Origin: Bacteroidia bacterium
GTDB lineage: Bacteria > Bacteroidota > Bacteroidia > B-17B0 > Aurantibacillaceae
Assembly: GCA_026414605.1 (NCBI GenBank)
Contig: JAOAIP010000038.1
Coordinates: 1 to 64,000 of the forward strand
DNA: 64,000 nt
Direction of reading: 5' to 3'
Shown: in pieces, positions 1-64,000 of the stretch
How the letters are laid out: each line of letters starts with the position of its first letter
How positions within the stretch are numbered: position 1 is the first letter of the stretch
Program-made: the position numbers and the translations under genes
The notes under the pieces: generated by a model
What the model saw: only the letters and a program-made list of their open reading frames with translations
Told to the model about the DNA's origin: nothing
Database searches by the model: none

Positions 1-254
1 CGAATCACAGGGTATTTTTCTTCCCAATTCCATTTATCATAAATAAACAATCCTTCAAACAACTCTTTCTTTCCTTCAAACAAACACTTTATTGTATCTA
101 CTAACAACGACTTCCCAAATCTTCTCGGACGTGAAATGAAATAATATCCATTCTCTTTTGTTAATTCATAAATATACTCTGTCTTATCTACATAAATAAA
201 ATTATCTGTACGCAATTTTTCAAAACTCTGTATGCCAATGGGTAATTTTTTCAT
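1..254 (-). CDS. AAA-ATPase-like protein, N-terminal part (runs off window)
   Basis: The N-terminal 84 residues of a protein whose remainder lies outside the window. It begins MKKLPIGIQSFEKLR at an ATG at 254 and contains FISRPRRFGKSLLVDT, the typical Walker A region of the AAA-ATPase-like family (PF09820 type), which usually carries a PD-(D/E)XK domain at its C-terminus (not visible here). The family is common and often multi-copy in Bacteroidota. Its cellular role is poorly established; a defence or mobile-element link has been suggested but is inference. It starts 9 nt after the stop of the preceding minus-strand gene, so co-transcription with serC is likely. Confidence 0.85.
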   Translation of the reverse strand, partial: MKKLPIGIQSFEKLRTDNFIYVDKTEYIYELTKENGYYFISRPRRFGKSLLVDTIKCLFEGKKELFEGLFIYDKWNWEEKYPVI

Positions 255-263
255 AAGCAAGCA

Positions 264-752
264 TTATATTTCTTCATAATAATCTAAAATTAATCCATCT
301 ATTGGATGAATCTGTATTAACCGCATTTCTTGATTTTCAAATTCAAAAACAATTTCATCACATAAATAATTATCGCTTTCCTGATCTTTTGTTAAGCGAA
401 TTCTTTCTAATTTAGTATTAATAACATTTTTCCACATCTCTGTATTATTCGCTACTACTCTATAAATTTTAATTTTAGCATTAAATTCTTTTTCAAGATA
501 CGCTTTTTGTTCATCAAAATTATATTCTATTACTTGAATACCTTCTTGAGATTCATTTCCAGACAAAACAATGTTTGTATTATCTGTAAACTGAAATTCT
601 ACCGCATCAATGACATCAATAGTTTCTTTTGGATTCACTTGATTAAGCCACAAATAACAAATTACAGATTGAAGAGTTTTGTTTTGTATCAAATTCAATT
701 TTTCTAAAGTAATTGCATCTATAATATTGGCTTTAGCAGATGAACTTTTCAT
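264..752 (-). CDS. Hypothetical protein, unrecognised family
   Basis: A protein of about 162 residues that I do not recognise. I place the start at the ATG at 752, one nt after the serC stop (TAA-t-ATG). The longer frame would need a TTG at 773 inside serC. The protein is acidic, without a signal peptide or membrane segment, and has several alternating beta/helix stretches (VIDAVEFQF, LCDEIVFEF). It lies between serC and the AAA-ATPase-like gene with gaps of 1 and 9 nt, so all three are probably one transcript. A partner role for the ATPase is possible but unsupported. Confidence 0.7.
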   Translation of the reverse strand: MKSSSAKANIIDAITLEKLNLIQNKTLQSVICYLWLNQVNPKETIDVIDAVEFQFTDNTNIVLSGNESQEGIQVIEYNFDEQKAYLEKEFNAKIKIYRVVANNTEMWKNVINTKLERIRLTKDQESDNYLCDEIVFEFENQEMRLIQIHPIDGLILDYYEEI

Positions 753-753
753 A

Positions 754-1848
754 TTATGCAAATTTTCTTTCAAACTCTTGCATCACTTCAACGAGAACTT
801 TTACACTTTCAATTGGTAAAGCATTGTACAAAGATGCTCTGTAACCACCTACATCTCTATGTCCACGAATACCACTGATATTGGCTTCTTTCCACAATTT
901 ATCAAACTCTGATTCAAGGGCTTCATTCTTCAAACGAAAACAAACATTCATATTACTCCTATCTTCTTTTGCTATCACTGTGCCTTCAAACATTGAGTTT
1001 CTATCTATTTCTGCATATAATAATCGTGCTTTTTCTTCATTGATTTTTTCAATAGCACTCACACCACCCATTTTCTTTAACCATCTTAAAGTGAGCATTA
1101 CAACATATACAGGAAAAACAGGTGGAGTATTGAACATACTACCCGCCTTTATATGTGTTTTGTAATCTAACATAGTTAATAATCCAGTTTTGCTTTTTTC
1201 TAAAAAATCTTTACGAATCATTATCATTGTAGCACCAGCAGGTCCCATATTTTTTTGAGCCCCTGCATATATTAATGAAAATTGTTTGGCGTCTATTTTT
1301 CTAGAAAAAATATCCGAAGACATATCACATACTAATGGCACATTTACTTTTGGAAATGTTTTATATTGCGTTCCATAAATAGTATTATTAGAAGTAATGT
1401 GTAAATAATCATAATCATTACCAACTTGAAAATTTTTAGGAATATACCCAAATTTTTTATCTTCGGAGGAAGCAACTACATCCACATTGCCAAGCAACTT
1501 GGCTTCTTTAATTGCCTTACTTGCCCATACACCTGTATTAACATAAGCCGCTTTATTTTTCAAAAAATTATACGGCACCATTGCAAATTGCAAACTTGCA
1601 CCTCCCCCTAAATAAATCACATCGTATTCATCTGCACTTACTTCAAAATGATCTAAAACCAACTGCCTTGCTTCTTCCATTACTTTTTCATAATTTTTAC
1701 TTCGGTGGGATATTTCTAATAATGACAAATTTAAATTATCAAAATTGATACACGCCTCAGCGGCTTCTTGCAATACCTCTTCTGGTAATATACCAGGACC
1801 TGCACTAAAGTTGTGTACTTTTACTTTTTTTGAAACATTAGATAGCAT
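754..1848 (-). CDS. serC: Phosphoserine aminotransferase
   Basis: This is the PLP-dependent cytosolic enzyme converting 3-phosphohydroxypyruvate and glutamate to phosphoserine in serine synthesis (also used for 4-phosphohydroxythreonine in the pyridoxal route). At 364 residues it has normal SerC length. Visible features are the N-terminal FSAGPGILPEEVL (about 14-26), GGGAS for phosphate binding at 81-85, and the PLP lysine K199 in YAGAQKNMGPAG. The C-terminal GHRDVGGYRASLYNA is also typical of the family. It starts at an ATG at 1848. No serA is adjacent; the following genes are the unknown protein and the AAA-ATPase. Confidence 0.97.
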   Translation of the reverse strand: MLSNVSKKVKVHNFSAGPGILPEEVLQEAAEACINFDNLNLSLLEISHRSKNYEKVMEEARQLVLDHFEVSADEYDVIYLGGGASLQFAMVPYNFLKNKAAYVNTGVWASKAIKEAKLLGNVDVVASSEDKKFGYIPKNFQVGNDYDYLHITSNNTIYGTQYKTFPKVNVPLVCDMSSDIFSRKIDAKQFSLIYAGAQKNMGPAGATMIMIRKDFLEKSKTGLLTMLDYKTHIKAGSMFNTPPVFPVYVVMLTLRWLKKMGGVSAIEKINEEKARLLYAEIDRNSMFEGTVIAKEDRSNMNVCFRLKNEALESEFDKLWKEANISGIRGHRDVGGYRASLYNALPIESVKVLVEVMQEFERKFA

Positions 1849-1865
1849 AAAATTAATTTTTTGCT

Positions 1866-1873
1866 CAAAGTTA
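1866..1873 (-). promoter_or_regulatory. -7 promoter element for serC
   Basis: On the minus strand this reads TAACTTTG, a match to the Bacteroidota -7 element TAnnTTTG, 17 nt before the serC ATG. I see no convincing -33 TTG at the usual distance. Confidence 0.45.
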
Positions 1874-2038
1874 ATAAATAATTCCCTTTCTAAATCTAAT
1901 ACTCATCATCACCAATTTAAAATTCAAGTTATCTGATTTTTTTTACCTTTTTATCTAATAATCAGAAATTATTTTTAACCATCAACTATTTTTACTAATT
2001 CACACTTCTTAAATATCAAGAATTCAACATTATTTATG

Positions 2039-2046
2039 TACATTTG
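2039..2046 (+). promoter_or_regulatory. -7 promoter element for gatB
   Basis: TACATTTG matches TAnnTTTG and ends 13 nt before the gatB ATG, implying a very short leader. No clear TTG is found 20-23 nt upstream. Confidence 0.5.
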
Positions 2047-2059
2047 ACCTCAAAAAATT

Positions 2060-3511
2060 ATGTCTTTGCATTCTCAATATGAAGCAGTAATTGGTTTAGA
2101 ATGCCACATTCAATTGCTTACAAAAAGTAAAATGTATAGCAGCGACTCCACATCCTTTGGAGATTGGCCAAATACGCATATTAGCGAGATTACTTTAGGA
2201 TATCCAGGTACACTCCCAAGAGTAAATAAAAAAGCCATTGAGTTTGCTATTCGCTTGGGCTTGGCTGTTCAAGCCAATATCCATTCTTTTAATGGGTTTG
2301 CAAGAAAAAATTATTTCTACCCCGATTTGCCAAAAGGATATCAAATCACTCAAGATAAAACACCTATATGCACAGGAGGAAAAATTCAATTTCGCTTAAA
2401 AAATGGCGAGAGAAAAGAAGTACGACTCATTCGCATTCATATGGAAGAAGATGCTGGTAAAAATCTTCACGATATTGATCCATTTGAATCTTTGGTAGAT
2501 TTCAATAGAGCAGGCACTCCATTATTAGAAATGGTAAGCGAAGCAGACATTCGTTCGGGAGAAGAAGCATACTATTATTTGCAAGAAATAAGAAAGTTAG
2601 TTCGTTATTTAGAAATATGCGATGGAAATATGGAAGAAGGTTCTCTGCGTTGCGATGTTAATATATCTGTAAGAAAAAAAGGAGAAGAAAAATTTGGAAC
2701 AAAGGTAGAAGTGAAGAATCTTAATTCTTTTAGAAATGTTCAAAGGGCTATTGATTATGAAACACAAAGACAAATTGAAATGATAGAAAGAGGAGAAACT
2801 ATAGTATCTGAAACCAGAAGTTTTGACGCCATCAATGGTATTACTTTTTCTTTACGTTCAAAAGAAATGGCAAATGATTATAGATATTTTCCAGAACCAG
2901 ATTTACCACCTGTAATAGTTACTAATCAACATATAAATGCTGTAAAATCTGTATTACCACCATTGCCTAATGAACTTTTTGAAAAATACACCAAAGAATA
3001 TGGACTATCAGAATACGATGCAACAGTATTGACAGAAGACAAACAACTTGCTTTATGGTTTAATAACCTATGTCAATATACTAACAATTACAAAGCCGCT
3101 GCTAATTGGTTAAACGTAATCATTAAAGGATATTTAAACGAAAATGCCATTGATATTGTAGATTTTATTTTAAAGCCACAACAAATTGCTAAAATTATAC
3201 AACTTATAGATGATGATAAAATTAGCCATTCAGCAGCAGCACAAAAATTGTTTCCTGCATTGCTGCAAACTCCAGATAAAGATATTGAAGCGTTGTGTCA
3301 AGAATTGGACTTATTTAAAAATACAAACACCGACGAGATTTTACCATTGATAGAAGAAGTGCTAAATAAATATCCTGAAAAAGTAGATGAGTACAAAAAA
3401 GGGAAAAAAGGATTGATTGGATTATTTGTTGGTGAAGTGATGAAATTAAGTAAAGGGAAAGCCGACCCTAAATTAGTAAATCAGTTTGTAAGAGAAAAAC
3501 TGGATGCATAA
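2060..3511 (+). CDS. gatB: Aspartyl/glutamyl-tRNA(Asn/Gln) amidotransferase subunit B
   Basis: GatB is the tRNA-binding and kinase-like subunit of the GatCAB complex that amidates Glu-tRNA(Gln) and Asp-tRNA(Asn). At 483 residues it is full length. The N-terminal catalytic cradle shows IGLECHIQL (11-19), NYFYPDLPKGYQI (84-96) and the family signature VDFNRAGTPLLEM (146-158). The C-terminal YqeY-like tail (about 340-483) includes LFVGEVMKLSKGKADPKLV. Subunits A and C are not in the window, which is common in Bacteroidota. The gene is transcribed away from serC and has its own short-leader promoter. Confidence 0.97.
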   Translation: MSLHSQYEAVIGLECHIQLLTKSKMYSSDSTSFGDWPNTHISEITLGYPGTLPRVNKKAIEFAIRLGLAVQANIHSFNGFARKNYFYPDLPKGYQITQDKTPICTGGKIQFRLKNGERKEVRLIRIHMEEDAGKNLHDIDPFESLVDFNRAGTPLLEMVSEADIRSGEEAYYYLQEIRKLVRYLEICDGNMEEGSLRCDVNISVRKKGEEKFGTKVEVKNLNSFRNVQRAIDYETQRQIEMIERGETIVSETRSFDAINGITFSLRSKEMANDYRYFPEPDLPPVIVTNQHINAVKSVLPPLPNELFEKYTKEYGLSEYDATVLTEDKQLALWFNNLCQYTNNYKAAANWLNVIIKGYLNENAIDIVDFILKPQQIAKIIQLIDDDKISHSAAAQKLFPALLQTPDKDIEALCQELDLFKNTNTDEILPLIEEVLNKYPEKVDEYKKGKKGLIGLFVGEVMKLSKGKADPKLVNQFVREKLDA

Positions 3512-3589
3512 GCAATAAACATTCGTTTTTAATAATTGGATGTGTTTTATTTTTGCTTGTTTAGTGGAAAATTTTTCTACAAAAAAACT

Positions 3590-4201
3590 TTATGCACCTT
3601 TATTTTCAACGTATGCTTGAATTTTTTTAAGAAGCCGAGTCATCCGAGTACGCAAAGAATTTTCAGTAAGACCCATTATTTGGGCAATTTGTTTATAAGA
3701 ATAATCTTGAAAAAAGCGATAGTGTATAAGTTGTTGGTCTTGTATTTCTAATTTGTGTAAATACTTCATTAAGTAGTTTAATTTTCTTTCTTGCGAAGAA
3801 CTTAACGTGTTTAAGGAAGCAATTTCATCATATTTGGGCAAATTGTACTCTATGTTTTTAAAATGTTTTTCACGAATGGTCACATTACGAATATACTCTG
3901 CAATTTCATTTTGCATTATTCTATAAAGCCAACTTTTAAATGGCGTACCTTTTACTACATTATATTTATGGATATTTCTTAAAGCACTTTCAAAAATAGA
4001 CGCCGTGATGTCTTTTGTTAAGTCATCGTTTTTGATAGCATACTTTGCGTACAACGTATTTTCAACACTTGCTTTAATTTCACTATAGTACTTATTGTAC
4101 AATGGCTTGAAAGCATCAATATCTTTTTTAGCACATTCAATGATTTGGAACTCTTGTTCCATCTCTTGAATGTTAACGTGATGTTTAGATAATGCTTTCA
4201 T
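3590..4201 (-). CDS. Sigma-70 family (ECF-like) RNA polymerase sigma factor
   Basis: A 203-residue sigma factor starting at the ATG at 4201; the longer frame would use a TTG at 4240. Region 2 covers roughly residues 20-100 (FKSWLYRIMQNEIAEYIRN is the -10 recognition helix area). Region 4 covers about 140-200, with a helix-turn-helix in YSYKQIAQIMGLTENSLRTR. Spacing between regions is short and there is no region 3, as in ECF factors. No anti-sigma gene is adjacent, which is unusual for classical ECF pairs. A direct-repeat pair about 125-160 bp upstream could be a control site. Its regulon cannot be deduced from the sequence. Confidence 0.9.
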   Translation of the reverse strand: MKALSKHHVNIQEMEQEFQIIECAKKDIDAFKPLYNKYYSEIKASVENTLYAKYAIKNDDLTKDITASIFESALRNIHKYNVVKGTPFKSWLYRIMQNEIAEYIRNVTIREKHFKNIEYNLPKYDEIASLNTLSSSQERKLNYLMKYLHKLEIQDQQLIHYRFFQDYSYKQIAQIMGLTENSLRTRMTRLLKKIQAYVENKGA

Positions 4202-4659
4202 AAACGAGGGAAATTTATTGAATATAACGATAAAAAACAAAAAAAGTTACCAACAATCTTTCTACTTAATTGCAAATCAATTATTTAAAATTTTAAACTT
4301 AAATTCTATATTTACTGAAATAGCGTTTTGATTGAGTGAAAGTATATTTTGATTGAGCGAAAAATTGTAACACTTGTTTTTATTTAAATTATGTTGTTGA
4401 AAATCAAAGCATTGAATTGTAATTATAAATAACAAAATGATAATCAATAAGATATTATTTCCGATTAAAAAATCATTTGACCATATAAAAACAATATCCT
4501 CCTCTCAAATAAAAACACCATCATTTATTGCTAATTTTTCGTAAAACTTTTGGAAATGATAAAAAAAATACCTTTTTTTGTTCCTTGAAAAGAAATTTTT
4601 AGGGGATTTAATGAAAATTCAAATCCAATAAAGTATCTTTTTAATAAATTTTATTCAAA
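4202..4659. other. Long AT-rich intergenic region between sigma factor and transglycosylase genes
   Basis: About 458 bp without an ORF, between divergent genes. It holds the 16-bp direct repeat pair at 4326-4362 and otherwise A/T runs. I see no terminator, tRNA or recognisable riboswitch. No exact TAnnTTTG lies close to either start. Confidence 0.6.
4326..4362. repeat. Two 16-bp direct repeats with 21-bp period
   Basis: TTTTGATTGAGTGAAA (4326-4341) and TTTTGATTGAGCGAAA (4347-4362) differ at one base and are spaced exactly 21 bp start to start, two helical turns. This is the geometry of a tandem operator bound on one face of the DNA. It lies 125 bp upstream of the sigma factor start and about 300 bp upstream of the transglycosylase. 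Confidence 0.6.
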
Positions 4660-6147
4660 ATGAAAAAATTTTTCATCATAAGTTTACTCTTTCCTTTGTT
4701 TTTAAACGCCCAGTTGCCCCTATTGGAAGATGACCCCATAGCGGCGATGTTGGATAGTTTGTACAACAAAAAAATCCTGAACGAATTCTTTCAAAAAGGG
4801 AATTTTAATAAACATAATAAGTTTCATTTTTCACCCGATAGTGTTCCTCGTTATGAGGATTTTGTATATGAAGCGAGATTAGCAAAACTTAATGCCCAAT
4901 CCCCTTTTGATTTAGTATTCAACAAGGATGTTAAAGCATATATAGAGTTATATGTCATAAGAAAAAGAGAATTATTAAGTCGTTTGATTGGCTTATCACA
5001 GTTGTATTATCCATTGTTTGAGCAAATTTTAGATAAATATAATTTGCCATTAGAATTGAAGCACTTGGCTGTGATAGAATCTGCACTCAATCCTAATGCT
5101 CGTTCAAGGGCAGGGGCACAAGGTCTTTGGCAATTTATGTATCCCACAGGAAAATTATTTGGACTAAAAGTAACCTCTTATATTGACGAGCGATGCGACC
5201 CGTATAAATCAACCATTGCGGCAGCAGAGTACATAAAGTATTTGTATGGTATCTTCAAAGATTGGCAAATGGTACTGGCTGCATACAATGCTGGTCCAGG
5301 GGCTATTAGCAAAGCCATTAGAAGAAGCGGTGGAAAAACCACTTATTGGGAAATTCGCCCTTATTTACCAAGAGAAACGCAAGGTTACGTACCCGCATTT
5401 ATAGCCGCCAATTATGTGATGAATTACTATCAAGAACATAATATCACTCCCGCTATTCCTAAAAAACATTATTTTGAATTAGATACTATTGTCTTAAAAG
5501 ATGCTATGACTTTTGAACAAATCAATCAATTATTAGATGTGCCTATTGAAGAAATTGCTTATTTCAATCCTCAATATCGTAAAAATATCATTCCTGAAGG
5601 TGGCTACACACTCACATTACCCAAAGAAAAAATCGCCTTGTTTTTGAGCAATGAAGATGAAATTTATGCATTTATTCAACAACAAAAACAAAACTCTCTT
5701 TTAGCACAACAACAAATGAATACACAAGAAGAAAAAATTGTTCACAAAGTTAAAAAGGGCGAAACCTTAAAATCAATTGCAGCCAAATACGGCATTTCCG
5801 TTCAAGATATAAAAACTTGGAATTATATTGGAAGAAGAGGTTTAAAACCAGGCAAACACTTAATCATATACAAACCCATTTCAAACCCTTCTTCTGGAAC
5901 TAAAACACTTGCTTCTATTGACACTAAATCATCAACTATAGTAACAAACTCTGTTACACCTGATTCAACAAACTCTATTAAAGAAAAAGATAATATCTAT
6001 CACATTGTTCGCAAATCTGAAACTATTTATTCTATAGCCCGAAAATACAATATCTCTGTAAATGATTTACTAAATCAAAATGGTTTGACTATTAAGCATA
6101 ACTTAAAAGTTGGGGAAAAATTATTGATTAAAAAGAATAAAGAATAA
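4660..6147 (+). CDS. Membrane-bound lytic murein transglycosylase with LysM domains (MltD-like)
   Basis: An envelope enzyme predicted to cleave peptidoglycan glycan strands to 1,6-anhydro ends. It has 495 residues: a signal peptide (1-18, ending LFLNAQ), then an SLT/goose-lysozyme-like domain (about 115-240) with the catalytic glutamate E140 in VIESALNP, followed by AGAQGLWQFM and AAYNAGPG. Two clear LysM domains follow at 361-404 and 447-491, and a degenerate LysM-like segment lies at about 272-322. The linker between the two clear LysM domains is Ser/Thr-rich. Its TAA overlaps the aroQ ATG (TAATG), so the two are translationally coupled although functionally unrelated. Confidence 0.95.
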   Translation: MKKFFIISLLFPLFLNAQLPLLEDDPIAAMLDSLYNKKILNEFFQKGNFNKHNKFHFSPDSVPRYEDFVYEARLAKLNAQSPFDLVFNKDVKAYIELYVIRKRELLSRLIGLSQLYYPLFEQILDKYNLPLELKHLAVIESALNPNARSRAGAQGLWQFMYPTGKLFGLKVTSYIDERCDPYKSTIAAAEYIKYLYGIFKDWQMVLAAYNAGPGAISKAIRRSGGKTTYWEIRPYLPRETQGYVPAFIAANYVMNYYQEHNITPAIPKKHYFELDTIVLKDAMTFEQINQLLDVPIEEIAYFNPQYRKNIIPEGGYTLTLPKEKIALFLSNEDEIYAFIQQQKQNSLLAQQQMNTQEEKIVHKVKKGETLKSIAAKYGISVQDIKTWNYIGRRGLKPGKHLIIYKPISNPSSGTKTLASIDTKSSTIVTNSVTPDSTNSIKEKDNIYHIVRKSETIYSIARKYNISVNDLLNQNGLTIKHNLKVGEKLLIKKNKE

Positions 6148-6581
6148 TGCAACTCAAAATCGGCATCTTAAATGGCCCAAACCTCAATATGCTGAGTAAA
6201 AGAGAAGTATCTGTTTATGGCACTACTTCTTTTGATGACTATCTTATAGAATTGAAAAAGCTATTTTCTAATGTAGAAATAGATTATTTTCAAAGCAATA
6301 CGGAAGGTTTTTTAATTGACAAATTGCAAGAATGGAAAGATACTAAAGATGGTATTATCATCAATGCAGGGGCATACACACACACTTCTATTGCATTGGC
6401 AGATTGTTTAGCATACATTCAAAAACCTATTATAGAAGTTCATATTTCAAACATTTATAGCCGTGAAACATTTCGTCATCAATCGTACTTATCGCCGTAT
6501 TGCAAAGGCGTTATTGTAGGACTAGGTCTTTCGGGATATAAGTATGCCATTGAATATCTTATTGATTATTTGTCCGTTTAA
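6147..6581 (+). CDS. aroQ: 3-dehydroquinate dehydratase, type II
   Basis: Cytosolic shikimate-pathway enzyme converting 3-dehydroquinate to 3-dehydroshikimate. The 144-residue length is right for the dodecameric type II family. Seen are NGPNLNML (9-16), the catalytic tyrosine Y24 in VYGTT, NAGAYTHTS (73-81), and H99 in VEVHISN, followed by RETFRHQSYLSP. It overlaps the transglycosylase stop by one base. The convergent amidohydrolase gene ends 38 nt downstream. Confidence 0.97.
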   Translation: MQLKIGILNGPNLNMLSKREVSVYGTTSFDDYLIELKKLFSNVEIDYFQSNTEGFLIDKLQEWKDTKDGIIINAGAYTHTSIALADCLAYIQKPIIEVHISNIYSRETFRHQSYLSPYCKGVIVGLGLSGYKYAIEYLIDYLSV

Positions 6582-6619
6582 TTTCGTTTTTCAAAATAAA
6601 ATTTTAATCATTCAACATA

Positions 6620-8260
6620 TTATTGTTGGTGTAAAAAAATATACTTACTCAAAGATTCCTTATCAATGTGAAACAAATCTATATCCAAAACAATATAATC
6701 GGCTTGCTTGCTGTATTCTAAACTTCCAATTTCCTTTTCCATAAAACAGGCATACGCCGCATCATAAGTCATCCCTCGCAGTGCTTGAAAACGAGTAAGT
6801 GCTTCTTCTTTTTGAAAAGGTGTAGTATCCCTTAAATCATAATCGCAGCGAAACACCGCTGCAAAGAAACTTTTGAATGGTGAAATATCTTCTACGGGAA
6901 AATCTGTACCAATAGGTAATATATTTTGTTGTTCCCAAAGTGATTGGTAACAATATCCAAATTTAATTCTATGTTTTCCAAGTCGTTCAATTGCCCAATT
7001 TTTATCAGATATAGCATGAGTTGGCTGAACAGATGGTAGAATACTATACGCCCCAAAGTAAAATCTATCTATGCTATCTACAATTTGTGCGTGTTCTATA
7101 CGCCATCTTTTATCGTTCTTTGTTTTTAAGTGTTGAGCATACATTTGCAATGCTAATTTATTAGCAGAATCACCAATAGCGTGTGTACACACTTGAAAAT
7201 CTTTTTCATACAAAGTTTTTAATACATTATTAAAACTATCTGTTGGAATTAATTGCAAACCATAATACTTATCTGTTGTAATGTCCGCATAAGGTTGCTT
7301 TAACAATGCCCCTCTTGATCCTAATGCTCCATCAAGGTAAATTTTAAATGCACGGACTTTCAATTTTTCTTTATCTATTTTACCTTGACTTAATAGATAT
7401 TTCCAATTTGTTGGATTTAAAGATGCCATCACATAAAAACGCAATTTGAGTTTTCCTACATCTATCAAAGAATCTAATAATTGTATTTGCCATTGATCCA
7501 ATCCTGCCTCACAAATTGTATGAATGCCCTGTTTCCAACAAAGTTCATCTGCTTTAATAAGTAATTCAACAAGTTCCTTTCTACTCATTGAAGGAATGTG
7601 CTTTTCAATGAGTTGTGTAGCATTATCAATAAAAATACCGGATGGTTGATTCTTTGCATCCAATATAATTTTTCCACCACTGATATTGGTTGTAGATGTA
7701 ATACCTGCTATTTCTATGGCTTTTGAATTTGTCCAAATAGCGTGTCCATCTACTCTTGTAAGACAAACAGGTATATTAGGAAATACACTATCTAATGTAG
7801 TTTTATTTGGAAAAGATTTATTTAGGAATAAATTTTGATCCCAACCTCTTCCAATAATCCATTGTTTATGTGAATGTGTCTTGTAGAAATTTTTTAATCG
7901 TTGAATGATTTCTTCAATTGATTTAGCACCATACAAGTTGCATTCACCAAGAAAATGGGCTAATCCAAAGAAGTGAGCGTGTGCATCAATAAATGCAGGA
8001 TACACATATTTTCCCTTTAAGGATACTATACTATCCGATGTAAAGTTTTTTAATATCTCATCATTTGTACCAATAGCAATAATTTTATTTTTTGAAACAG
8101 CCATTGCTTGGGCAGTATCGTTGTTGGCATTAAGTGTGTAAATATGTGCGTCTTTCAATATATAATCTACTTTTGTCTTTTGAGAACAAGATAACACTAT
8201 AGCAATTACTAAAATTAAAAAGATTTGATAAAAAAATTTTGAATAGATGGATTTCATCAT
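6620..8260 (-). CDS. Amidohydrolase family lipoprotein (YtcJ-like)
   Basis: A metal-dependent hydrolase of the amidohydrolase-3/YtcJ type, 546 residues. The N-terminus is a lipoprotein signal (IAIVLSC, lipidated C25), so it is likely anchored in the periplasm or outer membrane. Metal-binding HAH is at 94-96 (PAFIDAHAHF), with later THAIGDSA, RIEHAQIVD and GTDFPVEDISP. The substrate is unknown; the family includes N-substituted amino-acid and formamide hydrolases. Two adjacent ATGs (8260, 8257) are possible starts. It stands alone between aroQ and the LptF/G gene. Confidence 0.9.
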   Translation of the reverse strand: MMKSIYSKFFYQIFLILVIAIVLSCSQKTKVDYILKDAHIYTLNANNDTAQAMAVSKNKIIAIGTNDEILKNFTSDSIVSLKGKYVYPAFIDAHAHFFGLAHFLGECNLYGAKSIEEIIQRLKNFYKTHSHKQWIIGRGWDQNLFLNKSFPNKTTLDSVFPNIPVCLTRVDGHAIWTNSKAIEIAGITSTTNISGGKIILDAKNQPSGIFIDNATQLIEKHIPSMSRKELVELLIKADELCWKQGIHTICEAGLDQWQIQLLDSLIDVGKLKLRFYVMASLNPTNWKYLLSQGKIDKEKLKVRAFKIYLDGALGSRGALLKQPYADITTDKYYGLQLIPTDSFNNVLKTLYEKDFQVCTHAIGDSANKLALQMYAQHLKTKNDKRWRIEHAQIVDSIDRFYFGAYSILPSVQPTHAISDKNWAIERLGKHRIKFGYCYQSLWEQQNILPIGTDFPVEDISPFKSFFAAVFRCDYDLRDTTPFQKEEALTRFQALRGMTYDAAYACFMEKEIGSLEYSKQADYIVLDIDLFHIDKESLSKYIFLHQQ

Positions 8261-8332
8261 AAATGTTATTTTTAATTGTTTAATACTACTATTGATATAT
8301 TTTCAATCATTTTTACACAGAATAAAACACTT

Positions 8333-9757
8333 TTAACTATTAGCACTTTTTGAATCAAATGGTTTAGCAAATAGGGACTTTATTTTTTCTATATACCAAT
8401 TCAAATCAAATAAAACAGAATCATTAGCGGCTTTATAGGTTAAAAAAATTCCAATGAGTAAAAAAACAAATAGTGGCAACCACATTGCAACATAAGGTGG
8501 AAGCAATAATCCAAGAGCCATACTTCGTAAGGTATCCGTCAATATCATATACAAAATAAAAAACAAAGTAGCCACTACGACGGGCAAGCCCAATCCACCT
8601 TTACGAATAATGGACCCCAATGGAGCACCGACAAAAAACAATATAATACACGCCAATGATACTACCAATCTTTCGTGCCACGCTACCTGATATTCTGCAA
8701 GACGAGATTTTTGTGCATCAATAGATAAAATTTCTGATTCTAAAAATGCATTGATAGAACGCCAATGATTAAGTTTCATTTCATTAAATAATTGTTTTTC
8801 AGGAGGACTTAACTTTTTGACAGCACTATCAATAGATACACATTTGTTGTTTGTAATAAATTGTTGGCTAAAGAAATAGCGTTTAAGTTGATCATAGATA
8901 GATTGATGATGTAGATGAATATTTTTATTTATTGAATCAATTTCTTCTGCAATTTGCCAAACATTCATCATTTCGTGATTTTGCTTAAACAATTCTTTAT
9001 CGGTTCTTTTGAGTTTGAATCCTGTAAGGTCTATATTTATTTCCATTTCTTTGAAGTGCATAATACTTAATGGAAACGTACGATAGATGTTTTCATTTTG
9101 GATATTTTCATAACGACTACCATTAAATAATTTGATGACAAGGTAATTGGTATCTGATGAAGTAAACATATACCCACTATCTGCGTAAAGTTGAACATTA
9201 TTTCCTGTACCATAAGAATGATCATAAATAAGTATGCCTTTCAAACTGTGTCCATCAGGATATTTTTTTTCAACACGAATAGATACATTTTCTATTTGAT
9301 TGTAAAACACTTTTTCTTTAATACTTACCGATGGCTTTGTTTGACGAATATCAAAGAGTAATGATTGGGATTCTAACATTAATTTGGGCAAAAGAAAATT
9401 ATTAAAAGCAAAAGTAAGAAAAGCCAAAATAATCATCAAAATCACCAAGGGATAAAATATACGAAACAAAGACAAACCCGAACTTTTCATTGCAGCCAAC
9501 TCATAATTCTCGGCTAAATTACCAAGTGTCATAATAGACGCTAATAAAATGGCTAATGGAATGCATTTAGGCATAATACCTAAAAACGCATAAGAAAACA
9601 ATTGAAACAACACCCAAAAACTTATACCCTTTCCTAAAAAATCATCCAAATATGTAATCACTATTTCTACTAAAAAAAATAAAAATGTACTTACAAATAA
9701 TGTAATCAAAAATGGTGGTAGAAACGAACGAATGAGTAACAAATGTAATTTTTTCAC
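8333..9757 (-). CDS. LptF/LptG family LPS export permease
   Basis: An inner-membrane permease of the LptBFG type that extracts LPS from the inner membrane. In 474 residues it has three N-terminal membrane segments (about 13-35, 50-75, 98-122), a large periplasmic beta-jellyroll-like middle (about 125-355) and three C-terminal segments (about 365-450). KCIPLAILLASIMTLGNLAENYEL is the conserved coupling region. The start is a GTG at 9757, supported by a promoter 18 nt upstream and the MKKLHLLLIRSF N-terminus. I cannot decide between LptF and LptG; the partner is not in the window. Confidence 0.92.
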   Translation of the reverse strand: MKKLHLLLIRSFLPPFLITLFVSTFLFFLVEIVITYLDDFLGKGISFWVLFQLFSYAFLGIMPKCIPLAILLASIMTLGNLAENYELAAMKSSGLSLFRIFYPLVILMIILAFLTFAFNNFLLPKLMLESQSLLFDIRQTKPSVSIKEKVFYNQIENVSIRVEKKYPDGHSLKGILIYDHSYGTGNNVQLYADSGYMFTSSDTNYLVIKLFNGSRYENIQNENIYRTFPLSIMHFKEMEINIDLTGFKLKRTDKELFKQNHEMMNVWQIAEEIDSINKNIHLHHQSIYDQLKRYFFSQQFITNNKCVSIDSAVKKLSPPEKQLFNEMKLNHWRSINAFLESEILSIDAQKSRLAEYQVAWHERLVVSLACIILFFVGAPLGSIIRKGGLGLPVVVATLFFILYMILTDTLRSMALGLLLPPYVAMWLPLFVFLLIGIFLTYKAANDSVLFDLNWYIEKIKSLFAKPFDSKSANS

Positions 9758-9775
9758 GGCTTAAATAGTATAGGG

Positions 9776-9802
9776 CAAAAGTAAGGATAAAATTTAAATC
9801 AA
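9776..9802 (-). promoter_or_regulatory. Promoter for the LptF/G gene
   Basis: On the minus strand TACTTTTG (9783-9776) fits TAnnTTTG, and a TTG lies at 9802-9800, 16 nt upstream. The element ends 18 nt before the GTG start. Confidence 0.5.
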
Positions 9803-9806
9803 CCAT

Positions 9807-10199
9807 CTACTCTATCAAACGCTTACTATCATTAGAGTTTTTAATACTACAAGTATCTGTACGACCAAACCATTTTTTTCTATTTCGGGCTATCCAATTG
9901 TAGAGTTTAATTTGCAAGGGCTTTGGTAAAAGTTTTAAAACATACAACCATTTCCAATACCATTTCAGGTAAGGCAGTATTTCAAAAAAAGCAGTAAAAT
10001 GTGTGTAAAAAGTATTGTTTTTAAGTAAAACGACAGAATCAATTTTCTTTAAATCTGGTGGAATTAGTTCTTGTGCAAATCCTGACTGTAGCGGTGAAAA
10101 AAACAATATCTTATCCTTTTCATTTTTTAATATCCATTGAACGGTCTTATTACAAAACAAACATTCCCCATCAAAAAATAAAATAACTTTTGATTCCAT
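9807..10199 (-). CDS. DCC family thiol-disulfide oxidoreductase-like protein (DUF393)
   Basis: A 130-residue protein of the DUF393/DCC family, with FFDGECLFCNKTV at 8-20 giving C13-x2-C16 just after the first strand, and FSPLQS typical of the family. No signal peptide is seen, and two hydrophobic stretches near residues 70-90 suggest membrane contact. The biochemical role is unproven; a thioredoxin-like fold is predicted for the family. Its ATG overlaps the stop of the upstream haem/propeller lipoprotein gene by one base (TAATG), so both are expressed together. Confidence 0.88.
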   Translation of the reverse strand: MESKVILFFDGECLFCNKTVQWILKNEKDKILFFSPLQSGFAQELIPPDLKKIDSVVLLKNNTFYTHFTAFFEILPYLKWYWKWLYVLKLLPKPLQIKLYNWIARNRKKWFGRTDTCSIKNSNDSKRLIE

Positions 10200-11641
10200 T
10201 AAGGTCTTATTTTTGCAAAATAAGTATCAACCGAAAGTTCTATGCGAGATTTTTGAATAGTCATATCTGGAATTTTTAAGATACTAATAAATCCATTTTT
10301 TCCTGTACATACGGATGAATGATGCGGTGGAATGCCTTGTCCTACAAGGTTTCTACTTGGCACATACAAAAGTTTTCTGCTTTCATCAATGGCTATGCCG
10401 TGTGGCTGATAACCCACAAAAACTTTTTTAGTAGTATAGTCATTTAAGTTAATGGCTACAATGCTTCCTAATGTATTATTACCACTGTTATCTAATTCAC
10501 AACTTACATACAGTGTATTATCAAAGGATGAGTAAGCCATTGCTTGCGGGAATGTTCCAACAGGAATAATATGCGTTACAGAGTTAGTAATTAAATCAAA
10601 CTCACGAATTTCATTGCTGGCTTGACAAGTAAAATACAATTTGTTTCCATCTGGAGAAACAAAAATATCGTGAGGATCCAAACTACTGGCATTGCTTGGA
10701 ACTCCAGAGTTATCAATCGGAATATCAATATGTGTTGTAAGTGCAGTGTCAATTTTCATAAAGTAATTTCCTGTTTGGGCGGCTACATACAACGTATCAT
10801 TGTTTTTACTCAATGCTGTACCGTGCGGAAAATACAAGCCATACATAGCATTAATCACTTGCATTTTTTCTAAATCAACAGAAATAATTTTGCCATTAGA
10901 TGTCCACGCTACACAAAATCCTTTTTTGCCATCTTTCGTAATAATGATTCTATTCCAATCCAATTGATTGTTCAAATTGCAACGATCAATGAGTTTGTCC
11001 GTTTGTGCATCGTATTTTTCTAAATAAGGACTATTGATGAACACAACATACCAATATCTTCCATCAGGTGAGAAGTTGATAAAATGCGGAGTTTCATTGA
11101 CATTCGGTTGACTTCCTACTTCTATCATTCGTATCGGCAGTTGTGTTTCTGCATCAAACACTGTAATCACATCACATCCTTGATTAACAACATACACTTT
11201 TTTGTATTTATTAGAAGCGTACACATTTCCGTGAATATCCGGAGCACCATTGTCAATCCATTGTTTAATTTTCATCACTTCTTCTTTGCTTAAAGGACTT
11301 TTGTAAAGCGGCATCGTTGGAGAATTCATTAAACCCAAATCTGGATAGGTATTGATAAAATAACACAAAGATGAAAACTTACTACTATAAGGAATCACAG
11401 GGCTGCCATTGATACTACCTTTTGTAAAAAGATTTTCCCAAGTGCTTAAATCCAATCCATTGCAAGCAGCCGCATTTTGAGAATTGTGACAAGCACCATT
11501 GGTACATTGCGTTTGAATAATTTTTCCCACTTCTGTTGGATATCCCCCATAATCAGGACTTGCAGCGTCTTTTCTACATTGATAAAGAAGTAGAGTGAAA
11601 GTTAGCAATAAAATGTTTTTAATGAGTGTTCTATGAAACAT
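10199..11641 (-). CDS. Lipoprotein with c-type haem domain fused to YncE-like beta-propeller
   Basis: A 480-residue exported lipoprotein (LLLYQC, C22). Residues about 30-135 resemble a cytochrome-c-like domain with the haem-binding motif C46-x4-C51-H52 (CTNGACH) and a possible distal ligand M110 in SPTMP. Residues about 145-470 form a YncE-type propeller with repeated strands such as KVYVVNQGCDVITVFDAETQ and NTLYVSCELDNSG. It is probably on the outer face of the cell in electron transfer or ligand binding, but the substrate is unknown. It is coupled to the DCC protein downstream. Confidence 0.85.
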   Translation of the reverse strand: MFHRTLIKNILLLTFTLLLYQCRKDAASPDYGGYPTEVGKIIQTQCTNGACHNSQNAAACNGLDLSTWENLFTKGSINGSPVIPYSSKFSSLCYFINTYPDLGLMNSPTMPLYKSPLSKEEVMKIKQWIDNGAPDIHGNVYASNKYKKVYVVNQGCDVITVFDAETQLPIRMIEVGSQPNVNETPHFINFSPDGRYWYVVFINSPYLEKYDAQTDKLIDRCNLNNQLDWNRIIITKDGKKGFCVAWTSNGKIISVDLEKMQVINAMYGLYFPHGTALSKNNDTLYVAAQTGNYFMKIDTALTTHIDIPIDNSGVPSNASSLDPHDIFVSPDGNKLYFTCQASNEIREFDLITNSVTHIIPVGTFPQAMAYSSFDNTLYVSCELDNSGNNTLGSIVAINLNDYTTKKVFVGYQPHGIAIDESRKLLYVPSRNLVGQGIPPHHSSVCTGKNGFISILKIPDMTIQKSRIELSVDTYFAKIRP

Positions 11642-11716
11642 AATTTTAATGATTAGTGGTTAGAAATTTTTATAGCATTTTAAGTTCTCAATGATAGAAA
11701 AGTTAACAAAAATAAA

Positions 11717-13948
11717 TCATTGAATCTTTATCAATTTAAATGTCTTTAAAATTTCATTATTAGCAGAAAGTATTTGCAAAAGATAAATACCATTGGAAAG
11801 TATTGATACATCTACTTTCCAAGAGTTGTAATTCTTTTTTTCTACTTCAATAACCACTTTCTTGCCTGTAATATCTATAATTTGAATCCGTGATTTATCA
11901 ATATTAAAATTATTTTGACATTCAATAGTAACTTCTGTATTTGAAGGATTAGGATACATTTGAAAAACATTATCATCTTGAATTATTTCAGGAACATTCA
12001 CTGCTTTTGAAGAAAAATAATGAATTCCACCTGAATAATTTCCAACAATTAAATCCCGAATGCCATCATTATTAATATCTACATATTGTGGAGCAGAACG
12101 GATGCCTGTGCAAATACGATTAACCATTGTATCTACAGTGCGAAATGTTCCATTCAAATTACCATCAATTTGATCATATAAAATTAAATTTCCATTAATA
12201 GATCCACACAATAAATAAGTAGTGTTATTTTCTTTGTACATAAAAGGCACAGTACCCCCATCACCTGCATAATATATAGGATTTAAGTTAGTATTTACAT
12301 TTCCAAAGTTAGTTGTAATCAAGGAAAAATTGGGCGTAGATAATGTGCCAATATTTTGATAATAAACAATTCTGTTTTGTTTATTACCAATTATTAAATC
12401 TAATTTTCCGTCATTATTGACATCGTATAAAAAGGGATAAGCAGGTGGTGTACTCACTGAAATACCAAACATATTTTGATGAATAATTGAAAAATTACAG
12501 GGAAATCCAAATCCTGCAGTATTTTCAAGCCAATGAATTTTTCCTGCATTATCGCCCAACAAAATATCTATATCGCCATCATTGTCAATATCACCAGCAG
12601 TAGGTGCAAGATTGAGTTTTTGTAATGAAGACAAATTCAAATAATCTCTGGTAATGAGTGAAAATTGCGGTGTAGATAATGTTCCTATATTTCTATAATA
12701 AGTCAATGTAGATACATTGCTATTGGGCTTAAACGTGTTATAATATCCCAAGTTTCCAATCAACAAATCCTTTTTTCCATCATTATCAATGTCTATAATC
12801 AATGGATAAGCCCCTTCACCTACATCTATACAATGTTCTATTAAAAAATTCTTTTTGATAAAAATAAAACTATCTTTGGTAGAAGTGCCAACATTCTTGT
12901 AAAACCAAATGCAATTGTAATTTTCACCTGCACTTAAATTGGGCGAAGCCACCAGATCTTTTTTTCCATCATTGTCAAAGTCATCATAATACACACAAGG
13001 AAAATTGTTTAACTTAATAATCGTTGTACTGGCTTTTGATGGATAATTTGGAAATAATCTCGTAGTATCTTGAATATTGGCATTAGAAGAATTTCCTGTA
13101 TTATGTAAATAGATTATGTTGTTACAACTCACATCACCCAAAAGAAGATCTTTATCCCCATCTTTATCAAGATCTGCACAAGTAATGCAAGATCCACTAT
13201 GATAAATTTTTTCAATATTAGAAAAATGATCAAATCTATTGGAACAATTATTAAACGTTACAGAACAATTTCCTTCACTAAAATTTCCCCAGCAATTTGT
13301 TTCTAATTGAAAAACCAAACTATCAGAATGATTATACCACTCTTTGCTTTTATTAATATGATACTCTACTGAAAAACCTATAGAACTAAATGTCAATATA
13401 TCCAAATCGCCATCATTATCAATATCACTAATCGCAGGTAACCCCACCGAAGATGCATAAATAGGGGCATTTACAGGATTGCCCGATGGATTGTAATTAG
13501 AATACAGTATATTCTTGAACAATTGAAAAGAAAAGTTTCCAGCAGTTGAAGTATTCTTATAAACTCTTATTCCACCTGTTGTAGATGTAAATATATCTAC
13601 TTTTCCATCTTGATTAAAGTCCTTAAAAATAGCCCAATTGACAAGTTTTGGAAAAGCATTGGATAAATAATAATCATAACGATATTTGGCTTCATTATTG
13701 TTACCAATATTGACAAAACATTTGACTTGTCCATAATTAAACATATGGATTCTGTCATAAACAATAATATCTTCTTTGCCATCTTCGTTAATGTCTGCTT
13801 TGAATACATTTGAATGATTTAATCCACCACAGGTAGAAGAATAAAGCACTTGATTATTTTCAATCACTTTTAATGTATCGTATCCTACTGGCAATTGAGC
13901 AAAGAGTGTAGATACAAGACAATACATTATGAGAATTATATTTTTCAT
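11717..13948 (-). CDS. FG-GAP/VCBS-repeat secreted protein with T9SS type-A sorting domain
   Basis: A 743-residue secreted protein starting at the ATG at 13948, giving the signal peptide MKNIILIMYCLVSTLFAQ. The GTG at 13972 lies inside cdsA. Nine calcium-type D-x-D-x-D-G-x-x-D loops are visible (for example INEDGKEDI, DIDNDGDLDI, DLDKDGDKDL, NNDGIRDLIVG), the mark of VCBS/FG-GAP propeller repeats. The last 80 residues (from YPNPSNTEVTIE to the terminal FKLIKIQ) are a type-A T9SS C-terminal signal, so export by the type IX system and surface attachment or release are expected. It begins 11 nt after the cdsA stop. Confidence 0.92.
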   Translation of the reverse strand: MKNIILIMYCLVSTLFAQLPVGYDTLKVIENNQVLYSSTCGGLNHSNVFKADINEDGKEDIIVYDRIHMFNYGQVKCFVNIGNNNEAKYRYDYYLSNAFPKLVNWAIFKDFNQDGKVDIFTSTTGGIRVYKNTSTAGNFSFQLFKNILYSNYNPSGNPVNAPIYASSVGLPAISDIDNDGDLDILTFSSIGFSVEYHINKSKEWYNHSDSLVFQLETNCWGNFSEGNCSVTFNNCSNRFDHFSNIEKIYHSGSCITCADLDKDGDKDLLLGDVSCNNIIYLHNTGNSSNANIQDTTRLFPNYPSKASTTIIKLNNFPCVYYDDFDNDGKKDLVASPNLSAGENYNCIWFYKNVGTSTKDSFIFIKKNFLIEHCIDVGEGAYPLIIDIDNDGKKDLLIGNLGYYNTFKPNSNVSTLTYYRNIGTLSTPQFSLITRDYLNLSSLQKLNLAPTAGDIDNDGDIDILLGDNAGKIHWLENTAGFGFPCNFSIIHQNMFGISVSTPPAYPFLYDVNNDGKLDLIIGNKQNRIVYYQNIGTLSTPNFSLITTNFGNVNTNLNPIYYAGDGGTVPFMYKENNTTYLLCGSINGNLILYDQIDGNLNGTFRTVDTMVNRICTGIRSAPQYVDINNDGIRDLIVGNYSGGIHYFSSKAVNVPEIIQDDNVFQMYPNPSNTEVTIECQNNFNIDKSRIQIIDITGKKVVIEVEKKNYNSWKVDVSILSNGIYLLQILSANNEILKTFKLIKIQ

Positions 13949-13959
13949 TACAATCATTT

Positions 13960-14796
13960 TTATACTATCCACATCTTTAAATGAAAATAAATATCAATCA
14001 TTGGAATACTCAAAAACCAAGCATCAAAGCGATCTAAAATACCGCCGTGTCCAGGAAGTAAATTGCCGCTGTCTTTTACATTTGCTAATCGTTTAAGTTT
14101 TGACTCCACTAAATCACCCATTGTTCCAAATACACCTACAATTATAGCAATAATTACAACATCATAAATTGTCCAAAATGAAGCATCCGGAAGTAAGTAA
14201 TAATAAACAAGAAGAGCCGTCGTAATAGTAAATACAATTCCACCAACAAAACCTTCTACCGATTTTTTTGGCGACACATCAGGCATCAATTTATTCTTAC
14301 CCAACCAACTACCAATAAAATAAGCAAAAGTATCATTTGCCCAAATCATAAGTATAATAGATAGTGGATATGCATAATGATACTGCCGATGCAATGAAAA
14401 ATAGTAAACATCTAATGCAGACATCAAAAACACTAATAAATAAAGAAGAAGAAAAAATTCAGCAATGCTTTTTGAAAAATTAGTTTGAAATAAAAATTCT
14501 ATAAACAAAACAACAGATAAAATAATCAACACTAAATAATTAAATTGAACATTTGTAAAATGATTATCAAAACAAGGATAAAGAATCAAAAGCGATGAAA
14601 GAAAAAATTTAATCCATAGAGATGTTGAATGAACAGGAAAATGGGCTTTTTTAAATACGTTTATCAATTCTAATAATCCACCCGAAACAATAATAAGTAA
14701 CAATAACAAAAAGGTTTCAAAAGAGAACCCAATCAAGCCAATTAATACAACTGCAAAAACAATTGCTGTTATTGTTCTTTTTGATAAATCTTTCAT
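13960..14796 (-). CDS. cdsA: Phosphatidate cytidylyltransferase
   Basis: The inner-membrane enzyme making CDP-diacylglycerol from phosphatidate and CTP. It has 278 residues and about eight membrane segments. The C-terminal family signature is present: SKLKRLANVKDSGN followed by LLPGHGGILDRFDAWF near 240-262, along with SPKKSVEGFVGGI near 175. It starts at an ATG 17 nt after the upstream conserved protein and is followed closely by the T9SS protein, an operon-like layout. Confidence 0.96.
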   Translation of the reverse strand: MKDLSKRTITAIVFAVVLIGLIGFSFETFLLLLLIIVSGGLLELINVFKKAHFPVHSTSLWIKFFLSSLLILYPCFDNHFTNVQFNYLVLIILSVVLFIEFLFQTNFSKSIAEFFLLLYLLVFLMSALDVYYFSLHRQYHYAYPLSIILMIWANDTFAYFIGSWLGKNKLMPDVSPKKSVEGFVGGIVFTITTALLVYYYLLPDASFWTIYDVVIIAIIVGVFGTMGDLVESKLKRLANVKDSGNLLPGHGGILDRFDAWFLSIPMIDIYFHLKMWIV

Positions 14797-14813
14797 TGGA
14801 TATTAATTTTAAA

Positions 14814-15269
14814 TTATACTAATGATGCTATCCAACTTTCAGAAAGGGGCTTTACAAAATTATCCATTTCAGAAGAGTGAATAATAGCAGTATTAAAAAT
14901 TTTAGTAGATTCCTTAATAATGCCTTGATTTAGCAAATTATGAAGTTCTTCTAAAGGATGTACCTCTAATTCATAATTATCATTTTCAAAAACAAATAAT
15001 CTTCTATTAAGTAAAGATGTTTGATATTTTTTTTCAAGAGATTGAATAAAGTGAAATAATTTATCCGTAGCACAACCACCAATAGGATTAAAATCTTCAT
15101 CATTCTTAAATATCAACAATCTATTTTTGTATAATTCAAATTCTGCTTTTACAGGATGATCGTGGGACTTCCAATTTGCCACAAAATCAAGGCATTCTGC
15201 TTTTAATTTATCTAACTCTGTTACACTTAATGGTTTTTCTAAAACAAATATCCAAATTTTTTGATTCAT
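14814..15269 (-). CDS. Conserved Bacteroidota protein (often labelled 'ABC transporter ATPase')
   Basis: A 151-residue cytosolic protein. I recognise the pattern (WIFVLEKPLS, VANWKSHDHPVKAEFELYKN, NPIGGCATDKLFHFIQSLEK) as a family widespread in Bacteroidota. Databases often name it ABC transporter ATPase, but no Walker A, signature or Walker B motif is present, so that name looks wrong. A single cysteine in GGCATDK is prominent. Function unknown. It precedes cdsA by 17 nt and has a -7 promoter element 18 nt upstream of its ATG. Confidence 0.8.
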   Translation of the reverse strand: MNQKIWIFVLEKPLSVTELDKLKAECLDFVANWKSHDHPVKAEFELYKNRLLIFKNDEDFNPIGGCATDKLFHFIQSLEKKYQTSLLNRRLFVFENDNYELEVHPLEELHNLLNQGIIKESTKIFNTAIIHSSEMDNFVKPLSESWIASLV

Positions 15270-15287
15270 AGTTTTTATTTTGGACTA

Positions 15288-15295
15288 CAAAGGTA
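15288..15295 (-). promoter_or_regulatory. -7 promoter element for the 15269-11717 gene group
   Basis: Minus-strand TACCTTTG (TAnnTTTG) ends 18 nt before the ATG at 15269. No convincing TTG is seen upstream. Confidence 0.45.
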
Positions 15296-15441
15296 GAGAA
15301 TTATTTGCGAATAGATCATTTATGAAAATATAAAAAATTGCAAATACTAATTTGACAAGAATATTCATTAAAACATAGAAACAAAAAAGTAAAACTTAAT
15401 GCTTTAAAAAATAGCAACAATAAATTTATCACCAACAAAAA

Positions 15442-16497
15442 TTAAAACAAACTTCCTTGCATCCAATCTCCTACTTTTTTACCTGTGTATAAATTACAAT
15501 TATGTAAAAATTCACTTTTATCAGTAAAATACTTTTTGCGAAGTATTTTTATCAATTGATGAATACTCTCTGCTACTTTGCCATCACCTGCAAAACGACT
15601 ATATGCACGAGTATCGTGAAGTTGTCCATTATGACAAGAACGGATAAGTTCTAATACTCGTTCTTTTTTATTAGGAAAGTGCTTTTCCAACCACTGAATA
15701 AAAACTGGTTCTACTGAGTCATTCAAACGAACAATAGTATATCCCATCCACTTTGCACCATTTTCAGACGCTTGCTTCATTACCTCGGGAATGTCTTTGT
15801 CATTTAATCCTGGAATAATCGGTGCTACCATAATTCCACAAGGGATATTGTGCTTTGATAATACTTGCAGGGCTTTGAATCTATTAGAATACGTAGAAGT
15901 GCGGGGCTCTAAAACCTTGCGTAAATCTTCATCTACGCTGGTAATAGATATAGTAACACTTACCAAGTTTTGTTCTGCCATTTCTTTCAATATATCCAAA
16001 TCACGCAACACAAGAGCATTCTTGGTAATAATTGATACAGGAAAACGAAATTCTTTGCAAACTTGCAGCAATTGTCTTGTTATTTGAAGTTTTCTTTCAA
16101 GTGGTTGATAACAATCTGTATTGCCTGAAAACACAATAGGACTCACTACTTTTAATGGTTTTCTCAATTCTGCTTCTAAAAGTGCAGGGGCATTTTTCTT
16201 CACCAAAATCACAGATTCAAAATCAATACCGGCACCATATCCCCAATATTCGTGCGTAGGACGGGCATAGCAATAAGCACATCCGTGTTCACAACCTTGA
16301 TACGGATTAAGCGAATAAATAAACGGCAAATCACTACTTTTTACTTCATTGATAATCGTTTTTGGAAATACCTCAATAACTTTTGTATTAATATTTTCTT
16401 TACTATCAAATTCATCAACAGCCCACAAAACTTCTTGTGAAAGTTCTTCTTTTAAAAAACGATGCTTGGGATTACTATCTACAGAACGACCTTTCAT
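15442..16497 (-). CDS. PA0069-type radical SAM protein (SplB-like)
   Basis: A 351-residue radical SAM enzyme with C69-x3-C73-x2-C76 in QGCEHGCAYCYARP, the 4Fe-4S/SAM site, followed by HEYWGYGAGIDFE and VSPIVFSGNTDCYQPLE. These are hallmarks of the PA0069/SplB-related family, which is distantly like spore photoproduct lyase. The substrate is unknown. It is a lone gene, divergent from the aminotransferase at 16613. Minus-strand TATTTTTG at 16528-16521 may be its -7 element. Confidence 0.9.
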   Translation of the reverse strand: MKGRSVDSNPKHRFLKEELSQEVLWAVDEFDSKENINTKVIEVFPKTIINEVKSSDLPFIYSLNPYQGCEHGCAYCYARPTHEYWGYGAGIDFESVILVKKNAPALLEAELRKPLKVVSPIVFSGNTDCYQPLERKLQITRQLLQVCKEFRFPVSIITKNALVLRDLDILKEMAEQNLVSVTISITSVDEDLRKVLEPRTSTYSNRFKALQVLSKHNIPCGIMVAPIIPGLNDKDIPEVMKQASENGAKWMGYTIVRLNDSVEPVFIQWLEKHFPNKKERVLELIRSCHNGQLHDTRAYSRFAGDGKVAESIHQLIKILRKKYFTDKSEFLHNCNLYTGKKVGDWMQGSLF

Positions 16498-16520
16498 TTT
16501 GTTTATTCCTTAAATTTTAG

Positions 16521-16528
16521 CAAAAATA
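16521..16528 (-). promoter_or_regulatory. Possible -7 element for the radical SAM gene
   Basis: Minus-strand TATTTTTG fits TAnnTTTG, 23 nt upstream of the ATG at 16497. No matching -33 element is visible. Confidence 0.3.
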
Positions 16529-16612
16529 CAAAAGATACAATAATCATAAATTTTACAGATGGAATCGTTTGTAAAACTGCGAATATTTCTACTAATTTGC
16601 AGAAAAAATTTT

Positions 16613-17815
16613 ATGCCAAACATATCAGAAAAAGCCGTTCAAATGCCTGCTTCTCCTATTCGCAAATTAGTTCCCTACGCAGAAGCAGCCAAAAAGAAAG
16701 GAATTAAAATTTATCATCTCAATATTGGACAACCTGACTTGCCTACGCCTCCTATTTTTTTTGAAGGTATAAAAAAAGCCAATATCACTATCCTTGAATA
16801 TACACACAGTGCAGGAAATGAAAGTTATAGAAAAAAATTAGCCGAGTATTACAAAAGATATAATATAAATGTTGATTACTCCGATATTATCATCACCGTA
16901 GGTGGAAGCGAAGCCATTGAAATCGCAATGATGACCTGCTTTAATCCTGGTGATGAAATTATCATTCCCGAACCATTTTATGCCAATTATATTGGATTTT
17001 CAAGGGCTGCAGATGTTGTTATTAAGCCCGTCAGAAGTGTGATTGACAATGGTTTTGCATTACCACCAATAAGTGAGTTTGAAAAACTTATTACGAATCG
17101 TACCAAAGGCATTATGATTTGTAATCCCAGTAATCCTACGGGATACCTCTACACTCGTGAAGAATTAGAAGCCCTCAAAGAGATTGTTGTAAAACACAAT
17201 TTATTTTTATTAAGCGATGAAGTATATCGTGAATTTTGTTACGATGGAAAAACCTACAATTCAGTTATGCATTTAGAAGGTGCAGATGAACATATTATTA
17301 TGTTGGATTCTATATCCAAAAGATACAGTGCTTGTGGGGCAAGAATAGGAGCATTAGTAAGCAAAAACAAAGTAGTAATGGCATCTGCCTTAAAGTTTGC
17401 ACAAGCCCGATTAAGTCCACCTACATTTGGACAAATAGGTGCAGAAGCCGCATTAAGTTTAGGACAAGAATATTTTGATGAAGTAGTAAAAGAATACACA
17501 GAAAGAAGAAATTATGTAGTCAATGAACTCAACAAAATTCCAGGTGTTCGTTGTCCAATGCCTGGTGGTGCATTTTATTGTATCGCAGAATTACCAATAG
17601 ATGATGCGGATAGATTTTGTCAATGGTTACTTGAAAAATTTAATTATCAAAATCAAACTGTAATGTTAGCCCCTGCCACGGGCTTTTATTCCACATCTGA
17701 TGCGGGAAAGAAAGAAGTGCGTATTGCTTATGTATTGAAAAAAGAAGATTTGCAAAAAGCCATAGAGTGTTTAAAAATAGCCCTACAAGAATATCAGAAA
17801 GAAATGAAAAAGTGA
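16613..17815 (+). CDS. Class I pyridoxal-phosphate-dependent aminotransferase
   Basis: A cytosolic fold-type I aminotransferase of the aspartate/alanine type, 400 residues when started at 16613. The upstream ATG at 16559 adds 18 hydrophobic residues not expected in the family, whereas MPNISEKAVQMPASPIRKL is the usual N-terminus. Seen are YHLNIGQPDLPTP, GGSEAIEIAMM, NPSNPTGYLYTREEL, SDEVYREF and the PLP lysine in DSISKRYSACGARIG. The substrate cannot be read from sequence. No operon partner. Confidence 0.93.
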   Translation: MPNISEKAVQMPASPIRKLVPYAEAAKKKGIKIYHLNIGQPDLPTPPIFFEGIKKANITILEYTHSAGNESYRKKLAEYYKRYNINVDYSDIIITVGGSEAIEIAMMTCFNPGDEIIIPEPFYANYIGFSRAADVVIKPVRSVIDNGFALPPISEFEKLITNRTKGIMICNPSNPTGYLYTREELEALKEIVVKHNLFLLSDEVYREFCYDGKTYNSVMHLEGADEHIIMLDSISKRYSACGARIGALVSKNKVVMASALKFAQARLSPPTFGQIGAEAALSLGQEYFDEVVKEYTERRNYVVNELNKIPGVRCPMPGGAFYCIAELPIDDADRFCQWLLEKFNYQNQTVMLAPATGFYSTSDAGKKEVRIAYVLKKEDLQKAIECLKIALQEYQKEMKK

Positions 17816-17969
17816 TCTATTGATACATAACGGCGTGAACAAGTTTTTGATTTTAGTAAAAATCTGTATTTAATAACCATAATATAATTCATAAAACAAT
17901 ATCCATTTTTAAATTGTTACAAAAAATAAAAACAATCTCATTCATTTTTGATTAAATACTATCCCAAAT

Positions 17970-18980
17970 ATGAACAAATCTGCATTTGTTGAATTAGCCA
18001 AACACTTGAATAGTTATCTTCAAAAAAAAGAAACACCTTATTACTCATTGATTGAATCCTCTATTCATCAAGCAGAAATTCAAAATCCTTGGTTTATTAA
18101 GCGATTTGTTCATTCAATGCTACAAAGCATTATTCAAATATCATCAGAAGAAAGTTTAAATTTTTATACAAAAGATTTTATACCTACATCCAACCCCAAA
18201 AAAATTCTTGTTATTGCTGCGGGGAATATCCCAATGGTTTCTTATAGAGATGTAATGGATGTTTTATTATCAGGACACATTTTAATATTCAAGCCCTCTT
18301 CTAAAGATAATGTGCTAATGAAAATGATATTTCACATTTTACAAGATCTATATCCTGAATTAAAAAATAACATTCACATTATAGAGTCCCCCATTCGTTC
18401 AAATGAAATAGATGCAGTAATTGCGACAGGCACTAACAATACTGCAATGCACATTCATCAGTATTTTTCTCATTTACCCCGAATTGTTAGAAATAACCGA
18501 ACATCTATTGCTATCTTAAATGATCAAACAACAGATGAAGAATTAAGAAAACTCGCTGACGATGTAATGATGTATTTTGGATTAGGATGTAGAAATGTAT
18601 CCAAATTGTTTATTCCACAAAACTTTGACATTCAGAGAATTTTCACGGCTATCTACGATTATGGCTTTGTGATGCAACATCACAAGTATATGAACAATTA
18701 CGATTATTACCGAAGCATTTATTTACTCAACAAAGAATCTTTTTTGGAAAATAATTTTTTGATCGTCAAAGAAAGCCAACAACTACACGCTCCGGTTGCC
18801 AATTTATTTTATGAAAAATACACATCCGTGAATCAAATCAAGGACTACATCAATAAGCATCAACAAGATATACAATGTATTGTTGGGAATGGCTACGTTC
18901 CTTTTGGACAAGCCCAGTTCCCTTCTATAGATGATTTTGCAGATGGTATTAATACAAAAAAATTTTTAATGGGGTTATAA
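17970..18980 (+). CDS. LuxC-like acyl-CoA reductase
   Basis: A 336-residue member of the LuxC/acyl-CoA reductase family (aldehyde-dehydrogenase fold). The catalytic cysteine is in YFGLGCRNVSKLFIP, and the N-terminal nucleotide-binding part has KKILVIAAGNIPMVSYRD and HILIFKPSSKDN. In Bacteroidota this family is common outside luminescent organisms; reduction of fatty acyl-CoA to aldehyde is inferred. The protein is shorter than classical LuxC (about 480), as in related Bacteroidota homologues. No luxA/B/D/E genes are near. Confidence 0.88.
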   Translation: MNKSAFVELAKHLNSYLQKKETPYYSLIESSIHQAEIQNPWFIKRFVHSMLQSIIQISSEESLNFYTKDFIPTSNPKKILVIAAGNIPMVSYRDVMDVLLSGHILIFKPSSKDNVLMKMIFHILQDLYPELKNNIHIIESPIRSNEIDAVIATGTNNTAMHIHQYFSHLPRIVRNNRTSIAILNDQTTDEELRKLADDVMMYFGLGCRNVSKLFIPQNFDIQRIFTAIYDYGFVMQHHKYMNNYDYYRSIYLLNKESFLENNFLIVKESQQLHAPVANLFYEKYTSVNQIKDYINKHQQDIQCIVGNGYVPFGQAQFPSIDDFADGINTKKFLMGL

Positions 18981-18990
18981 ATTTTATTTA

Positions 18991-19023
18991 TTTGGATACT
19001 CCTAATTATAAAATGTACTTTTG
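18991..19023 (+). promoter_or_regulatory. Promoter for the di-haem peroxidase gene
   Basis: TTTG (18991-18994), then 21 nt, then TACTTTTG (19016-19023), a very good match to the Bacteroidota -33/-7 consensus. It ends 17 nt before the ATG at 19041. Confidence 0.7.
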
Positions 19024-19040
19024 CAAAAAAAATTACAACT

Positions 19041-20084
19041 ATGAAAAAAACAGTATTAAGTTTTGCCAGTGTTTTATTAATTACATCGTGTTCAAGCAAT
19101 GATGAAGCAAAACAATCAACACAAAACACACAACAACAAGAAGAACAAAGATATGACGAAGCATTGGCCGACAAATTAAATGTTTTTCAACCATTAGAAA
19201 TAACTGACACTTTAAATCCAGCATTAGTAAAACTTGGCCATCATTTGTATTTTGATAATCAACTATCTCGTAAACAAACAATGAGTTGTAACACGTGTCA
19301 TAACCTTTCTACGTTTGGTGTAGATAATCAACCTACTTCAAAAGGAGAAGAAGGAAAATTTGGGGATCGCAACTCGCCTACTACTTTAAATGCGGCTATT
19401 CATATTGCTCAATTTTGGGATGGAAGAGCAGCAACTGTTGAAGAACAAGCTGGTATGCCTATTCTCAATCCTATTGAAATGAATATCCCAAATGAAAAAT
19501 TTCTCATTGATAGATTAAAAAAATCAAGCTTATATCAACAATTATTCAAAGAAGCATTTCCTAATGAAAAAGATCCAATTACATATAATAATCTGAAAAA
19601 GGCCATTGGTGCGTTTGAAAGAAAATTGATTACACCATCTCGTTTTGATGAATATCTAAAAGGAAACAAAACTGCTTTAAGTATAGAAGAAAAAAAGGGT
19701 TTATTAACTTTTATTACAACAGGATGTACAACTTGTCATAATGGAGCTGGAATAGGTGGTAATATGTTTCAAAAATTTGCTGTATTCGGAAATTATTGGG
19801 ATTATACTCATAGTACAAAAATAGATAGTGGTAAGGTAACCATCACCAAATTAGCCGGCGATAGATTTGTATTCAAAGTTCCTTCTTTAAGAAATGTTGA
19901 AAAAACTCATCCTTATTTTCACGATGGGAGTGTTCAAAAGTTGGAAGACGCTGTAAAAATAATGGCGAAAGCACAACTTAATAAAGATTTATCTGATGAT
20001 GAAGTGAATAGTATTGTAACATTCTTAAAAGCTTTAACTTCTGATATTCCTGACGACTTAAAAAAATCTCCAATTGCACAATGA
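19041..20084 (+). CDS. Di-haem cytochrome c peroxidase (MauG/CcpA family) lipoprotein
   Basis: A 347-residue exported lipoprotein (LLITSC, C17) with two c-type haem sites, C83-N-T-C86-H87 and C229-T-T-C232-H233, the layout of bacterial di-haem peroxidases. It probably reduces hydrogen peroxide in the periplasm with electrons from small cytochromes. The conserved GDRNSPTTLNAAI and FKVPSLRNVEKTHPYFHDGS are typical. A Gln/Glu-rich linker (24-40) follows the lipid anchor. It has its own strong promoter and ends at a strong hairpin terminator shared with the convergent HMA gene. Confidence 0.95.
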   Translation: MKKTVLSFASVLLITSCSSNDEAKQSTQNTQQQEEQRYDEALADKLNVFQPLEITDTLNPALVKLGHHLYFDNQLSRKQTMSCNTCHNLSTFGVDNQPTSKGEEGKFGDRNSPTTLNAAIHIAQFWDGRAATVEEQAGMPILNPIEMNIPNEKFLIDRLKKSSLYQQLFKEAFPNEKDPITYNNLKKAIGAFERKLITPSRFDEYLKGNKTALSIEEKKGLLTFITTGCTTCHNGAGIGGNMFQKFAVFGNYWDYTHSTKIDSGKVTITKLAGDRFVFKVPSLRNVEKTHPYFHDGSVQKLEDAVKIMAKAQLNKDLSDDEVNSIVTFLKALTSDIPDDLKKSPIAQ

Positions 20085-20105
20085 AATAAATCTAATCAAA
20101 TTAAA

Positions 20106-20135
20106 AAAGCCCTAATCAATACAGATTAGGGCTTT
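20106..20135. terminator. Bidirectional hairpin terminator
   Basis: A perfect 12-bp stem, AAAGCCCTAATC (20106-20117) with GATTAGGGCTTT (20124-20135), and a 6-nt loop. A- and T-runs lie on both sides, so it can end both the peroxidase gene (plus) and the recJ-HMA group (minus). Confidence 0.85.
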
Positions 20136-20160
20136 ATAGTTTTAATAATTTTCTTGTTAC

Positions 20161-20499
20161 TCACTCTACTCTTCTTTCATATTTACAACTATCAGGTAAT
20201 TTTTCATACTCATAATCATCGCCAAAGTACCTTTCATTATCAAAACCCGCCAACGATACATTTTTCAAGATATTATCTAATGTTACTTTTGTAGAGTCAT
20301 ATTTAAGAGTCAATAATTTTGTTTCCATATTCCAATCTGCAATTTGTACACCATCTAATTTTGCAGCACTATCTATTTTTGCTTTGGCTAATTCACAAGA
20401 TCCCCAAACATGTACTTGCGCTTCTTTTACTGTATTGGTACAAGCAAAAAATAAAACTGAAATTCCAAAAACAACATTCAAAAAAAATTTCTTTTTCAT
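20161..20499 (-). CDS. HMA-like lipoprotein with degenerate metal-binding motif
   Basis: A 112-residue lipoprotein (LFFAC, C20) followed by a heavy-metal-associated fold (about 26-95): VHVWGSCELAKAKIDSAAK, then DGVQIADWNMETKLLTLKYD and ILKNVSLAGFDNE. In related Bacteroidota HMA proteins the first loop is CxxC. Here C35 is kept but the second position is A38 (CELA), and the tail LPDSCKYERR has a single Cys105. Copper or zinc binding is therefore doubtful. It is the last gene of the minus-strand train and starts 6 nt after the deacetylase stop. Confidence 0.8.
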   Translation of the reverse strand: MKKKFFLNVVFGISVLFFACTNTVKEAQVHVWGSCELAKAKIDSAAKLDGVQIADWNMETKLLTLKYDSTKVTLDNILKNVSLAGFDNERYFGDDYEYEKLPDSCKYERRVE

Positions 20500-20505
20500 A
20501 AGAAT

Positions 20506-21120
20506 TTATTTTAGCGGCACAAATGTAAGTTTTAATTTTTGACAAAATTCAATATAAGATGGTAAAATTTCTGAAATTAGACGAAAAGATTTTTGGCTAT
20601 CATGAAATAATATAATTTGCCTCCCTATCGTTTTCTTGTATAAGCTATTTAAGCATTTTTGAACAGTCATTTGGGGGTGATAATCATAACTAATAACACT
20701 CCAAAAAACAATTTTAAAATTATGTTTTAATAATGCTTTGTATTGCGATGGCTTTAATTTTCCATAAGGTGGACGAAATAACGGTGTGTTATAAATCTTG
20801 TAAAACTTCAAAACATCTTGTAGATATTCTTCACTTGTGTATTTCCATGCATTTAAATGCGAAAAGGTATGATTGCCTATACTATGCTTGTTTTGTAAGA
20901 GTTTATGAAAAATACCCGTATGCTTTTGGATATTTTCTCCTACACAAAAAAAGGTTGCAGGGATATTGTAATGCTTTAATACATCTATCACATATTCTGT
21001 AACTTCAGGAATAGGTCCATCATCAAAAGTAAGGGCTATATAAGAAGGGTGATTTAAATGAAATTGAGCATTAGGATAAATTTGTTTTAATAAATAAATG
21101 GGTGTTTGTGAAAAAATCAT
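20506..21120 (-). CDS. Polysaccharide deacetylase (NodB homology domain)
   Basis: A 204-residue carbohydrate esterase 4 domain. Catalytic and metal residues are visible: LTFDDGP (D33, D34), H84-x3-H88 in NHTFSH, RPPYG and the C-terminal LFHDS. The protein is little more than the NodB domain and has no obvious signal peptide, so a cytosolic or membrane-edge substrate such as peptidoglycan or LPS sugar precursors is possible. It begins 3 nt after the methyltransferase stop, indicating a shared pathway. Confidence 0.93.
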   Translation of the reverse strand: MIFSQTPIYLLKQIYPNAQFHLNHPSYIALTFDDGPIPEVTEYVIDVLKHYNIPATFFCVGENIQKHTGIFHKLLQNKHSIGNHTFSHLNAWKYTSEEYLQDVLKFYKIYNTPLFRPPYGKLKPSQYKALLKHNFKIVFWSVISYDYHPQMTVQKCLNSLYKKTIGRQIILFHDSQKSFRLISEILPSYIEFCQKLKLTFVPLK

Positions 21121-21123
21121 ACA

Positions 21124-21879
21124 TTACTTTTCTGCAATACAAAACAAATCTAAAGCAGAATCATCTACTGATTTAATGAAAAAATCATTTACTGTAATAT
21201 CTTTAGTCAGTGGATTTTCTCTCAAAAGTTTTTTTCTATTCCATCTATTGAGTATATCATAAGGAATTTGCAATGCCCATCTTGGCAATCTATGTTGCAA
21301 ATCCAAAATATCCCATTTTAATAACTTTTGCACCGATTGTTTGTTATGTTCATAATACTTCATTACTTTGTCATTCCCAAATACACCAAGCATTTGAACC
21401 TTTGAAAAATATTGATTAAATAATTGATGCAGTTGTTCTTTGGTATATTCTCTAATGTGCCAAGGATTTCGTGTGAGCGTAGTAAGTATATTAGGTGTAG
21501 TAATGATGCATTTCCCTTTTGGCTTCAAAACTCTATGTATTTCTTTGACAAATCTGTGATCGTCTTTAATATGCTCAATGACTTGAAAACTTACTACAAA
21601 ATCAAAAGTATTATCTTTGAAAGGCAAAGGTGGTACTTGTTGTTGAATAAATTCTACATTCTTGTATTGAGAAAAATCAATGGTAGATTTAAATTTATCA
21701 ATGGTTACAAACTTTTCACAATGGGGGGCGATATAATCAATGCCATAGCCACTACCTGTGCCTATTTCTAAAACATTTCCTTGAACAAGTTGAGCGGCTT
21801 GCACATAAGCAGCAATACTTCTTTGCAATACATAATTATCTGAAATCTCCTGATGATTGACTCTCTCTGCAGTAGACAT
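21124..21879 (-). CDS. Class I SAM-dependent methyltransferase
   Basis: A 251-residue Methyltransf_11/25-type enzyme. The SAM-binding glycine motif is NVLEIGTGSGYGIDYI (about 34-49), followed by the acidic FVTIDKF and the motif-II region FDFVVSFQVIEHIKDD, then VLKPKGKCIITTPN. Substrate unknown; context (radical SAM/SPASM enzyme upstream, sugar deacetylase downstream) suggests modification of a cell-surface molecule, which is inference. The gap to the radical SAM gene is 65 nt. Confidence 0.9.
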   Translation of the reverse strand: MSTAERVNHQEISDNYVLQRSIAAYVQAAQLVQGNVLEIGTGSGYGIDYIAPHCEKFVTIDKFKSTIDFSQYKNVEFIQQQVPPLPFKDNTFDFVVSFQVIEHIKDDHRFVKEIHRVLKPKGKCIITTPNILTTLTRNPWHIREYTKEQLHQLFNQYFSKVQMLGVFGNDKVMKYYEHNKQSVQKLLKWDILDLQHRLPRWALQIPYDILNRWNRKKLLRENPLTKDITVNDFFIKSVDDSALDLFCIAEK

Positions 21880-21944
21880 TTTTTGGGGCTAATGTAATAA
21901 TTATTTGTCGTAATAAGAGACACCTTTTAAGCATTTTACATACA

Positions 21945-22967
21945 TCAGATCTCACTAAATACTTTTGATCCTTCAGAACAATTCGTACAAATATCTATTT
22001 GCGAACGGTGATGAAGTATTTTTTTTCTAAACAAATCATATTCTTTGGAATGCCATATTTCTTTGAAAGAATGGCTTTTTATATCTCCCATTTCGTATTT
22101 AGCGTCTTTGTCAAAACAACAAGGCACTACTGCCCCATTTTGAGTAAACACACACGAAGCCCACATCCGCCAACAATGATTATACAAAGGATTTTGCAGT
22201 TTTAACTTATCTGTAGAAGTAAGATCATAACGAGTATATTGTGAGTGCTTGGGAATTAAAGTTTGTAATTGTTCTACTGAATACACTTGTGCAGTTTTGA
22301 TTTGATACCGAAGTTTTTTATCTTTGCAATATTCAATAAACAAAGGAAGTTCATTTAAGTTATGATCAAAAACAATCCATTGTAAAACAATAATAGGTGT
22401 AGTGCTTTGAAGCGATTGCTTGGCTGCAATGATATTCTCTATGGCTTGAAACACTTTTTGAACATTTCCTTTTTGTCTGTATTTTTCATACGTGCTTTGT
22501 GTCATTCCATCAATAGATATAATAATTTTGTGCAATCCTGATTCTACTAATTTTTGAGCAGACATTTCATCAATAAAATGAGCATTCGTGCTAATAAGCG
22601 TATAAATTTTATTTTGTGCTGCAATGCGAACCCATTCAAAAATTTTAGGATGAATGAGTGGTTCACCTTGAAAGTAAAAATTAATGTGTAATAGATACTC
22701 TTTTAGTTGAAAAATGATGTTTTGAAAAACAATCTCTTTCATATTTCCTGTAGGTCTTGAAAATTCTCGCAAACCACTTGGACAAGCAGGACATTCCAAA
22801 TTACACGCTGTAGTGGGTTCTACTGATATTGCCATTGGATAAGCCCAAACAATGGGCTTTTTCATCCAACGAGAAACATAAAAACTGATATTTAATAGCA
22901 AAGCATTCCAAATTTTTTGAAACGATAAAATGGAAAATGCAATTTTTATATCTTCCCAATATATCAT
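21945..22967 (-). CDS. Radical SAM/SPASM domain protein
   Basis: A 340-residue radical SAM enzyme. The SAM cluster ligands are C55-x3-C59-x2-C62 in TACNLECPACPSG. The C-terminal third carries SPASM-type cysteines (CWRMWASCVF, VVPCCFDKD, IDICTNCSEG) for extra Fe-S clusters. SPASM enzymes modify peptides or small molecules. No precursor-peptide ORF is seen nearby, so a surface-sugar or lipid substrate is as likely. Its ATG overlaps the terC stop by one base (TAATG), and an amphipathic N-terminus (1-35) may touch the membrane. Confidence 0.88.
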   Translation of the reverse strand: MIYWEDIKIAFSILSFQKIWNALLLNISFYVSRWMKKPIVWAYPMAISVEPTTACNLECPACPSGLREFSRPTGNMKEIVFQNIIFQLKEYLLHINFYFQGEPLIHPKIFEWVRIAAQNKIYTLISTNAHFIDEMSAQKLVESGLHKIIISIDGMTQSTYEKYRQKGNVQKVFQAIENIIAAKQSLQSTTPIIVLQWIVFDHNLNELPLFIEYCKDKKLRYQIKTAQVYSVEQLQTLIPKHSQYTRYDLTSTDKLKLQNPLYNHCWRMWASCVFTQNGAVVPCCFDKDAKYEMGDIKSHSFKEIWHSKEYDLFRKKILHHRSQIDICTNCSEGSKVFSEI

Positions 22968-23782
22968 TATTCAGAATTCTTGGACAAATTATCTTTTTCA
23001 TCGTCCATTAAAAAAGATCTTTGTCTTTTTACTTTTTGTTCTTTGATGTTTATCCATTCCGAAATAAGGGCAAATGCTAATGCCACATACGCATAGTTTT
23101 TGTTTAATTCTATATGTTGTTCTTTGGGTAATGAATAATTGTATGCAGATATAATGGACTCGGCTACTAACAATCCTCCAATAACCACTAAAAAGGTCAA
23201 TGCAATGGTCTTAATCCCTTGATTTTTATTAATAAAATCTGCAACATATCCCGAAAACAACATCATTAATATCATTGCAATAATGACAGCACTAAACATT
23301 ACAATAAAATTTCTACTTAATCCAACGGCTGTCAAAATAGAATCAAAAGAAAACACAATATCTATAAGTACTATTTGTAATACTACAGATGTAAATGTGG
23401 CTGCTCCCTTGATATTTAAGGATTCTTCTGAATGATAAATTTTATGTATTATTTCTTTAATTGTTTTAATTATTAAAAAAACACCTCCACTTAATAAAAT
23501 CAAATCACGACCTGAAAAATAAAATTTTCCTAAATGAAACAAAGGATTTGTTAATGATGCCAACCAAGTAATGGATAACAATAATATCGCTCGCATTATT
23601 AAAGCCAAAGCCAATCCTGTAATTCTCCCTCTTTGCTTTTGATGCTTTGGTAATTTATCTGCTACAATAGATATAAAAATGATGTTATCTATACCTAAAA
23701 TAATTTCTAATACAGATAAAACAAAAAGTGAAATAAGTCCTTGAATAGATAACAATTCTTGAAACTGTTGATGAAAGTCCAT
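22967..23782 (-). CDS. TerC family integral membrane protein
   Basis: A 271-residue inner-membrane protein with about seven membrane segments. It shows the TerC hallmarks LSVLEIILGIDNIIFISI near the N-terminus and IVLIDIVFSFDSILTAVG in the middle, two acidic membrane motifs that bind metal in the family. Proteins of this family act in manganese export and metallation of secreted enzymes (as shown for TerC/Alx in other bacteria). Its position just before an Fe-S enzyme and a metal-dependent deacetylase fits a metallation role, by inference. Confidence 0.92.
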   Translation of the reverse strand: MDFHQQFQELLSIQGLISLFVLSVLEIILGIDNIIFISIVADKLPKHQKQRGRITGLALALIMRAILLLSITWLASLTNPLFHLGKFYFSGRDLILLSGGVFLIIKTIKEIIHKIYHSEESLNIKGAATFTSVVLQIVLIDIVFSFDSILTAVGLSRNFIVMFSAVIIAMILMMLFSGYVADFINKNQGIKTIALTFLVVIGGLLVAESIISAYNYSLPKEQHIELNKNYAYVALAFALISEWINIKEQKVKRQRSFLMDDEKDNLSKNSE

Positions 23783-23787
23783 AATTT

Positions 23788-25500
23788 TTAATGTATTTTA
23801 ATGTCTTGTATGTTTAAGTTAAAAATAGGATGTTCTGTTTGAACATCATCAATATCAATTTTACACAAACAATCAAAGGTTTTGCCTTTTATTTGATCAT
23901 AATAAGTAATCCCATTAAAAAAAATAGCAGGATACTCTTTGTGTAATGTATTCGTTAAATATAATTTTAAATGTCCATTTCCAATTTCTGTCATTCTTCC
24001 CGAATCTTTGATATTTTTAATCCAAAACACAGGATGATGATTGGATGGACCGTGTGGTTCAAATTGCTTCAATATTCGTAAAAATTTAGGCGTAATTTCT
24101 TCTAATGCTAATTCAGCATCTACATACACTTTTTTGATTTGTTGATTTTGAGTAATAGATTGCTTGACACAAAACTCAAAGCGTTCAATAAAAAAATCCA
24201 ATTTATCTTTTTCAATGCTCAATCCTGCAGCGTGTTTATGACCACCAAATTGATATAAAAATTCCTTGCAAGAACTTAATGCTTCATATAAATCAAAATC
24301 TTCCACACTTCTTGCCGAACCTGTAATAAGTCCATCGTGTTCGGTAAGTACTATCGTTGGACGATAATACCGTTCCACTAATTTTGCAGCAACTATTCCC
24401 ACAATCCCTTTATTCCAAGAGTTCTTAAATACAACCGTAGTCGTTTTTTGATGAAAATTTTTATCACTTTCAATAATTTCTATGGCTTCTTCTAATGTTT
24501 GTTTGTCTAATCCTTGACGATCGGCATTTACATCATTTAATTCTTTTGCCCATTGTTCGGCTTCTTGTTCGTTTGATGAAATTAATAATTGGACGGCTTT
24601 TGAACCGTGTTCTAACCTTCCTGCAGCATTGATTCGTGGTGCTATCACAAATACCAAATCAGAAACCTTTAAGGGCTTTTGTCTTTTTGTAAATGCAACA
24701 TCAATCAATTTTTTGACACCAGTAGATGGCTGTGTGTTTATTTTTTGTAATCCATAATACACTAATACTCTGTTTTCACCATCAATAGGAACTATATCTG
24801 CAGCGGTACTAATGGTTACTAAATCCAAAAATTGTAAATAATGAGATGTGTCCTTTTGATATTTTTCACAATATGCTTGCATTAACTTAAACCCTATTCC
24901 ACAACCCGTCAATTCTTTGTAAGGATAAGTACATTGTGGCTTTTTAGGATTAAGAATCGCATACGCATTGGGCAGTTCCGAAGATGGCAAATGATGATCA
25001 CAAACAATACAATCTATTCCAAGCGATTGAGCATAGTTTATCTTTTCTATTTCCTTAATGCCACAATCCAAAATTATCATTAATGAAAAACCATTGTTTT
25101 TGGCATATTCTACACCTTGATAAGACACACCATACCCTTCTTTGAATCTATCAGGTATGTAATAATCCAAAAGATGTTTATCCGTCCATTGTTGAAGAAA
25201 TAAATACATAGAAGACACGGCGGTCGTACCATCTACATCATAATCACCATAAATTAAAATTTTTTCTTTGTTGATAATAGATTTATACAATCGTTCAATT
25301 GCCTTATCCATATCGTGCATCAAAAACGGCGAATGCAAATGATCTAAAGATGGACGAAAAAACAATCGGGCTTGTTCAAACGTTTTTATCCCTCTTAATA
25401 CCAATAAATGAGCCAATGTTTTACTTATGCCCAATTCTTTTGCTAATTGAAATTTATACTCTTCGTCTTCTTTAGGTATGTTTTTGAGTACCCATTGCAT
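23788..25500 (-). CDS. recJ: Single-stranded-DNA-specific exonuclease RecJ
   Basis: A 5'-3' ssDNA exonuclease for recombination and mismatch repair, 570 residues. DHH-family motifs are visible: IYGDYDVDGTTAV (about 83-95), DCGIKE, CDHHLP (DHH 168-170), and later RINAAGRLEHG and the DHHA1 motif GGHKHAAGLSI. A C-terminal OB-like domain (about 455-570) binds DNA. Start at ATG 25500. It is first in a six-gene same-strand train ending at 20161, with terC 5 nt downstream. Confidence 0.96.
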   Translation of the reverse strand: MQWVLKNIPKEDEEYKFQLAKELGISKTLAHLLVLRGIKTFEQARLFFRPSLDHLHSPFLMHDMDKAIERLYKSIINKEKILIYGDYDVDGTTAVSSMYLFLQQWTDKHLLDYYIPDRFKEGYGVSYQGVEYAKNNGFSLMIILDCGIKEIEKINYAQSLGIDCIVCDHHLPSSELPNAYAILNPKKPQCTYPYKELTGCGIGFKLMQAYCEKYQKDTSHYLQFLDLVTISTAADIVPIDGENRVLVYYGLQKINTQPSTGVKKLIDVAFTKRQKPLKVSDLVFVIAPRINAAGRLEHGSKAVQLLISSNEQEAEQWAKELNDVNADRQGLDKQTLEEAIEIIESDKNFHQKTTTVVFKNSWNKGIVGIVAAKLVERYYRPTIVLTEHDGLITGSARSVEDFDLYEALSSCKEFLYQFGGHKHAAGLSIEKDKLDFFIERFEFCVKQSITQNQQIKKVYVDAELALEEITPKFLRILKQFEPHGPSNHHPVFWIKNIKDSGRMTEIGNGHLKLYLTNTLHKEYPAIFFNGITYYDQIKGKTFDCLCKIDIDDVQTEHPIFNLNIQDIKIH

Positions 25501-25552
25501 AAGTGTTAGTGATTAGTAGATAGTAAAAAGTTGAAAGTTAAAAGTTAATTGA
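25501..25552. repeat. Short AGTTGAAAGTTAAA-type repeat tract
   Basis: The recJ/YfhO gap contains AAAAAGTTGAAAGTTAAAAG at about 25525-25544, after two GATTAGTAG-like units. The same tract type recurs at 57876-57893 and, inverted, at 58045-58081. Such low-complexity repeats are scattered in Bacteroidota intergenic DNA. Confidence 0.6.
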
Positions 25553-28024
25553 TTATTTGTTTCCATAAAGGAAAATATTCATTTTTTCTTTGAAAAATGC
25601 GATGCCAATAATAAGCAATAATCCTAATGCTGACATTACAATGCCTTTTGAAGCATACGGCAGATGAAATTCTAATTCTACTTGATACTCGCCTTTTGGC
25701 AAATAAATGCCCGTCATTCCACCATTTACTCTAAACCCTGTAACTTTTTGTCCATTTAATTTAATATGCCATCCTGTATCGTAAGGTATAGAAAGATAAA
25801 GAATTTTATTATCACTTACTTTTATTCTACCTTTTATCAAGTTTTCCGAAAAGTAGTTTAAATTCAAATGTTCTGCTGAAAGGGTATCTACAAATTTACC
25901 TAAAACATCAAATGTAAAATTATTAGCGATATTAGTGTCTGCCAATGAATATGACTTAAGTTCACGAGATAATCTAAAAAAGGTCGTATCATCCAATACT
26001 GCTGTTTGAGAAGTAACTATTTCTCTTTTGGATGGATGTATCTTTTCAAAATCAGAGAGTTTCATTACTTTATTGTAAGTAAATCCAAAAGGCAATGCGT
26101 ATTTATGTTTTAATATCTTAACATCGCCTTGCATGGTGAGTGAATCATACATCAATTTCCATTGAGGTGGTATGGGGGCTTTTAATAGAATATATTTCAC
26201 TTGATTTTGGGCTTCTAACAAAGGTCTGCCTGCTAAACCTGGCACCCAACGGGCTTCTACCTCATTGTTTTTACTAATAATTCCCATTGTCTTAAAGTAA
26301 CGAACATAATTCAACTGAGCAAAAGAGTTGTAATTAGAAGTCGTGTAATATCCCTGTATTCGGTTGTCATTCAAACTTCCATGTATTGCTCCTGACGAAT
26401 AATATCCTACCTTATCTATTCTATAAAACAAATCTTTTTCATGTTGCTTTATCCATTTCACAGCATCCACACTATAATCATTGTAACTTACTTTTTCATT
26501 CAATTCTTTTACATACATTACATCCCTTCTGGTAACAGACAATCTATTCAAAGTAACTAATTCAATAATTAGCAAACCTGCAATAGATAACACCACCCAA
26601 GATTTTTTTGTAACATTTAATGTGATAAGTAAAATTGTATAACCTATCAAATAAAAATGTACCATTGTAGATACAGAACTATCTATTTGAGGTATTCCAC
26701 CAGCAAAATTGCGCGTATTCTTAAAATAATCATAATGTAAAAATCCTAATAAAATCAATACAATCCCAATTAGTGCTATCACTGAAATATGACCGCTCTT
26801 AATTATTCGTTCAAATGCAATACATGCATACAAAACAAAAATAATTACAAAAAACATTGAATACCCTCTGTAATATTCTCCTGTAAATGCCCATACAAGT
26901 GTTCTAAAATAAGGGAATATCAAAGTAAAAAACCATATTGCCAAAAACACAAAAAACACTTTTCTTTCATGCTTATTAAAATAGGCAAAACTCAAAGGAA
27001 ATAATATCAAAGATAAAATGGATGAATAAGATACAGGGGCTTCTAAAAAATTAAACCATCCACTAAATTGACTTCCTGTACCCATCAAATCACTTGAAAA
27101 TTGACGCATTACAAATGTACCAAATTGCAATTTGTCAATTAACCTAAACATCGGTTGAGAAGAAAAATAACTAACAGGTGAATTTTCAGAAGATCCACGA
27201 GGGCTATTGAATAACTGATTCAAGGTCTCTAAAAAAAATGGTCCAGTAATAAGAATGCCTGCTGCTCCAAAAAGAATTAATTGTAGAAATATCGGACGAA
27301 TAATATTCCATTGAAAAGCATTATCCAACCAAAGACGAAAAAGTATATAACTCAAAAGAAAAATACCAAAAAGATACAAGTCAAACGGCATAGAAACTCC
27401 TATACCTGCAATACCTAAAAAGAACCACCATCCTTGCTTTTCCTGATATATCTTTTCAAATCCATAAAGTAACAAAGCCATCATTAATCCTTCATAAGTA
27501 AATAAATACCAACACGCGCCAATGATCATAAATCCCGAATAAGCAAACATCAAAGCCCCTATTGTAGCAACCAATGGACTTAACTTCCACATTCGCAAAA
27601 AGAAATAAAACACCCAACCTGCTAAAACAATTTTTAATAATTCAATATAAATAAATATCCTCGGAATTGAAGAAGGACCTATTAGATACGCAATCAATTC
27701 AAATGGATCTCTTAGCCAACCTGAAAATATACTTTGACCCATTCCTTCTTGAAAAGACCATCTTGGCATGCCTATCTCGTGCAAATATTTGGCATACAAA
27801 TAATGATAAGGCCATACCCCATTTAAAGTATCACTCCCTATATCTTTGAAAAGAAACAATTTTTCTTGAAAAACAAAATCTGAAAATATCAATATCCCCA
27901 CAATTGTAATTATGATTAAACTGATCCAATTCCAATATGGATGAAGTTTTTCTATAAATACAGGATATACATCCATTCCCTTATCAACAGATAATTGCGA
28001 TTTCTTTTTATTCATAAAATTCAT
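25553..28024 (-). CDS. YfhO-like multi-spanning membrane protein
   Basis: An 823-residue inner-membrane protein with about a dozen hydrophobic segments spread over residues 35-500 and one near the C-terminus (about 795-815). The large region between (about 510-790) is probably outside the membrane. Pattern and size match the YfhO family (predicted GT-C-fold membrane glycosyltransferases; YfhO in Bacillus acts in lipoteichoic acid glycosylation). The loop GDTGSD-like FLFKDIGSDTLNGVWPYH after the first segment is the usual acidic catalytic loop region. Substrate unknown. Two ATGs (28024, 28015) are possible starts. Confidence 0.85.
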   Translation of the reverse strand: MNFMNKKKSQLSVDKGMDVYPVFIEKLHPYWNWISLIIITIVGILIFSDFVFQEKLFLFKDIGSDTLNGVWPYHYLYAKYLHEIGMPRWSFQEGMGQSIFSGWLRDPFELIAYLIGPSSIPRIFIYIELLKIVLAGWVFYFFLRMWKLSPLVATIGALMFAYSGFMIIGACWYLFTYEGLMMALLLYGFEKIYQEKQGWWFFLGIAGIGVSMPFDLYLFGIFLLSYILFRLWLDNAFQWNIIRPIFLQLILFGAAGILITGPFFLETLNQLFNSPRGSSENSPVSYFSSQPMFRLIDKLQFGTFVMRQFSSDLMGTGSQFSGWFNFLEAPVSYSSILSLILFPLSFAYFNKHERKVFFVFLAIWFFTLIFPYFRTLVWAFTGEYYRGYSMFFVIIFVLYACIAFERIIKSGHISVIALIGIVLILLGFLHYDYFKNTRNFAGGIPQIDSSVSTMVHFYLIGYTILLITLNVTKKSWVVLSIAGLLIIELVTLNRLSVTRRDVMYVKELNEKVSYNDYSVDAVKWIKQHEKDLFYRIDKVGYYSSGAIHGSLNDNRIQGYYTTSNYNSFAQLNYVRYFKTMGIISKNNEVEARWVPGLAGRPLLEAQNQVKYILLKAPIPPQWKLMYDSLTMQGDVKILKHKYALPFGFTYNKVMKLSDFEKIHPSKREIVTSQTAVLDDTTFFRLSRELKSYSLADTNIANNFTFDVLGKFVDTLSAEHLNLNYFSENLIKGRIKVSDNKILYLSIPYDTGWHIKLNGQKVTGFRVNGGMTGIYLPKGEYQVELEFHLPYASKGIVMSALGLLLIIGIAFFKEKMNIFLYGNK

Positions 28025-28122
28025 TTTATTTTTGTAAAATCCTTTTTAGGAAATGGCAAATATTCATAAATTATTATTCTGTTCAAAAACTTTTTATCAA
28101 ATTTGCCGCAAAATAATTTACT

Positions 28123-28914
28123 ATGATTGCTACAGGTCAATTTGTAATTACAGAAATGTTAGAACATCATACATTACTCATTACTATTAATCGTCCTGAT
28201 AAACTCAACGCATTAAATAGAAAAACAATTGAAGAACTTCACGATGTATTAGTTGAGGTAGAACAAAATAAAGATGTAAGGTCTGTCATCATTACAGGTG
28301 CAGGCGAAAAAGCATTTGTAGCAGGTGCAGATATTGCAGAGTTTGCTAACTATTCTATTGAAGAAGGGAAGCAAATGAGTTCTCTTGGACACTTTAAGAT
28401 TTTTAATTTTCTTGAAAATTTTTCTAAACCTACCATTGCTGCCATTCGCGGATTTGCTCTTGGTGGGGGACTTGAATTGGCTATTGCTTGTCATTTTCGC
28501 GTGGCTGCTGATAATGCTAAATTAGGTTTTCCTGAAGTAGGACTTGGTGTTATTCCTGGTTATGGTGGTACACAACGTTTAGCCCATCTTGTAGGAAAGG
28601 GCAAAGCATTTGAAATGATTTTAACTGGTGAAATGATAGATGCCCAAGATGCTTATAAGTGGGGACTAGTAAATCATGTAGTAACACCTGATGCTTTAAT
28701 ATCAAAATGCTTAGAAATTACTAAAAAAATATCTACTAAATCACCAACGGCCATCGCTGCGGCTATCCGTGCTATCAATGCAGGTTATAATCCACAATTA
28801 AATGGCTACGAAGTAGAAATAGAAGAGTTTGGCAAATCCTTTGGTACGGGCGATTTCAAAGAAGGTGTCAGTGCTTTTCTTGAAAAAAGAAAACCTAACT
28901 TTCAAGGCAATTAA
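28123..28914 (+). CDS. Enoyl-CoA hydratase/isomerase family protein
   Basis: A 263-residue crotonase-fold enzyme. Oxyanion-hole segments are AFVAGADIAEF (about 64-74) and GFALGGGLELA (about 110-120). The glutamate in GGGLELA and another in GFPEVGLGVIPGYGG correspond to the two catalytic acids of short-chain enoyl-CoA hydratase. It likely acts in fatty-acid beta-oxidation or butanoate metabolism. No other beta-oxidation gene is adjacent. Confidence 0.93.
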   Translation: MIATGQFVITEMLEHHTLLITINRPDKLNALNRKTIEELHDVLVEVEQNKDVRSVIITGAGEKAFVAGADIAEFANYSIEEGKQMSSLGHFKIFNFLENFSKPTIAAIRGFALGGGLELAIACHFRVAADNAKLGFPEVGLGVIPGYGGTQRLAHLVGKGKAFEMILTGEMIDAQDAYKWGLVNHVVTPDALISKCLEITKKISTKSPTAIAAAIRAINAGYNPQLNGYEVEIEEFGKSFGTGDFKEGVSAFLEKRKPNFQGN

Positions 28915-28954
28915 TTTGCCTTCTATGCATTTTAATTATTGATAAAAACAATAA

Positions 28955-29836
28955 ATGTGGGAAAGATTTTTAAAGGAATGGTATATTTTAAATAAATCCC
29001 AAAGACGTGGCACTCTTTTTCTTATTGTATTATTGTTTTGTAGTATCCTTTTAAAAGTACTTTATTCTCCTTCCACAGATAGTGATGTTGTTTATTTTGC
29101 TAATATCATCGTTGATAATGCTACACTTTCAGACACTACTGCTTCTGATCATTCAACAAAATTAAAAAGAAAAGATAGTTTATTTTTCTTTAATCCCAAT
29201 GTGGCGTCAGCAGAAGAATTGCGAATGTTAGGATTACCCGAAAAAATCATTCATAACATTACAAAATACAGAGAAGCAGGAGGTATATTTTATACCAAAG
29301 AAAGTTTGAAGAAAATATATTCTATGACCGATTCTATCTATCAAAAGATAGAACCTTATATTCTGATAAATAATTCATCTCCATCAAAAAACTCTACTCC
29401 CTTTTCTCAAAATAAATTTAATCACTCTGCTAAACAAGTATTGACACTTGAACTTAACACCGCAGATAGCAGTGCTTTAGAAAAATTAAAAGGAATTGGA
29501 AAGGTTTTAGCCACCCGTATTATTAAATACAGAAATCGCTTAGGCGGATTTTATTCTGTTGAACAATTAAAAGAAGTTTACGGACTTAAAGATTCTCTTT
29601 ATGTATTGATTATTCGTGAAAATAAATTATTAGTAGATACTACACTCATTCAAAAAATAGATATTCGTCAAGCAGATTTTAAGACAATGATTCGTCATCC
29701 TTACTTTACAAAAGAAATAGTAATAAAGATTTTAGAAATGCAAAGAAAAAAAGAACCATTGAATAACTACACATTACAAAAAATAATGACTCCATACGAG
29801 TGGAATAGATTAAGGTATTATATTCTTTGGCAATAA
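28955..29836 (+). CDS. Helix-hairpin-helix (ComEA-like) protein with membrane anchor
   Basis: A 293-residue protein with one N-terminal membrane segment (about 20-36, LFLIVLLFCSILLKVLY). Two HhH modules follow: a divergent one at about 75-125 (FFNPNVASAEELRMLGLP) and a classic one at about 165-215 (LELNTADSSALEKLKGIGK). A third, degenerate segment lies near 230-285. ComEA-type proteins bind DNA during uptake, and versions like this are common in Bacteroidota without proven competence. It lies 40 nt after the enoyl-CoA hydratase. Confidence 0.88.
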   Translation: MWERFLKEWYILNKSQRRGTLFLIVLLFCSILLKVLYSPSTDSDVVYFANIIVDNATLSDTTASDHSTKLKRKDSLFFFNPNVASAEELRMLGLPEKIIHNITKYREAGGIFYTKESLKKIYSMTDSIYQKIEPYILINNSSPSKNSTPFSQNKFNHSAKQVLTLELNTADSSALEKLKGIGKVLATRIIKYRNRLGGFYSVEQLKEVYGLKDSLYVLIIRENKLLVDTTLIQKIDIRQADFKTMIRHPYFTKEIVIKILEMQRKKEPLNNYTLQKIMTPYEWNRLRYYILWQ

Positions 29837-29993
29837 CATTTTCACCAATATCTTAATCCAAAATCAATGTTCATTACAAAAAAACTAATTTTGCATATTG
29901 GCATAATAAAAATTACTTTTACCAAACTTAAAATTATTAGCATTTAAAAGATATTTTTCATTATTATTAAATAAAAAATTTTTTACATAAACT

Positions 29994-30851
29994 ATGTCCG
30001 AAAAAAAATACATTTACAATGGCGAAATAGTTACAGCAAGAGATTTAGTAGATATTGCCTTTTCAAATCGGGCTTTTAAATTTGGCGATGCTCTTTTTGA
30101 AACAATAAGATACTCTAACAAAAACATCTTATTTCTGACCGACCACGTTTTACGATTAAAATTAAGTATGCCTATTTTGAAAATGAAAATTCCATCGTAT
30201 TTTTCATTTGATTATTTTTTAAATAAAATTTCTGAACTCATTTATGCTAACCAACTTCAAGACAAAAGCGCTCGTATTCGAATTACCGTTTTTCGTCAAG
30301 GTTCGGGGGCTTATTATCCAAGCACCAATGAAGTAGATTTCATAATGGAAGCAGAAGAATTAGAAACCACTTATTATTTATTGCCTGAACGGGGCTTAGT
30401 CGTGGATTTATTTAAAGACACTTTTAAACCTATCAATCGGCTTTCTAACTTAAAAACAGGCAATGCTCTTATTTATGTTTTAGCATCCATCAATAGCGAT
30501 TTTTTGAGAACAGATGATTGTTTTATATTAAATGAAAAAGGACATATATGTGAAGCCACCTCGTCTAATGTATTTGCAGTAAAAGGCAATATGGTAATGA
30601 CTCCGCCACTTACAGAAGGTTGCGTCAGTGGTATTTTGCGTAATCAAATAAAAAAAATTGCTGAAGAAAATAAACTATTATTTATTGAAAAACCTTTTAC
30701 ATCTCATACACTCATTGATGCAGACGAAGTATTCATTACTAATACTATTCAAGGTCCTCAATGGATTAGACAATTTCAATCCAAAATTTATGAAAAGAAA
30801 AAAATCACACAATTATTTATAGAAACCTTAAATCAAATGATAAGTAAATAA
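29994..30851 (+). CDS. Class IV aminotransferase (BCAT/PabC/D-amino-acid type)
   Basis: A 285-residue fold-type IV PLP enzyme. It shows FKFGDALFETIRY (28-40), the PLP lysine K154 in RLSNLKTGNAL, GHICEATSSNVFAV and VFITNTIQGPQWI. The sequence does not separate branched-chain aminotransferase, aminodeoxychorismate lyase and D-amino acid aminotransferase. A distinct ilvE is at 38928, so this copy is more likely PabC-like, by inference. pyrF follows after 6 nt. Confidence 0.88.
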   Translation: MSEKKYIYNGEIVTARDLVDIAFSNRAFKFGDALFETIRYSNKNILFLTDHVLRLKLSMPILKMKIPSYFSFDYFLNKISELIYANQLQDKSARIRITVFRQGSGAYYPSTNEVDFIMEAEELETTYYLLPERGLVVDLFKDTFKPINRLSNLKTGNALIYVLASINSDFLRTDDCFILNEKGHICEATSSNVFAVKGNMVMTPPLTEGCVSGILRNQIKKIAEENKLLFIEKPFTSHTLIDADEVFITNTIQGPQWIRQFQSKIYEKKKITQLFIETLNQMISK

Positions 30852-30857
30852 TTTTCT

Positions 30858-31691
30858 ATGAATAAATCATTTATTATTGAACAAATAAAACGATCACAAT
30901 CTTTTTTGTGCGTGGGCTTAGACCCCGATGTTCAAAAAATACCTCAACATTTATTAGAAGAACCTGATCCTATATTTGAATTTAATTCTGCTATAATTGA
31001 TGCTACTTATCAACATTGTGTAGCATATAAAATCAATTTTGCCTTTTATGAGGTATACGGATCAGAAGGTATTCAAAGTTTAGAAAAAACCATTCGTTAT
31101 ATTAAAATTAATTATCCTGAAAAATTTATCATTGCTGATGCAAAACGTGGAGACATTGGTAATACTTCCGAAAAATATGCAAAATCCGTTTTTGAAAAAT
31201 TAGAGTGCGACGCTATCACTTTATCGCCTTATATGGGGAAGGATTCTATACTCCCTTTTTTGAAATACAAAGACAAATGGGCAATTGTATTAGCCCTTAC
31301 AAGCAATGAAGGATCAAAGGATTTTCAATTTTTGTTATGTGAAAACAATCAACCTCTCTATTTGAAAGTGATTGAAAAAAGCAAAGAATGGGGAACCGAT
31401 CAAAATATGATGTATGTAATAGGGGCTACTCATCAACCCGATATTTTCAAACAAATAAGACAAATTATTCCCCATCATTTTATTTTAATACCTGGCATTG
31501 GGGCTCAAGGCGGCAGTTTAGAAGAAGTTTGTAATGCAGCATTAAATGATGATATAGGTATTATTGTAAATGTATCTCGTGATATATTGTATGCAGATAC
31601 TTCTGAAAAATTTGCGACCTCTGCCAATATCCAAGCCCAATATTATCAACAAAAGATGAAAAAAATTTTAATGGATAGAAAGTTAATATGA
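30858..31691 (+). CDS. pyrF: Orotidine 5'-phosphate decarboxylase
   Basis: Last step of UMP synthesis. At 277 residues it is the longer class of PyrF found in Bacteroidota and mycobacteria. Active-site Lys/Asp are in IIADAKRGDIGNTSEKYA, with FLCVGLDPDVQKIP at the N-terminus and LIPGIGAQGG plus NVSRDILYA binding the phosphate. The stop overlaps the bshA start (ATGA), giving translational coupling to bacillithiol synthesis. Confidence 0.96.
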   Translation: MNKSFIIEQIKRSQSFLCVGLDPDVQKIPQHLLEEPDPIFEFNSAIIDATYQHCVAYKINFAFYEVYGSEGIQSLEKTIRYIKINYPEKFIIADAKRGDIGNTSEKYAKSVFEKLECDAITLSPYMGKDSILPFLKYKDKWAIVLALTSNEGSKDFQFLLCENNQPLYLKVIEKSKEWGTDQNMMYVIGATHQPDIFKQIRQIIPHHFILIPGIGAQGGSLEEVCNAALNDDIGIIVNVSRDILYADTSEKFATSANIQAQYYQQKMKKILMDRKLI

Positions 31692-32818
31692 ATATCGGTA
31701 TTGTATGTTATCCTACCTTTGGAGGAAGTGGTGCAGTAGCAACAGAATTAGGCATTGCTTTGGCAAAGCATGGATGCAAGGTTCATTTTATTTCGTATAA
31801 TTTGCCATTCAAGTTAAATCAATTTAATGAAAACATTGTTTATCACGAAGTAGAATGGTACGAATATCCCCTTTTTGAATATCAACCTTATGAGTCCGCC
31901 CTTACCAGCAAAATTGTAGATGTTGCCTTGTATGAAAATTTAGACCTGTTGCACGTGCATTACGCTATTCCTCACGCATCTGCGGCTTATATGGCAAAGC
32001 AAATTTTAAAATCAAAAAAAATAAGTTTGCCCTACATTACTACATTACACGGCACAGATATTACTTTAGTAGGAAAAGATCCATCTTTTGAACCTATTAT
32101 TCGCTTTTCTTTGAATAACAGCGATGCCATCACTTCTGTATCCAAAGCATTAAAAAAAGAAACTTTACAAACATTCAAAATAGACAACAACATTGAAGTT
32201 ATTTATAATTTTATAGATTTTTATAAAATTCAAAGAATTCGCCAAAGTGCAAATTGTTGTTTGTCTAACAAATCAAAGAATGAAAAAATTTTAATGCATA
32301 TTTCAAATTTTCGCAAAGTCAAGAGAATTGATGATATTGTAAAAGTATTTGCTGCAGTGAGAAAAAAAATTCCTTCAAAATTAGTATTAGTAGGCGATGG
32401 ACCAGAAAAACCATCTATAGAAAGATTAGTAAGAGAAGAACATCTGAGCAAAGATGTTGTTTTTACAGGAAGAATAGCAGATCCATTAGAGATATTGGCT
32501 TCTGCAGATTTGTATTTATTACCCAGTGAAACAGAAAGTTTTGGACTTTCTGCATTAGAAGCAATGGCAATGGGAATACCCGTCATCAGTAGTAATTCAG
32601 GTGGTATTACAGAAGTAAATATCCACGGAAAAACAGGTTTTACTTGTAATGTTGGAGATGTAAATTCAATGATTAAATACTCTCTTGAACTTTTGACCAA
32701 CCCTAAAAAATACCAGCAATTTCAACACAATGCAATAGATCAAGCCAAAAAATTTGATATAAAAAATATCTTACCAAAATATATGAATCTGTATAAAAAA
32801 GTATTAGGGAAAAGATAA
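31688..32818 (+). CDS. bshA: N-acetyl-alpha-D-glucosaminyl L-malate synthase BshA
   Basis: A GT4 glycosyltransferase that joins UDP-GlcNAc and L-malate, the first step of bacillithiol synthesis. It has 376 residues and two Rossmann-like domains. The N-terminal NIGIVCYPTFGGSGAVATEL and the segment LHVHYAIPHASAAYMAKQ are diagnostic of BshA, and the C-terminal ESFGLSALEAMAMGIPVISS is the nucleotide-sugar site. bshB and bshC are not in the window. The start overlaps pyrF. Confidence 0.95.
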   Translation: MNIGIVCYPTFGGSGAVATELGIALAKHGCKVHFISYNLPFKLNQFNENIVYHEVEWYEYPLFEYQPYESALTSKIVDVALYENLDLLHVHYAIPHASAAYMAKQILKSKKISLPYITTLHGTDITLVGKDPSFEPIIRFSLNNSDAITSVSKALKKETLQTFKIDNNIEVIYNFIDFYKIQRIRQSANCCLSNKSKNEKILMHISNFRKVKRIDDIVKVFAAVRKKIPSKLVLVGDGPEKPSIERLVREEHLSKDVVFTGRIADPLEILASADLYLLPSETESFGLSALEAMAMGIPVISSNSGGITEVNIHGKTGFTCNVGDVNSMIKYSLELLTNPKKYQQFQHNAIDQAKKFDIKNILPKYMNLYKKVLGKR

Positions 32819-32859
32819 ACTGGATTGTTTAAATCATTACTTTAAAGAAATTTTATTGT

Positions 32860-32867
32860 TATATTTG
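32860..32867 (+). promoter_or_regulatory. -7 promoter element for the DUF3782-like gene
   Basis: TATATTTG fits TAnnTTTG and ends 13 nt before the ATG at 32881. No TTG stands 20-23 nt upstream. Confidence 0.45.
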
Positions 32868-32880
32868 TAGCAATAAATGT

Positions 32881-33447
32881 ATGAAATCTCATTCAGAAAA
32901 ACTCACTTTTGAAAAAGTTTGGAAACTATTCCAAGAAACTGATAAGAAGTTTCAAGAAACAGATAAAAAATTCCAAGAAACTGATAGAAAATTTAAGGAA
33001 ACTGATAAAAAACTAAGACAATTAGAAAACTTATTTGTTGGGCAATGGGGAAAACTAATTGAAAGTTTAGTAGAAGGTAATTTAGCCAAATTATTAAGAG
33101 AACGAGGCATTGATGTGAGAGGTACCCGACAAAGAATTAAAAGTTGGTATGATAATAAAGAAATAGAAATTGATCTCTTAGCCATCAATGGTAAAGAGGT
33201 AGTAGCCGTAGAAGTCAAAACCACTCTAAGAATTGAAGATGTGAATGATTTTATAGAAGACCTAAAAGTATTCAAAAAAGCATTCCCCGAATACAAAGAT
33301 AAAATTATTTATGGATCAGTAGCGTTTTTAACTGCTAATGAAGGAGCCGATAAATACGCTTATCGCAAAGGATTATTTGTGATCAAAGCCACAGGCGAAA
33401 GTACCAAAATTTTAAACGATAAAAAATTTAAACCTAAATCTTGGTAA
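32881..33447 (+). CDS. DUF3782-like protein: heptad-repeat coiled coil plus PD-(D/E)XK-type fold
   Basis: A 188-residue protein. Residues 17-44 are four near-identical heptads (FQETDKK, FQETDKK, FQETDRK, FKETDKK), predicted to form a coiled coil. Residues about 55-188 look like a PD-(D/E)XK nuclease-type domain: EIEIDLLAINGK then VVAVEVKTT gives the D...ExK core. This architecture is typical of DUF3782-type proteins in cyanobacteria and Bacteroidota, often mobile or multi-copy. Whether it cuts DNA is unknown. It has its own promoter element and no obvious partner gene. Confidence 0.82.
   Translation: MKSHSEKLTFEKVWKLFQETDKKFQETDKKFQETDRKFKETDKKLRQLENLFVGQWGKLIESLVEGNLAKLLRERGIDVRGTRQRIKSWYDNKEIEIDLLAINGKEVVAVEVKTTLRIEDVNDFIEDLKVFKKAFPEYKDKIIYGSVAFLTANEGADKYAYRKGLFVIKATGESTKILNDKKFKPKSW
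32929..33012 (+). repeat. Four in-frame 21-bp tandem repeats
   Basis: Units at 32929-32949, 32950-32970, 32971-32991 and 32992-33012 each encode a heptad of the form F-[QK]-E-T-D-[KR]-K. Differences are mainly at third codon positions, so the protein heptad is maintained. Copy number may vary between strains. Confidence 0.85.
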
Positions 33448-33475
33448 GTTCCAATCAATAAAGTGAATAGTTTTT

Positions 33476-33778
33476 TTACTTTTTATTCAATAAGTTATCT
33501 ACTGTTTTTCTTAATTCTTCAGGATGAAAAGACCAATATTGTAACAAACTATCTATTTTAGTAGTATCTAAATTGGGTGATAGCGTAAAACAATTGATAG
33601 AATCATTCCATTTTTTTTCTGCGGCATATTTGTGAGTCATTACTTCTATTTCAGTCCATTTATCTATCCAATACTCATCATTAGAGGTAGTCAAATGATT
33701 TTCTTTTTGTTTTTCCTGACAAGAAAAAAACAATAATACAAATACCACCATTATGCTGAAACACCACCTAATTTGCAT
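33476..33778 (-). CDS. Small hypothetical lipoprotein
   Basis: A 100-residue protein with a lipoprotein signal (VLLFFSC, C20 from the ATG at 33778) and an otherwise soluble, charged body with no family I recognise. An inner ATG at 33751 overlaps the EVE stop (TAATG) but would leave a signal of only 10 residues without a positive charge. I therefore prefer 33778, which overlaps the EVE gene by 28 bp. It is co-transcribed after topA and the EVE gene. Confidence 0.65.
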   Translation of the reverse strand: MQIRWCFSIMVVFVLLFFSCQEKQKENHLTTSNDEYWIDKWTEIEVMTHKYAAEKKWNDSINCFTLSPNLDTTKIDSLLQYWSFHPEELRKTVDNLLNKK

Positions 33779-34167
33779 ATTATCTCATATTCTTCGGGAG
33801 TCACTGCACTTACAGACAAACGTTGTTGTTTGACAAATTGCATATTCTTTAAAACAGGATGTTCCTTTATTTCCTGTAAAGTAACAGGTTTCTTAAAGGA
33901 CTTGTAAGGTTTAATATCTACGCATACCCATTTTCCTGTATTATCAGTAGGATCAGGATAATGCTCTTTTATTACTTCTGCTATTCCCATTATGCATAAA
34001 CCTTCATTACTATGATAAAAAAAGCATTTATCTCCCTTTTTCATTGCCATCAAATTTTTTCTTGCTTGAAAATTTCTTACACCATCCCAAAATGTTTTGC
34101 CGTCTTTTAATAATTGTTCCCAACTGTATTTAAATGGCTCTGATTTTAATAACCAATAGTTTGCCAT
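33751..34167 (-). CDS. EVE domain protein
   Basis: A 138-residue single-domain EVE protein (PUA-like fold): NYWLLKSEPFKYSWEQLL at the N-terminus, WDGVRNFQARKNLMAMKKGD, FFYHSNEG and GIAEVIKEHYPDPTD. EVE domains bind modified bases in DNA or RNA, and bacterial stand-alone copies are widespread. The gene starts 5 nt after topA, which fits a nucleic-acid-related role. Confidence 0.92.
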   Translation of the reverse strand: MANYWLLKSEPFKYSWEQLLKDGKTFWDGVRNFQARKNLMAMKKGDKCFFYHSNEGLCIMGIAEVIKEHYPDPTDNTGKWVCVDIKPYKSFKKPVTLQEIKEHPVLKNMQFVKQQRLSVSAVTPEEYEIICKLGGVSA

Positions 34168-34172
34168 AATGA

Positions 34173-36593
34173 TTATTTTTTCTTTCCTTTTGAAGAAGTT
34201 GTTTTTTTTGAAGTAGAGGATGCGGCTGTTTTTTTGGTGGTTATTTTTTTGTTGTCTTTATTTGTTTCTTCGGGTTTGGCGGCTACTTCTGCAAGTTCTT
34301 GTTTGTAATCATTTCCAATAATGGCAATAATTTCATCTAATGTAAGAGATTTGGGATCTTTGTCTTTGGGGATTTTATAGTTCTTTTTATTGTAAGAAAT
34401 ATAAGGACCAAAACGTCCATTAAGCACTTGAATACCTTCGCTTTCAAAATTTTGAATAATTCTGGATTGATTGGAAGATTGTTTGGCTTCAATAAGTTCT
34501 ATGGCTCTTTCTAATGTAATTGTATAAGGATCTTCTTCTTTTGGAATAGAGGCAAACGTGCCATTATACATCACATAAGGTCCAAATCTACCGATATTGA
34601 CTACCACATCTTTGTTTTGGTATTGCCCCAATACTTTTGGTAATTGAAACAAACTCAATGCTTCTTCTAATGTTATGGTATGAATACTCAAGTTCTTGGG
34701 AATTTTAGCATACACGGGCTTATCTGTATCTGATTGTTCGCCAATTTGCACTAAAGGACCAAATCTTCCAATTCGTGCAATTACCTTTTTACCTGTTTTA
34801 GGATCTATGCCCAAAATTCTTTCTCCTGTGCTTCGTTCAGATTCTTCTATAGTTTTAACAACATCTTTATGAAATGGATAATAAAACTTTTCCAACATTT
34901 TTACCCAATCTAATTTTCCTCTTGCTATCTCATCAAACTCTTCTTCAACAGTGGCTGTAAATTGATAATCCATTATTTCTGGAAAATAACGAATTAAAAA
35001 TTCTGTAACTACTATTCCTAAATCTGTGGGGAATAATTTACCTTTTTCTGCACCTGTATTTTCTGTTTTTATTTCTTTTTTAATAGTATTGTTTTCTAAT
35101 ACCAACTGCACATATTCTCGGGGTGTTCCTTCTTTATCTTTTTTTACAACATAATCTCTCTTTTGAATAGTAGAGATAGTAGGTGCATAAGTAGAAGGGC
35201 GACCTATTCCTAATTCTTCTAATTTCTTAACTAAAGATGCTTCGGTGTATCTTGGCGGATGATGCGTGAATCTTTGTAAAGCAATGATTTGTTGAGGAAT
35301 TACATTTTGTCCTTCCTTTAATGGTGGTAATAAACTATTATTTTCGCTGGATGTATCTTGATCATCATCAGTACTTTCTATGTATAATTTTAAGAATCCA
35401 TCAAACTTAATAACTTCCCCTTGTGCAATAAATTTTTCAGAACTATTGCTAATACTAATTTTGGCAACTGTTTTTTCTAAAAGAGCATCTGCCATTTGAG
35501 ATGCCACCGTTCTTTTCCAAATTAACTCATATAATCGTTGTTCGTTTTTATCTCCTTCTATTTGCAATTTATTGATGTATGTAGGACGAATGGCCTCGTG
35601 GGCTTCTTGAGCATTTTTACTTTTGGTAGTAAATTGCCGTCTTTGATGATATTTTTTTCCATAAAAATCTTTAATCACTTCTTCTGCTGTTTCTAATGCT
35701 AAATCGGATAAATTAACCGAATCCGTTCTCATATAGGTTATGTAACCTGCTTCATAGAGGCGTTGGGCAATAGTCATTGTTTGAGCCACCGAAAATCCTA
35801 ATTTACGAGATGCTTCTTGTTGTAATGTAGATGTAGTAAAAGGTGCAGAAGGGCTACGTTTGGTGGGCTTTGTTTCTACACTTTCAATATTAAATTGGGC
35901 TTTTTTACATTTTTCCAAAAAACTTTGTGCTTCTTCAAGCGTATCAAATTTTTTGTCTAATTCTGCCTTAAATGTTTGTCCATTTGCATTAAAAATTCCT
36001 GTAACTTTAAAGAAAGATTTAGATTGGAATGCTTGAATTTCTTTTTCACGTTCTACAATTAAACGAACAGCCACCGATTGAACACGACCTGCCGATAGAT
36101 TCGATTTTATTTTTTTCCACAAAATAGGTGAAAGTTCATAACCTACTAATCTATCAAGTATTCTACGGGCTTGTTGAGCATTCACTAAATTGTAATCTAT
36201 ATCTCTTGGGTTCTTGATGGCTTCATCTATGGCTTTTTTAGTGATTTCGTGAAAAACAATTCTTTTTCTTTTATCTTTTTTCAAATTTAATGCTTCTGAT
36301 AGATGCCACGCTATGGCTTCTCCTTCACGGTCTTCATCGGATGCGAGCCATACAGTAGATGCTTCTTCACTCGCTTTTTTGAGTTCATCAATAATTTTCT
36401 TTTTATCAGGATCTATAACATAAGTGGGCTTGAAATGATTATTTATATCTACGCTTAAATCATTTTTGGCTAAATCTCTAATATGTCCAAAACTGGATTT
36501 AACAACAAAATTATCACCTAAAAACTTCTGAATAGTTTTTGCTTTTGCGGGGGACTCTACAATGACCAAATTTTTTTCCGAAACTTTTTTCAT
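34173..36593 (-). CDS. topA: DNA topoisomerase I
   Basis: Type IA topoisomerase relaxing negative supercoils. From the ATG at 36593 it has 806 residues; the longer frame needs a TTG at 36623. The Toprim domain begins NLVIVESPAKAKTI and contains WLASDEDREGEAIAWHL. The active-site tyrosine is in GYITYMRTDSVNLSD. The C-terminal part has repeated IGRFGP(L/Y)V motifs (three to four copies) in place of zinc fingers, as usual for Bacteroidota, and ends in a Lys/Thr/Ser-rich tail. The EVE gene follows after 5 nt. Confidence 0.97.
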   Translation of the reverse strand: MKKVSEKNLVIVESPAKAKTIQKFLGDNFVVKSSFGHIRDLAKNDLSVDINNHFKPTYVIDPDKKKIIDELKKASEEASTVWLASDEDREGEAIAWHLSEALNLKKDKRKRIVFHEITKKAIDEAIKNPRDIDYNLVNAQQARRILDRLVGYELSPILWKKIKSNLSAGRVQSVAVRLIVEREKEIQAFQSKSFFKVTGIFNANGQTFKAELDKKFDTLEEAQSFLEKCKKAQFNIESVETKPTKRSPSAPFTTSTLQQEASRKLGFSVAQTMTIAQRLYEAGYITYMRTDSVNLSDLALETAEEVIKDFYGKKYHQRRQFTTKSKNAQEAHEAIRPTYINKLQIEGDKNEQRLYELIWKRTVASQMADALLEKTVAKISISNSSEKFIAQGEVIKFDGFLKLYIESTDDDQDTSSENNSLLPPLKEGQNVIPQQIIALQRFTHHPPRYTEASLVKKLEELGIGRPSTYAPTISTIQKRDYVVKKDKEGTPREYVQLVLENNTIKKEIKTENTGAEKGKLFPTDLGIVVTEFLIRYFPEIMDYQFTATVEEEFDEIARGKLDWVKMLEKFYYPFHKDVVKTIEESERSTGERILGIDPKTGKKVIARIGRFGPLVQIGEQSDTDKPVYAKIPKNLSIHTITLEEALSLFQLPKVLGQYQNKDVVVNIGRFGPYVMYNGTFASIPKEEDPYTITLERAIELIEAKQSSNQSRIIQNFESEGIQVLNGRFGPYISYNKKNYKIPKDKDPKSLTLDEIIAIIGNDYKQELAEVAAKPEETNKDNKKITTKKTAASSTSKKTTSSKGKKK

Positions 36594-36889
36594 AGCAGCG
36601 AGATTAAATAAAATTTTCCGCAAAGATGTATAAAATTTTTCTATTGGTAAATTTTAAGTTCCCCCTAAATCTCAAACTCCAATTTCATTTATCATTCATA
36701 ACTCTGATATTTTCTTTTTTTCTAATCAATTATAGTTTGTTCTCACACAAGTTGAAAATTTTTTCCACTACTTTGTATTTTCACTAAAAAATATTTTCGT
36801 GGGTTTTAAAAATGGGATCCTAAGTTTTAGGTATCCTATTTTAATTTTAGTAATTAAATAATCCTTAGTTTTAAGCCCCAAAAATTACA
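36594..36889. other. Divergent intergenic region topA / adaptor gene
   Basis: 296 bp without an ORF. It contains the dyad at 36809-36842. I see no exact TAnnTTTG near the adaptor start. Confidence 0.5.
36809..36842. promoter_or_regulatory. Imperfect inverted repeat upstream of the adaptor gene
   Basis: AAAATGGGATCCTAA pairs with TTAGGTATCCTATTTT across a 3-nt centre, with two mismatches or bulges, about 47 bp before the ATG at 36890. It could be an operator, or a weak hairpin in the leader. Confidence 0.4.
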
Positions 36890-38197
36890 ATGAAAAGAAT
36901 TTGGTGGATAATTATTGGTGGTTTGTTATTACTGATTTTAATTTTAATTGCACAGAATTTGTTTTCTGATACGACCTTTAAAGTGGCTGTAGAAGAAGTA
37001 AAAAGAAGAGACATTATTGAAACAGTTACTGGTAGTGGAAAAATTCAACCTGAAACAGAAGTCAAAATTACTTCAGATGTGAGTGGTGAAATTATTGATA
37101 TTTATGTCAAAGAAGGAGATAAAGTACAAAAAGGTCAATTACTATGTCGTATAAGACCAGATATTTATCAAAGTGCATTGGATAGAACATTAGCACAAAT
37201 CAACAGTAGTAAAGCCCAGTTAGAACAAGTAAAAGCCCAATTAGAACAAGCCAAAGCCAATTTGGCAAATACACAATCTATTTACGAGCGAAATAAAAAA
37301 CTGTACGAACAAAAAGCCATTTCTTTGCAAGAATATCAAGCATCTGAATCGCAGTATTTATCCGCATTAGCAAATATCAAAGCAATGGAAGAAAGTATTA
37401 AATCGGCAGAATACAATATTAAAAGTTTAGAAGCATCTTACAATGAAGCCAAATCAAATCTTGATAAGACATTCATTTATTCACCTGTTGATGCTACAGT
37501 GTCAAAATTAAATGTTGAAAAAGGAGAGCGAGTGCAAGGAGTATCGGGCTTTCAAGGTACAGAAATTATGCGTTTAGCCAACCTTAATGAGATGGAAGTA
37601 AAAATAGACATAAGCGAAAATGATATTATTCGTGTTCATAAAAACGATACAGCCATTATTGAAATAGATGCTTATGAAGGAGAATTATTTAAAGGAGTGG
37701 TAACAGATATATCTAATTCAGTGAATAGCGCTACCCTTACTGCAGATCAATTAAGTAATTATACTGTAAAAGTGCGCATATTATATGAATCGTATAAACA
37801 TTTAATAAATCCTGAAAATCCCGTTCCTATTCGTCCTGGAATGAGTGCATCTGTAGATATTCAAACTAAAAAAGTACGAAATGTTTTGAGCATACCCATT
37901 CAAGCCGTAACTATTAGAAATCCTTTTACAAACACACAAGAAGACAGTTTATCAAATCAAAAAAATGAAATTAATAAAAAAAATAAAAAAGAATATGTTT
38001 TTGTAGTTAAAGAAAATAAAGCCAAAGCAGTGATAGTAAAAACAGGCATACAAGATAATCAGTATATTGAAATTGTTGAAGGATTAAAAGATGGTGATAA
38101 AGTGATTGTTGAACCATTTACAGCCATACAACAAGTCCTTAAAGATAATCAAGAGATAAAAGTAGTGTCAAAAGAAGAACTATTAGAAGAGAAATAA
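36890..38197 (+). CDS. HlyD/MacA-type periplasmic adaptor protein
   Basis: A 435-residue membrane-fusion protein. It has an N-terminal anchor (about 4-25), a barrel-sandwich/lipoyl half (SDVSGEIIDIYVKEGDKVQKG, about 65-85), a long Gln/Ala-rich coiled-coil hairpin (about 95-190), the second lipoyl half (FIYSPVDATVSKLNVEKGE), and a beta-barrel and membrane-proximal domain (about 230-420). Such adaptors link an inner-membrane ABC or RND pump to an outer-membrane channel. No pump or TolC gene is adjacent, so its partner is unknown. Confidence 0.92.
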   Translation: MKRIWWIIIGGLLLLILILIAQNLFSDTTFKVAVEEVKRRDIIETVTGSGKIQPETEVKITSDVSGEIIDIYVKEGDKVQKGQLLCRIRPDIYQSALDRTLAQINSSKAQLEQVKAQLEQAKANLANTQSIYERNKKLYEQKAISLQEYQASESQYLSALANIKAMEESIKSAEYNIKSLEASYNEAKSNLDKTFIYSPVDATVSKLNVEKGERVQGVSGFQGTEIMRLANLNEMEVKIDISENDIIRVHKNDTAIIEIDAYEGELFKGVVTDISNSVNSATLTADQLSNYTVKVRILYESYKHLINPENPVPIRPGMSASVDIQTKKVRNVLSIPIQAVTIRNPFTNTQEDSLSNQKNEINKKNKKEYVFVVKENKAKAVIVKTGIQDNQYIEIVEGLKDGDKVIVEPFTAIQQVLKDNQEIKVVSKEELLEEK

Positions 38198-38213
38198 AAT
38201 AGCGTTTTTGATT

Positions 38214-38873
38214 ATGTTACATTCACCTGCTGTGCTTTCTTTGAATATTGAAACATCAACCACTTTGTGTTCTGTATCTATTGGACAAAATGACACGTGT
38301 TTAGATTTTGTAGAAATAGATGATGGGGCTTATCATTCTGAAAATTTACATCAGTTTATAAAGCAATTATTACAAAGAAATTCTATCCAAATACAAAACA
38401 TCAATTTTATATCCATTTCAAATGGACCCGGATCATACACAGGATTACGAATTGGTGCGGCATCTGCCAAAACAATGGCGTATGCATTAAATATCCCTTT
38501 AATCAGTATCTCATCTCTTCTTACGCAAACGTGGATGTTTTTATCAAAAAAAGAATGTTCTACAAGATACATTGCATCAACAATGGCAGCAAGAGGACAT
38601 AAAATATATTTAGCCCTATATTCCAATAAAGGAGAAGAAATCATTTCGCCACAAGGATTTATCGCAGATGAAAAAAACATTCAAGCCATTGTAGAAAAAT
38701 GCGCAAACGATATTGTGTTTATTGGCACCGGTATATCCATGATTTCAAATACAAAATATATATCCAATGAACCTATTGTTCCATCTTCACAATTTATGAT
38801 TCGTCCTGCTTTTGATAAATTCCAAAAACAGCATTTTGAAAATCTTGTCTATTTTGAACCATTATACATCTAA
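38214..38873 (+). CDS. tsaB: tRNA threonylcarbamoyladenosine biosynthesis protein TsaB
   Basis: TsaB scaffolds TsaD and TsaE for t6A37 modification of ANN-decoding tRNAs. It is 219 residues from the ATG at 38214; the frame extends upstream only by a TTG at 38208. The ASKHA N-terminus is SLNIETSTTLCSVSIGQ, and the signature ISISNGPGSYTGLRIGAASAK (about 64-84) is clear. It lies 16 nt after the adaptor gene. tsaD and tsaE are not in the window. Confidence 0.94.
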   Translation: MLHSPAVLSLNIETSTTLCSVSIGQNDTCLDFVEIDDGAYHSENLHQFIKQLLQRNSIQIQNINFISISNGPGSYTGLRIGAASAKTMAYALNIPLISISSLLTQTWMFLSKKECSTRYIASTMAARGHKIYLALYSNKGEEIISPQGFIADEKNIQAIVEKCANDIVFIGTGISMISNTKYISNEPIVPSSQFMIRPAFDKFQKQHFENLVYFEPLYI

Positions 38874-38927
38874 ATGCACTTGTATATTTAAGAAAAAATG
38901 CCGAAACTTGTCTCAAAATTTTAAGGC

Positions 38928-39998
38928 ATGATTACTTCTTCTATTCCTATTCAAGTTCAAAAAGTTCAAAAAAGCCGTGTTACAGATGTCAATGTAAATG
39001 AAGTGCCATTTGGCAAAGTATTTACAGATCATATGTTTATTGCTGACTATAAAGATGGTGAATGGTCAAATTTTAAAATCATTCCCTATCAACATTTAGA
39101 GATGAGTTATGCAATGAGTGCTTTACATTATGGTCAAGCCATTTTTGAAGGAATGAAAGCATTTAGACAAGATAATGGTGATGTTGTTGTATTTAGAGCC
39201 AAAGATAATTGGGCAAGGTTAAATCGTTCTGCTCATAGAATGGCTATGCCCGAAGTGCCTGAAGAAGTGTTTATGCAAGGGCTTTTACAATTATTGAGTT
39301 TAGATAAAAAATGGGTGCCTGATTCAGAAAATGGGAGTTTATACATTCGTCCTTTTATGATTGCCACCGAAGAAGCCATTGGAGTAAAGATTAGCAATGA
39401 ATATCAATTTATCATCATTGCAGCACCCGCAGGAGTTTATTATGCACAACCAATTAAAACATTAATTCAAAATACTTTTTATAGAAGTGTAAAAGGTGGT
39501 ATTGGCTATGTAAAAGCAGCAGGAAATTATGGACGAAGTTTATATCCTACAAAATTAGCCCAAGAAAAAGGATACCAGCAGATATTATGGACAGATGCAG
39601 AAACAGGCAAGTATATTGAAGAAGCAGGAACAATGAATGTAATGTTTGTAAAAAATGGAGTTTTAGTAACACCAGGATTAAATGAAACACTATTGGCAGG
39701 AATAACCAGAGATAGCATATTAAAATTAGCCCGAAAACAGGATATTCCTGTTGAAGAAAGAAAAGTAAGCATAGAAGAAATCCTTAATGGAATAGAAAGT
39801 GGAGAAGTAACAGAAGCGTTTGGAGTAGGTACTGCGGCTACAGTGGCTCATATTACCGCTATCGGCTACGAAGGAAAAGATTATGTTTTACCGCCTCTTG
39901 AACAACGTAAATTGAGCCCAATGTTTGACAAACAATTAAGAGATATTCGTAAAGGCAGAATCCCTGATGAATTTGGATGGTTGACAAAAGTAGAGTAG
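38928..39998 (+). CDS. ilvE: Branched-chain amino acid aminotransferase
   Basis: A 356-residue fold-type IV PLP aminotransferase of the long (group II, about 350 residues) BCAT kind, acting last in Val/Leu/Ile synthesis. Seen are ALHYGQAIFEGMKAFR, YIRPFMIATE, the PLP lysine in GGIGYVKAAGNYGRSL, YIEEAGTMNVMFV, and EVTEAFGVGTAATV binding the phosphate. No other ilv gene is adjacent. Confidence 0.94.
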   Translation: MITSSIPIQVQKVQKSRVTDVNVNEVPFGKVFTDHMFIADYKDGEWSNFKIIPYQHLEMSYAMSALHYGQAIFEGMKAFRQDNGDVVVFRAKDNWARLNRSAHRMAMPEVPEEVFMQGLLQLLSLDKKWVPDSENGSLYIRPFMIATEEAIGVKISNEYQFIIIAAPAGVYYAQPIKTLIQNTFYRSVKGGIGYVKAAGNYGRSLYPTKLAQEKGYQQILWTDAETGKYIEEAGTMNVMFVKNGVLVTPGLNETLLAGITRDSILKLARKQDIPVEERKVSIEEILNGIESGEVTEAFGVGTAATVAHITAIGYEGKDYVLPPLEQRKLSPMFDKQLRDIRKGRIPDEFGWLTKVE

Positions 39999-40249
39999 AT
40001 AATATTAGTTTTGTCTTTTTGTACTATAAAAAAATCTTATTTTCATAATACTTTACAAGCGTTTATATTTTATAGCGGCTTTATGTTTTGTTGAATTTTT
40101 TCTTTTTAATCATTTGTAAATAAATTTAATAGAAATAAATTTTTTGTATTTATAGGAGTATTAAAAATGAATACAAAATTTGTTGCTTAATTTAATTGCT
40201 TTAAATAACTATATTTATAATTTATAGTTTATTCAATGACTCTTTTAAC

Positions 40250-40498
40250 TTACTCTAATTCCATTTCTAATACTCTTCTTTTAGATCTTTTGGGAGGAAA
40301 TAACAAACGTTTATTTTCTTTGAAAAAATACAATACAAAATAGAGTATTACAGGACTACCAAAAGTAAAAAAGGACAGATAAATAAAATACTTTCTAATT
40401 TTTACAGAACTAATTCCTAAATGTTTTCCCAGCGACTCGCAAACTCCAAAGGCATTTTGTTCAAACCAAAAAATGATATTGTTTATCCAACGATTCAT
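40250..40498 (-). CDS. PspC-domain small membrane protein
   Basis: An 82-residue protein: a PspC-like core (FGVCESLGKHLGISSVKIRKYFIYLSFF, quoted in part) with a membrane segment (about 40-60, TFGSPVILYFVLYFF) and a basic tail (KRSKRRVLE). The ATG at 40498 is preferred; the frame upstream begins with a TTG at 40516. Minus-strand TATCTTTG at 40511-40504 ends only 5 nt before this ATG, so the message may be nearly leaderless. In Bacteroidota such proteins are stand-alone and their role is unknown. Confidence 0.82.
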   Translation of the reverse strand: MNRWINNIIFWFEQNAFGVCESLGKHLGISSVKIRKYFIYLSFFTFGSPVILYFVLYFFKENKRLLFPPKRSKRRVLEMELE

Positions 40499-40503
40499 AA
40501 GGG

Positions 40504-40511
40504 CAAAGATA
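40504..40511 (-). promoter_or_regulatory. Possible -7 element for the PspC-like gene
   Basis: Minus-strand TATCTTTG fits TAnnTTTG and lies between the TTG and ATG candidates, which argues for the ATG at 40498. No TTG at the normal spacing is clear. Confidence 0.35.
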
Positions 40512-40576
40512 AACAATAATTTTCAATCTTTGTAACAAGAATAAAAAATACTTACAATTGCAGCAATATTTGTGCA

Positions 40577-42955
40577 ATGAAAAAAATCGCTCATTTTATC
40601 CTTCAAAATAAATTCATTTTAAGTAGTGCTATTTTTTTATTAAGCATTGTATTAGCATTTTTTGCACTCAAAGTAGAAGTGGCTTTTCAATTTGTCAAAT
40701 TATTACCAGATAATGATCCAACAAGTATTCAGTATGAAAAATTTAAAAAGTATTTTAAGCAAGATGGTACGATATTAGTCATTGGTACAGAGTTTCATCA
40801 ATTATATCATCCAAAAGTATTTAAGGAATGGCATTTGTTAGGCAATAGAATCAAAAACATTCAAGGCATTCAATCTGTTGTCAGTATTGATAGATTGCTT
40901 AATATAGAATACAATGATTCATTAGAAAAATTTATAACAAAAGATCACGAATTGCCCAATTTTGATGATTCATTGAGTATTGCAAATTTTTTAAATGAGG
41001 TTCAAAACAATAAATTTTATGAGGAATTGATATTTAATAAAGAGAAAGATATTGTGGTAACAATGGTTACTTTCAAAGAAAAAGAATTGAATTCTAAACT
41101 GCGTCTTAGCATTACAGATTCTATTGTAAACCAAACGCAAAGTTTTGAAAAAGCAACTCATCTCTCACTGCATCTATCAGGGATGCCTTTTATACGCACA
41201 ACAATGATGCGTAAAATTTCATCTGAGACCACTTTCTTTTTTATAGTTGGTATTATTGTAGTATCGGTTTTGTTGTGGATATTCTTTCGATCGCCCATTG
41301 TGATTTTACTTTCAGCATTGGTGATTATTTTGGGTGTGGTGTCTGCTTTAGGAATTATGGTATTGCTGGGATATAAATTGTCCATTCTATCTGGATTATT
41401 ACCTGCTTTGTTGATTATCATTGGTGTACCAAATGGCATTTTGATTATCAATAAATACCATCACGAACTAAGGGCTGGTTATCCTGTTGAAAAAGCATTG
41501 GAGTTAGCCATTCGCAGTGCAGGAAATTCATTGTTTTTTGCTAATGTTACAACGGCTATTGGCTTTGCAGTATTATCATTAATTGACAATCAGATATTGT
41601 ATGAGTTTGGGATTATTGCGTCTATCAGTGTAATGTTAGTATATGTTTATTCAATTGTACTAATACCATCATTATTTAGTTGGTTACCTGCACCAAAAGA
41701 AAAGCACCTGATGCATCAAGAAAAGAAATGGTTGAAAAAAACACTCAATAGCATTGCATTATGGACATCGTATCATAGAAAAATTATATTTGTAGTAGTA
41801 GTAATCGTTGCGATTATTGGATTTTATGGATTTACAAAAATTCAAACTTTGGGGTATGTAGTAGATGATGTCCCAAAGAAAGAAAAGATGATGCAGGATT
41901 TACGCTATTTTGAAGATAAATTGGGCGGTGTTTTGCCTTTTGAAATTATGATTGACACTAAAAAGCCCAAAGGTGTTGTTGAAAATAACGGCAGAGTGTT
42001 ATATCGAATGCATAGAGCCCAAAAACTTTTGAGACAATATCCAGAATTAAGCCGTTCGCTTTCTATTGCAGACGCTATAAAATGGATCAATCAAGCATAC
42101 AAAGGAAAATACACAATGCCTGCAGTTTCTGATTTAAAGAAAATAGCAGATGTATTAAAAAGTGATAGCACACAAAAAAGAAACTCAGTAGCACAAAATT
42201 TAATGTCCAGTTTTATAGACACCAGTTATCAAATAGCCCGTATTAGTGCACAAATGAAAGATATTGGATCAATAAAGATAAAAGATCTTTTAAATCAATT
42301 GCAACCAAGATTGGATAGTATATTTAATTATGATGAAGACCAACAGCAATGGGTACCACAAGATAAAAGAGTAGAAATAAGCATTACAGGAAATAGCATT
42401 TTATTTTTGAAAGGGAATGATTTTTTAGTCAAAAATTTGATTGAGAGCATTGCTACTGCAATGGCGATTATTGCATTGTTATTATTAGTATTATTTAGAA
42501 ATCCGTATATGTTGTTGGTGGCTATCATTCCTTGTTTATCCTTGTTAGTAACTTCAGGAATAATGGGTTATTTAGGAATACCATTAAAGCCCAGTACTTT
42601 GTTAGTATTTAGTATTTCTTTTGGTATTGCCACAGATGGCAATTTGTACTTTTTGACACGATTTAGAAATGCAATAAAATTGCAGCACAAAACGTATGAA
42701 GAAGCCATTCGCTTGACCATTCGTGAAATAGGAATGAGTATGATCTACAATGGATTGGTTTTGTTTTTTGGGTTTGGAATGTTTGTCATATCCGATTTTG
42801 GCGGTACAAAAGCATTGGGGGTACTTACAGCATTTACATTATTAGTTGCATACAGTGTGGATTTAATTGTATTACCTACTGTATTACTTACATTCAAAAA
42901 ATGGTTTAATAAAAGGTTAGAGAAACAAAAAATTCAAAATTTTAAATGTTTGTAA
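40577..42955 (+). CDS. MMPL/RND superfamily exporter
   Basis: A 792-residue inner-membrane transporter with two repeats, each one N-terminal segment, a large periplasmic loop, and five more segments (first set about 215-370, second set about 630-780). The MMPL/SSD-like pattern includes GIPNGILIINKYHHELRAGY-like (about 284-303) and GIATDGNLYFLTRFRNA in the second half. It probably exports lipids or hydrophobic compounds using the proton gradient. The last nine residues (QKIQNFKCL) are not in the duplicated copy at 45255, where the frame ends at RLEK-stop. This suggests the original C-terminus was altered. Confidence 0.92.
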   Translation: MKKIAHFILQNKFILSSAIFLLSIVLAFFALKVEVAFQFVKLLPDNDPTSIQYEKFKKYFKQDGTILVIGTEFHQLYHPKVFKEWHLLGNRIKNIQGIQSVVSIDRLLNIEYNDSLEKFITKDHELPNFDDSLSIANFLNEVQNNKFYEELIFNKEKDIVVTMVTFKEKELNSKLRLSITDSIVNQTQSFEKATHLSLHLSGMPFIRTTMMRKISSETTFFFIVGIIVVSVLLWIFFRSPIVILLSALVIILGVVSALGIMVLLGYKLSILSGLLPALLIIIGVPNGILIINKYHHELRAGYPVEKALELAIRSAGNSLFFANVTTAIGFAVLSLIDNQILYEFGIIASISVMLVYVYSIVLIPSLFSWLPAPKEKHLMHQEKKWLKKTLNSIALWTSYHRKIIFVVVVIVAIIGFYGFTKIQTLGYVVDDVPKKEKMMQDLRYFEDKLGGVLPFEIMIDTKKPKGVVENNGRVLYRMHRAQKLLRQYPELSRSLSIADAIKWINQAYKGKYTMPAVSDLKKIADVLKSDSTQKRNSVAQNLMSSFIDTSYQIARISAQMKDIGSIKIKDLLNQLQPRLDSIFNYDEDQQQWVPQDKRVEISITGNSILFLKGNDFLVKNLIESIATAMAIIALLLLVLFRNPYMLLVAIIPCLSLLVTSGIMGYLGIPLKPSTLLVFSISFGIATDGNLYFLTRFRNAIKLQHKTYEEAIRLTIREIGMSMIYNGLVLFFGFGMFVISDFGGTKALGVLTAFTLLVAYSVDLIVLPTVLLTFKKWFNKRLEKQKIQNFKCL
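42824..42925 (+). repeat. Direct repeat copy A (3' end of MMPL gene)
   Basis: 102 bp encoding MMPL residues 750-783, repeated at 45255-45356 without gaps. There are three differences (ctt/cta, agt/agc, aaa/aag), all synonymous third-position changes. Confidence 0.95.
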
Positions 42956-42987
42956 TTCAATTATTTACTAAAAATACATCAAAAAAA

Positions 42988-43023
42988 TTTGTTTTTTTTT
43001 TTTTTTTTTCGTAAATACATTTG
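42988..43023 (+). promoter_or_regulatory. Promoter with an 18-T homopolymer spacer
   Basis: TTTG (42988-42991) is followed by 18 consecutive T (42992-43009), CGTAAA and TACATTTG (43016-43023, TAnnTTTG). The spacer is 24 nt, against 20-23 for the better promoters in this window. Slippage in the T tract would change the spacing and so the strength of transcription of the lipoprotein gene at 43133. Confidence 0.6.
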
Positions 43024-43028
43024 CCCCC

Positions 43029-43064
43029 GCTAATGTATTGTAAGGCGCCTACAAGACCATTAGC
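43029..43064. repeat. 36-bp palindrome in the lipoprotein leader
   Basis: Nested arms GCTAATG/CATTAGC, TTGTA/TACAA and GGC/GCC centred on GGCGCC form an almost loop-free dyad immediately downstream of the predicted -7 element. It would form a stem-loop at the 5' end of the transcript. Confidence 0.75.
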
Positions 43065-43087
43065 ACGAGTATTTGGCCAAATCTCGT
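43065..43087. repeat. Second palindrome abutting the first
   Basis: ACGAG and CTCGT flank the perfect 12-bp palindrome ATTTGGCCAAAT, with one extra T on the left. It begins at the base after the first palindrome ends and lies about 45 bp before the ATG at 43133. Confidence 0.75.
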
Positions 43088-43132
43088 ATGATTAATTAAA
43101 AACCATCATTAACCAATTAAAAAATTAAAATT

Positions 43133-43645
43133 ATGAAAAAAGCAATCATTTTGGTGGCATGTTTATCAATAATTGCTTGTAATAAGAAAGAAATAGGATT
43201 AAGTACTCAACCAGAAACAAATTCCATTATAACGGACGGGAATAGTAATTTGAAGCAGAATGTTTCTTGGGGTATATGTTGTGTGTGGAATGGCGTTGAC
43301 GATTGTGTCAAACCAGCCGTAAATTGCTTTGAGCCCGTAATCATTACACCAAAGTACACAGAACGTGCAAAAGCAAAGCATAATTTTGACTCACTAATTA
43401 CATTGGGTCCTAAGGGCGTTGCTAACTTCTTTTACTCCGATGATGCAAAAAAATTATTCCCAGATTTAACGTGTGTATGTGATAAAAATCCTTTTATAGA
43501 GTATTTGAATAAACTCACAAGTGGAAATTATTACATTACAACGACGCAGAAGGGTAACAAATTTTATTACTTAGTAAAACCTAATGGTACAAACAATGTG
43601 GATTTTGTTTTAGTTATCAAAGAAGAAGGAATTGGAAATAATTAA
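43133..43645 (+). CDS. Cysteine-rich hypothetical lipoprotein
   Basis: A 170-residue lipoprotein (LSIIAC, C16) of no family I recognise. After the lipid cysteine there are six more: C49-C50, C58, C65, C114 and C116 (WGICCVWNGVDDC, NCFEP, LTCVCDK), enough for three disulfides or a metal site. The C-terminal half (about 120-165) looks like a small beta sheet (YYITTTQKGNKFYYLV). It is the first gene of the island between the MMPL repeats, with its own promoter and terminator, so it may be made in larger amounts than the genes behind it. Confidence 0.8.
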   Translation: MKKAIILVACLSIIACNKKEIGLSTQPETNSIITDGNSNLKQNVSWGICCVWNGVDDCVKPAVNCFEPVIITPKYTERAKAKHNFDSLITLGPKGVANFFYSDDAKKLFPDLTCVCDKNPFIEYLNKLTSGNYYITTTQKGNKFYYLVKPNGTNNVDFVLVIKEEGIGNN

Positions 43646-43660
43646 ACCAATTGGTAAAAG

Positions 43661-43704
43661 AAATGAGGAAACTACACTTAAAAAGTGGTTTCCTCATTTT
43701 ATTT
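43661..43704 (+). terminator. Hairpin terminator after the cysteine-rich lipoprotein
   Basis: AAATGAGGAAAC pairs with GTTTCCTCATTT, extended by CACTT/AAGTG across a 2-nt bulge, followed by TTTTATTTG. Confidence 0.8.
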
Positions 43705-43751
43705 GTACTCTTCACATAATTTTTTAAAAGAATTGTTTTTAAGTATTCAAT

Positions 43752-44858
43752 ATGCGCATTTTTATTGTTTTAATACTGCTTATATTTTTCTTAAGGTGTA
43801 ACTTAAAAACTAAAGATATTTATGATCATCTTGTTATACCTGCAAATAAATGTCTCGTAACAGATAATATACAACTTCCATTTAATACAGATAGTGTACA
43901 CACAATAAAGTATTTTCATAATAAAAATTCAAGCGGTGATTATTTGTTTCTAAAAAGTTCTGGTAACAATATTTATTTTTTGAATTTACATTCAAAAAAA
44001 TTGACCCTTATACCATTCCCAACTAAAATTGATATTATTGATTTTGCCATTCATTCAATTGACAGTATTTATTTATTAACTGAAGATATTATTTATTTAA
44101 TTGACAATAAAGGACACTTAATAAATACAATAGAAATACCTTCTATTAAGGGTTACCATTTTTTTGCATCCTCTTTATTTCCATTTTACATAATAGATTC
44201 TTTGGCGTTTTTTTATAAATATCCTGAAGGTATAATCAATAGTTTAGATAAATATCACGAATTCATCAACTCTGATAGAGAAGTTTGTTACGATATCAAA
44301 CGTCAACAATTTATTGATTTAAAAAATAAAATCCACTATCCAAAAGAATTGAAATATCACTTCAAATATGTATTTAATCCTTGCAGAATAATAGATGATA
44401 AAATGAATTTAATATATTCATTTGAACATTCTGATACGGTTATTCTTTTAAATTATACATCTCAAAACATTCAAACATTTTCCATCAAGAGTAAATTTTT
44501 TGAAAACAACAATGACTTTGATTTTGAAAAAATAAATAATTTTTCAGAAATAGCAAGATATTTAATACAAAATTCAAGATATTATTCCATACTTTATGAT
44601 CCTTATAGAGAACTTTATTATAGAATTCATTTATGCAAATATACTTATTATAATAAAGATAATTCTATCAATTTAAGAACAGACGTTCCTTGGAGTATTC
44701 TTGTATGTAATAAAGAATTTAAAGTCATAAAAGAAATATTATTTGAACCTCGAACATACTATTTTAATCATATTATAATAACTAAAGATGGTTTATTAAT
44801 TAAAAAACAATCTTATGCGAATACTTATTCTCTTTTCAATGCTTTTACTACTTTGTAA
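43752..44858 (+). CDS. Propeller-like hypothetical lipoprotein (DUF4221-like?)
   Basis: A 368-residue exported protein: hydrophobic N-terminus MRIFIVLILLIFFLRC (C16, weak lipobox), then many short beta-strand units (DYLFLKSSGNNIYFLNL, SIYLLTEDIIYLIDNKGHL, TYYFNHIIITKDGLLI) suggesting a beta-propeller. Layout and length resemble DUF4221/six-bladed propeller lipoproteins of Bacteroidota, but I cannot assign it firmly. Codon use is extremely AT-rich, rich in Ile, Asn, Lys and Tyr, more so than the flanking genes. Its end overlaps the next gene by 44 bp in another frame. Confidence 0.75.
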   Translation: MRIFIVLILLIFFLRCNLKTKDIYDHLVIPANKCLVTDNIQLPFNTDSVHTIKYFHNKNSSGDYLFLKSSGNNIYFLNLHSKKLTLIPFPTKIDIIDFAIHSIDSIYLLTEDIIYLIDNKGHLINTIEIPSIKGYHFFASSLFPFYIIDSLAFFYKYPEGIINSLDKYHEFINSDREVCYDIKRQQFIDLKNKIHYPKELKYHFKYVFNPCRIIDDKMNLIYSFEHSDTVILLNYTSQNIQTFSIKSKFFENNNDFDFEKINNFSEIARYLIQNSRYYSILYDPYRELYYRIHLCKYTYYNKDNSINLRTDVPWSILVCNKEFKVIKEILFEPRTYYFNHIIITKDGLLIKKQSYANTYSLFNAFTTL

Positions 44859-45234
44859 TTGTAATATTCATAAAAAAAGTACAGAACAAGAATTGTTATT
44901 AATACTAAAATCATTTAACCTAAAAATTCAAGATAATACAGTGTATTTGCTTATACCATCAAACACTTGCTATGGATGTAGAAGAAAAACAATTGACACT
45001 TTATCTCAATTATCTTCTATAAAAAAATTAAATATTATTGTTATTACTTCCGACATATCTTTATTAACTTATAATAAATTACCCTATAAAATGATATTAG
45101 ATACACATCATATCGTTGATCGAAGTAGATATTTCAAAGAAAAGATTACATTATATCAACCAAACAAACAAGAATGTTCCATTAAACAGTTTGAACAATA
45201 TTCTATTGACAGTATATATATCTATCTGCGATAA
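44815..45234 (+). CDS. Thioredoxin-like CxxC lipoprotein
   Basis: A 139-residue exported protein with a lipoprotein-type signal (LLLLCNC, C14 or C16). A thioredoxin-like strand-loop-helix follows: NTVYLLIPSNTCYGCRRKTIDTL with C52-x2-C55, then KLNIIVITSD and YKMILDTHHIVD. It is shorter than TlpA proteins (about 160-190) and lacks an obvious cis-proline loop, so redox activity is uncertain. It overlaps the propeller gene by 44 bp and is the last gene before the MMPL repeat copy B. Confidence 0.7.
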   Translation: MRILILFSMLLLLCNCNIHKKSTEQELLLILKSFNLKIQDNTVYLLIPSNTCYGCRRKTIDTLSQLSSIKKLNIIVITSDISLLTYNKLPYKMILDTHHIVDRSRYFKEKITLYQPNKQECSIKQFEQYSIDSIYIYLR

Positions 45235-45248
45235 AAACGAAATTTTGA

Positions 45249-45359
45249 TACACGCTAACAGCATTTACATTATTAGTTGCATACAGCGTGGATTTAATTG
45301 TATTACCTACTGTATTACTTACATTCAAAAAGTGGTTTAATAAAAGGTTAGAGAAATAG
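45249..45359 (+). pseudogene. MMPL 3'-end fragment, direct repeat copy B
   Basis: In frame from 45255 this encodes the same 34 residues as the MMPL C-terminus (LTAFTLLVAYSVDLIVLP, ending FNKRLEK) and then stops with TAG at 45357. It is 99/102 identical to 42824-42925. The upstream frame is closed by TGA at 45246, so nothing else of an MMPL gene remains. It may be the original 3' end of the MMPL gene, cut off when the 2.4-kb block arrived. Confidence 0.9.
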
Positions 45360-45381
45360 TTACACTGTGGATATTAATGAC

Positions 45382-45413
45382 TTGAAATAATTACATTTTT
45401 TTGAGTATATTTG
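45382..45413 (+). promoter_or_regulatory. Promoter for the small membrane protein gene
   Basis: TTG (45382-45384), 21 nt, TATATTTG (45406-45413). A full match to the Bacteroidota consensus, 60 nt before the ATG at 45474. Confidence 0.7.
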
Positions 45414-45473
45414 TAAAACTGAAAATAATTTTAGAGAAAATAATATCTTTGATTAACCTAAATTTTTCAATAT

Positions 45474-45857
45474 ATGAATACCATTGAAAAATTACTTGTC
45501 ATTGTAGGGCTTTTAGTAGTGGGTTATTTAAGTGTATTAGTAAATATCATTGGCTTAAAAAAGCGAGAACTAAGAGAAAATAAATGGAACAGAGGACTAC
45601 TGTGGATAAGTGCTGTGATGGTTGCCTTTGGGGCATTTTTAAAGGTTTTACACATTGGACACTTAATAGCAGATGGATTATTAATTGGTGGTTTGGTATT
45701 GATGTTTGTCTTTTTATTCAAATATCTTCTACATTATAAAGAACTCAAATCAATGGATGCACAAAGCATTAAGATGGCTGTTTTAAGTAATAAAGTATAT
45801 TATATTGCTTATCTGTTGTGGTTGGTTGTATTGATTTACAGTTATTTTATTGCCTGA
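45474..45857 (+). CDS. Small four-helix membrane protein (GldL-like pattern)
   Basis: A 127-residue protein with four predicted membrane segments (about 7-27, 42-60, 66-86, 107-125) and a short basic loop after the first. The segment FGAFLKVLHIGHLIADGLLIGGL resembles the FKxxHxxG membrane pattern of GldL and related Bacteroidota proteins, but the protein lacks the long GldL C-terminal domain. Function unknown. In the probable ancestral arrangement it followed the MMPL gene directly. Confidence 0.75.
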   Translation: MNTIEKLLVIVGLLVVGYLSVLVNIIGLKKRELRENKWNRGLLWISAVMVAFGAFLKVLHIGHLIADGLLIGGLVLMFVFLFKYLLHYKELKSMDAQSIKMAVLSNKVYYIAYLLWLVVLIYSYFIA

Positions 45858-45889
45858 AGAGTAGTTAATAATGGTGAGACAAATACCTC

Positions 45890-46882
45890 TTACCTATTCC
45901 ATTTTTCAAGGTCTTTGAATGACTTTTCTTGATAAAGTTTTTCTTTGGGTAATGACTGAAAGTATTGTAGTGTTTTTTTCAATCCTTCTTGTCTTGATAC
46001 TTTGGGTTCCCAATTTAATAATTTTTTGGCTAATGAAATATCGGGCTTACGCTGCTTGGGGTCGTCTTGCATTGGTGGTAAGGAAATGAGTTTACTTTTA
46101 CTACCTGTTAGTCGCAATATCTCTTCTCCAAATTCTTTGATAGTAATTTCTTCGGGATTACCGATATTTACAGGTAAAGCATAATCTGAAAACAACAAAC
46201 GGTAAATACCTTCTATCAAATCATCTACATAACAAAAACTTCTGGTTTGCGATCCATCACCATACATTGTGAGATCTTCACCACGCAATGCTTGTGCAAT
46301 AAATGTAGGCAAAACACGTCCATCGTTTAATCGCATTCTAGGACCATAGGTATTGAATATACGAACAATCCTTGTCTCTAAACCGTGTGTGCGATGATAT
46401 GCCATAACTAATGCTTCCATAAAGCGTTTGGCTTCGTCATAACATCCTCTTACACCTATAGGATTAACATTTCCCCAATAAGATTCTGTCTGTGGATGCA
46501 CTAAGGGGTCGCCATATACTTCGCTCGTAGACGCTACTAATACACGGGCTTTTTTGACTCTCGCCAGTCCTAATATATTGTGTGTACCTAATGAAGAAAC
46601 TTTGAGTGTTTGAATAGGAATTTTAAGATAATCAATAGGACTGGCAGGGGAAGCAAAATGTAAAATATAATGTAATTCGCCAGGAACAAAAACATATTTG
46701 GTAACATCGTGATGATAAAATTCAAAGTCGGGATGTTTAAAAAGATGTTCTATATTGTGCAAATCACCCGTAATAAGATTATCCATTCCAATTACACGAA
46801 ATCCTTCCTGAATAAATCTATCACATAGATGAGATCCTAAAAAACCTGCTGATCCTGTGATTAATACAGTTTTCTTTTTCAT
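45890..46882 (-). CDS. UDP-glucuronate decarboxylase-type SDR epimerase
   Basis: An extended SDR of 330 residues. It has NAD-binding [18 protein letters not shown] (about 5-22), [19 protein letters not shown] typical of UXS, the catalytic triad Ser/Tyr/Lys around [10 protein letters not shown] and [12 protein letters not shown], and [19 protein letters not shown]. It most likely makes UDP-xylose from UDP-glucuronate for surface polysaccharide. The Y-x3-K motif reads Y-D-E-A-K. It is a lone minus-strand gene, convergent with the small membrane protein. Confidence 0.9.
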
Positions 46883-46934
46883 ATTAATTTTTTTGCTGAA
46901 AGGTAATGATTTATATTTTTAAGTAAATGTATTT

Positions 46935-49442
46935 TCAAAATTGAATATAAAGCCGAACATTTAATTGTCTATTAGTAAGATAATTAGGCACTGCATAACT
47001 TCTACCGGTTACATCTTTTAACCAAGTATAAGATACTGTATTATTAACTTGCAATAAATTAAATACTTCTACAAATAACCAAGCACTTTGTAAATGATTA
47101 AAGATATTTTTTGACTTCTTTTCTCTATCTGCCTTCAAAAATTGATACGCAAATCCCACATCTACACGGCGATAAAAAGGCATTCTTTGAACTTGTTCCC
47201 AACGCTTGTGATTTGGCGGTCCAAAAGGCAATCCTGTCCCAAAAATCATATTTAAATTCATTTTGAAATCCGGTAATTTGGGCAAATAATCTTGAAAGAA
47301 AATATTAAAAGTAAGTAACTTATCGGTAGGACGTGGAATATATCCAGGGTCTACTTTTACACTATCTACGGCTTTTTGATCAAAAGTATATCCAGGAATA
47401 ATTTGTTGTCCTTGTTTATTGTAATAAATATAATGCACATAGTCAGGGCTTTTTTCCATTGTTCGTAATAATCCTAACGATAACCAACTTTCTAATCCTT
47501 TGACAAACTCGCCTGTAATTCTAAAATCTGCACCTGTAGCGTATCCCGTAGCATTATTATTAGCAAAATAGCGAATTCGCACATTGTCTATTTCATAAGG
47601 AATAATTTGTTTTAAATCTTTGTAATACGCAGCAAAACTCATTTTGAAAGGTCTGTTCCACAAACGAATGTCCTTATCTGCCGATAATACATAATGTATT
47701 GATTTTTGGGCTTTGACATTAATATTTAAATGCCCCGTTATATCTCTCAATTCTCTATAAAATGGCGGCTGATAATACCATCCAAATGAAAACTTGAATA
47801 ACCAAGGACTGGACACATTGGGCTTGTAAGATATTGTTGTTCTTGGTGAAAAAACATATTGACGATTCACTGTCCAATAATTTCCTCGCAATCCAACACT
47901 TACATACAATTTATGTTCGTCCGATTGGCTTTCAAAATTCATTTGATGATAATGCATTAAGCGATAAGAAGACAATGTGTTTTTACTTTTGTAAACATCG
48001 TTTAATTGTATTTCATTAGGATTATAAGGAATGCTATAACCCGCAGAATCATTATATCTCCACTCATTCAAATAATCGTCAATATGCTCGTATTGAAATC
48101 GGATACCATTAAAAAAATGCAATAACCGAGAATGATCGTATTCTGTTTTAATTTCTGTAGAAGCCACTTGGGCATTAAGTTTATTGCGTCCATTTTCAAT
48201 GTATGTTCCTACCCCTCTATTAAATGCCACTTGAGCAAAATTTTCACTCGCAGGATCTGCTTCTAATTGGTCTATGAGATATTGCCCTTGTACGGTGTAT
48301 AATTCTTTTTCATTGGCAAAATAATGAGAATTAATCCATTTAATACGCCAATTGCTTTGTGGTTTAAAAATTAAACTCACAGCATTCACTAAAGTTTGAT
48401 AGTGCATCTTGGATTGCCCGTCAAAGTAGACAGTCAGACGAACAGCATTATTTACTGTACCAAAATCTGTTTGACGAGTGGCGGGAATTACTAAAAACAA
48501 ATTATCCGAAAAAATACTTAATACTTCTGCTGAAAATACAGGTGAAAATTGAAAACTCAAAAATGCTTGGGCATCCCAAAAGGTAGGTCTGTAATCGCCT
48601 TTTGTATCCAAGGTTTTTAATAGATATTGATTGCTTTTGTAACGAGCCGCTACTGACCACGCTAATAAGTGATTTTTGCTAATTCCTTCTAAATGTAGAT
48701 TATTCACTAACAAGCCCGCTGATGCACTGCCCTTAAATTGATTAGGACGACGATAACGGATATCCAACACTGACGAAAGTTTATCTCCGTATTTGGCTTC
48801 AAATCCACCTGCAGAAAAGGACATACTTTGCACCATTTCAGGATTGGGCAAACTCAATCCTTCTTGCATCCCGCTTCTTACTAAGAATGGACGATAAATC
48901 TCTACATCGTTAATGTACGTGAGATTTTCATCATAGTTTCCACCTCTTACTGAATAGCCCGAAGAAAGTTCATTATTACTGGTTACGCCCATTTGTGTTT
49001 TTACTAAATCCTCAATGTTTCCTGTAGATGAAGGAAGTTTGAAAAAAAGTTGTGGCGAAATAGTTTGCATTTCTGATGGTGGTGATTGAGAAGTGACTGT
49101 AACATCCGATATGATATTTGAAAATTCAAGTTTTACATTGATAAGAAGCGTTTCATTTTCTTTGACAAAAACGGATTTTTGAACTTTTTTAAAATTGATA
49201 TTGTAATAAACAATGGTCAATTGCTTATTGGCTGGGATTTTTAAAGAATATTCGCCTTTGTCATTCGTAAAAGTTTGATACGATGGATTTTCTAAAACCA
49301 CTATTTGAATATCGGGAATACCTGTGTTTGAAGTATCTGTTACAATTCCTTTTATGATACCCCATTGAGCATAATTTACATAAGTCAGAAATATAAAGGC
49401 AAATACTAAGTATATTTTATGTTTAACAAAGATAAAATTCAT
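46935..49442 (-). CDS. TonB-dependent outer-membrane receptor with carboxypeptidase-like domain
   Basis: An 835-residue outer-membrane protein. It has a signal peptide (1-25, ending YVNYAQ), then a carboxypeptidase-regulatory-like domain (about 27-110, GIIKGIVTDTSNTGIPDIQI), a plug domain (about 125-225, with YSVRGGNYDENLTYINDVEI), and a 22-strand barrel ending in QLNVRLYIQF with terminal Phe. No SusD-like gene is adjacent, so it is not a classical SusCD pair; the ligand is unknown. Energy would come from TonB-ExbBD elsewhere. Confidence 0.94.
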   Translation of the reverse strand: MNFIFVKHKIYLVFAFIFLTYVNYAQWGIIKGIVTDTSNTGIPDIQIVVLENPSYQTFTNDKGEYSLKIPANKQLTIVYYNINFKKVQKSVFVKENETLLINVKLEFSNIISDVTVTSQSPPSEMQTISPQLFFKLPSSTGNIEDLVKTQMGVTSNNELSSGYSVRGGNYDENLTYINDVEIYRPFLVRSGMQEGLSLPNPEMVQSMSFSAGGFEAKYGDKLSSVLDIRYRRPNQFKGSASAGLLVNNLHLEGISKNHLLAWSVAARYKSNQYLLKTLDTKGDYRPTFWDAQAFLSFQFSPVFSAEVLSIFSDNLFLVIPATRQTDFGTVNNAVRLTVYFDGQSKMHYQTLVNAVSLIFKPQSNWRIKWINSHYFANEKELYTVQGQYLIDQLEADPASENFAQVAFNRGVGTYIENGRNKLNAQVASTEIKTEYDHSRLLHFFNGIRFQYEHIDDYLNEWRYNDSAGYSIPYNPNEIQLNDVYKSKNTLSSYRLMHYHQMNFESQSDEHKLYVSVGLRGNYWTVNRQYVFSPRTTISYKPNVSSPWLFKFSFGWYYQPPFYRELRDITGHLNINVKAQKSIHYVLSADKDIRLWNRPFKMSFAAYYKDLKQIIPYEIDNVRIRYFANNNATGYATGADFRITGEFVKGLESWLSLGLLRTMEKSPDYVHYIYYNKQGQQIIPGYTFDQKAVDSVKVDPGYIPRPTDKLLTFNIFFQDYLPKLPDFKMNLNMIFGTGLPFGPPNHKRWEQVQRMPFYRRVDVGFAYQFLKADREKKSKNIFNHLQSAWLFVEVFNLLQVNNTVSYTWLKDVTGRSYAVPNYLTNRQLNVRLYIQF

Positions 49443-49736
49443 TGCAAGGTGCTAAAATAAAGGAAATTATCTAAACGAAGTAAAAGGATATTTATTTTTG
49501 GATACGATTTTCTATAAGATGAATTTAGTGAATTATTGTTTGTTTCTATGTTTTAGGAGTGTAATTTTTGATACTTTAGTTTTAGTATATGAATGAAAAA
49601 ATTTTTCAAAACAATCTACAGCATAAAAAATTACTATGAATTGGATATTAATCTTTGATGATTTTATTCAAAAATAAAAAAGCCATTTAAATCGTATTAG
49701 GTGATTTAAATGGCTCAACAAAAAAGAAAATGTGGA
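49443..49736. other. Intergenic region before the TonB receptor
   Basis: 294 bp without a convincing ORF. It contains the terminator of the 51281-49737 gene pair. I see no exact TAnnTTTG for the receptor gene. Confidence 0.5.
49676..49715 (-). terminator. Hairpin terminator after the universal stress protein gene
   Basis: Perfect 13-bp stem AGCCATTTAAATC (49681-49693) with GATTTAAATGGCT (49703-49715), 9-nt loop. On the minus strand the stem is followed by a T-run. Confidence 0.8.
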
Positions 49737-50564
49737 TTAAATACCAGAACTAAAATGGGCTAAACTTTCTCTCTTTATAGGATTTACAATCATTACAGGA
49801 ATGTTGCTGATATCTACAATTTTTTGAACATCTGTTCCGCTAAGAAATTCTTTTAAACTCAAATCGGGCTTATTCATTACTATAATTAAATCGGCTTCTA
49901 TTTTGTTAGCATATTCTACAACGGTTTTAGGAATATCATCTGTTCCAATAGATTTATTTGAACAAGGAATACCTTTGCTTTTGATAAATTGTTTTACTTG
50001 ATGAGCATAAGCCAATAATTGATTTTCATATCCTTCATCGTCAGGTGAAAACAATGCTAATATGCGAATAGATGCATTGTAATATTTAGCAAATTGAATG
50101 GCTACATCTACTTTTTCTCTACTTTCTGGAGATAAATCTAATGGCAATAATATGTTTTCGCAACCATCTCTGTTTTCTTTTCCTCTAATTGTAATAACAG
50201 GACAAGGGGCTTTTCTAATCATACTAAAAGCACTTGGAACAAATATATCTTTGAATTCTATATGACTTTCTAATCCTACCATTATAAGAGTTGCTCCAAT
50301 TTCTTTCGCCACTTTATCGGTTTCTTCATAGATATTACCTTTAACAGTCATAAAATCAGTAGGTAATCCACTTTCTTGTTCTGTTTTTTTAGCCAATTCT
50401 TTCATTTCTTCAAATCTTTCTTGTCCTCTTTTCTCATAACAATATAAAAGGACTAAGCGAGAATGAGTGTATTTGGCTAAATTGTAAGATTGTTTAATCG
50501 CAATAAGCGATTGTTCTGTAAAATCAATAGGAATCAAAATAATACCTCTTTCTTTGACCTTCAT
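49737..50564 (-). CDS. Tandem universal stress protein
   Basis: A 275-residue protein with two UspA domains (about 8-137 and 143-266). The second keeps a GxxxxD-like strand (ENILLPLDLSPESREKVD) and EADLIIVMNKP, but the ATP motif G-x2-G-x9-GS/T is not clear in either half. It probably does not hydrolyse ATP. The gene starts 15 nt after the stop of the secreted protein gene upstream and ends in a clear terminator, so both form a two-gene unit. Confidence 0.88.
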   Translation of the reverse strand: MKVKERGIILIPIDFTEQSLIAIKQSYNLAKYTHSRLVLLYCYEKRGQERFEEMKELAKKTEQESGLPTDFMTVKGNIYEETDKVAKEIGATLIMVGLESHIEFKDIFVPSAFSMIRKAPCPVITIRGKENRDGCENILLPLDLSPESREKVDVAIQFAKYYNASIRILALFSPDDEGYENQLLAYAHQVKQFIKSKGIPCSNKSIGTDDIPKTVVEYANKIEADLIIVMNKPDLSLKEFLSGTDVQKIVDISNIPVMIVNPIKRESLAHFSSGI

Positions 50565-50579
50565 ATATTTATTGTTTTT

Positions 50580-51281
50580 TTATTTTACTTTTTCAACTTC
50601 TATCTCTTCAGTTTCTTCTTTTTTAGTTCCATCAGGTTGAGTAGATGAAGGAGATGTATTTTGTTGATATAATTTATTGAACTCTTGAATGGCTTGTCTT
50701 ACTTGATCTATTTGTAAAAACCATTTATCAACATTTTCTATTAACATAGGTTGTTCTTTGAAAAGTTCTTTTAATACTTTTTTGTAAGGTTTTTCTTTTG
50801 GAAGTTCAACGATTCCTGCTAATTTACTTTTAGGATCGGCCTGAGCATCATTAATGTAATAAACAGGTATCGCAATTTTTCTGTCTTTTTCAACTTTCTC
50901 TTCATTGATTTGATATAAACTAATTCGCCCCTTTTCTAATACTTCTGCAAAGTATTCTACGTCATTTATTTTTAGTATTTCAAATTTTCTATCGCCAAAA
51001 CCATACGCTTTGGCTTTTTTAGTAGTAATTTCACTGACTTTTTTAGCATTTGGGGCTTTGAAGAAAAAACTAATGTTGTACTGTGCTTCTGTTTCACCTG
51101 CATTGACTTGTATTTCGCCTCTTATAGTGTCTCCCTTATATGGTAAATACCAACCCTTTTCAAATTCTGGTGCTACAGATGCTACTTTATTGTTTCCTTT
51201 CTTAGGTTGCGAAAATGCAAACTGAAAAGAAAACACAAACAATAAAAGCATTAGGCGGTAAAAAAAAATTTTTAAATTCAT
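50580..51281 (-). CDS. Hypothetical secreted protein
   Basis: A 233-residue protein with a signal peptide (1-24, FQFAFSQ) and a body of mainly beta character followed by a helical segment (about 160-205). The C-terminal tail is acidic and Thr/Ser/Glu-rich. The segment GWYLPYKGDTIRGEIQVN resembles the start of many Bacteroidota secreted proteins of unknown role. It is the first gene of a unit with the universal stress protein. I do not recognise a named domain. Confidence 0.75.
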   Translation of the reverse strand: MNLKIFFYRLMLLLFVFSFQFAFSQPKKGNNKVASVAPEFEKGWYLPYKGDTIRGEIQVNAGETEAQYNISFFFKAPNAKKVSEITTKKAKAYGFGDRKFEILKINDVEYFAEVLEKGRISLYQINEEKVEKDRKIAIPVYYINDAQADPKSKLAGIVELPKEKPYKKVLKELFKEQPMLIENVDKWFLQIDQVRQAIQEFNKLYQQNTSPSSTQPDGTKKEETEEIEVEKVK

Positions 51282-51306
51282 ATTAACTTATTATAAAAAA
51301 ACAGGA

Positions 51307-51334
51307 CAAAAGTAATGAAAAATTTTTAATCCAA
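51307..51334 (-). promoter_or_regulatory. Promoter for the secreted protein/USP unit
   Basis: Minus-strand TACTTTTG (51314-51307) with TTG at 51334-51332, spacer 17 nt, 25 nt before the ATG at 51281. Confidence 0.5.
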
Positions 51335-51534
51335 GATAATTTTTGTGTTTAAATTAAAATTCACAACTGATCTTTAATAATTCTTCAAGGTACTTAAATT
51401 ATTATATTTTATGTTCTTTTTTATCAATTATTAAATTTTACACTTAAAAATCAAATCTCTTTACTTTTCCTGTAAATACTGCTTTTCCAGAGTCAAAAAA
51501 ATCGACTAAATTAAATTTTTTCACTTTTTAGTAA

Positions 51535-51568
51535 AAGTAAAAAGCCCTTCCATAAGAGGAAGGGCTTT
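51535..51568 (-). terminator. Hairpin terminator after the DEAD-box helicase gene
   Basis: Perfect 11-bp stem AAAGCCCTTCC (51541-51551) with GGAAGGGCTTT (51558-51568), 6-nt loop, followed on the minus strand by TTACTTTTAC. It begins 5 nt after the helicase stop. Confidence 0.8.
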
Positions 51569-51573
51569 GATCA

Positions 51574-53349
51574 TTAATCATTGTTTCTATAAATTCTTTT
51601 TCGTTTTTCCTTATAGTCCTTATTTTCATTGTATCTATTGTTGTAACCGCCTCCAGATCTGTTTTCAGAATATCTATCTTTCCGATAGGATTTAAAATCA
51701 GAACCGGAACTTCTTTCTCCCTCTTTCTTTTGTCTTGCTGATTTTTCAATACTTATTGTTCTGTTATTAAATTGTTTACCATTTAAGGCCATTACTTTAT
51801 CTACATCGTTTGAAGAAACTTCAAAAAACGAAAATGATTTTTTGACATCGGTATTTTTTATAGCCGTAGTAGGAATGCCTGTTTCATCGGATATAAAATC
51901 TTTTAATGATCGCCAATTAAACCCATCCATTTCACCTAAATTGATGAAAAAACGATTGGCTGAATGATGTGATGACACATCCAAATCTTTCAAATTATTG
52001 ATATCGGGAGCGTTTTGATAGTATGAATAGAAGCGATTAAACTCCTCCCATACTAACTTTTTAATTAACTCTTCTTTACTTAATTCACTTAAACTCTCCA
52101 TTATTGATGGAAGGAATTCTTGTATAGCGTTTTCATCTACTTGTGTATTTTTTATTCTATTCACAAGATGTAAAAGTTGCTTTTGACATACTTGAATGCC
52201 TGTTGGAATCAGAGCCCTATGAAACTTTGCTTTGGTGAATTTTTCAAGATCTTTTATTTTTCTTGTTTCAGATGGAGTAACGATGGCTATTGAAACCCCT
52301 GATTTTCCTGCACGAGCAGTTCTTCCGCTTCTATGCGTATAAACCTCCAAATCGTCGGGTAAGTCGTAATTTATGACGTGTGTAACATTATCAATATCAA
52401 TACCTCTTGCTGCAACATCGGTGGCTATTAATAATTGTATTTGATGATTGCGAAAACGTTTCATCACAAAATCTCTCTGTGCTTGTGATAAATCACCATG
52501 TAAGGCATCGGCACTATATCCATCTTTTATCAATAAATCTGCTACTTTTTGAGTATCTGATTTTGTTCTACAAAATACAATTCCAAAAATATCTGGATAA
52601 TAATCGATAATTCTCTTTAAAGCCAAATATCTGTGCTTGTTATTATTGATTACATAGTAAATGTGTTCAATATTTGGTGCTGCTGCATTTTTGTTTCCCA
52701 CACTTATTTCAACGGCATCATGCATATATTGTTTTGCAATTCTTGCCACTTCGGGGGGCATAGTGGCACTAAAAAGCCAAGTTTGTTTGTTATCAAAAGT
52801 TTGCTCAATAATGTAATCAATGTCGTCTTTAAATCCCATATTGAGCATTTCATCTGCTTCATCAAGCACCAATATCTTAATATCAGATAAATCAACTGCT
52901 CTGCGATCAATCAAATCTACCAATCTACCGGGTGTAGCCGCTATAATTTGACATCCTTTTTTTATAGATCTTATTTGATTTTCAATATTTGATCCACCAT
53001 ATACTGCTACTACACTTATTCTTGGTTCATATTTTGATAAATTTTGAATGTCTTGGGTTATTTGAACGCATAGTTCTCTTGTAGGCGCAATAATGAGTGC
53101 TTGTGGCTGCTTTTTGTCTATGTCTATTTTGTGTAATAAAGGAATACCAAAAGCAGCGGTTTTGCCAGTTCCTGTTTGTGCTAAGGCAATAATATCCGTA
53201 TCTTTTTCTAAAAGCAACGGAATGGTTTTTTCCTGAATAGGCGTAGGGTATTGATAACCCAAATCTTTAATGGCTTTTAATACCCAATCGTGTAAAGGGT
53301 ACTGTTCAAAGGTAGTAACACCTTCTTTTTGAAGTTCTGTTGTTGTCAT
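51574..53349 (-). CDS. DEAD-box ATP-dependent RNA helicase (CsdA/DeaD type)
   Basis: A 591-residue RNA helicase for ribosome assembly and RNA turnover, probably cold-induced. Motifs in order: Q-motif region, AQTGTGKTAAFGIP (Walker A), PTRELCVQI, TPGRL, VLDEADEM, FSATMPP, GIVFCRTKSD, ATDVAARGIDI and HRSGRTARAG. A DbpA/CsdA-type RNA-binding domain (about 470-555, RFFINLGEMDGFNWRSLKDF) and a basic Arg/Tyr/Asn-rich tail follow. Its leader is about 100 nt, long for this genome, which suits cold-shock type control (inference). Confidence 0.95.
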   Translation of the reverse strand: MTTTELQKEGVTTFEQYPLHDWVLKAIKDLGYQYPTPIQEKTIPLLLEKDTDIIALAQTGTGKTAAFGIPLLHKIDIDKKQPQALIIAPTRELCVQITQDIQNLSKYEPRISVVAVYGGSNIENQIRSIKKGCQIIAATPGRLVDLIDRRAVDLSDIKILVLDEADEMLNMGFKDDIDYIIEQTFDNKQTWLFSATMPPEVARIAKQYMHDAVEISVGNKNAAAPNIEHIYYVINNNKHRYLALKRIIDYYPDIFGIVFCRTKSDTQKVADLLIKDGYSADALHGDLSQAQRDFVMKRFRNHQIQLLIATDVAARGIDIDNVTHVINYDLPDDLEVYTHRSGRTARAGKSGVSIAIVTPSETRKIKDLEKFTKAKFHRALIPTGIQVCQKQLLHLVNRIKNTQVDENAIQEFLPSIMESLSELSKEELIKKLVWEEFNRFYSYYQNAPDINNLKDLDVSSHHSANRFFINLGEMDGFNWRSLKDFISDETGIPTTAIKNTDVKKSFSFFEVSSNDVDKVMALNGKQFNNRTISIEKSARQKKEGERSSGSDFKSYRKDRYSENRSGGGYNNRYNENKDYKEKRKRIYRNND

Positions 53350-53459
53350 ATTTTTTTGTGATTTTTTGCTAGATAAACCTAACTCTGTGAACTTACAAAC
53401 GGCTATCTTTAAAGTTCAAAAAACAGAATTAAATTTTCTTAGCCGTTAATTATATGGTG

Positions 53460-53490
53460 CAAATATAAATCATTTCTTTTGGATATGCAA
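53460..53490 (-). promoter_or_regulatory. Promoter for the DEAD-box helicase gene
   Basis: Minus-strand TATATTTG (53467-53460) with TTG at 53490-53488, spacer 20 nt. It lies about 110 nt before the ATG at 53349, leaving a long leader. Confidence 0.65.
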
Positions 53491-53494
53491 ATAA

Positions 53495-53528
53495 AAAAAG
53501 CCCCTTGTTGTTTAACAAGGGGCTTTTT
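53495..53528 (-). terminator. Hairpin terminator after the outer-membrane protein gene
   Basis: Perfect 15-bp stem, AAAAAGCCCCTTGTT (53495-53509) with AACAAGGGGCTTTTT (53514-53528), 4-nt loop, T-run on the minus strand. It lies 21 nt after the stop at 53550. Confidence 0.9.
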
Positions 53529-53549
53529 AAGATATATTAGGAAATTAAA

Positions 53550-54407
53550 TTAGAAATATAAGTTTAATCTTAATGAAGCTGCTGGTCCAAATACGCTATT
53601 GTTATTGTCAGTATCTAAAGCAAAACTGCTTGATTTTCCAGTTTTTGTAGTTTGAGTTTTTACTGATCCGTTAGTAGAATCCCAGTATTCAGATGTTGTT
53701 TGACCTTGACCTGTAGATTTGAAAGAAAGACCCCAGCCAAATTCACCACCAATCGACATTTTTGGTAATACAAAATATTCAGCACCAATAAATCCTCTTA
53801 AACCAAATTGAAATGTAGATCCGTATTTGATTTCAGTTGCACGAGCAGAACCTATGATATTTGAACCAAAATTGTATGTAGTAGGAGTTGTATTTGATGA
53901 AGAAAATGCATTGCCATAAGTATATTTTTCTTTTCCTCCACCAATAAAAATTCCTAACTCTCCACCATAGTATCCTTGTAAGCGAGTTTTTCCTTTTCTA
54001 AATTCAATACCACCGCTTAAACCAATACCATTTCCCGATACTGTTTTTTTGTCTTCAACTGTTACATTAGGATCACTTTGTCCGTCTTGTTGAACTAAAC
54101 CAGTAGTTGAATTAGAACCAAACCCTAATCTAATTGCTCCACGATATGCAGTAGTGGCATCTTTGAAGTATTTTCCTACAATTGTTTGATTGCTTGTAAT
54201 AAAATTAAAAGTAGGGGCATTGTTGTTGTTGGATTTTCCAAAAAAGTTACCCGCGTAGTTTAAAAATGGAGTGGCATCAATACCAATTCCCCAATCGCCT
54301 TCTTCTGGTAAGATAGGTTCTCCTTTTTTGGAAGTAAGGTCTTGAGCATTTACTGTGAATAGGCCAAGTGTTAAGGCCATTGCTACTGTTGTAATTTGCT
54401 TTTTCAT
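53550..54407 (-). CDS. Outer-membrane beta-barrel protein, hypothetical
   Basis: A 285-residue protein with a signal peptide (1-21, LGLFTVNAQ) and alternating amphipathic strands ending in ASLRLNLYF with terminal Phe, the usual outer-membrane barrel signature. It is Gly/Asn/Thr-rich, with loops such as KSNNNNAPTF. It is a Bacteroidota porin-like or OmpW-like barrel without a more exact name. It has a strong promoter and strong terminator as a single-gene unit, suggesting abundant expression. Confidence 0.85.
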   Translation of the reverse strand: MKKQITTVAMALTLGLFTVNAQDLTSKKGEPILPEEGDWGIGIDATPFLNYAGNFFGKSNNNNAPTFNFITSNQTIVGKYFKDATTAYRGAIRLGFGSNSTTGLVQQDGQSDPNVTVEDKKTVSGNGIGLSGGIEFRKGKTRLQGYYGGELGIFIGGGKEKYTYGNAFSSSNTTPTTYNFGSNIIGSARATEIKYGSTFQFGLRGFIGAEYFVLPKMSIGGEFGWGLSFKSTGQGQTTSEYWDSTNGSVKTQTTKTGKSSSFALDTDNNNSVFGPAASLRLNLYF

Positions 54408-54433
54408 AGTTTTTGATTTTAATGTTTATGGGG

Positions 54434-54466
54434 CAAAGGTATGGAATTTAATTTGATGTATCCAAA
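54434..54466 (-). promoter_or_regulatory. Promoter for the outer-membrane protein gene
   Basis: Minus-strand TACCTTTG (54441-54434) with TTTG at 54466-54463, spacer 21 nt, 26 nt before the ATG at 54407. One of the best consensus matches here. Confidence 0.75.
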
Positions 54467-54506
54467 TCAATAGATGTTTTTTATTAACAAATAAATGTTA
54501 ATAAAA

Positions 54507-55970
54507 TTAATAATACACTGGGCGTCTTACTTCGCATAGATGTTTAGCAAGGCGGATAACTTGTCGTGTATATCCAAATTCATTGTCGTACCAAACATAA
54601 ACGACCGCATTTCTTTTGTCAGGAGAAATTTGAGTGGCCTGACTATCAAACACCGATGGACAAGAATTTCCAATAATATCTGAGGATACTAATTCGTTAG
54701 AAAATTCGTATTTAATTTGTTCAACGAGATTGCCCATTAAAGCATAATTTTTCACTGCATTATTTACAGTATCTTTATCTACTTCACAAGAAAGTTGAAC
54801 ATTAATAATTGCCAAAGATCCATCGGGAGTAGGTACTCTTACAGCATTAGCGGTAAATTTACCTGCTAAGTGGGGCAATACTTTTTTTAACGCACTATCT
54901 GCACCAGTTTCTGTAATGACCATATTTAATGGAGCGGATCTTCCTCTTCTGTATTTTTTATGGAAGTTGTCCAAAAGATTTTGATCATTTGTATAAGAGT
55001 GAATGGTTTCTATATGACCTTTTTCAATTTTGAATTCTTTATCTAATACATATAATATAGGCATAATAGCATTGGTAGTACAAGATGCGGCAGAAAAAAT
55101 CTGTTCGTTCTTTAAATCTAAGTTTTCATGATTAATTCCGTATACTACATTTGGAATATCGCCTTTGCCAGGTGCAGTAAGAAGTACTTTTGATATTCCT
55201 TTACTCTTTAAGTGCAAGGATAATTTTTCTCTATCTCTATAAACACCTGTATTGTCAATTAATAAAGCATTGTTGATTCCGTATTGAGTATAATCAATTT
55301 GGTCAGGTTTATCAGCAGATATAAAATAAACTGTATGCCCATTAATAATTAGTGCATTGTTTTCGTGATCTTCTATAACAGTGCCAGGAAAAGGTCCGTG
55401 AATAGAATCGTTTCTTAATAAATCGGCTCTTTTGGTTAATTCTTCTTTTATGTTTCCTCTTACAACAATTGCTTTTAAGCGGAGTTGTTCGCCTTTACCA
55501 GCCAAAGAAATCAAATCACGTGCGGCTAAACGTCCTATTCTTCCAAATCCATACAATACGACATCTCTTGGGATAATTGTATGTTTCTTTCCAATAAAAT
55601 CCGCTAATTTTTTGTTAACAAAATCTTTGTAAGATGAATAACTTTCTTTTTCTTGATGCCATTCATAAGCCAATCGCCCAATGTCTATACGAGATGGGCA
55701 GATATCAGATTCATAAATGGCTTTGGCAAGTTGAGAAGTATCCTCTACTGTAATGGGTTTTTTTACAAAATCCTTAGCATATAAATGCAATTGCATAATT
55801 TCAGAAGAACTCTTGTCTACTAATTGATTTCTGAATAACACTAATTCTACGGACTTATCAAACCACAATTTTCCAACATAACTAATTAAATCAATGGCTG
55901 CTTTTTCATGTTTAATCCACTCTTTTAATTGTGTCTCATAGTCGTGAGACACTTTACTTAACGTTTCCAT
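54507..55970 (-). CDS. Glyceraldehyde-3-phosphate dehydrogenase, long form
   Basis: NAD(P)-dependent glycolytic or gluconeogenic dehydrogenase. At 487 residues it is the long form with about 135 extra N-terminal residues (helical, LSKVSHDYETQLKEWIKHEK). The NAD-binding GFGRIGRLAARDL starts near 141. The catalytic cysteine is C297 in SAASCTTNAI, and the C-terminal part keeps YVWYDNEFGYTRQV. The long form is common in Bacteroidota, often besides a standard one. Its cofactor preference cannot be read. Single gene. Confidence 0.94.
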   Translation of the reverse strand: METLSKVSHDYETQLKEWIKHEKAAIDLISYVGKLWFDKSVELVLFRNQLVDKSSSEIMQLHLYAKDFVKKPITVEDTSQLAKAIYESDICPSRIDIGRLAYEWHQEKESYSSYKDFVNKKLADFIGKKHTIIPRDVVLYGFGRIGRLAARDLISLAGKGEQLRLKAIVVRGNIKEELTKRADLLRNDSIHGPFPGTVIEDHENNALIINGHTVYFISADKPDQIDYTQYGINNALLIDNTGVYRDREKLSLHLKSKGISKVLLTAPGKGDIPNVVYGINHENLDLKNEQIFSAASCTTNAIMPILYVLDKEFKIEKGHIETIHSYTNDQNLLDNFHKKYRRGRSAPLNMVITETGADSALKKVLPHLAGKFTANAVRVPTPDGSLAIINVQLSCEVDKDTVNNAVKNYALMGNLVEQIKYEFSNELVSSDIIGNSCPSVFDSQATQISPDKRNAVVYVWYDNEFGYTRQVIRLAKHLCEVRRPVYY

Positions 55971-56012
55971 ATTTATTGTCTTTGTTGATTACTATTTTAC
56001 TTTAAGTAAAAA

Positions 56013-56432
56013 TTAAAATCTTTCTAATTCAGAAAAAAAGAAATTGGCTTCAATGATAGCATTTTCGGGACTATCAGAACCATGAATAGCGTTTTCGGCA
56101 ATGGACTTTGCAAATTCTTTGCGAATAGTTCCTGGTTCAGCTTTGGCAGGGTCAGTAGCACCAATCAATTTTCTGAAATCTTCTACTGCATTATCTTTTT
56201 CTAAAATAGCAGCCACTATAGGACCACTGCTCATATACTCAATAAGTTCGTTGTAAAAAGGTCTTTCTTTATGGACAATATAAAATTGGGCGGCTTGTTC
56301 TTTTGTGATTTTTAAGTATTTCATTGCCACAATTCTAAATCCTGCTTGGTTGATACGGGCAAGGATAGGGCCAATGTAATTGTTTCTTACAGCATCAGGT
56401 TTAATCATCGTAAAGGTAATGTTCTTTTTCAT
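56013..56432 (-). CDS. ndk: Nucleoside diphosphate kinase
   Basis: Transfers phosphate between nucleoside di- and triphosphates. It is 139 residues from the ATG at 56432: [17 protein letters not shown] (7-23) and the phosphate-carrying H117 in [12 protein letters not shown]. An ATG at 56453 extends the frame, but a -7 promoter element (56451-56458) lies exactly over it, which decides for 56432. Confidence 0.96.
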
Positions 56433-56450
56433 ATTTTTAATTTTGGGCGG

Positions 56451-56458
56451 CAAAAGTA
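56451..56458 (-). promoter_or_regulatory. -7 promoter element for ndk
   Basis: Minus-strand TACTTTTG fits TAnnTTTG and ends 18 nt before the ATG at 56432. It covers the alternative ATG at 56453. Confidence 0.5.
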
Positions 56459-56581
56459 AAAAATAGTTATTAAAAATAATTTAGTTTTTATTAAACCTCT
56501 AAATTCTACCTGTAAATTTCGATAAAATGTTTGTTTAATTTAACCATTGATAATTTCTTGCATCACGCCGAGTTAAAAAAA

Positions 56582-57163
56582 TCATTCTTCTTTGAGATAA
56601 TGATTGTGTCTTAAAAATTCATTTAATGCACTAAACAAAATGTGAGGTGTTGTTTTTCGCCAAAAAACATCATTTAATGTATCTGACCATATTAAATAGT
56701 GATGCAAGCGAGATCTTTTCATTTCATCTAACACGTGTTGGCGAAAGTTAATAAGCATAATCCATCCTTCATTTTCCAAATCTTCATACCATTCTTCATA
56801 ATAACTATCGTCGGAAGAATGAAAGTTCAACACATTTTCACCAATCAAGATAAAATACCGAATTCCTTGATAAACCAATTCATCAATCACATTTCTTTTT
56901 AAGAACATAATATCATTATTGATAGCATCATTCCATTCACCAAATAATTCTATAATTGCAAAATGTTGAGTATATTCTACAAATAACAGTTTAATATACA
57001 ATGTATCACTATCTATACTATCCCATTGAGGATGTATCAAATAATTGTAAATTTTATTAGTATACTCATAAGTATTGTAATGTCTGCCATAAAAAGGAGA
57101 ACGTTCATCATATTCTGCTTTGTATAAATGTCGCCAATTATAAAATGGTTCTATGTCGTGCAT
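56582..57163 (-). CDS. Conserved Bacteroidota protein of unknown function
   Basis: A 193-residue cytosolic protein rich in Tyr, Trp, Asp and Glu. The pattern MHDIEPFYNWRHLY, DERSPFYGRHYN, GENVLNFHSSDDSYYEEWYED is, from memory, strongly conserved across Bacteroidota in a family with no assigned function. It has no signal peptide or membrane segment. It starts 5 nt after the TlpA-like gene and probably shares its transcript. Confidence 0.8.
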   Translation of the reverse strand: MHDIEPFYNWRHLYKAEYDERSPFYGRHYNTYEYTNKIYNYLIHPQWDSIDSDTLYIKLLFVEYTQHFAIIELFGEWNDAINNDIMFLKRNVIDELVYQGIRYFILIGENVLNFHSSDDSYYEEWYEDLENEGWIMLINFRQHVLDEMKRSRLHHYLIWSDTLNDVFWRKTTPHILFSALNEFLRHNHYLKEE

Positions 57164-57168
57164 AAAAT

Positions 57169-57663
57169 TTATTTGGTTAATTCTTTTAAGTGATACAATT
57201 CATCTTCAAAATTAGATTCATCTATAAAAGCCCCTTTATGACTTTCTACAATTTTTCCATTTTTTAAAATATACGCCGTTGGAAATGCTTCTATGCCTAT
57301 ATTTGGTAATTTTTCATTGCTAATTAAAAAATTCAAACTATCTAATTTTAATCTTTGTTTTAAATGGATAACCTTATTGCTTTCTTCATCTGTTACAAAA
57401 TAGATTTTGACAAATTTGAATTCAGTAAAATGCTTTTGGACTAAACTCATTTCGGCAATGCAGGGAGCACACCAAGTTTGAAAAAATACAATAATTGTGG
57501 CATTTAAATCTTGTGAGGATAAGGATTGTGAATTTCCATTAAGCGATTGTAATTTTAATTTTTGAAAATCTATTTCGGGGGAATAAAAATAAACACGATA
57601 AAATCTGTAAAGAAAGAATACAGCAATAATTAAAAATACGATAAATTGTAATTTGGCTTTCAT
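57169..57663 (-). CDS. TlpA-like thioredoxin-fold protein, membrane-anchored
   Basis: A 164-residue protein starting at the ATG at 57663; the frame upstream begins with a TTG lying in the promoter. An N-terminal anchor (about 5-22, FIVFLIIAVFFLYRF) leads to a thioredoxin domain with FFQTWCAPCIAEMSLV (CxxC) and the cis-proline region EAFPTAYILKNGKIV. It probably faces the periplasm and acts in thiol-disulfide exchange, for example cytochrome c maturation, by inference. Confidence 0.9.
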   Translation of the reverse strand: MKAKLQFIVFLIIAVFFLYRFYRVYFYSPEIDFQKLKLQSLNGNSQSLSSQDLNATIIVFFQTWCAPCIAEMSLVQKHFTEFKFVKIYFVTDEESNKVIHLKQRLKLDSLNFLISNEKLPNIGIEAFPTAYILKNGKIVESHKGAFIDESNFEDELYHLKELTK

Positions 57664-57678
57664 TGGATTTATTTGCTG

Positions 57679-57686
57679 CAAAGATA
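57679..57686 (-). promoter_or_regulatory. -7 promoter element for the TlpA-like gene
   Basis: Minus-strand TATCTTTG fits TAnnTTTG and ends 15 nt before the ATG at 57663. It overlaps the alternative TTG start, which is therefore unlikely. Confidence 0.5.
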
Positions 57687-57875
57687 CTGCAGTATTTTTG
57701 AGAATGTTTAGTTTTTAGAAAAATTGTGTACTACAAGTTCTGAAGGAGCGAAAAGGTAGATATTTTAATAGAACACAGGGGATGGAGATAGAAAGAATTT
57801 AAACAGATGATAAAATAATAGTTAGTTTGAAAGTTAAAACTAGAAAGTACTATTAACTCACCCCTTTTTATTAGT

Positions 57876-57893
57876 GGAAAGTTGAAAGTTAAA
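57876..57893 (+). repeat. AGTTGAAAGTTAAA tract, left arm
   Basis: GGAAAGTTGAAAGTTAAA just upstream of the broken four-helix gene. Its reverse complement recurs at 58045-58081, so the gene remnant is bracketed by inverted copies. Confidence 0.6.
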
Positions 57894-57903
57894 TTTGAAG
57901 AAT

Positions 57904-58074
57904 ATGAAAATACAGAGATTTGAAAGTATCATTGCTTGGCAAAGAGTAAAGGATTTGGAAGTCAGTATTTATACTGAATTTTCTGGAAGTAAAGATTTTG
58001 GATTTAAAGATCAAATTCAGCGATCAAGTTCAAAGATCGGAAAAAACTTTCAACTTTCAACTTTCAACTTTTGA
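57904..58074 (+). pseudogene. Truncated four-helix-bundle (S23/IVP-type) protein gene
   Basis: An ORF of 56 codons beginning MKIQRFESIIAWQRVKDLE and continuing to SKDFGFKDQIQRSS, the recognisable first half of the four-helix bundle family (23S rRNA intervening-sequence protein type, normally about 115-125 residues). After KIGKN the frame enters the AACTTTCAACTTTC repeat (reads FQLSTFNF) and stops at 58072-58074. The second half, where the family's NNIAEG region would be, is missing. This looks like loss through a repeat-associated rearrangement. Confidence 0.85.
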
Positions 58075-58081
58075 CTTTTAA
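58045..58081 (-). repeat. AACTTTCAACTTTC tract, right arm
   Basis: Three to four units of ACTTTCA followed by ACTTTTGACTTTTAACT. It is the reverse complement of the tracts at 57876 and 25525 and replaces the 3' half of the four-helix gene. Confidence 0.7.
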
Positions 58082-58140
58082 CTGAAGTTCGCGTGAGGGA
58101 TGCGGAGGGCGGCGGTGAGCGAAGCGAACCGACGGCACTG

Positions 58141-58290
58141 CCTCGCCTTCATTAGTCATCGTCATTGCGATGGGCAAAGCCCAAAGCAATCTCGTATTGG
58201 GTAGTGGAAATTCTTTTTGAGATTGCTTCACTCACTGCGTTCATTCGCAATGACGGGTGCTTCACTTCGTTCGCAATGACGAAGGCGAGG
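58141..58290. repeat. Nested inverted-repeat (REP-like) element
   Basis: Three nested pairs: CCTCGCCTTC (58141-58150) with GAAGGCGAGG (58281-58290); CGTCATTGCGA (58160-58170) with TCGCAATGACG (58245-58255); AAGCAATCTC (58184-58193) with GAGATTGCTT (58219-58228). A further right-hand copy, TGCTTCACTTCGTTCGCAAT, starts at 58258. The CGTCATTGCGA...AGCAATCTC unit is a dispersed repeat type I know from many Bacteroidota genomes. Confidence 0.85.
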
Positions 58291-58358
58291 GTTGCCGAAG
58301 CGATAGCAAAGCCCGTAGCAGCCCCGACCCGAACACAACACAGCCGATTGAAATTTTT

Positions 58359-58380
58359 AAACGACATTTTTTGTCGTTTT
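58359..58380. other. Small hairpin AAACGACA/TGTCGTTT
   Basis: An 8-bp stem with a 5-T loop and a flanking T, after the repeat element. It might act as a weak terminator; more likely it is part of the repeat region. Confidence 0.4.
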
Positions 58381-58483
58381 GAAACAATCGTAATGAGATT
58401 ATTTTACAAAGGTAGAAAATGCTGTGGTGTGTGTGGGGCACGCCCTAATAAAAAAAGAATGGGAAATTATTTAAAAAACAATT

Positions 58484-59236
58484 TTACATTAATATCCTAT
58501 ATAATACTGGATTGGAAGGTGTGGCGTCGTTGTCAATAGGGGCTATTTGTAAATTAAGAAAATACCAATCGTCTAAGATAGAGTTTGGAATGTATGCTAA
58601 TTCTGTGATGGTGCGTAAGGAAAATTTTTCTTGGGGATAATTCCAAAAATATTTGTGGGCTTCTAATTTGCCATCGTCTTTTTCTTTGTCAATACTTGGT
58701 ACATCTAAAATGAGATGTTGCACTTTTTTTTCTAATAGGTATTCTACAGCATTTTTTGATACATATACGGGGTTGGTATTGGAGTAATTTTCAAACAATT
58801 TTCTATCATCATTAGGAATGGTGCGGATAATTAAAGCGTCAATAATAGGATCATCATTAAGATGTGGGATTAAACATTGTTTAGTAATTACTTTATCGCC
58901 ATTGGGTAAGTATTCGGGTAAAACAGAAATTAATTTGGCTTTGAAGAAATAATTTTTGAGTGTTTGTAAAATGGAAACAAATTCGGGGGTGATATGTCCA
59001 ACGCATTCGGTATGGGTGCAATGGGCGTGAGGGTTAAAAAAGACGTTCTTGAAATTGACACTTCCACCTTGTCTGACTTCGCCAATCCATTCGCCCATTA
59101 CAACGGGTGTGATTTGTGGAAAATCTTGATACCAAGCCCTTGCACCTTTTTGATGTTGAACAGGAATAGCAATACTCATTGGATGTGATAGGTCTACTTT
59201 GTAAGTTTCTCCTTTGTGTTGAATGGTGGCTATCAT
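58484..59236 (-). CDS. Cyclase family protein (kynurenine formamidase-like)
   Basis: A 250-residue member of the cyclase/KynB-like fold (PF04199 type), metal-dependent hydrolases. The metal motif appears as NPHAHCTHTECVGH, a variant of HxGTHxD, and LILDVPSIDKEKDDGKL is the second conserved part. The substrate is unknown, and kynurenine formamidase activity is not supported by neighbours. Its ATG overlaps the murF stop (ATGA), so it is translated after murF. Confidence 0.82.
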   Translation of the reverse strand: MIATIQHKGETYKVDLSHPMSIAIPVQHQKGARAWYQDFPQITPVVMGEWIGEVRQGGSVNFKNVFFNPHAHCTHTECVGHITPEFVSILQTLKNYFFKAKLISVLPEYLPNGDKVITKQCLIPHLNDDPIIDALIIRTIPNDDRKLFENYSNTNPVYVSKNAVEYLLEKKVQHLILDVPSIDKEKDDGKLEAHKYFWNYPQEKFSLRTITELAYIPNSILDDWYFLNLQIAPIDNDATPSNPVLYRILM

Positions 59237-60705
59237 AAATAGGGAGTTATTTTTTCTAATTGCATTCCACGAGATGCTTTAATAAGAATGAATTTTTTAT
59301 CAAATTGAGTAGGGTGGGATTGGATGTATTGAATGATTTCATCGGTGGTATTAAAGGTCAGGGCATTGGGTGGGTGTTTTGATTTTTCGAAAGCATTTTT
59401 GAATTCTTTTCCAACGAGAAAAATTTTTTCATTTGTACAATGATTGGCTAACCATTCTATAATAGCAATGTGTTCTTTTTCTGAATGTTGTCCGAGTTCA
59501 AACATATCGCCTAAAATAAATACTTTGTTTTCATCAGAAAAAAGAGGATTGGATGTTGGATCATTTTCTTTATTCAATAAAGATTCAGACATTTTTTTGT
59601 TTTTGAAAAATTCTAATGCGGCAATCATACTTGTGGGATTGGCATTGTAAGCATCCAGTATCAAAACATTTTTATTGGTTTTGACTAATTGCATTCTATT
59701 TTTGTCGGGAATGTATTCTGCAATGGCTGAATTGATAGCATCTTTTGGAACATTAAAATAATGCCCTACGCAAGCCGCACACAAGGCATTGATAAAATTG
59801 TGATACGCTAATAAATGTGTTTTAATAATAGGTTCTTTTTCCCAAACAGTGTTGTTTAATAAAGATGGATGTTGAATGTTTGTCCATTGCCACCATACAA
59901 AGATGTCATCGTAGGTATCAATGTATTTTCCTACAATGATTTTTTGAATTTTAGAGATGTCTTGAAAAGTATTGTAAAATGTGTCAGTACAATAAAATAC
60001 AAATTTATCTTGTTGGGCTATGATGTTAGAATAATTTTCAAAAATGGATATTAAATCAGGATTGTCCAGTTGAAAGAAGATTTTTCCTTGCTTTTTTTGC
60101 AAAACATAGTCGTATAATTCTGCATTTGTTTTTTTGACGGTATTTAGGTCTCCAAAGCCCTCAAGGTGTTCTTTTCCAATACTTGTAATGATGGCATAAT
60201 CGGGCATTGCTATTTGACAGAGTTCATCAATTTCTCCGGGGTGATTGGCTCCAAGTTCAATGATGGCTATTTGGTGATGAGTTTTTAGTTGTAAGAGGGT
60301 TAAAGGAACGCCAATGTGGTTATTGAGGTTGCCTTGTGTAGCCCACACGGAGTATTTTTTGGATAATACTTGAAAAACAAGTTCTTTGGTGGTCGTTTTG
60401 CCATTACTACCGGCTATTCCAATTACAGGGATGTTTAATTGTTGTCTATGATAGTTCGCTAAGTTTTGTAAACTTTTTAATGTGTCAGATACTAATAGGC
60501 ATCTATCGTCTTGTGCGGCAATTTCGGGATCATCCACCACTGCATACGCACAACCGTCTTTTAATGCTTGTAATGCAAACAAATTGCCATTAAAGTTTTT
60601 TCCTTTTAAAGCAAAGAAAATACTATTTGGAATAATTTTCCTTGTATCTGTGCATACTTTAAAATCACATTCTTTATACTTTTGATAAATAAGTTCTGTT
60701 TTCAT
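59233..60705 (-). CDS. murF: UDP-N-acetylmuramoyl-tripeptide--D-alanyl-D-alanine ligase
   Basis: Cytosolic peptidoglycan precursor ligase adding D-Ala-D-Ala, 490 residues (longer than the about 450 of E. coli MurF). An N-terminal UDP-binding domain contains DTRKIIPNSIFFALKG. The ATP site is GIAGSNGKTTTKELV (GSNGKTTT 99-106), with LTLLQLKTHHQIAIIELGANHPGEI, and the C-terminal ligase domain shows ILDAYNANPTSM. It stands outside any dcw cluster here and is coupled to the cyclase-family gene downstream. Confidence 0.95.
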   Translation of the reverse strand: MKTELIYQKYKECDFKVCTDTRKIIPNSIFFALKGKNFNGNLFALQALKDGCAYAVVDDPEIAAQDDRCLLVSDTLKSLQNLANYHRQQLNIPVIGIAGSNGKTTTKELVFQVLSKKYSVWATQGNLNNHIGVPLTLLQLKTHHQIAIIELGANHPGEIDELCQIAMPDYAIITSIGKEHLEGFGDLNTVKKTNAELYDYVLQKKQGKIFFQLDNPDLISIFENYSNIIAQQDKFVFYCTDTFYNTFQDISKIQKIIVGKYIDTYDDIFVWWQWTNIQHPSLLNNTVWEKEPIIKTHLLAYHNFINALCAACVGHYFNVPKDAINSAIAEYIPDKNRMQLVKTNKNVLILDAYNANPTSMIAALEFFKNKKMSESLLNKENDPTSNPLFSDENKVFILGDMFELGQHSEKEHIAIIEWLANHCTNEKIFLVGKEFKNAFEKSKHPPNALTFNTTDEIIQYIQSHPTQFDKKFILIKASRGMQLEKITPYL

Positions 60706-60708
60706 AAG

Positions 60709-60726
60709 TTCTGCAAATCTGCAGAA
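60709..60726. promoter_or_regulatory. Inverted repeat in the murF / glycosyltransferase divergent region
   Basis: TTCTGCA-AATC-TGCAGAA is a perfect 7-bp dyad 4 nt upstream of the murF ATG and 33 nt upstream of the glycosyltransferase -33 element. It could be an operator. Confidence 0.4.
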
Positions 60727-60758
60727 TAAATTGCAATGTATGAAATGATTTTAGGTGA

Positions 60759-60792
60759 TTGTTTATCATTTATACTTTTTTCTGTATTTTTG
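60759..60792 (+). promoter_or_regulatory. Promoter for the glycosyltransferase gene
   Basis: TTG (60759-60761), 23 nt, TATTTTTG (60785-60792), 7 nt before the ATG at 60800. It excludes the upstream GTG at 60755 as a start. Confidence 0.6.
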
Positions 60793-60799
60793 TCCTTTA

Positions 60800-61720
60800 A
60801 TGAAAGAAAATATAAAAATATCTGTTGTTATCCCTTTGTATAATAGTGCAGAGTGTATAGATGAATTGGTAATGCAATTGTCTAATGTATTGTCAAATTA
60901 TGAGTATGAAATTATTTTAGTAGATGATAATAGCAAAGATGAAACCTGGGCAAAGGTAAAATCACTTAAAACATCTTATACTGAACAATTAAAGGGTATC
61001 AAATTATCCCGAAATTATGGACAACACAAAGCCACTTTTTGTGGTTTATTAAAAGCAAGTGGAGATATTATTATTACCATTGATGATGATTTGTCGCATC
61101 CAATAGAACATTTACCAACATTGATAGAAAAATTTATTGGTGAAAAGTTAGATGTATTGTATGTTATACCTGAAAAGTACCATTATCCTTTTTATAGAAA
61201 AGCCCTTTCAAAACTTTACAAAGTTCTTTCTCGCTTTGAAAATCCTGATGCAGGAAAAGGTTCAAGTTTTAGATGTCTTTCTCCATTTCTTGTAAAGCAA
61301 ATCACTCAACACTCCTCGCACCTCATTGTTATTGATGAATTAATTACCTGGTATACACAAGATATACAGGCGGTTTCATTGCCTTATCATTCACCTAAAA
61401 AATCAAAGAGCAGATATTCGTACAAACGTTTATTTACATTGTCTAAAAACACTTTGATGATTAGCACTACAATGCCATTAGTGTTGGTTAAATTATTGGG
61501 CTTTACAGTAGCGAGTTTAAGTTTTATGGGTGGTGTATTTTATTTGATTCGCAAGTTAGTGTTTCATTATGCAGAAAAAGGTTATACTTCTATTATTGTA
61601 AGTTTATTATTTGGTGTTGGGTTAATTTTATTTTCATTGGGTGTTATCGGGGAATACATTGCTTATATTTTGATGGATATTCACAAAAAGCCACCTTATC
61701 ACATTAAAGAAGAAGTATGA
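60800..61720 (+). CDS. GT2 family glycosyltransferase (GtrB/DPM1-like)
   Basis: A 306-residue enzyme starting at ATG 60800 (MKENIKISVVIPLYNS). The GT-A domain shows ILVDDNSKDETW and TIDDDLSHP, the metal-binding DxD. Two C-terminal membrane segments (about 228-255 and 262-290, MPLVLVKLLGFTVAS and LLFGVGLILFSLGVIGEYIAY) match polyprenyl-phosphate sugar transferases of the GtrB type. It probably loads a sugar on undecaprenyl phosphate for surface glycan modification. The stop overlaps the GNAT start (ATGA), so the two act together. Confidence 0.93.
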   Translation: MKENIKISVVIPLYNSAECIDELVMQLSNVLSNYEYEIILVDDNSKDETWAKVKSLKTSYTEQLKGIKLSRNYGQHKATFCGLLKASGDIIITIDDDLSHPIEHLPTLIEKFIGEKLDVLYVIPEKYHYPFYRKALSKLYKVLSRFENPDAGKGSSFRCLSPFLVKQITQHSSHLIVIDELITWYTQDIQAVSLPYHSPKKSKSRYSYKRLFTLSKNTLMISTTMPLVLVKLLGFTVASLSFMGGVFYLIRKLVFHYAEKGYTSIIVSLLFGVGLILFSLGVIGEYIAYILMDIHKKPPYHIKEEV

Positions 61721-62334
61721 TAGTAAAGCAATATGGATTAGTATACAAGCGTATTCAAGAAGAAGATATAGAATTAGTAAGATATTGGAGAAATCGTCCA
61801 TTTATAAGAAATACAATGCAGTTTCAAGAGTATATTACAGAAGAAATGCAAAAAGAGTGGTTTAAAAAAATCAATAATAAATACAATTATTATTTTTTAA
61901 TTGAACATGAAAGTAAAAAAATTGGTTTAATAAATTGTAAAGATACCAACACTGAGAGAGTAGCAGAAGGTGGAATTTTTATTTGGGATAAAGCGTATTG
62001 GCAAACACCTATTCCTGCATTAGCGTCATTGACAATGTTAGAAGCGATATTTGAAGAATTTAAGTCCGGCGATACTTCAGTAATTACCGTATTAAAGGAT
62101 AATCCTGCGGCATTAAAATTCAATCAACATATTGGTTACACTATTTACTATGAAGATGAAAAAGTGTATAAACTAAAACTCACTTTAAAAGATTATTTTG
62201 CAAAAACCTACAAACTAAAAAAAGCAGCAGCACTTCTTGTTGGAAAAGAAAAAAGTAGGATAGAAATAATAGCAGAACCTTCTGATCTTTTGGACGATAA
62301 AATTAATGCTTATTTATTATCCAAAAAATCTTGA
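61717..62334 (+). CDS. GNAT family N-acetyltransferase
   Basis: A 205-residue acetyltransferase: the GNAT core (about 8-150) has VRYWRNRPFIRNTMQFQEYI, IGLINCKDTNTERVAEGGIF and VLKDNPAALKFNQHIGYTIY. The usual acetyl-CoA P-loop (Q/RxxGxG/A) is weak, as in RimJ/PseH-like members. The coupled glycosyltransferase suggests it acetylates an amino-sugar precursor, which is inference. The last 25 bp overlap the end of the convergent membrane-protein gene. Confidence 0.85.
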   Translation: MIVKQYGLVYKRIQEEDIELVRYWRNRPFIRNTMQFQEYITEEMQKEWFKKINNKYNYYFLIEHESKKIGLINCKDTNTERVAEGGIFIWDKAYWQTPIPALASLTMLEAIFEEFKSGDTSVITVLKDNPAALKFNQHIGYTIYYEDEKVYKLKLTLKDYFAKTYKLKKAAALLVGKEKSRIEIIAEPSDLLDDKINAYLLSKKS

Positions 62335-62846
62335 TTAGCAGAACTTTCCGAAGTTGTGAGAGTTTGTAACTTTTCTGTTTCTCTTAATGCATAAAAATAC
62401 ATTCCTGCAAATAAAATATCAAAAGCCAAAGTAATAAAAGTAATGGCAATGACAGATTTCCCTCCTCCCATTAGTGCAGAATATTTAGCGTAATCATCCC
62501 AAGTTAAAATTGAAATAATATAAGGAGCAAATTCTGCAAAGAGATAAATATACCATCCTTTTTTATTGAGTTGCCACATTAATACCACGCCAACAGTTGA
62601 TAAAATCAAAAAAAACAAATTGACATAAGGCATTACTTTAAGATATTTATTCGTATCGTATTCATAAGCCAATTCCCTTAATTGATCGGCCATTTCTGGT
62701 TTGAATTCCTCAATTTTTTCTGCTGACTCTAATAATTCTTTTTTATGATCTTTGACCAATGAAAATCCTAAGGAAACAAATTGAATAAAAATAGATACCA
62801 ATGATGCAATAAAAAGATATCTCAGCAAAGGATGTTTTTGTACCAT
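62310..62846 (-). CDS. Hypothetical four-helix membrane protein
   Basis: A 178-residue protein from the ATG at 62846; the longer frame needs a TTG at 62852. It has four predicted membrane segments (about 9-31, 70-90, 98-115, 130-155) and a charged loop after the first (SLVKDHKKELLESAEKIEEF). No family recognised. Its 3' end overlaps the GNAT gene tail to tail by 25 bp. Confidence 0.78.
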   Translation of the reverse strand: MVQKHPLLRYLFIASLVSIFIQFVSLGFSLVKDHKKELLESAEKIEEFKPEMADQLRELAYEYDTNKYLKVMPYVNLFFLILSTVGVVLMWQLNKKGWYIYLFAEFAPYIISILTWDDYAKYSALMGGGKSVIAITFITLAFDILFAGMYFYALRETEKLQTLTTSESSANQDFLDNK

Positions 62847-62983
62847 ACTCAAATTTTTGTGCTTAAAGGTAGTAAATACCCTTCATAAAATCCCAAAAAA
62901 ACTTAATATGTAAGTGCGGTCTTCCTGTTTCTTATTTTTTGCCTTATTATTTTCGTAAATTCGCCCATTCAAATTTTAAATAT

Positions 62984-64000
62984 ATGCTCGGTTTTTTGAA
63001 AAAAATTTTTAATCTCAAAACAAAATCTGAAAAAGACATTGAACAAATTTTGCCCGTTGTAGAAGAAATAAATTCTATCTATTCTACTCTTTCTTCTTTG
63101 AGCAATGATGAACTTCGTGCTAAAACTTTAGAATTCAAAAAAAGAATTCAAGAGTATATTTCTGATGAACAAACACAAATTCAATCTATTAAAGAACGTT
63201 TAGAAAAAGAACCTGATTTAGATGTTGAAGAAAAAGAAAAGTTATTCAAAAAAATAGAAGAATTAGATAAAAAATCATTAGAAAAAATTGAGGAGGTTTT
63301 AGAAGAAATTCTGCCTGAAGCATTTGCGGTTTTGAAAGAAACGGCTCGTCGGTTTTCTGAAAATGATCAACTTGAAGTCAGTGCATCAGAATTAGATAAA
63401 CAACTCGCTCAGCAAGGAAAAGATTTTGTTAGTATAGAAAACAATAAAGCCCTATGGAAAACGACTTGGAATGTAATGGGACATCCAATTAAATGGAATA
63501 TGGTGCATTACGATGTACAGTTGATAGGCGGTATTGTGTTGCATAGAGGTAAAATAGCCGAAATGGCAACCGGTGAAGGAAAAACTTTAGTATCTACATT
63601 ACCCTTGTATTTGAATGCATTAGCCGGTAGAGGCGTTCATTTAGTAACCGTCAACAACTATCTTTCTCGTCGTGACTGTCAATGGAATGGACCACTATTT
63701 ATGTTTCATGGACTTACTGTAGATTGTATTGATAATTACGAACCTCATTCGCAAGAACGAAGAAATGCTTATCTATGCGACATTACTTATGGAACAAACA
63801 ATGAATTTGGTTTTGATTATTTGCGTGATAATATGGTTTCATCACCTGATGAGTTAGTTCAACGCGGGCATCATTATGCCATTGTAGACGAAGTGGATTC
63901 TGTGCTTATTGACGATGCACGTACGCCTTTGATTATTTCTGGCCCTACTCCAAAAGGGGACAAACACGAATTTAATGAATACAAACCTTATGTTGAAAAA
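62984..64000 (+). CDS. secA: Preprotein translocase subunit SecA, N-terminal part (runs off window)
   Basis: The first 339 residues of SecA, the ATPase motor driving export through SecYEG. It starts [14 protein letters not shown]; the nucleotide site is [18 protein letters not shown] near 196, followed by [31 protein letters not shown] and [20 protein letters not shown]. Between about residues 50 and 105 there is an extra charged helical segment ([20 protein letters not shown]) compared with E. coli SecA, as is usual in Bacteroidota. The remainder is beyond the window. Confidence 0.97.

Follow-up and report, generated by a model that had tools for sequence, protein, structure and literature searches.

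An 18-T promoter in the 64,000-nt stretch of Bacteroidia DNA analysed here (the window), together with the structured leader that follows it, would best be read as the slippage-variable core of a conserved module that varies downstream expression, a reading to which we give a probability of roughly 60%. The module consists of AAAAATTTG, T(n), C-N5, TANAYTTGCNCC(C), a covarying hairpin whose 6-nt loop is palindromic and GC-only, and a final AATTAAARTTATG. It is present in three of the four genomes of the genus (the window genome G000, G001, and G002), is absent from the fourth (G003, 78% complete), and appears, as far as found, to be confined to this one Bacteroidia genus. Because the same promoter and leader stand in front of different genes in the relatives, with tracts of 10, 13, or 18 bases, the recurrent combination probably acts on expression as a genetic switch or dial. 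The T18 promoter is not a one-off; a preliminary description of this DNA, made from the window sequence, contained neither the recurrent promoter-plus-leader module nor the inserted cassette that carries it.

At the locus the sequence reads AAAAAAATTTG-T18-CGTAAA-TACATTTG-CCCCC, with the following parts:

42988-42991, + strand: -33-like element TTTG, within the AAAAATTTG context, conserved in all four modules
42992-43009, + strand: T18 tract forming most of the spacer (T18, T13, and T10 in the other modules)
43010-43015, + strand: distal spacer CGTAAA, fixed at 6 nt (6 nt with an initial C in all four modules)
43016-43023, + strand: -7 element TACATTTG, then a C-rich start region (CCCCC here, CACCC in relatives)

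The preliminary description had placed TTTG, an uninterrupted T18, the -7 element, and a 24-nt spacer here, and all are correct to the base in the window sequence. The element TACATTTG at 43016-43023 fits the -7 motif of sigma-ABfr-type promoters (TANNTTTG), and TTTG sits at 24 nt rather than at the 20-21 nt preferred in this genome. As in vlp-type promoters, the homopolymer lies between both core elements (-33 and -7), not upstream of the -35 region as in the sabA-type rheostat. From these elements the T18 module would be expected to have promoter activity. An invertible, recombinase-flipped Bacteroidota promoter was considered and rejected, as 42988-43023 is not closely flanked by a pair of inverted repeats.

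How unusual the 24-nt spacing is was judged from the promoters of the same genome. Unique intergenic TTTG-N(k)-TANNTTTG sites, counted in a histogram that omits a CRISPR-like repeat also matching the pattern, peak at k=21, with some at k=20 and with k=22-26 at background, which rules out 24 nt as a simply normal spacing. Among 104 TANNTTTG sites upstream of starts, TTTG occurs at 21 nt in 10 (0.9 expected), at 20 nt in 3, and at 23 and 24 nt in 1 each (1.0 expected for each). With the peak at 21 nt and 24 nt at background, the assembled allele appears to exceed the optimum, which would be reached at n=15, by about 3 nt. The spacing histograms therefore bear out the earlier claim that 24 nt lies outside the optimum and that the loss of about three T would restore it; of the 20-23 nt range previously drawn from comparison promoters, 20-21 nt is right and 23 nt is not preferred, and the comparison promoter at 45382 has TTG, not TTTG. 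A C follows the -7 TTTG in 50% of the genome's promoters, compared to 13% in controls. Against the slippage-promoter reading, TTG stands at 20-21 nt in only about a fifth of promoter-like sites, so that the -33 element seems weakly required in this genome and spacing may matter less than assumed; in F. johnsoniae, a published study cited in PMC7366714 did not find a -33 motif either. The CRISPR-like array (G000:C1, locus L051) extends over about 2 kb with at least 27 copies at 76-77-nt spacing, and each copy of its repeat of about 47 nt (GTTGTGATTTGCTTTCAAAAAAGGATCTTTGATATATTTGCAACAAC) holds a perfect TTTG-N21-TATATTTG promoter.

The tract itself is exceptional in its genome: no other T or A run in the assembly (2,484,618 bases, 76 contigs) reaches 14 bases. 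Run-length statistics came from two genome samples (864 kb including the window): A/T runs in a 464-kb sample numbered 144 at length 8, 8 at length 9, and 1 at length 10, the next being T18 itself, and the longest A/T run in a further 400 kb was 11. A generous geometric extrapolation from lengths 4-9 predicts 0.0017 runs of 18 or more per genome. Long homopolymer runs are error-prone in assembly, and the source is a 76-contig assembly available as consensus only; an artefactual tract length is nonetheless highly improbable, as long tracts occupy the same place in three independent assemblies and ordinary short reads span 18 bases.

Two other runs were seen in the window genome. One is a G12 run (C12 on the coding strand; G000:C35, locus L062, 19232-19243) located some 10 codons from the start of a 594-aa ORF whose N-terminus is signal-like (MKTISPLFKFSPPPRK...), and in frame as assembled. 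Since C/G runs longer than 7 are nearly absent elsewhere in the genome samples, this C12 tract is a second contingency-locus candidate, and the presence of a second extreme tract, here in signal-peptide codons, suggests that the genome tolerates such loci. The other is a T10/A10 run (G000:C35, locus L203, 8691-8700) in a gene resembling that for DNA polymerase III gamma/tau, which has a programmed slippage site in other bacteria.

Comparison across genomes defined the module. The window, G002 (T18), and G001 (T13) have in common AAAAATTTG, a T tract, a C with five further bases, TANATTTGC[AC]CCC, a stem-loop, and a leader whose end is AATTAAARTTATG, and a leader covariance model recovered a fourth module (E 7e-10) with T10, 1.35 kb downstream of the first G002 module. 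Tract lengths of 18, 18, 13, and 10 give spacings of 24, 24, 19, and 16 nt; none of the four assembled alleles has n=15 exactly, which counts against the slippage-promoter reading. The module precedes three unrelated gene families, so it is the module, not the gene, that is conserved. The genes in G000 and G002 have predicted lipoprotein signals, those in G002 belonging to another lipoprotein family near two IS30-like transposase genes, and the gene in G001 is a non-secreted orphan that carries no lipoprotein signal.

Searches were also made at wider taxonomic scales. Of 87 family genomes, 4 have T12 or longer upstream of TANNTTTG, namely the window's own, G001, G002, and one from another genus (G069), whose match has neither TTTG nor leader. 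The pattern TTTG-T10+-N2-20-TANNTTTG gave three matches in 395 class genomes, one of them the window site, and TTTG-T8+...TANATTTGCNCC gave 45 stretches in 84,980 genomes, with long tracts plus leader only in two from the same genus. In the other stretches the tract is T8-T9, and several lie in front of genes for tRNAs or ribosomal proteins, which indicates that T8 after TTTG is ordinary and that T13-T18 is not. No credible member was found by the leader model outside the genus in 100 relatives or 395 class genomes, nor any credible further leader copy in the window genome or the class, and the 84,980-genome scan and the model searches of about 495 relatives together yielded no certain module member outside the genus. 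Weak leader-model matches (G011, G089, G275, and similar) were rejected because they have neither hairpin nor tract and their numbers are at chance expectation, as were two blast matches to T-rich regions (C64, C32), which are ordinary AT-rich sequence.

In the window, the module is part of an insertion into the 3' end of a transporter gene, with these features:

42824-42925, + strand: left copy of a 102-nt duplication, made up of the MMPL transporter gene's 3' end (97% identical to 45255-45356 by repeat search)
42926-45254, + strand: inserted segment with the T-tract promoter and three lipoprotein genes (from the repeat bounds and same-genus comparison)
43133-43645, + strand: 170-aa predicted lipoprotein (signal ...IIACNKK) with the motif WGxCCVWNGVDxCVKPxxNCF (sequence and profile)
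43665-43695, + strand: inverted repeat followed by ATTTTATTT, a probable terminator after the 170-aa lipoprotein gene (repeat search and sequence)
43752-44858, + strand: 368-aa predicted lipoprotein, DUF4221 (PF13970, E 7.4e-07)
44815-45234, + strand: third cassette gene, a 139-aa predicted lipoprotein with CYGCRR, possibly thioredoxin-like (sequence and repeated order)
45255-45356, + strand: right copy of the 102-nt MMPL 3' end, running on to an ancestral-type stop (RLEK*; repeat and comparison)

The insertion is 2.3 kb long with a GC content of 25.5%, compared to 31.1% for the window, and the MMPL gene of the same-genus genomes stops about 10 codons sooner, with other genes behind it. The 170-aa lipoprotein has no Pfam or NCBIfam match; close orthologues numbered none in the genome-contig collection and one in 150 relatives, a two-sequence profile matched 8 of 395 genomes (its own two included), and a single-sequence structure prediction reached a pLDDT of 36. 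A phage origin was rejected, as the lipoprotein had no tblastn match in phages and the viral contigs with T10+ spacers had no leader. The three-gene order (a small lipoprotein with the tryptophan- and cysteine-containing motif given above, a DUF4221 lipoprotein, and a further small lipoprotein with CxxCRR or CxxC), or its first genes, recurs in the three profile-matched genomes that were inspected (G096, G465, and G292; loci L185, L186, and L189), all of other families and none with the tract, and this indicates separate histories for the cassette and the promoter module.

A difference in tract length is seen between the tandem modules of G002, which have T18 and T10 and each precede a paralogous lipoprotein gene. 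The 20 nt to the left and the 14 nt to the right of the tract are identical between these paralogues, the leader is 86% identical, and the first 360 coding nt are 93% identical. Tract length therefore differs between copies whose flanks are conserved, as in vlp-type systems, and hypervariability of the tract across copies and species (18/18/13/10) is well supported by a comparison of four modules from single consensus assemblies of three species. The observed spacings match what slippage would predict, though between copies and species, not cells. Of the earlier proposal that slippage could switch the lipoprotein on and off, the geometry has held up and has been joined by T13, T10, and T18 with conserved edges at the same promoter of relatives; slippage within a population and an effect on expression would be the further steps of that proposal.

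The T10 copy of G002 has an altered -7 element (TATACTTG) and a frameshifted gene, and may on both counts be silent or decaying, which counts against the slippage-promoter reading. That degeneracy, the cassette being an insertion, and the tract-free homologous cassettes of other families would all accord with a tract that expanded neutrally, with no regulatory role, because the promoter of this recently acquired cassette is weak or dead. We nevertheless consider neutral expansion improbable, given that three species have a long tract at exactly the same position in front of three gene families and that runs of 10 or more are otherwise nearly absent.

The G002 pair (locus L179, G002:C7, 2512-4567) lies in the region with the two IS30-like transposase genes, and its tandem lipoprotein paralogues are 93% identical in their 5' halves and about 61% identical in their 3' halves, with different cysteine-rich ends and a frameshift in the second. 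This pair looks like a diversifying surface or secreted protein.

For the slippage-variable promoter, the mechanism we propose would run as follows. Polymerase with the primary Bacteroidota sigma factor would recognise TTTG and TANNTTTG, with the T tract setting the distance and phasing between them. Slipped-strand replication would alter n, so that spacing could pass through values such as 24, 19, and 16 nt, on either side of the optimum of 21 nt (n=15), and the altered -33/-7 distance would switch or grade transcription of the downstream gene from cell to cell.

A promoter that varies by slippage and is joined to a new structured leader, which is our best reading, would be formally like the vlp system of Mycoplasma hyorhinis, in which a poly-A tract lies in the promoter region (Citti and Wise 1995, reviewed in PMC10502178). 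Both have a homopolymer in the promoter of lipoprotein genes, surface ones in vlp and predicted ones in G000 and G002, and length change in vlp is thought, according to that review, to alter promoter geometry and give ON/OFF expression. They differ in phylum, sigma factor, and coding-strand base, and in that here a structured leader belongs to a conserved module whose downstream genes are mutually unrelated and whose switching is a prediction. The sabA promoter of Helicobacter pylori is likewise tuned by T-tract slippage (PMC4081817), but its tract shifts UP-like contacts from a position next to the core promoter or upstream of it, whereas here it is the -33/-7 spacer. In Bordetella fim2/fim3/fimX a promoter homopolymer also changes a critical distance and the transcript level (PMC1891110), although this is a C tract between the activator site and the -10 region. 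Both core elements match Bacteroides sigma-ABfr promoters (TTTG / TAnnTTTG, PMC7366714), from which the present promoter differs in a spacer that is homopolymeric and 3 nt longer than the genome's optimum.

These comparisons also bear on a lesser but still plausible possibility, that the tract acts as in sabA by altering DNA bending and helical phasing, giving tuning in small steps and no true OFF state. In its favour are a variable tract close to the promoter, the multiphasic output of the sabA T-tract (PMC4081817), and the fim C-stretch data, which speak against a strict threshold (PMC1891110); against it, the sabA tract is found upstream of the core promoter, whereas the present one forms the spacer itself, where distance should matter more. 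Within the slippage-promoter reading, a graded, sabA-like effect would be equally possible as a vlp-like ON/OFF one.

In the searches of open-access papers made for this analysis, no homopolymer-slippage promoter was found described for Bacteroidota. Phase variation in this phylum is known mainly through DNA inversion. If the slippage-promoter reading is true, simple-sequence contingency loci reach beyond host-adapted pathogens to bacteria known only from environmental assemblies.

The second half of the module is the leader, which in the window folds into two hairpins:

43029-43064, + strand: leader hairpin 1, with palindrome GGCGCC (43044-43049) in the apical loop (fold and covariation)
43065-43087, + strand: leader hairpin 2, with palindrome ATTTGGCCAAAT (fold; CCTGCAGG and GCTTGCAAGC at the matching place in relatives)

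Hairpin 1 begins 5 nt after the TTTG of the -7 element, and the transcript would start just before it. In an alignment of four rows, two of them related paralogues, 7 of 13 pairs are changed on both sides and 90% of cells pair, with a covariation score of 0.53 compared to 0.25 in shuffles (0 of 500 reach 0.53) and at most 0.19 when slid. All four apical loops have a GC-only 6-nt palindrome (GGCGCC, GCCGGC twice, and GCGCGC), for which the chance is 8.6e-5 per position and about 4e-4 per 10-nt loop. The palindrome sits off-centre, with three bases before and one after when a 10-nt loop is taken, and its flanks, compared with the purines expected around kissing-loop palindromes, are A on the 3' side in three members (U in G000) and A on the 5' side in three (C in G002A). 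Predicted loop self-pairing amounts to -13.9 to -15.5 kcal/mol, versus -5.5 to -7.8 between species. Self-recognition between RNAs would account better than a fixed DNA operator for an off-centre palindrome whose sequence changes while it stays palindromic. A known RNA family was ruled out as the identity of the leader by Rfam 15, in which the window leader had no match at E 1 and the relatives had only chance-level matches; the leader would be a structured RNA of a new and compact kind, with covarying pairs and loops complementary to themselves.

Six-nucleotide palindromic kissing loops are known from the retroviral dimer site and the oskar 3'UTR (review PMC7357161). The likeness lies in a GC-rich, self-complementary 6-nt palindrome in the apical loop of a conserved stem, found here in all four members with stem covariation; the differences are that this is a bacterial mRNA leader with three different palindromes, known from sequence and predicted fold. 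As to function, the loop with its GC-only palindrome may serve to protect the mRNA or to bring two transcripts into pairing. It is unlikely, in our view, that such a leader (kissing-loop or regulatory 5' RNA) is the functional unit and the T tract a tolerated by-product of T-rich spacers. The GC-only palindromes of three different sequences, the strong self-pairing, the helix covariation, and the commonness of T8 after TTTG at ordinary promoters would favour this, yet T8 is the norm, nothing else exceeds it as T18 does, and the module edges around the tract are conserved as much as the leader.

More doubtful, and extending the slippage-promoter reading, is a cassette in which the variable promoter sets the amount of mRNA and a kissing-loop leader ties the fate of that mRNA to its own concentration. 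The loop palindromes differ between species, each being self-complementary, as co-evolving self-recognition would require. If such a cassette exists, small tract changes would produce sharp expression states, and it would have been fitted to different, often horizontally acquired, genes.

Further along the leader, about 60-100 nt after the -7 element in the modules at loci L037, L035, and L177, AAAGG(AT) follows the second palindrome and may form a pseudoknot by pairing with (AT)CCTTT, which lies in the loop of a third, A/T-rich hairpin; this third hairpin is absent from the window copy.

What the first reader, a model, noticed from the sequence alone, without database searches (positions are those of the whole stretch)
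43133..45234. Candidate undescribed surface module: Cys-rich lipoprotein, propeller lipoprotein and CxxC thioredoxin-like lipoprotein
Three exported proteins, each with a lipoprotein-type signal, sit in an acquired block. The first has six cysteines, the third a thioredoxin-like CxxC and the second a likely beta-propeller. A terminator separates gene 1 from genes 2 and 3. Bacteroidota have loci pairing small Cys-containing exported proteins (NVEALA type) with propeller and TlpA-like proteins. This resembles that idea with an unrecognised first component. The thioredoxin-like protein might set or break disulfides in the first protein.
Basis: inference. Interest (0 to 1): 0.7.

Follow-up and report, generated by a model that had tools for sequence, protein, structure and literature searches.

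The report
Cysteine lipoprotein, propeller, thioredoxin-like gene cassette
A recently inserted three-gene cassette makes a cysteine-bearing exported lipoprotein together with a propeller protein and a thioredoxin-like protein, and it turns out to be one form of a widespread, undescribed Bacteroidota module whose likely job is to fold and display a small exported protein.

Summary
Three lipoprotein-type ORFs lie at 43133-45234 in a low-GC block flanked by a 102-nt, 97% identical copy of the upstream gene's 3' end, so the block was inserted. Gene 2 is Pfam DUF4221. Gene 3 has a predicted thioredoxin fold (pLDDT 85.5). Gene 1 has no Pfam or NCBIfam match; of its six mature cysteines only a C-x6-C pair is invariant (14 of 14). 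The same gene order recurs: 13 of 15 extended loci carry all three genes. Across 64 distinct DUF4221 genes, the two-sided context (small Cys-bearing exported protein before, thioredoxin-like or CxxC gene after) occurs in 25 of 52 against 1 of 80 controls. One DUF4221 follows a true NVEALA peptide, and two natural fusions join the thioredoxin-like domain to a propeller. A hairpin between gene 1 and gene 2 recurs. Gene 1 carries lysine at +3, as many Bacteroidota surface lipoproteins do; genes 2 and 3 mostly do not. Best reading: gene 3 matures the disulfide of abundant gene 1, gene 2 binds it or hands it on, and gene 1 goes to the surface. The biochemistry is untested. The papers searched hold nothing on DUF4221 or NVEALA.

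The parts
42824..42925 (+). upstream copy of the 102-nt direct repeat, inside the 3' end of the MMPL/RND-like gene 40577-42955
   Evidence: the gene now reads on into the inserted DNA and ends KQKIQNFKCL
42926..45254 (.). inserted block (2329 bp, 25.5% GC)
43029..43087 (+). two small hairpins in the gene 1 leader; weak (z -1.5), role not established
43133..43645 (+). gene 1: 170-aa lipoprotein, C16 lipobox, K18 (+3), invariant C58 and C65, conserved C-terminal domain of about 90 aa
43656..43704 (+). terminator-like stem-loop between gene 1 and gene 2; a hairpin at this place recurs in relatives
43752..44858 (+). gene 2: 368-aa lipoprotein, Pfam DUF4221 (PF13970), probable beta-propeller
44815..45234 (+). 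gene 3: 139-aa lipoprotein, thioredoxin fold, C52-Y-G-C55
45255..45356 (+). downstream copy of the 102-nt repeat, keeps the native 3' end of the MMPL/RND-like gene

Best explanation
It is a self-contained three-gene cassette for making and displaying one exported protein. Shown by sequence and predicted structure: gene 1 is a lipoprotein with an invariant cysteine pair; gene 2 is a DUF4221 protein, probably a beta-propeller; gene 3 is a thioredoxin-fold lipoprotein with an invariant first active-site cysteine; the cassette recurs in distant Bacteroidia and was inserted here. Inferred: the hairpin behind gene 1 lets the cell make much more of gene 1 (the product) than of genes 2 and 3 (its helpers); genes 2 and 3 face the periplasm on the outer membrane; gene 3 forms or corrects the C58-C65 disulfide of gene 1 there; the propeller binds gene 1 or passes it on; gene 1 is then moved to the cell surface. 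It is the long, lipid-anchored form of a wider module in which the product is usually a 60-80 aa cysteine-bearing exported peptide, the NVEALA type included. What gene 1 does on the surface is not known; a signal, an adhesin and an antagonistic peptide are all open.
For: Same order in 13 of 15 extended loci, no shared fourth gene. Of 5 mature-domain gene-1 profile hits among the newly fetched gene-1-side loci (L081-L102), 4 have DUF4221 next; the exception L082 is a 1.9-kb locus. 64 distinct DUF4221 genes: upstream Cys-bearing small exported protein 34 of 56 against 24 of 110 controls, downstream thioredoxin-like 35 of 60 against 1 of 120, both sides 25 of 52 against 1 of 80. Fusions: DUF4221 with a thioredoxin-like domain in one 538-aa ORF (L062, by local profiles); thioredoxin-like domain with a DUF5128 6-bladed propeller (L057). 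Gene 3 model pLDDT 85.5, Foldseek top 4yod thioredoxin-like E 3.5e-4, VIA Z 9.3 (rmsd 3.2 over 113 residues) to 1lu4. Hairpin between product gene and propeller gene: 9 of 9 gene-1-type gaps of 47 bp or more, 14 of 19 peptide-type gaps, 17 of 57 control gaps. Lysine at +3 in 14 of 14 gene-1 proteins, 1 of 14 gene-2 and 2 of 14 gene-3; the mBio 2016 paper (PMC5080379, passages seen) found +3 K in 72% of surface lipoproteins. Similarity matrices of the three genes correlate over 17 loci (0.49, 0.55, 0.70).
Against: No experiment. The strict export signal K-(D/E)2 is met by only 2 of the 14 gene-1 sequences printed; the window has KKE. Gene 1 could not be folded (pLDDT 39.7, 5 sequences). Gene 3 lacks a proline at the usual cis-proline place in the window protein. 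In some relatives gene 3 has lost the second cysteine. Five gene-1-type loci of the 13 have gaps of 16 bp or less and no hairpin. The matrix correlation may partly reflect species descent. The control for 'small exported protein' is noisy (24 of 110).
Confidence: 0.5

Rival explanations
1. The product is a secreted, enzymatically modified peptide or bacteriocin (RiPP-like), and the window carries a stripped-down, anchored form. The thioredoxin-like protein sets disulfides as in glycocins and the propeller is a helper or immunity protein.
For: In several peptide-type loci the gene right behind the thioredoxin-like gene is a modifying or export gene: UDP-glycosyltransferase (L047 twice and L066, Pfam; L048 by position and likeness only), Ser/Thr kinase (L049, L070), JmjC_2 oxygenase, then an unknown protein, signal peptidase and MacB permease (L072), C39-peptidase ABC exporter (L140, a gene-1-type locus in the window's own family); radical SAM upstream (L071). 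Glycocin clusters pair a cysteine peptide with a glycosyltransferase, an exporter and a thioredoxin-like enzyme (PMC6405829, passages seen).
Against: Gene 1 is a lipoprotein, not a leader peptide; in the other 14 of 15 extended gene-1-type loci I saw no modification or export gene directly behind the cassette, reading ORF starts and with only a few checked by Pfam; no PADLOC hit; no growth-inhibition data.
Confidence: 0.22
2. A redox enzyme like methylamine dehydrogenase: propeller heavy chain, small cysteine-bearing chain with a built-in cofactor, and a MauD-like thioredoxin protein that folds it (comparison recalled, not tested).
For: Same three ingredients; natural fusions of thioredoxin-like and propeller domains.
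Against: Only two cysteines of mature gene 1 are conserved; no MauE-type membrane gene or electron carrier was seen to recur beside gene-1-type cassettes.
Confidence: 0.08
3. The module is a redox or metal sensor in which gene 1 reports the state of its cysteine pair to the propeller and gene 3 resets it.
For: Invariant C-x5/6-C pair; gene 3 variants without the second cysteine.
Against: The product gene is set apart by a hairpin, which suggests unequal amounts; no regulator gene was seen to recur in the flanks.
Confidence: 0.1
4. Neighbourly coincidence of three unrelated lipoproteins in an AT-rich insertion.
For: The block is an insertion with skewed composition.
Against: Recurrence in the same order in distant genomes, and fusions.
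Confidence: 0.01

Closest known systems
NVEALA loci (Pfam PF14055 peptide followed by a 350-400 aa propeller-like lipoprotein and sometimes a thioredoxin-like lipoprotein)
   Same: Order product, hairpin, propeller, thioredoxin-like; one NVEALA peptide is directly followed by a DUF4221 gene
   Different: Gene 1 is a lipoprotein of 170 aa with an added C-terminal domain and no NVEALA motif; most propeller-like genes behind NVEALA peptides were not clear DUF4221 members
DUF4221 family, PDB 3s9j
   Same: Gene 2 is a member by Pfam cut-off and by profile
   Different: No paper on the family was found in the library held
4yod, thioredoxin-like protein BACCAC_02376 of Bacteroides caccae
   Same: Closest solved fold to gene 3
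   Different: 277 residues against 139; 24% identity
Glycocin clusters (sublancin, pallidocin)
   Same: Small cysteine product with a dedicated thioredoxin-like protein; glycosyltransferase in some relatives of the wider module
   Different: Glycocins have a precursor with a cleaved leader and an ABC exporter; no propeller and no lipid anchor (recalled)

Membership tests
DUF4221 (PF13970) | score over the Pfam gathering cut-off | tested here: met
   29.5 bits against 23.4
beta-propeller (gene 2) | propeller fold | tested here: inconclusive
   apart from 3s9j, the 12 other PDB hits of the family profile are, as recalled, propeller-containing proteins, but at E 0.0027 to 2.3; no model of gene 2 was made and the fold of 3s9j was not looked up
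thioredoxin superfamily (gene 3) | thioredoxin fold with the active cysteine at the start of the first helix after strand 1 | tested here: met
   model pLDDT 85.5, C52 just before helix 53-68; the Foldseek and VIA rows shown are thioredoxin-superfamily proteins
thioredoxin superfamily (gene 3) | CxxC and cis-proline | tested here: inconclusive
   CxxC present in the window; a proline stands at the cis-proline place in many relatives (for example SIYPK) but not in the window protein
NVEALA (PF14055) | gene 1 matches PF14055 | tested here: not met
   0 Pfam families up to E 10; no PF14055 match at E 0.01 in the window's whole genome
NVEALA-type locus (architecture only) | small cysteine-bearing exported product, then propeller, then thioredoxin-like lipoprotein | tested here: met
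Bacteroidota surface lipoprotein (LES) | C-X-K-(D/E)2 at the mature N-terminus | tested here: inconclusive
   K at +3 in 14 of 14 gene-1 proteins, but the window reads CNKKE and only 2 of 14 meet the strict form
glycocin | S-glycosyltransferase and peptidase-type ABC exporter in the cluster | tested here: not met
   no further gene in the inserted block of the window

The most novel reading that the evidence does not exclude
DUF4221 and DUF5128 propellers with their thioredoxin-like partners are the common chassis of a phylum-wide system that folds and presents cysteine-bearing exported peptides, with exchangeable tailoring enzymes (glycosyltransferase, kinase, JmjC oxygenase, radical SAM) at the edge of the module, most often in the slot behind the thioredoxin gene. 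The window cassette is its lipid-anchored branch, in which the peptide core has gained a C-terminal domain and is shown on the surface.
Probability: 0.3. Interest if true: 0.85.

Novelty: new variant of a known kind. Interest (0 to 1): 0.62.

Why it matters
NVEALA, DUF4221 and DUF5128 genes occur across Bacteroidota, yet the papers searched give the first two no function. Showing that they form one architecture, with a thioredoxin partner, natural fusions and a recurrent hairpin, turns several 'unknown function' families into one testable system and gives a first substrate-enzyme hypothesis (gene 1 C58-C65, gene 3 C52).

Tried and rejected
Pfam and NCBIfam gave nothing credible for genes 1 and 3, and PADLOC nothing for any of the three. 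PDB sequence search with the gene 1 and gene 3 profiles: nothing credible. AlphaFold of gene 1 with 5 sequences: failed (pLDDT 39.7), so its C-terminal domain has no fold assignment. Rfam on the block: only chance matches far below cut-off. The shared C-x-C-strand element between gene 1 and the short peptides is weak: 6 of 13 gene-1 proteins against 1.6 expected, 7 of 25 peptides against 3.4 expected, with a pattern written after looking. Covariation of extra gene 1 cysteines with loss of the second gene 3 cysteine (L044, L043, L130) looks like one clade, so it is not counted. Leader hairpins of gene 1: 14 of 200 shuffles fold as well. The gene-1 profile search gave 63 of 295 genomes at E 0.001, but most matches cover the signal peptide and its surroundings only (profile positions 1-60) and were dropped. 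A phmmer search of one thioredoxin-like protein of an NVEALA locus against the PDB found nothing. The neighbouring 127-aa gene 45474-45857 has no match in the 3 other genomes of the genus, so no clean empty site could be shown. Plasmid search with gene 2: none. Defence cassette and coincidence were considered and set aside. Iterated profiles drifted into signal peptides and mislabelled a few genes (for example L014 and L018 gene 3 as DUF4221); the counts in the report use mature-only profiles.

Full report
What is there. The three ORFs stand as described. Gene 1 (170 aa), gene 2 (368 aa) and gene 3 (139 aa) each begin with a lipoprotein-type signal. Genes 2 and 3 overlap by 44 bp. Between gene 1 and gene 2 is a strong stem-loop. 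The block sits between two copies of a 102-nt stretch that is the 3' end of the upstream MMPL/RND-like gene. In the relatives of the same genus that gene ends where the downstream copy ends (2 of 3 relatives aligned to the downstream copy). So the block was inserted, and the upstream gene now reads about nine residues into it. Composition agrees. Relatives within the genus gave no match to gene 1 or gene 2 (0 of 3), though they are incomplete.

What the parts are. Gene 2 is over the Pfam cut-off for DUF4221, and the family profile finds the solved DUF4221 protein 3s9j at E 6.9e-75, followed by weak matches to NHL, WD and kelch propeller proteins. Gene 3 gives a confident model (pLDDT 85.5) with the strand-helix order of a thioredoxin and C52 at the start of the first helix after strand 1; the best Foldseek match is a Bacteroides thioredoxin-like protein (4yod, E 3.5e-4), and the second aligner puts a mycobacterial secreted disulfide oxidoreductase, peroxiredoxins and ResA at Z 8 to 9.3 (rmsd 3 to 3.8 over 109 to 120 residues). 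Gene 1 matches no family. In the 14 rows of its alignment the lipobox cysteine, K18, C58 and C65 are invariant; the other four cysteines of the mature window protein are not.

Does it recur? Searching 100 relatives with gene 2 and with gene 1 gave 7 of 100 and 2 of 100 genomes, own genome included. Reading the best loci showed the same three genes in the same order. A gene 2 profile found 29 of 395 genomes of the class, own genome included, and a scan of named genomes gave 31 loci. Fifteen loci chosen for a gene 1 or close gene 2 match were then fetched with wider flanks: 13 of 15 have all three genes by mature-only profiles; one has no recognisable gene 3 (L141), and in one the contig ends before gene 1 (L143). 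Their flanking genes differ from locus to locus, so the cassette is self-contained. From the gene 1 side, 5 loci among the newly fetched hits matched with the mature domain, and 4 of 5 have DUF4221 next. The exception is L082.

The wider module. For 64 distinct DUF4221 genes, a small exported protein with two or more cysteines lies just upstream in 34 of 56 with room, against 24 of 110 control genes; a thioredoxin-like gene lies just downstream in 35 of 60 against 1 of 120; both sides (thioredoxin-like or CxxC behind) in 25 of 52 against 1 of 80. The thioredoxin-like profile was built partly from genes behind DUF4221 in the named loci, so the downstream count is partly by construction there; the loci from other genomes are an independent part. 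Outside the gene-1 type the upstream protein is mostly a 60-80 aa peptide, usually with four cysteines. One is a true NVEALA peptide (PF14055, E 2.8e-14). A PF14055 search over 198 genomes rang in 7, over the cut-off in 2, and the NVEALA genes in those two genomes are mostly followed by 350-400 aa propeller-like lipoproteins, with thioredoxin-like genes near several. One ORF fuses DUF4221 with a thioredoxin-like domain (L062, seen with local profiles; Pfam itself gave no DUF4221 call there). Another fuses the thioredoxin-like domain with a DUF5128 6-bladed propeller (L057). Such fusions argue that the partners touch.

Regulation and place. A hairpin lies between product and propeller genes in 9 of 9 gene-1-type gaps of 47 bp or more, the window included, and in 14 of 19 distinct peptide-type gaps (one duplicate locus dropped), against 17 of 57 other same-strand gaps of 40-200 bp. 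Five of the 13 gene-1-type loci have gaps of 16 bp or less without a hairpin. I read it as a partial terminator that keeps gene 1 abundant and genes 2 and 3 low; this is inference. Gene 1 has lysine at +3 in 14 of 14, gene 2 in 1 of 14, gene 3 in 2 of 14 (the start of a few mature gene 2 and 3 proteins was picked by rule and may be off). The surface signal of Bacteroidota lipoproteins is C-X-K-(D/E)2, with +3 K in 72% of the surface lipoproteins aligned (PMC5080379, passages seen); PMC11885536 (passages seen) says how they cross the outer membrane is still unknown. Most gene 1 proteins have K and one acid, so the match is suggestive only.

How it probably works. The simplest account is a product with two helpers: gene 3 forms or proofreads the C58-C65 bond in the periplasm, the propeller binds or passes on the product, and the product goes to the surface. 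The invariant first cysteine of gene 3, with loss of the second in some relatives, suits mixed-disulfide chemistry. Against it stand the missing experiments, the failed gene 1 model and the missing cis-proline in the window protein. The main rival is that the product is a modified, secreted peptide: peptide-type loci carry UDP-glycosyltransferases (L047, L066 by Pfam; L048 by likeness), kinases (L049, L070), a JmjC_2 oxygenase with signal peptidase and MacB permease (L072), and one relative in the window's own family has a C39-peptidase ABC exporter behind the cassette (L140). No background rate was measured for these neighbours. The other gene-1-type cassettes lack such genes directly behind gene 3, as far as ORF starts show.

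Known or not. Searches of the paper library for DUF4221, PF13970, NVEALA and 3S9J gave no paper, and a search joining Bacteroides, thioredoxin-like, beta-propeller and small secreted peptide gave none. A search on 6-bladed beta-propeller, Bacteroidetes, lipoprotein and peptide gave two papers, seen in the listing only. PMC4573289 (passages seen) describes a Bacteroides fragilis cluster with a TIGR04149 leader peptide, a putative lipoprotein and radical SAM genes, which is another peptide family. Only open-licence papers are held, so this does not prove that nothing is in print. I rate it a new variant of a known kind: the architecture is that of NVEALA loci, which are known by family name only, with a new lipid-anchored product.

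Noticed in passing
window 42824-42925 and 45255-45356: 102-nt 97% direct repeat made of the 3' end of the upstream gene; far longer than a usual transposition target duplication, so the insertion route (homologous integration, or an element that brings a gene end) is open.
   Followed up: partly
L047:7426-8832, L048:3314-4681, L066:7191-8510: UDP-glycosyltransferase-like genes directly behind, and in two cases overlapping, the thioredoxin-like gene of peptide-type DUF4221 loci; L066 also has a polysaccharide pyruvyl transferase and a signal peptidase I.
   Followed up: partly
L070:2151-2972 and L049:6580-7371: Ser/Thr protein kinase genes directly behind the thioredoxin-like gene.
   Followed up: partly
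L072:7451-12905: JmjC_2 oxygenase, unknown protein, signal peptidase I and MacB-type permease in a row behind the module (Chitinophaga MAG).
   Followed up: partly
L071:1394-2734: Radical SAM gene upstream of a short four-cysteine lipoprotein, DUF4221 and thioredoxin-like gene in Mucilaginibacter psychrotolerans; its N-terminus looks PqqD-like to me (recalled, not tested).
   Followed up: partly
L062:38-1654 and L057:1525-3102: Natural fusions of the thioredoxin-like domain to DUF4221 and to a DUF5128 6-bladed propeller.
   Followed up: yes
L140:115-2334: C39-peptidase ABC exporter behind a gene-1-type cassette in a genome of the window's own family.
   Followed up: yes
L047:4266-4772 and 12372-12839: Gene 3 relatives with a CxC in place of CxxC.
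   Followed up: no
phage record MT836891.1:3655-4617: An 8.3-kb unannotated record labelled Bacteriophage sp. encodes a DUF4221-like protein (24% identity, E 5e-7); may be mislabelled bacterial DNA.
   Followed up: no
L051:7773-8494: Two adjacent paralogous six-cysteine exported peptides next to a DUF5128 propeller gene.
   Followed up: no
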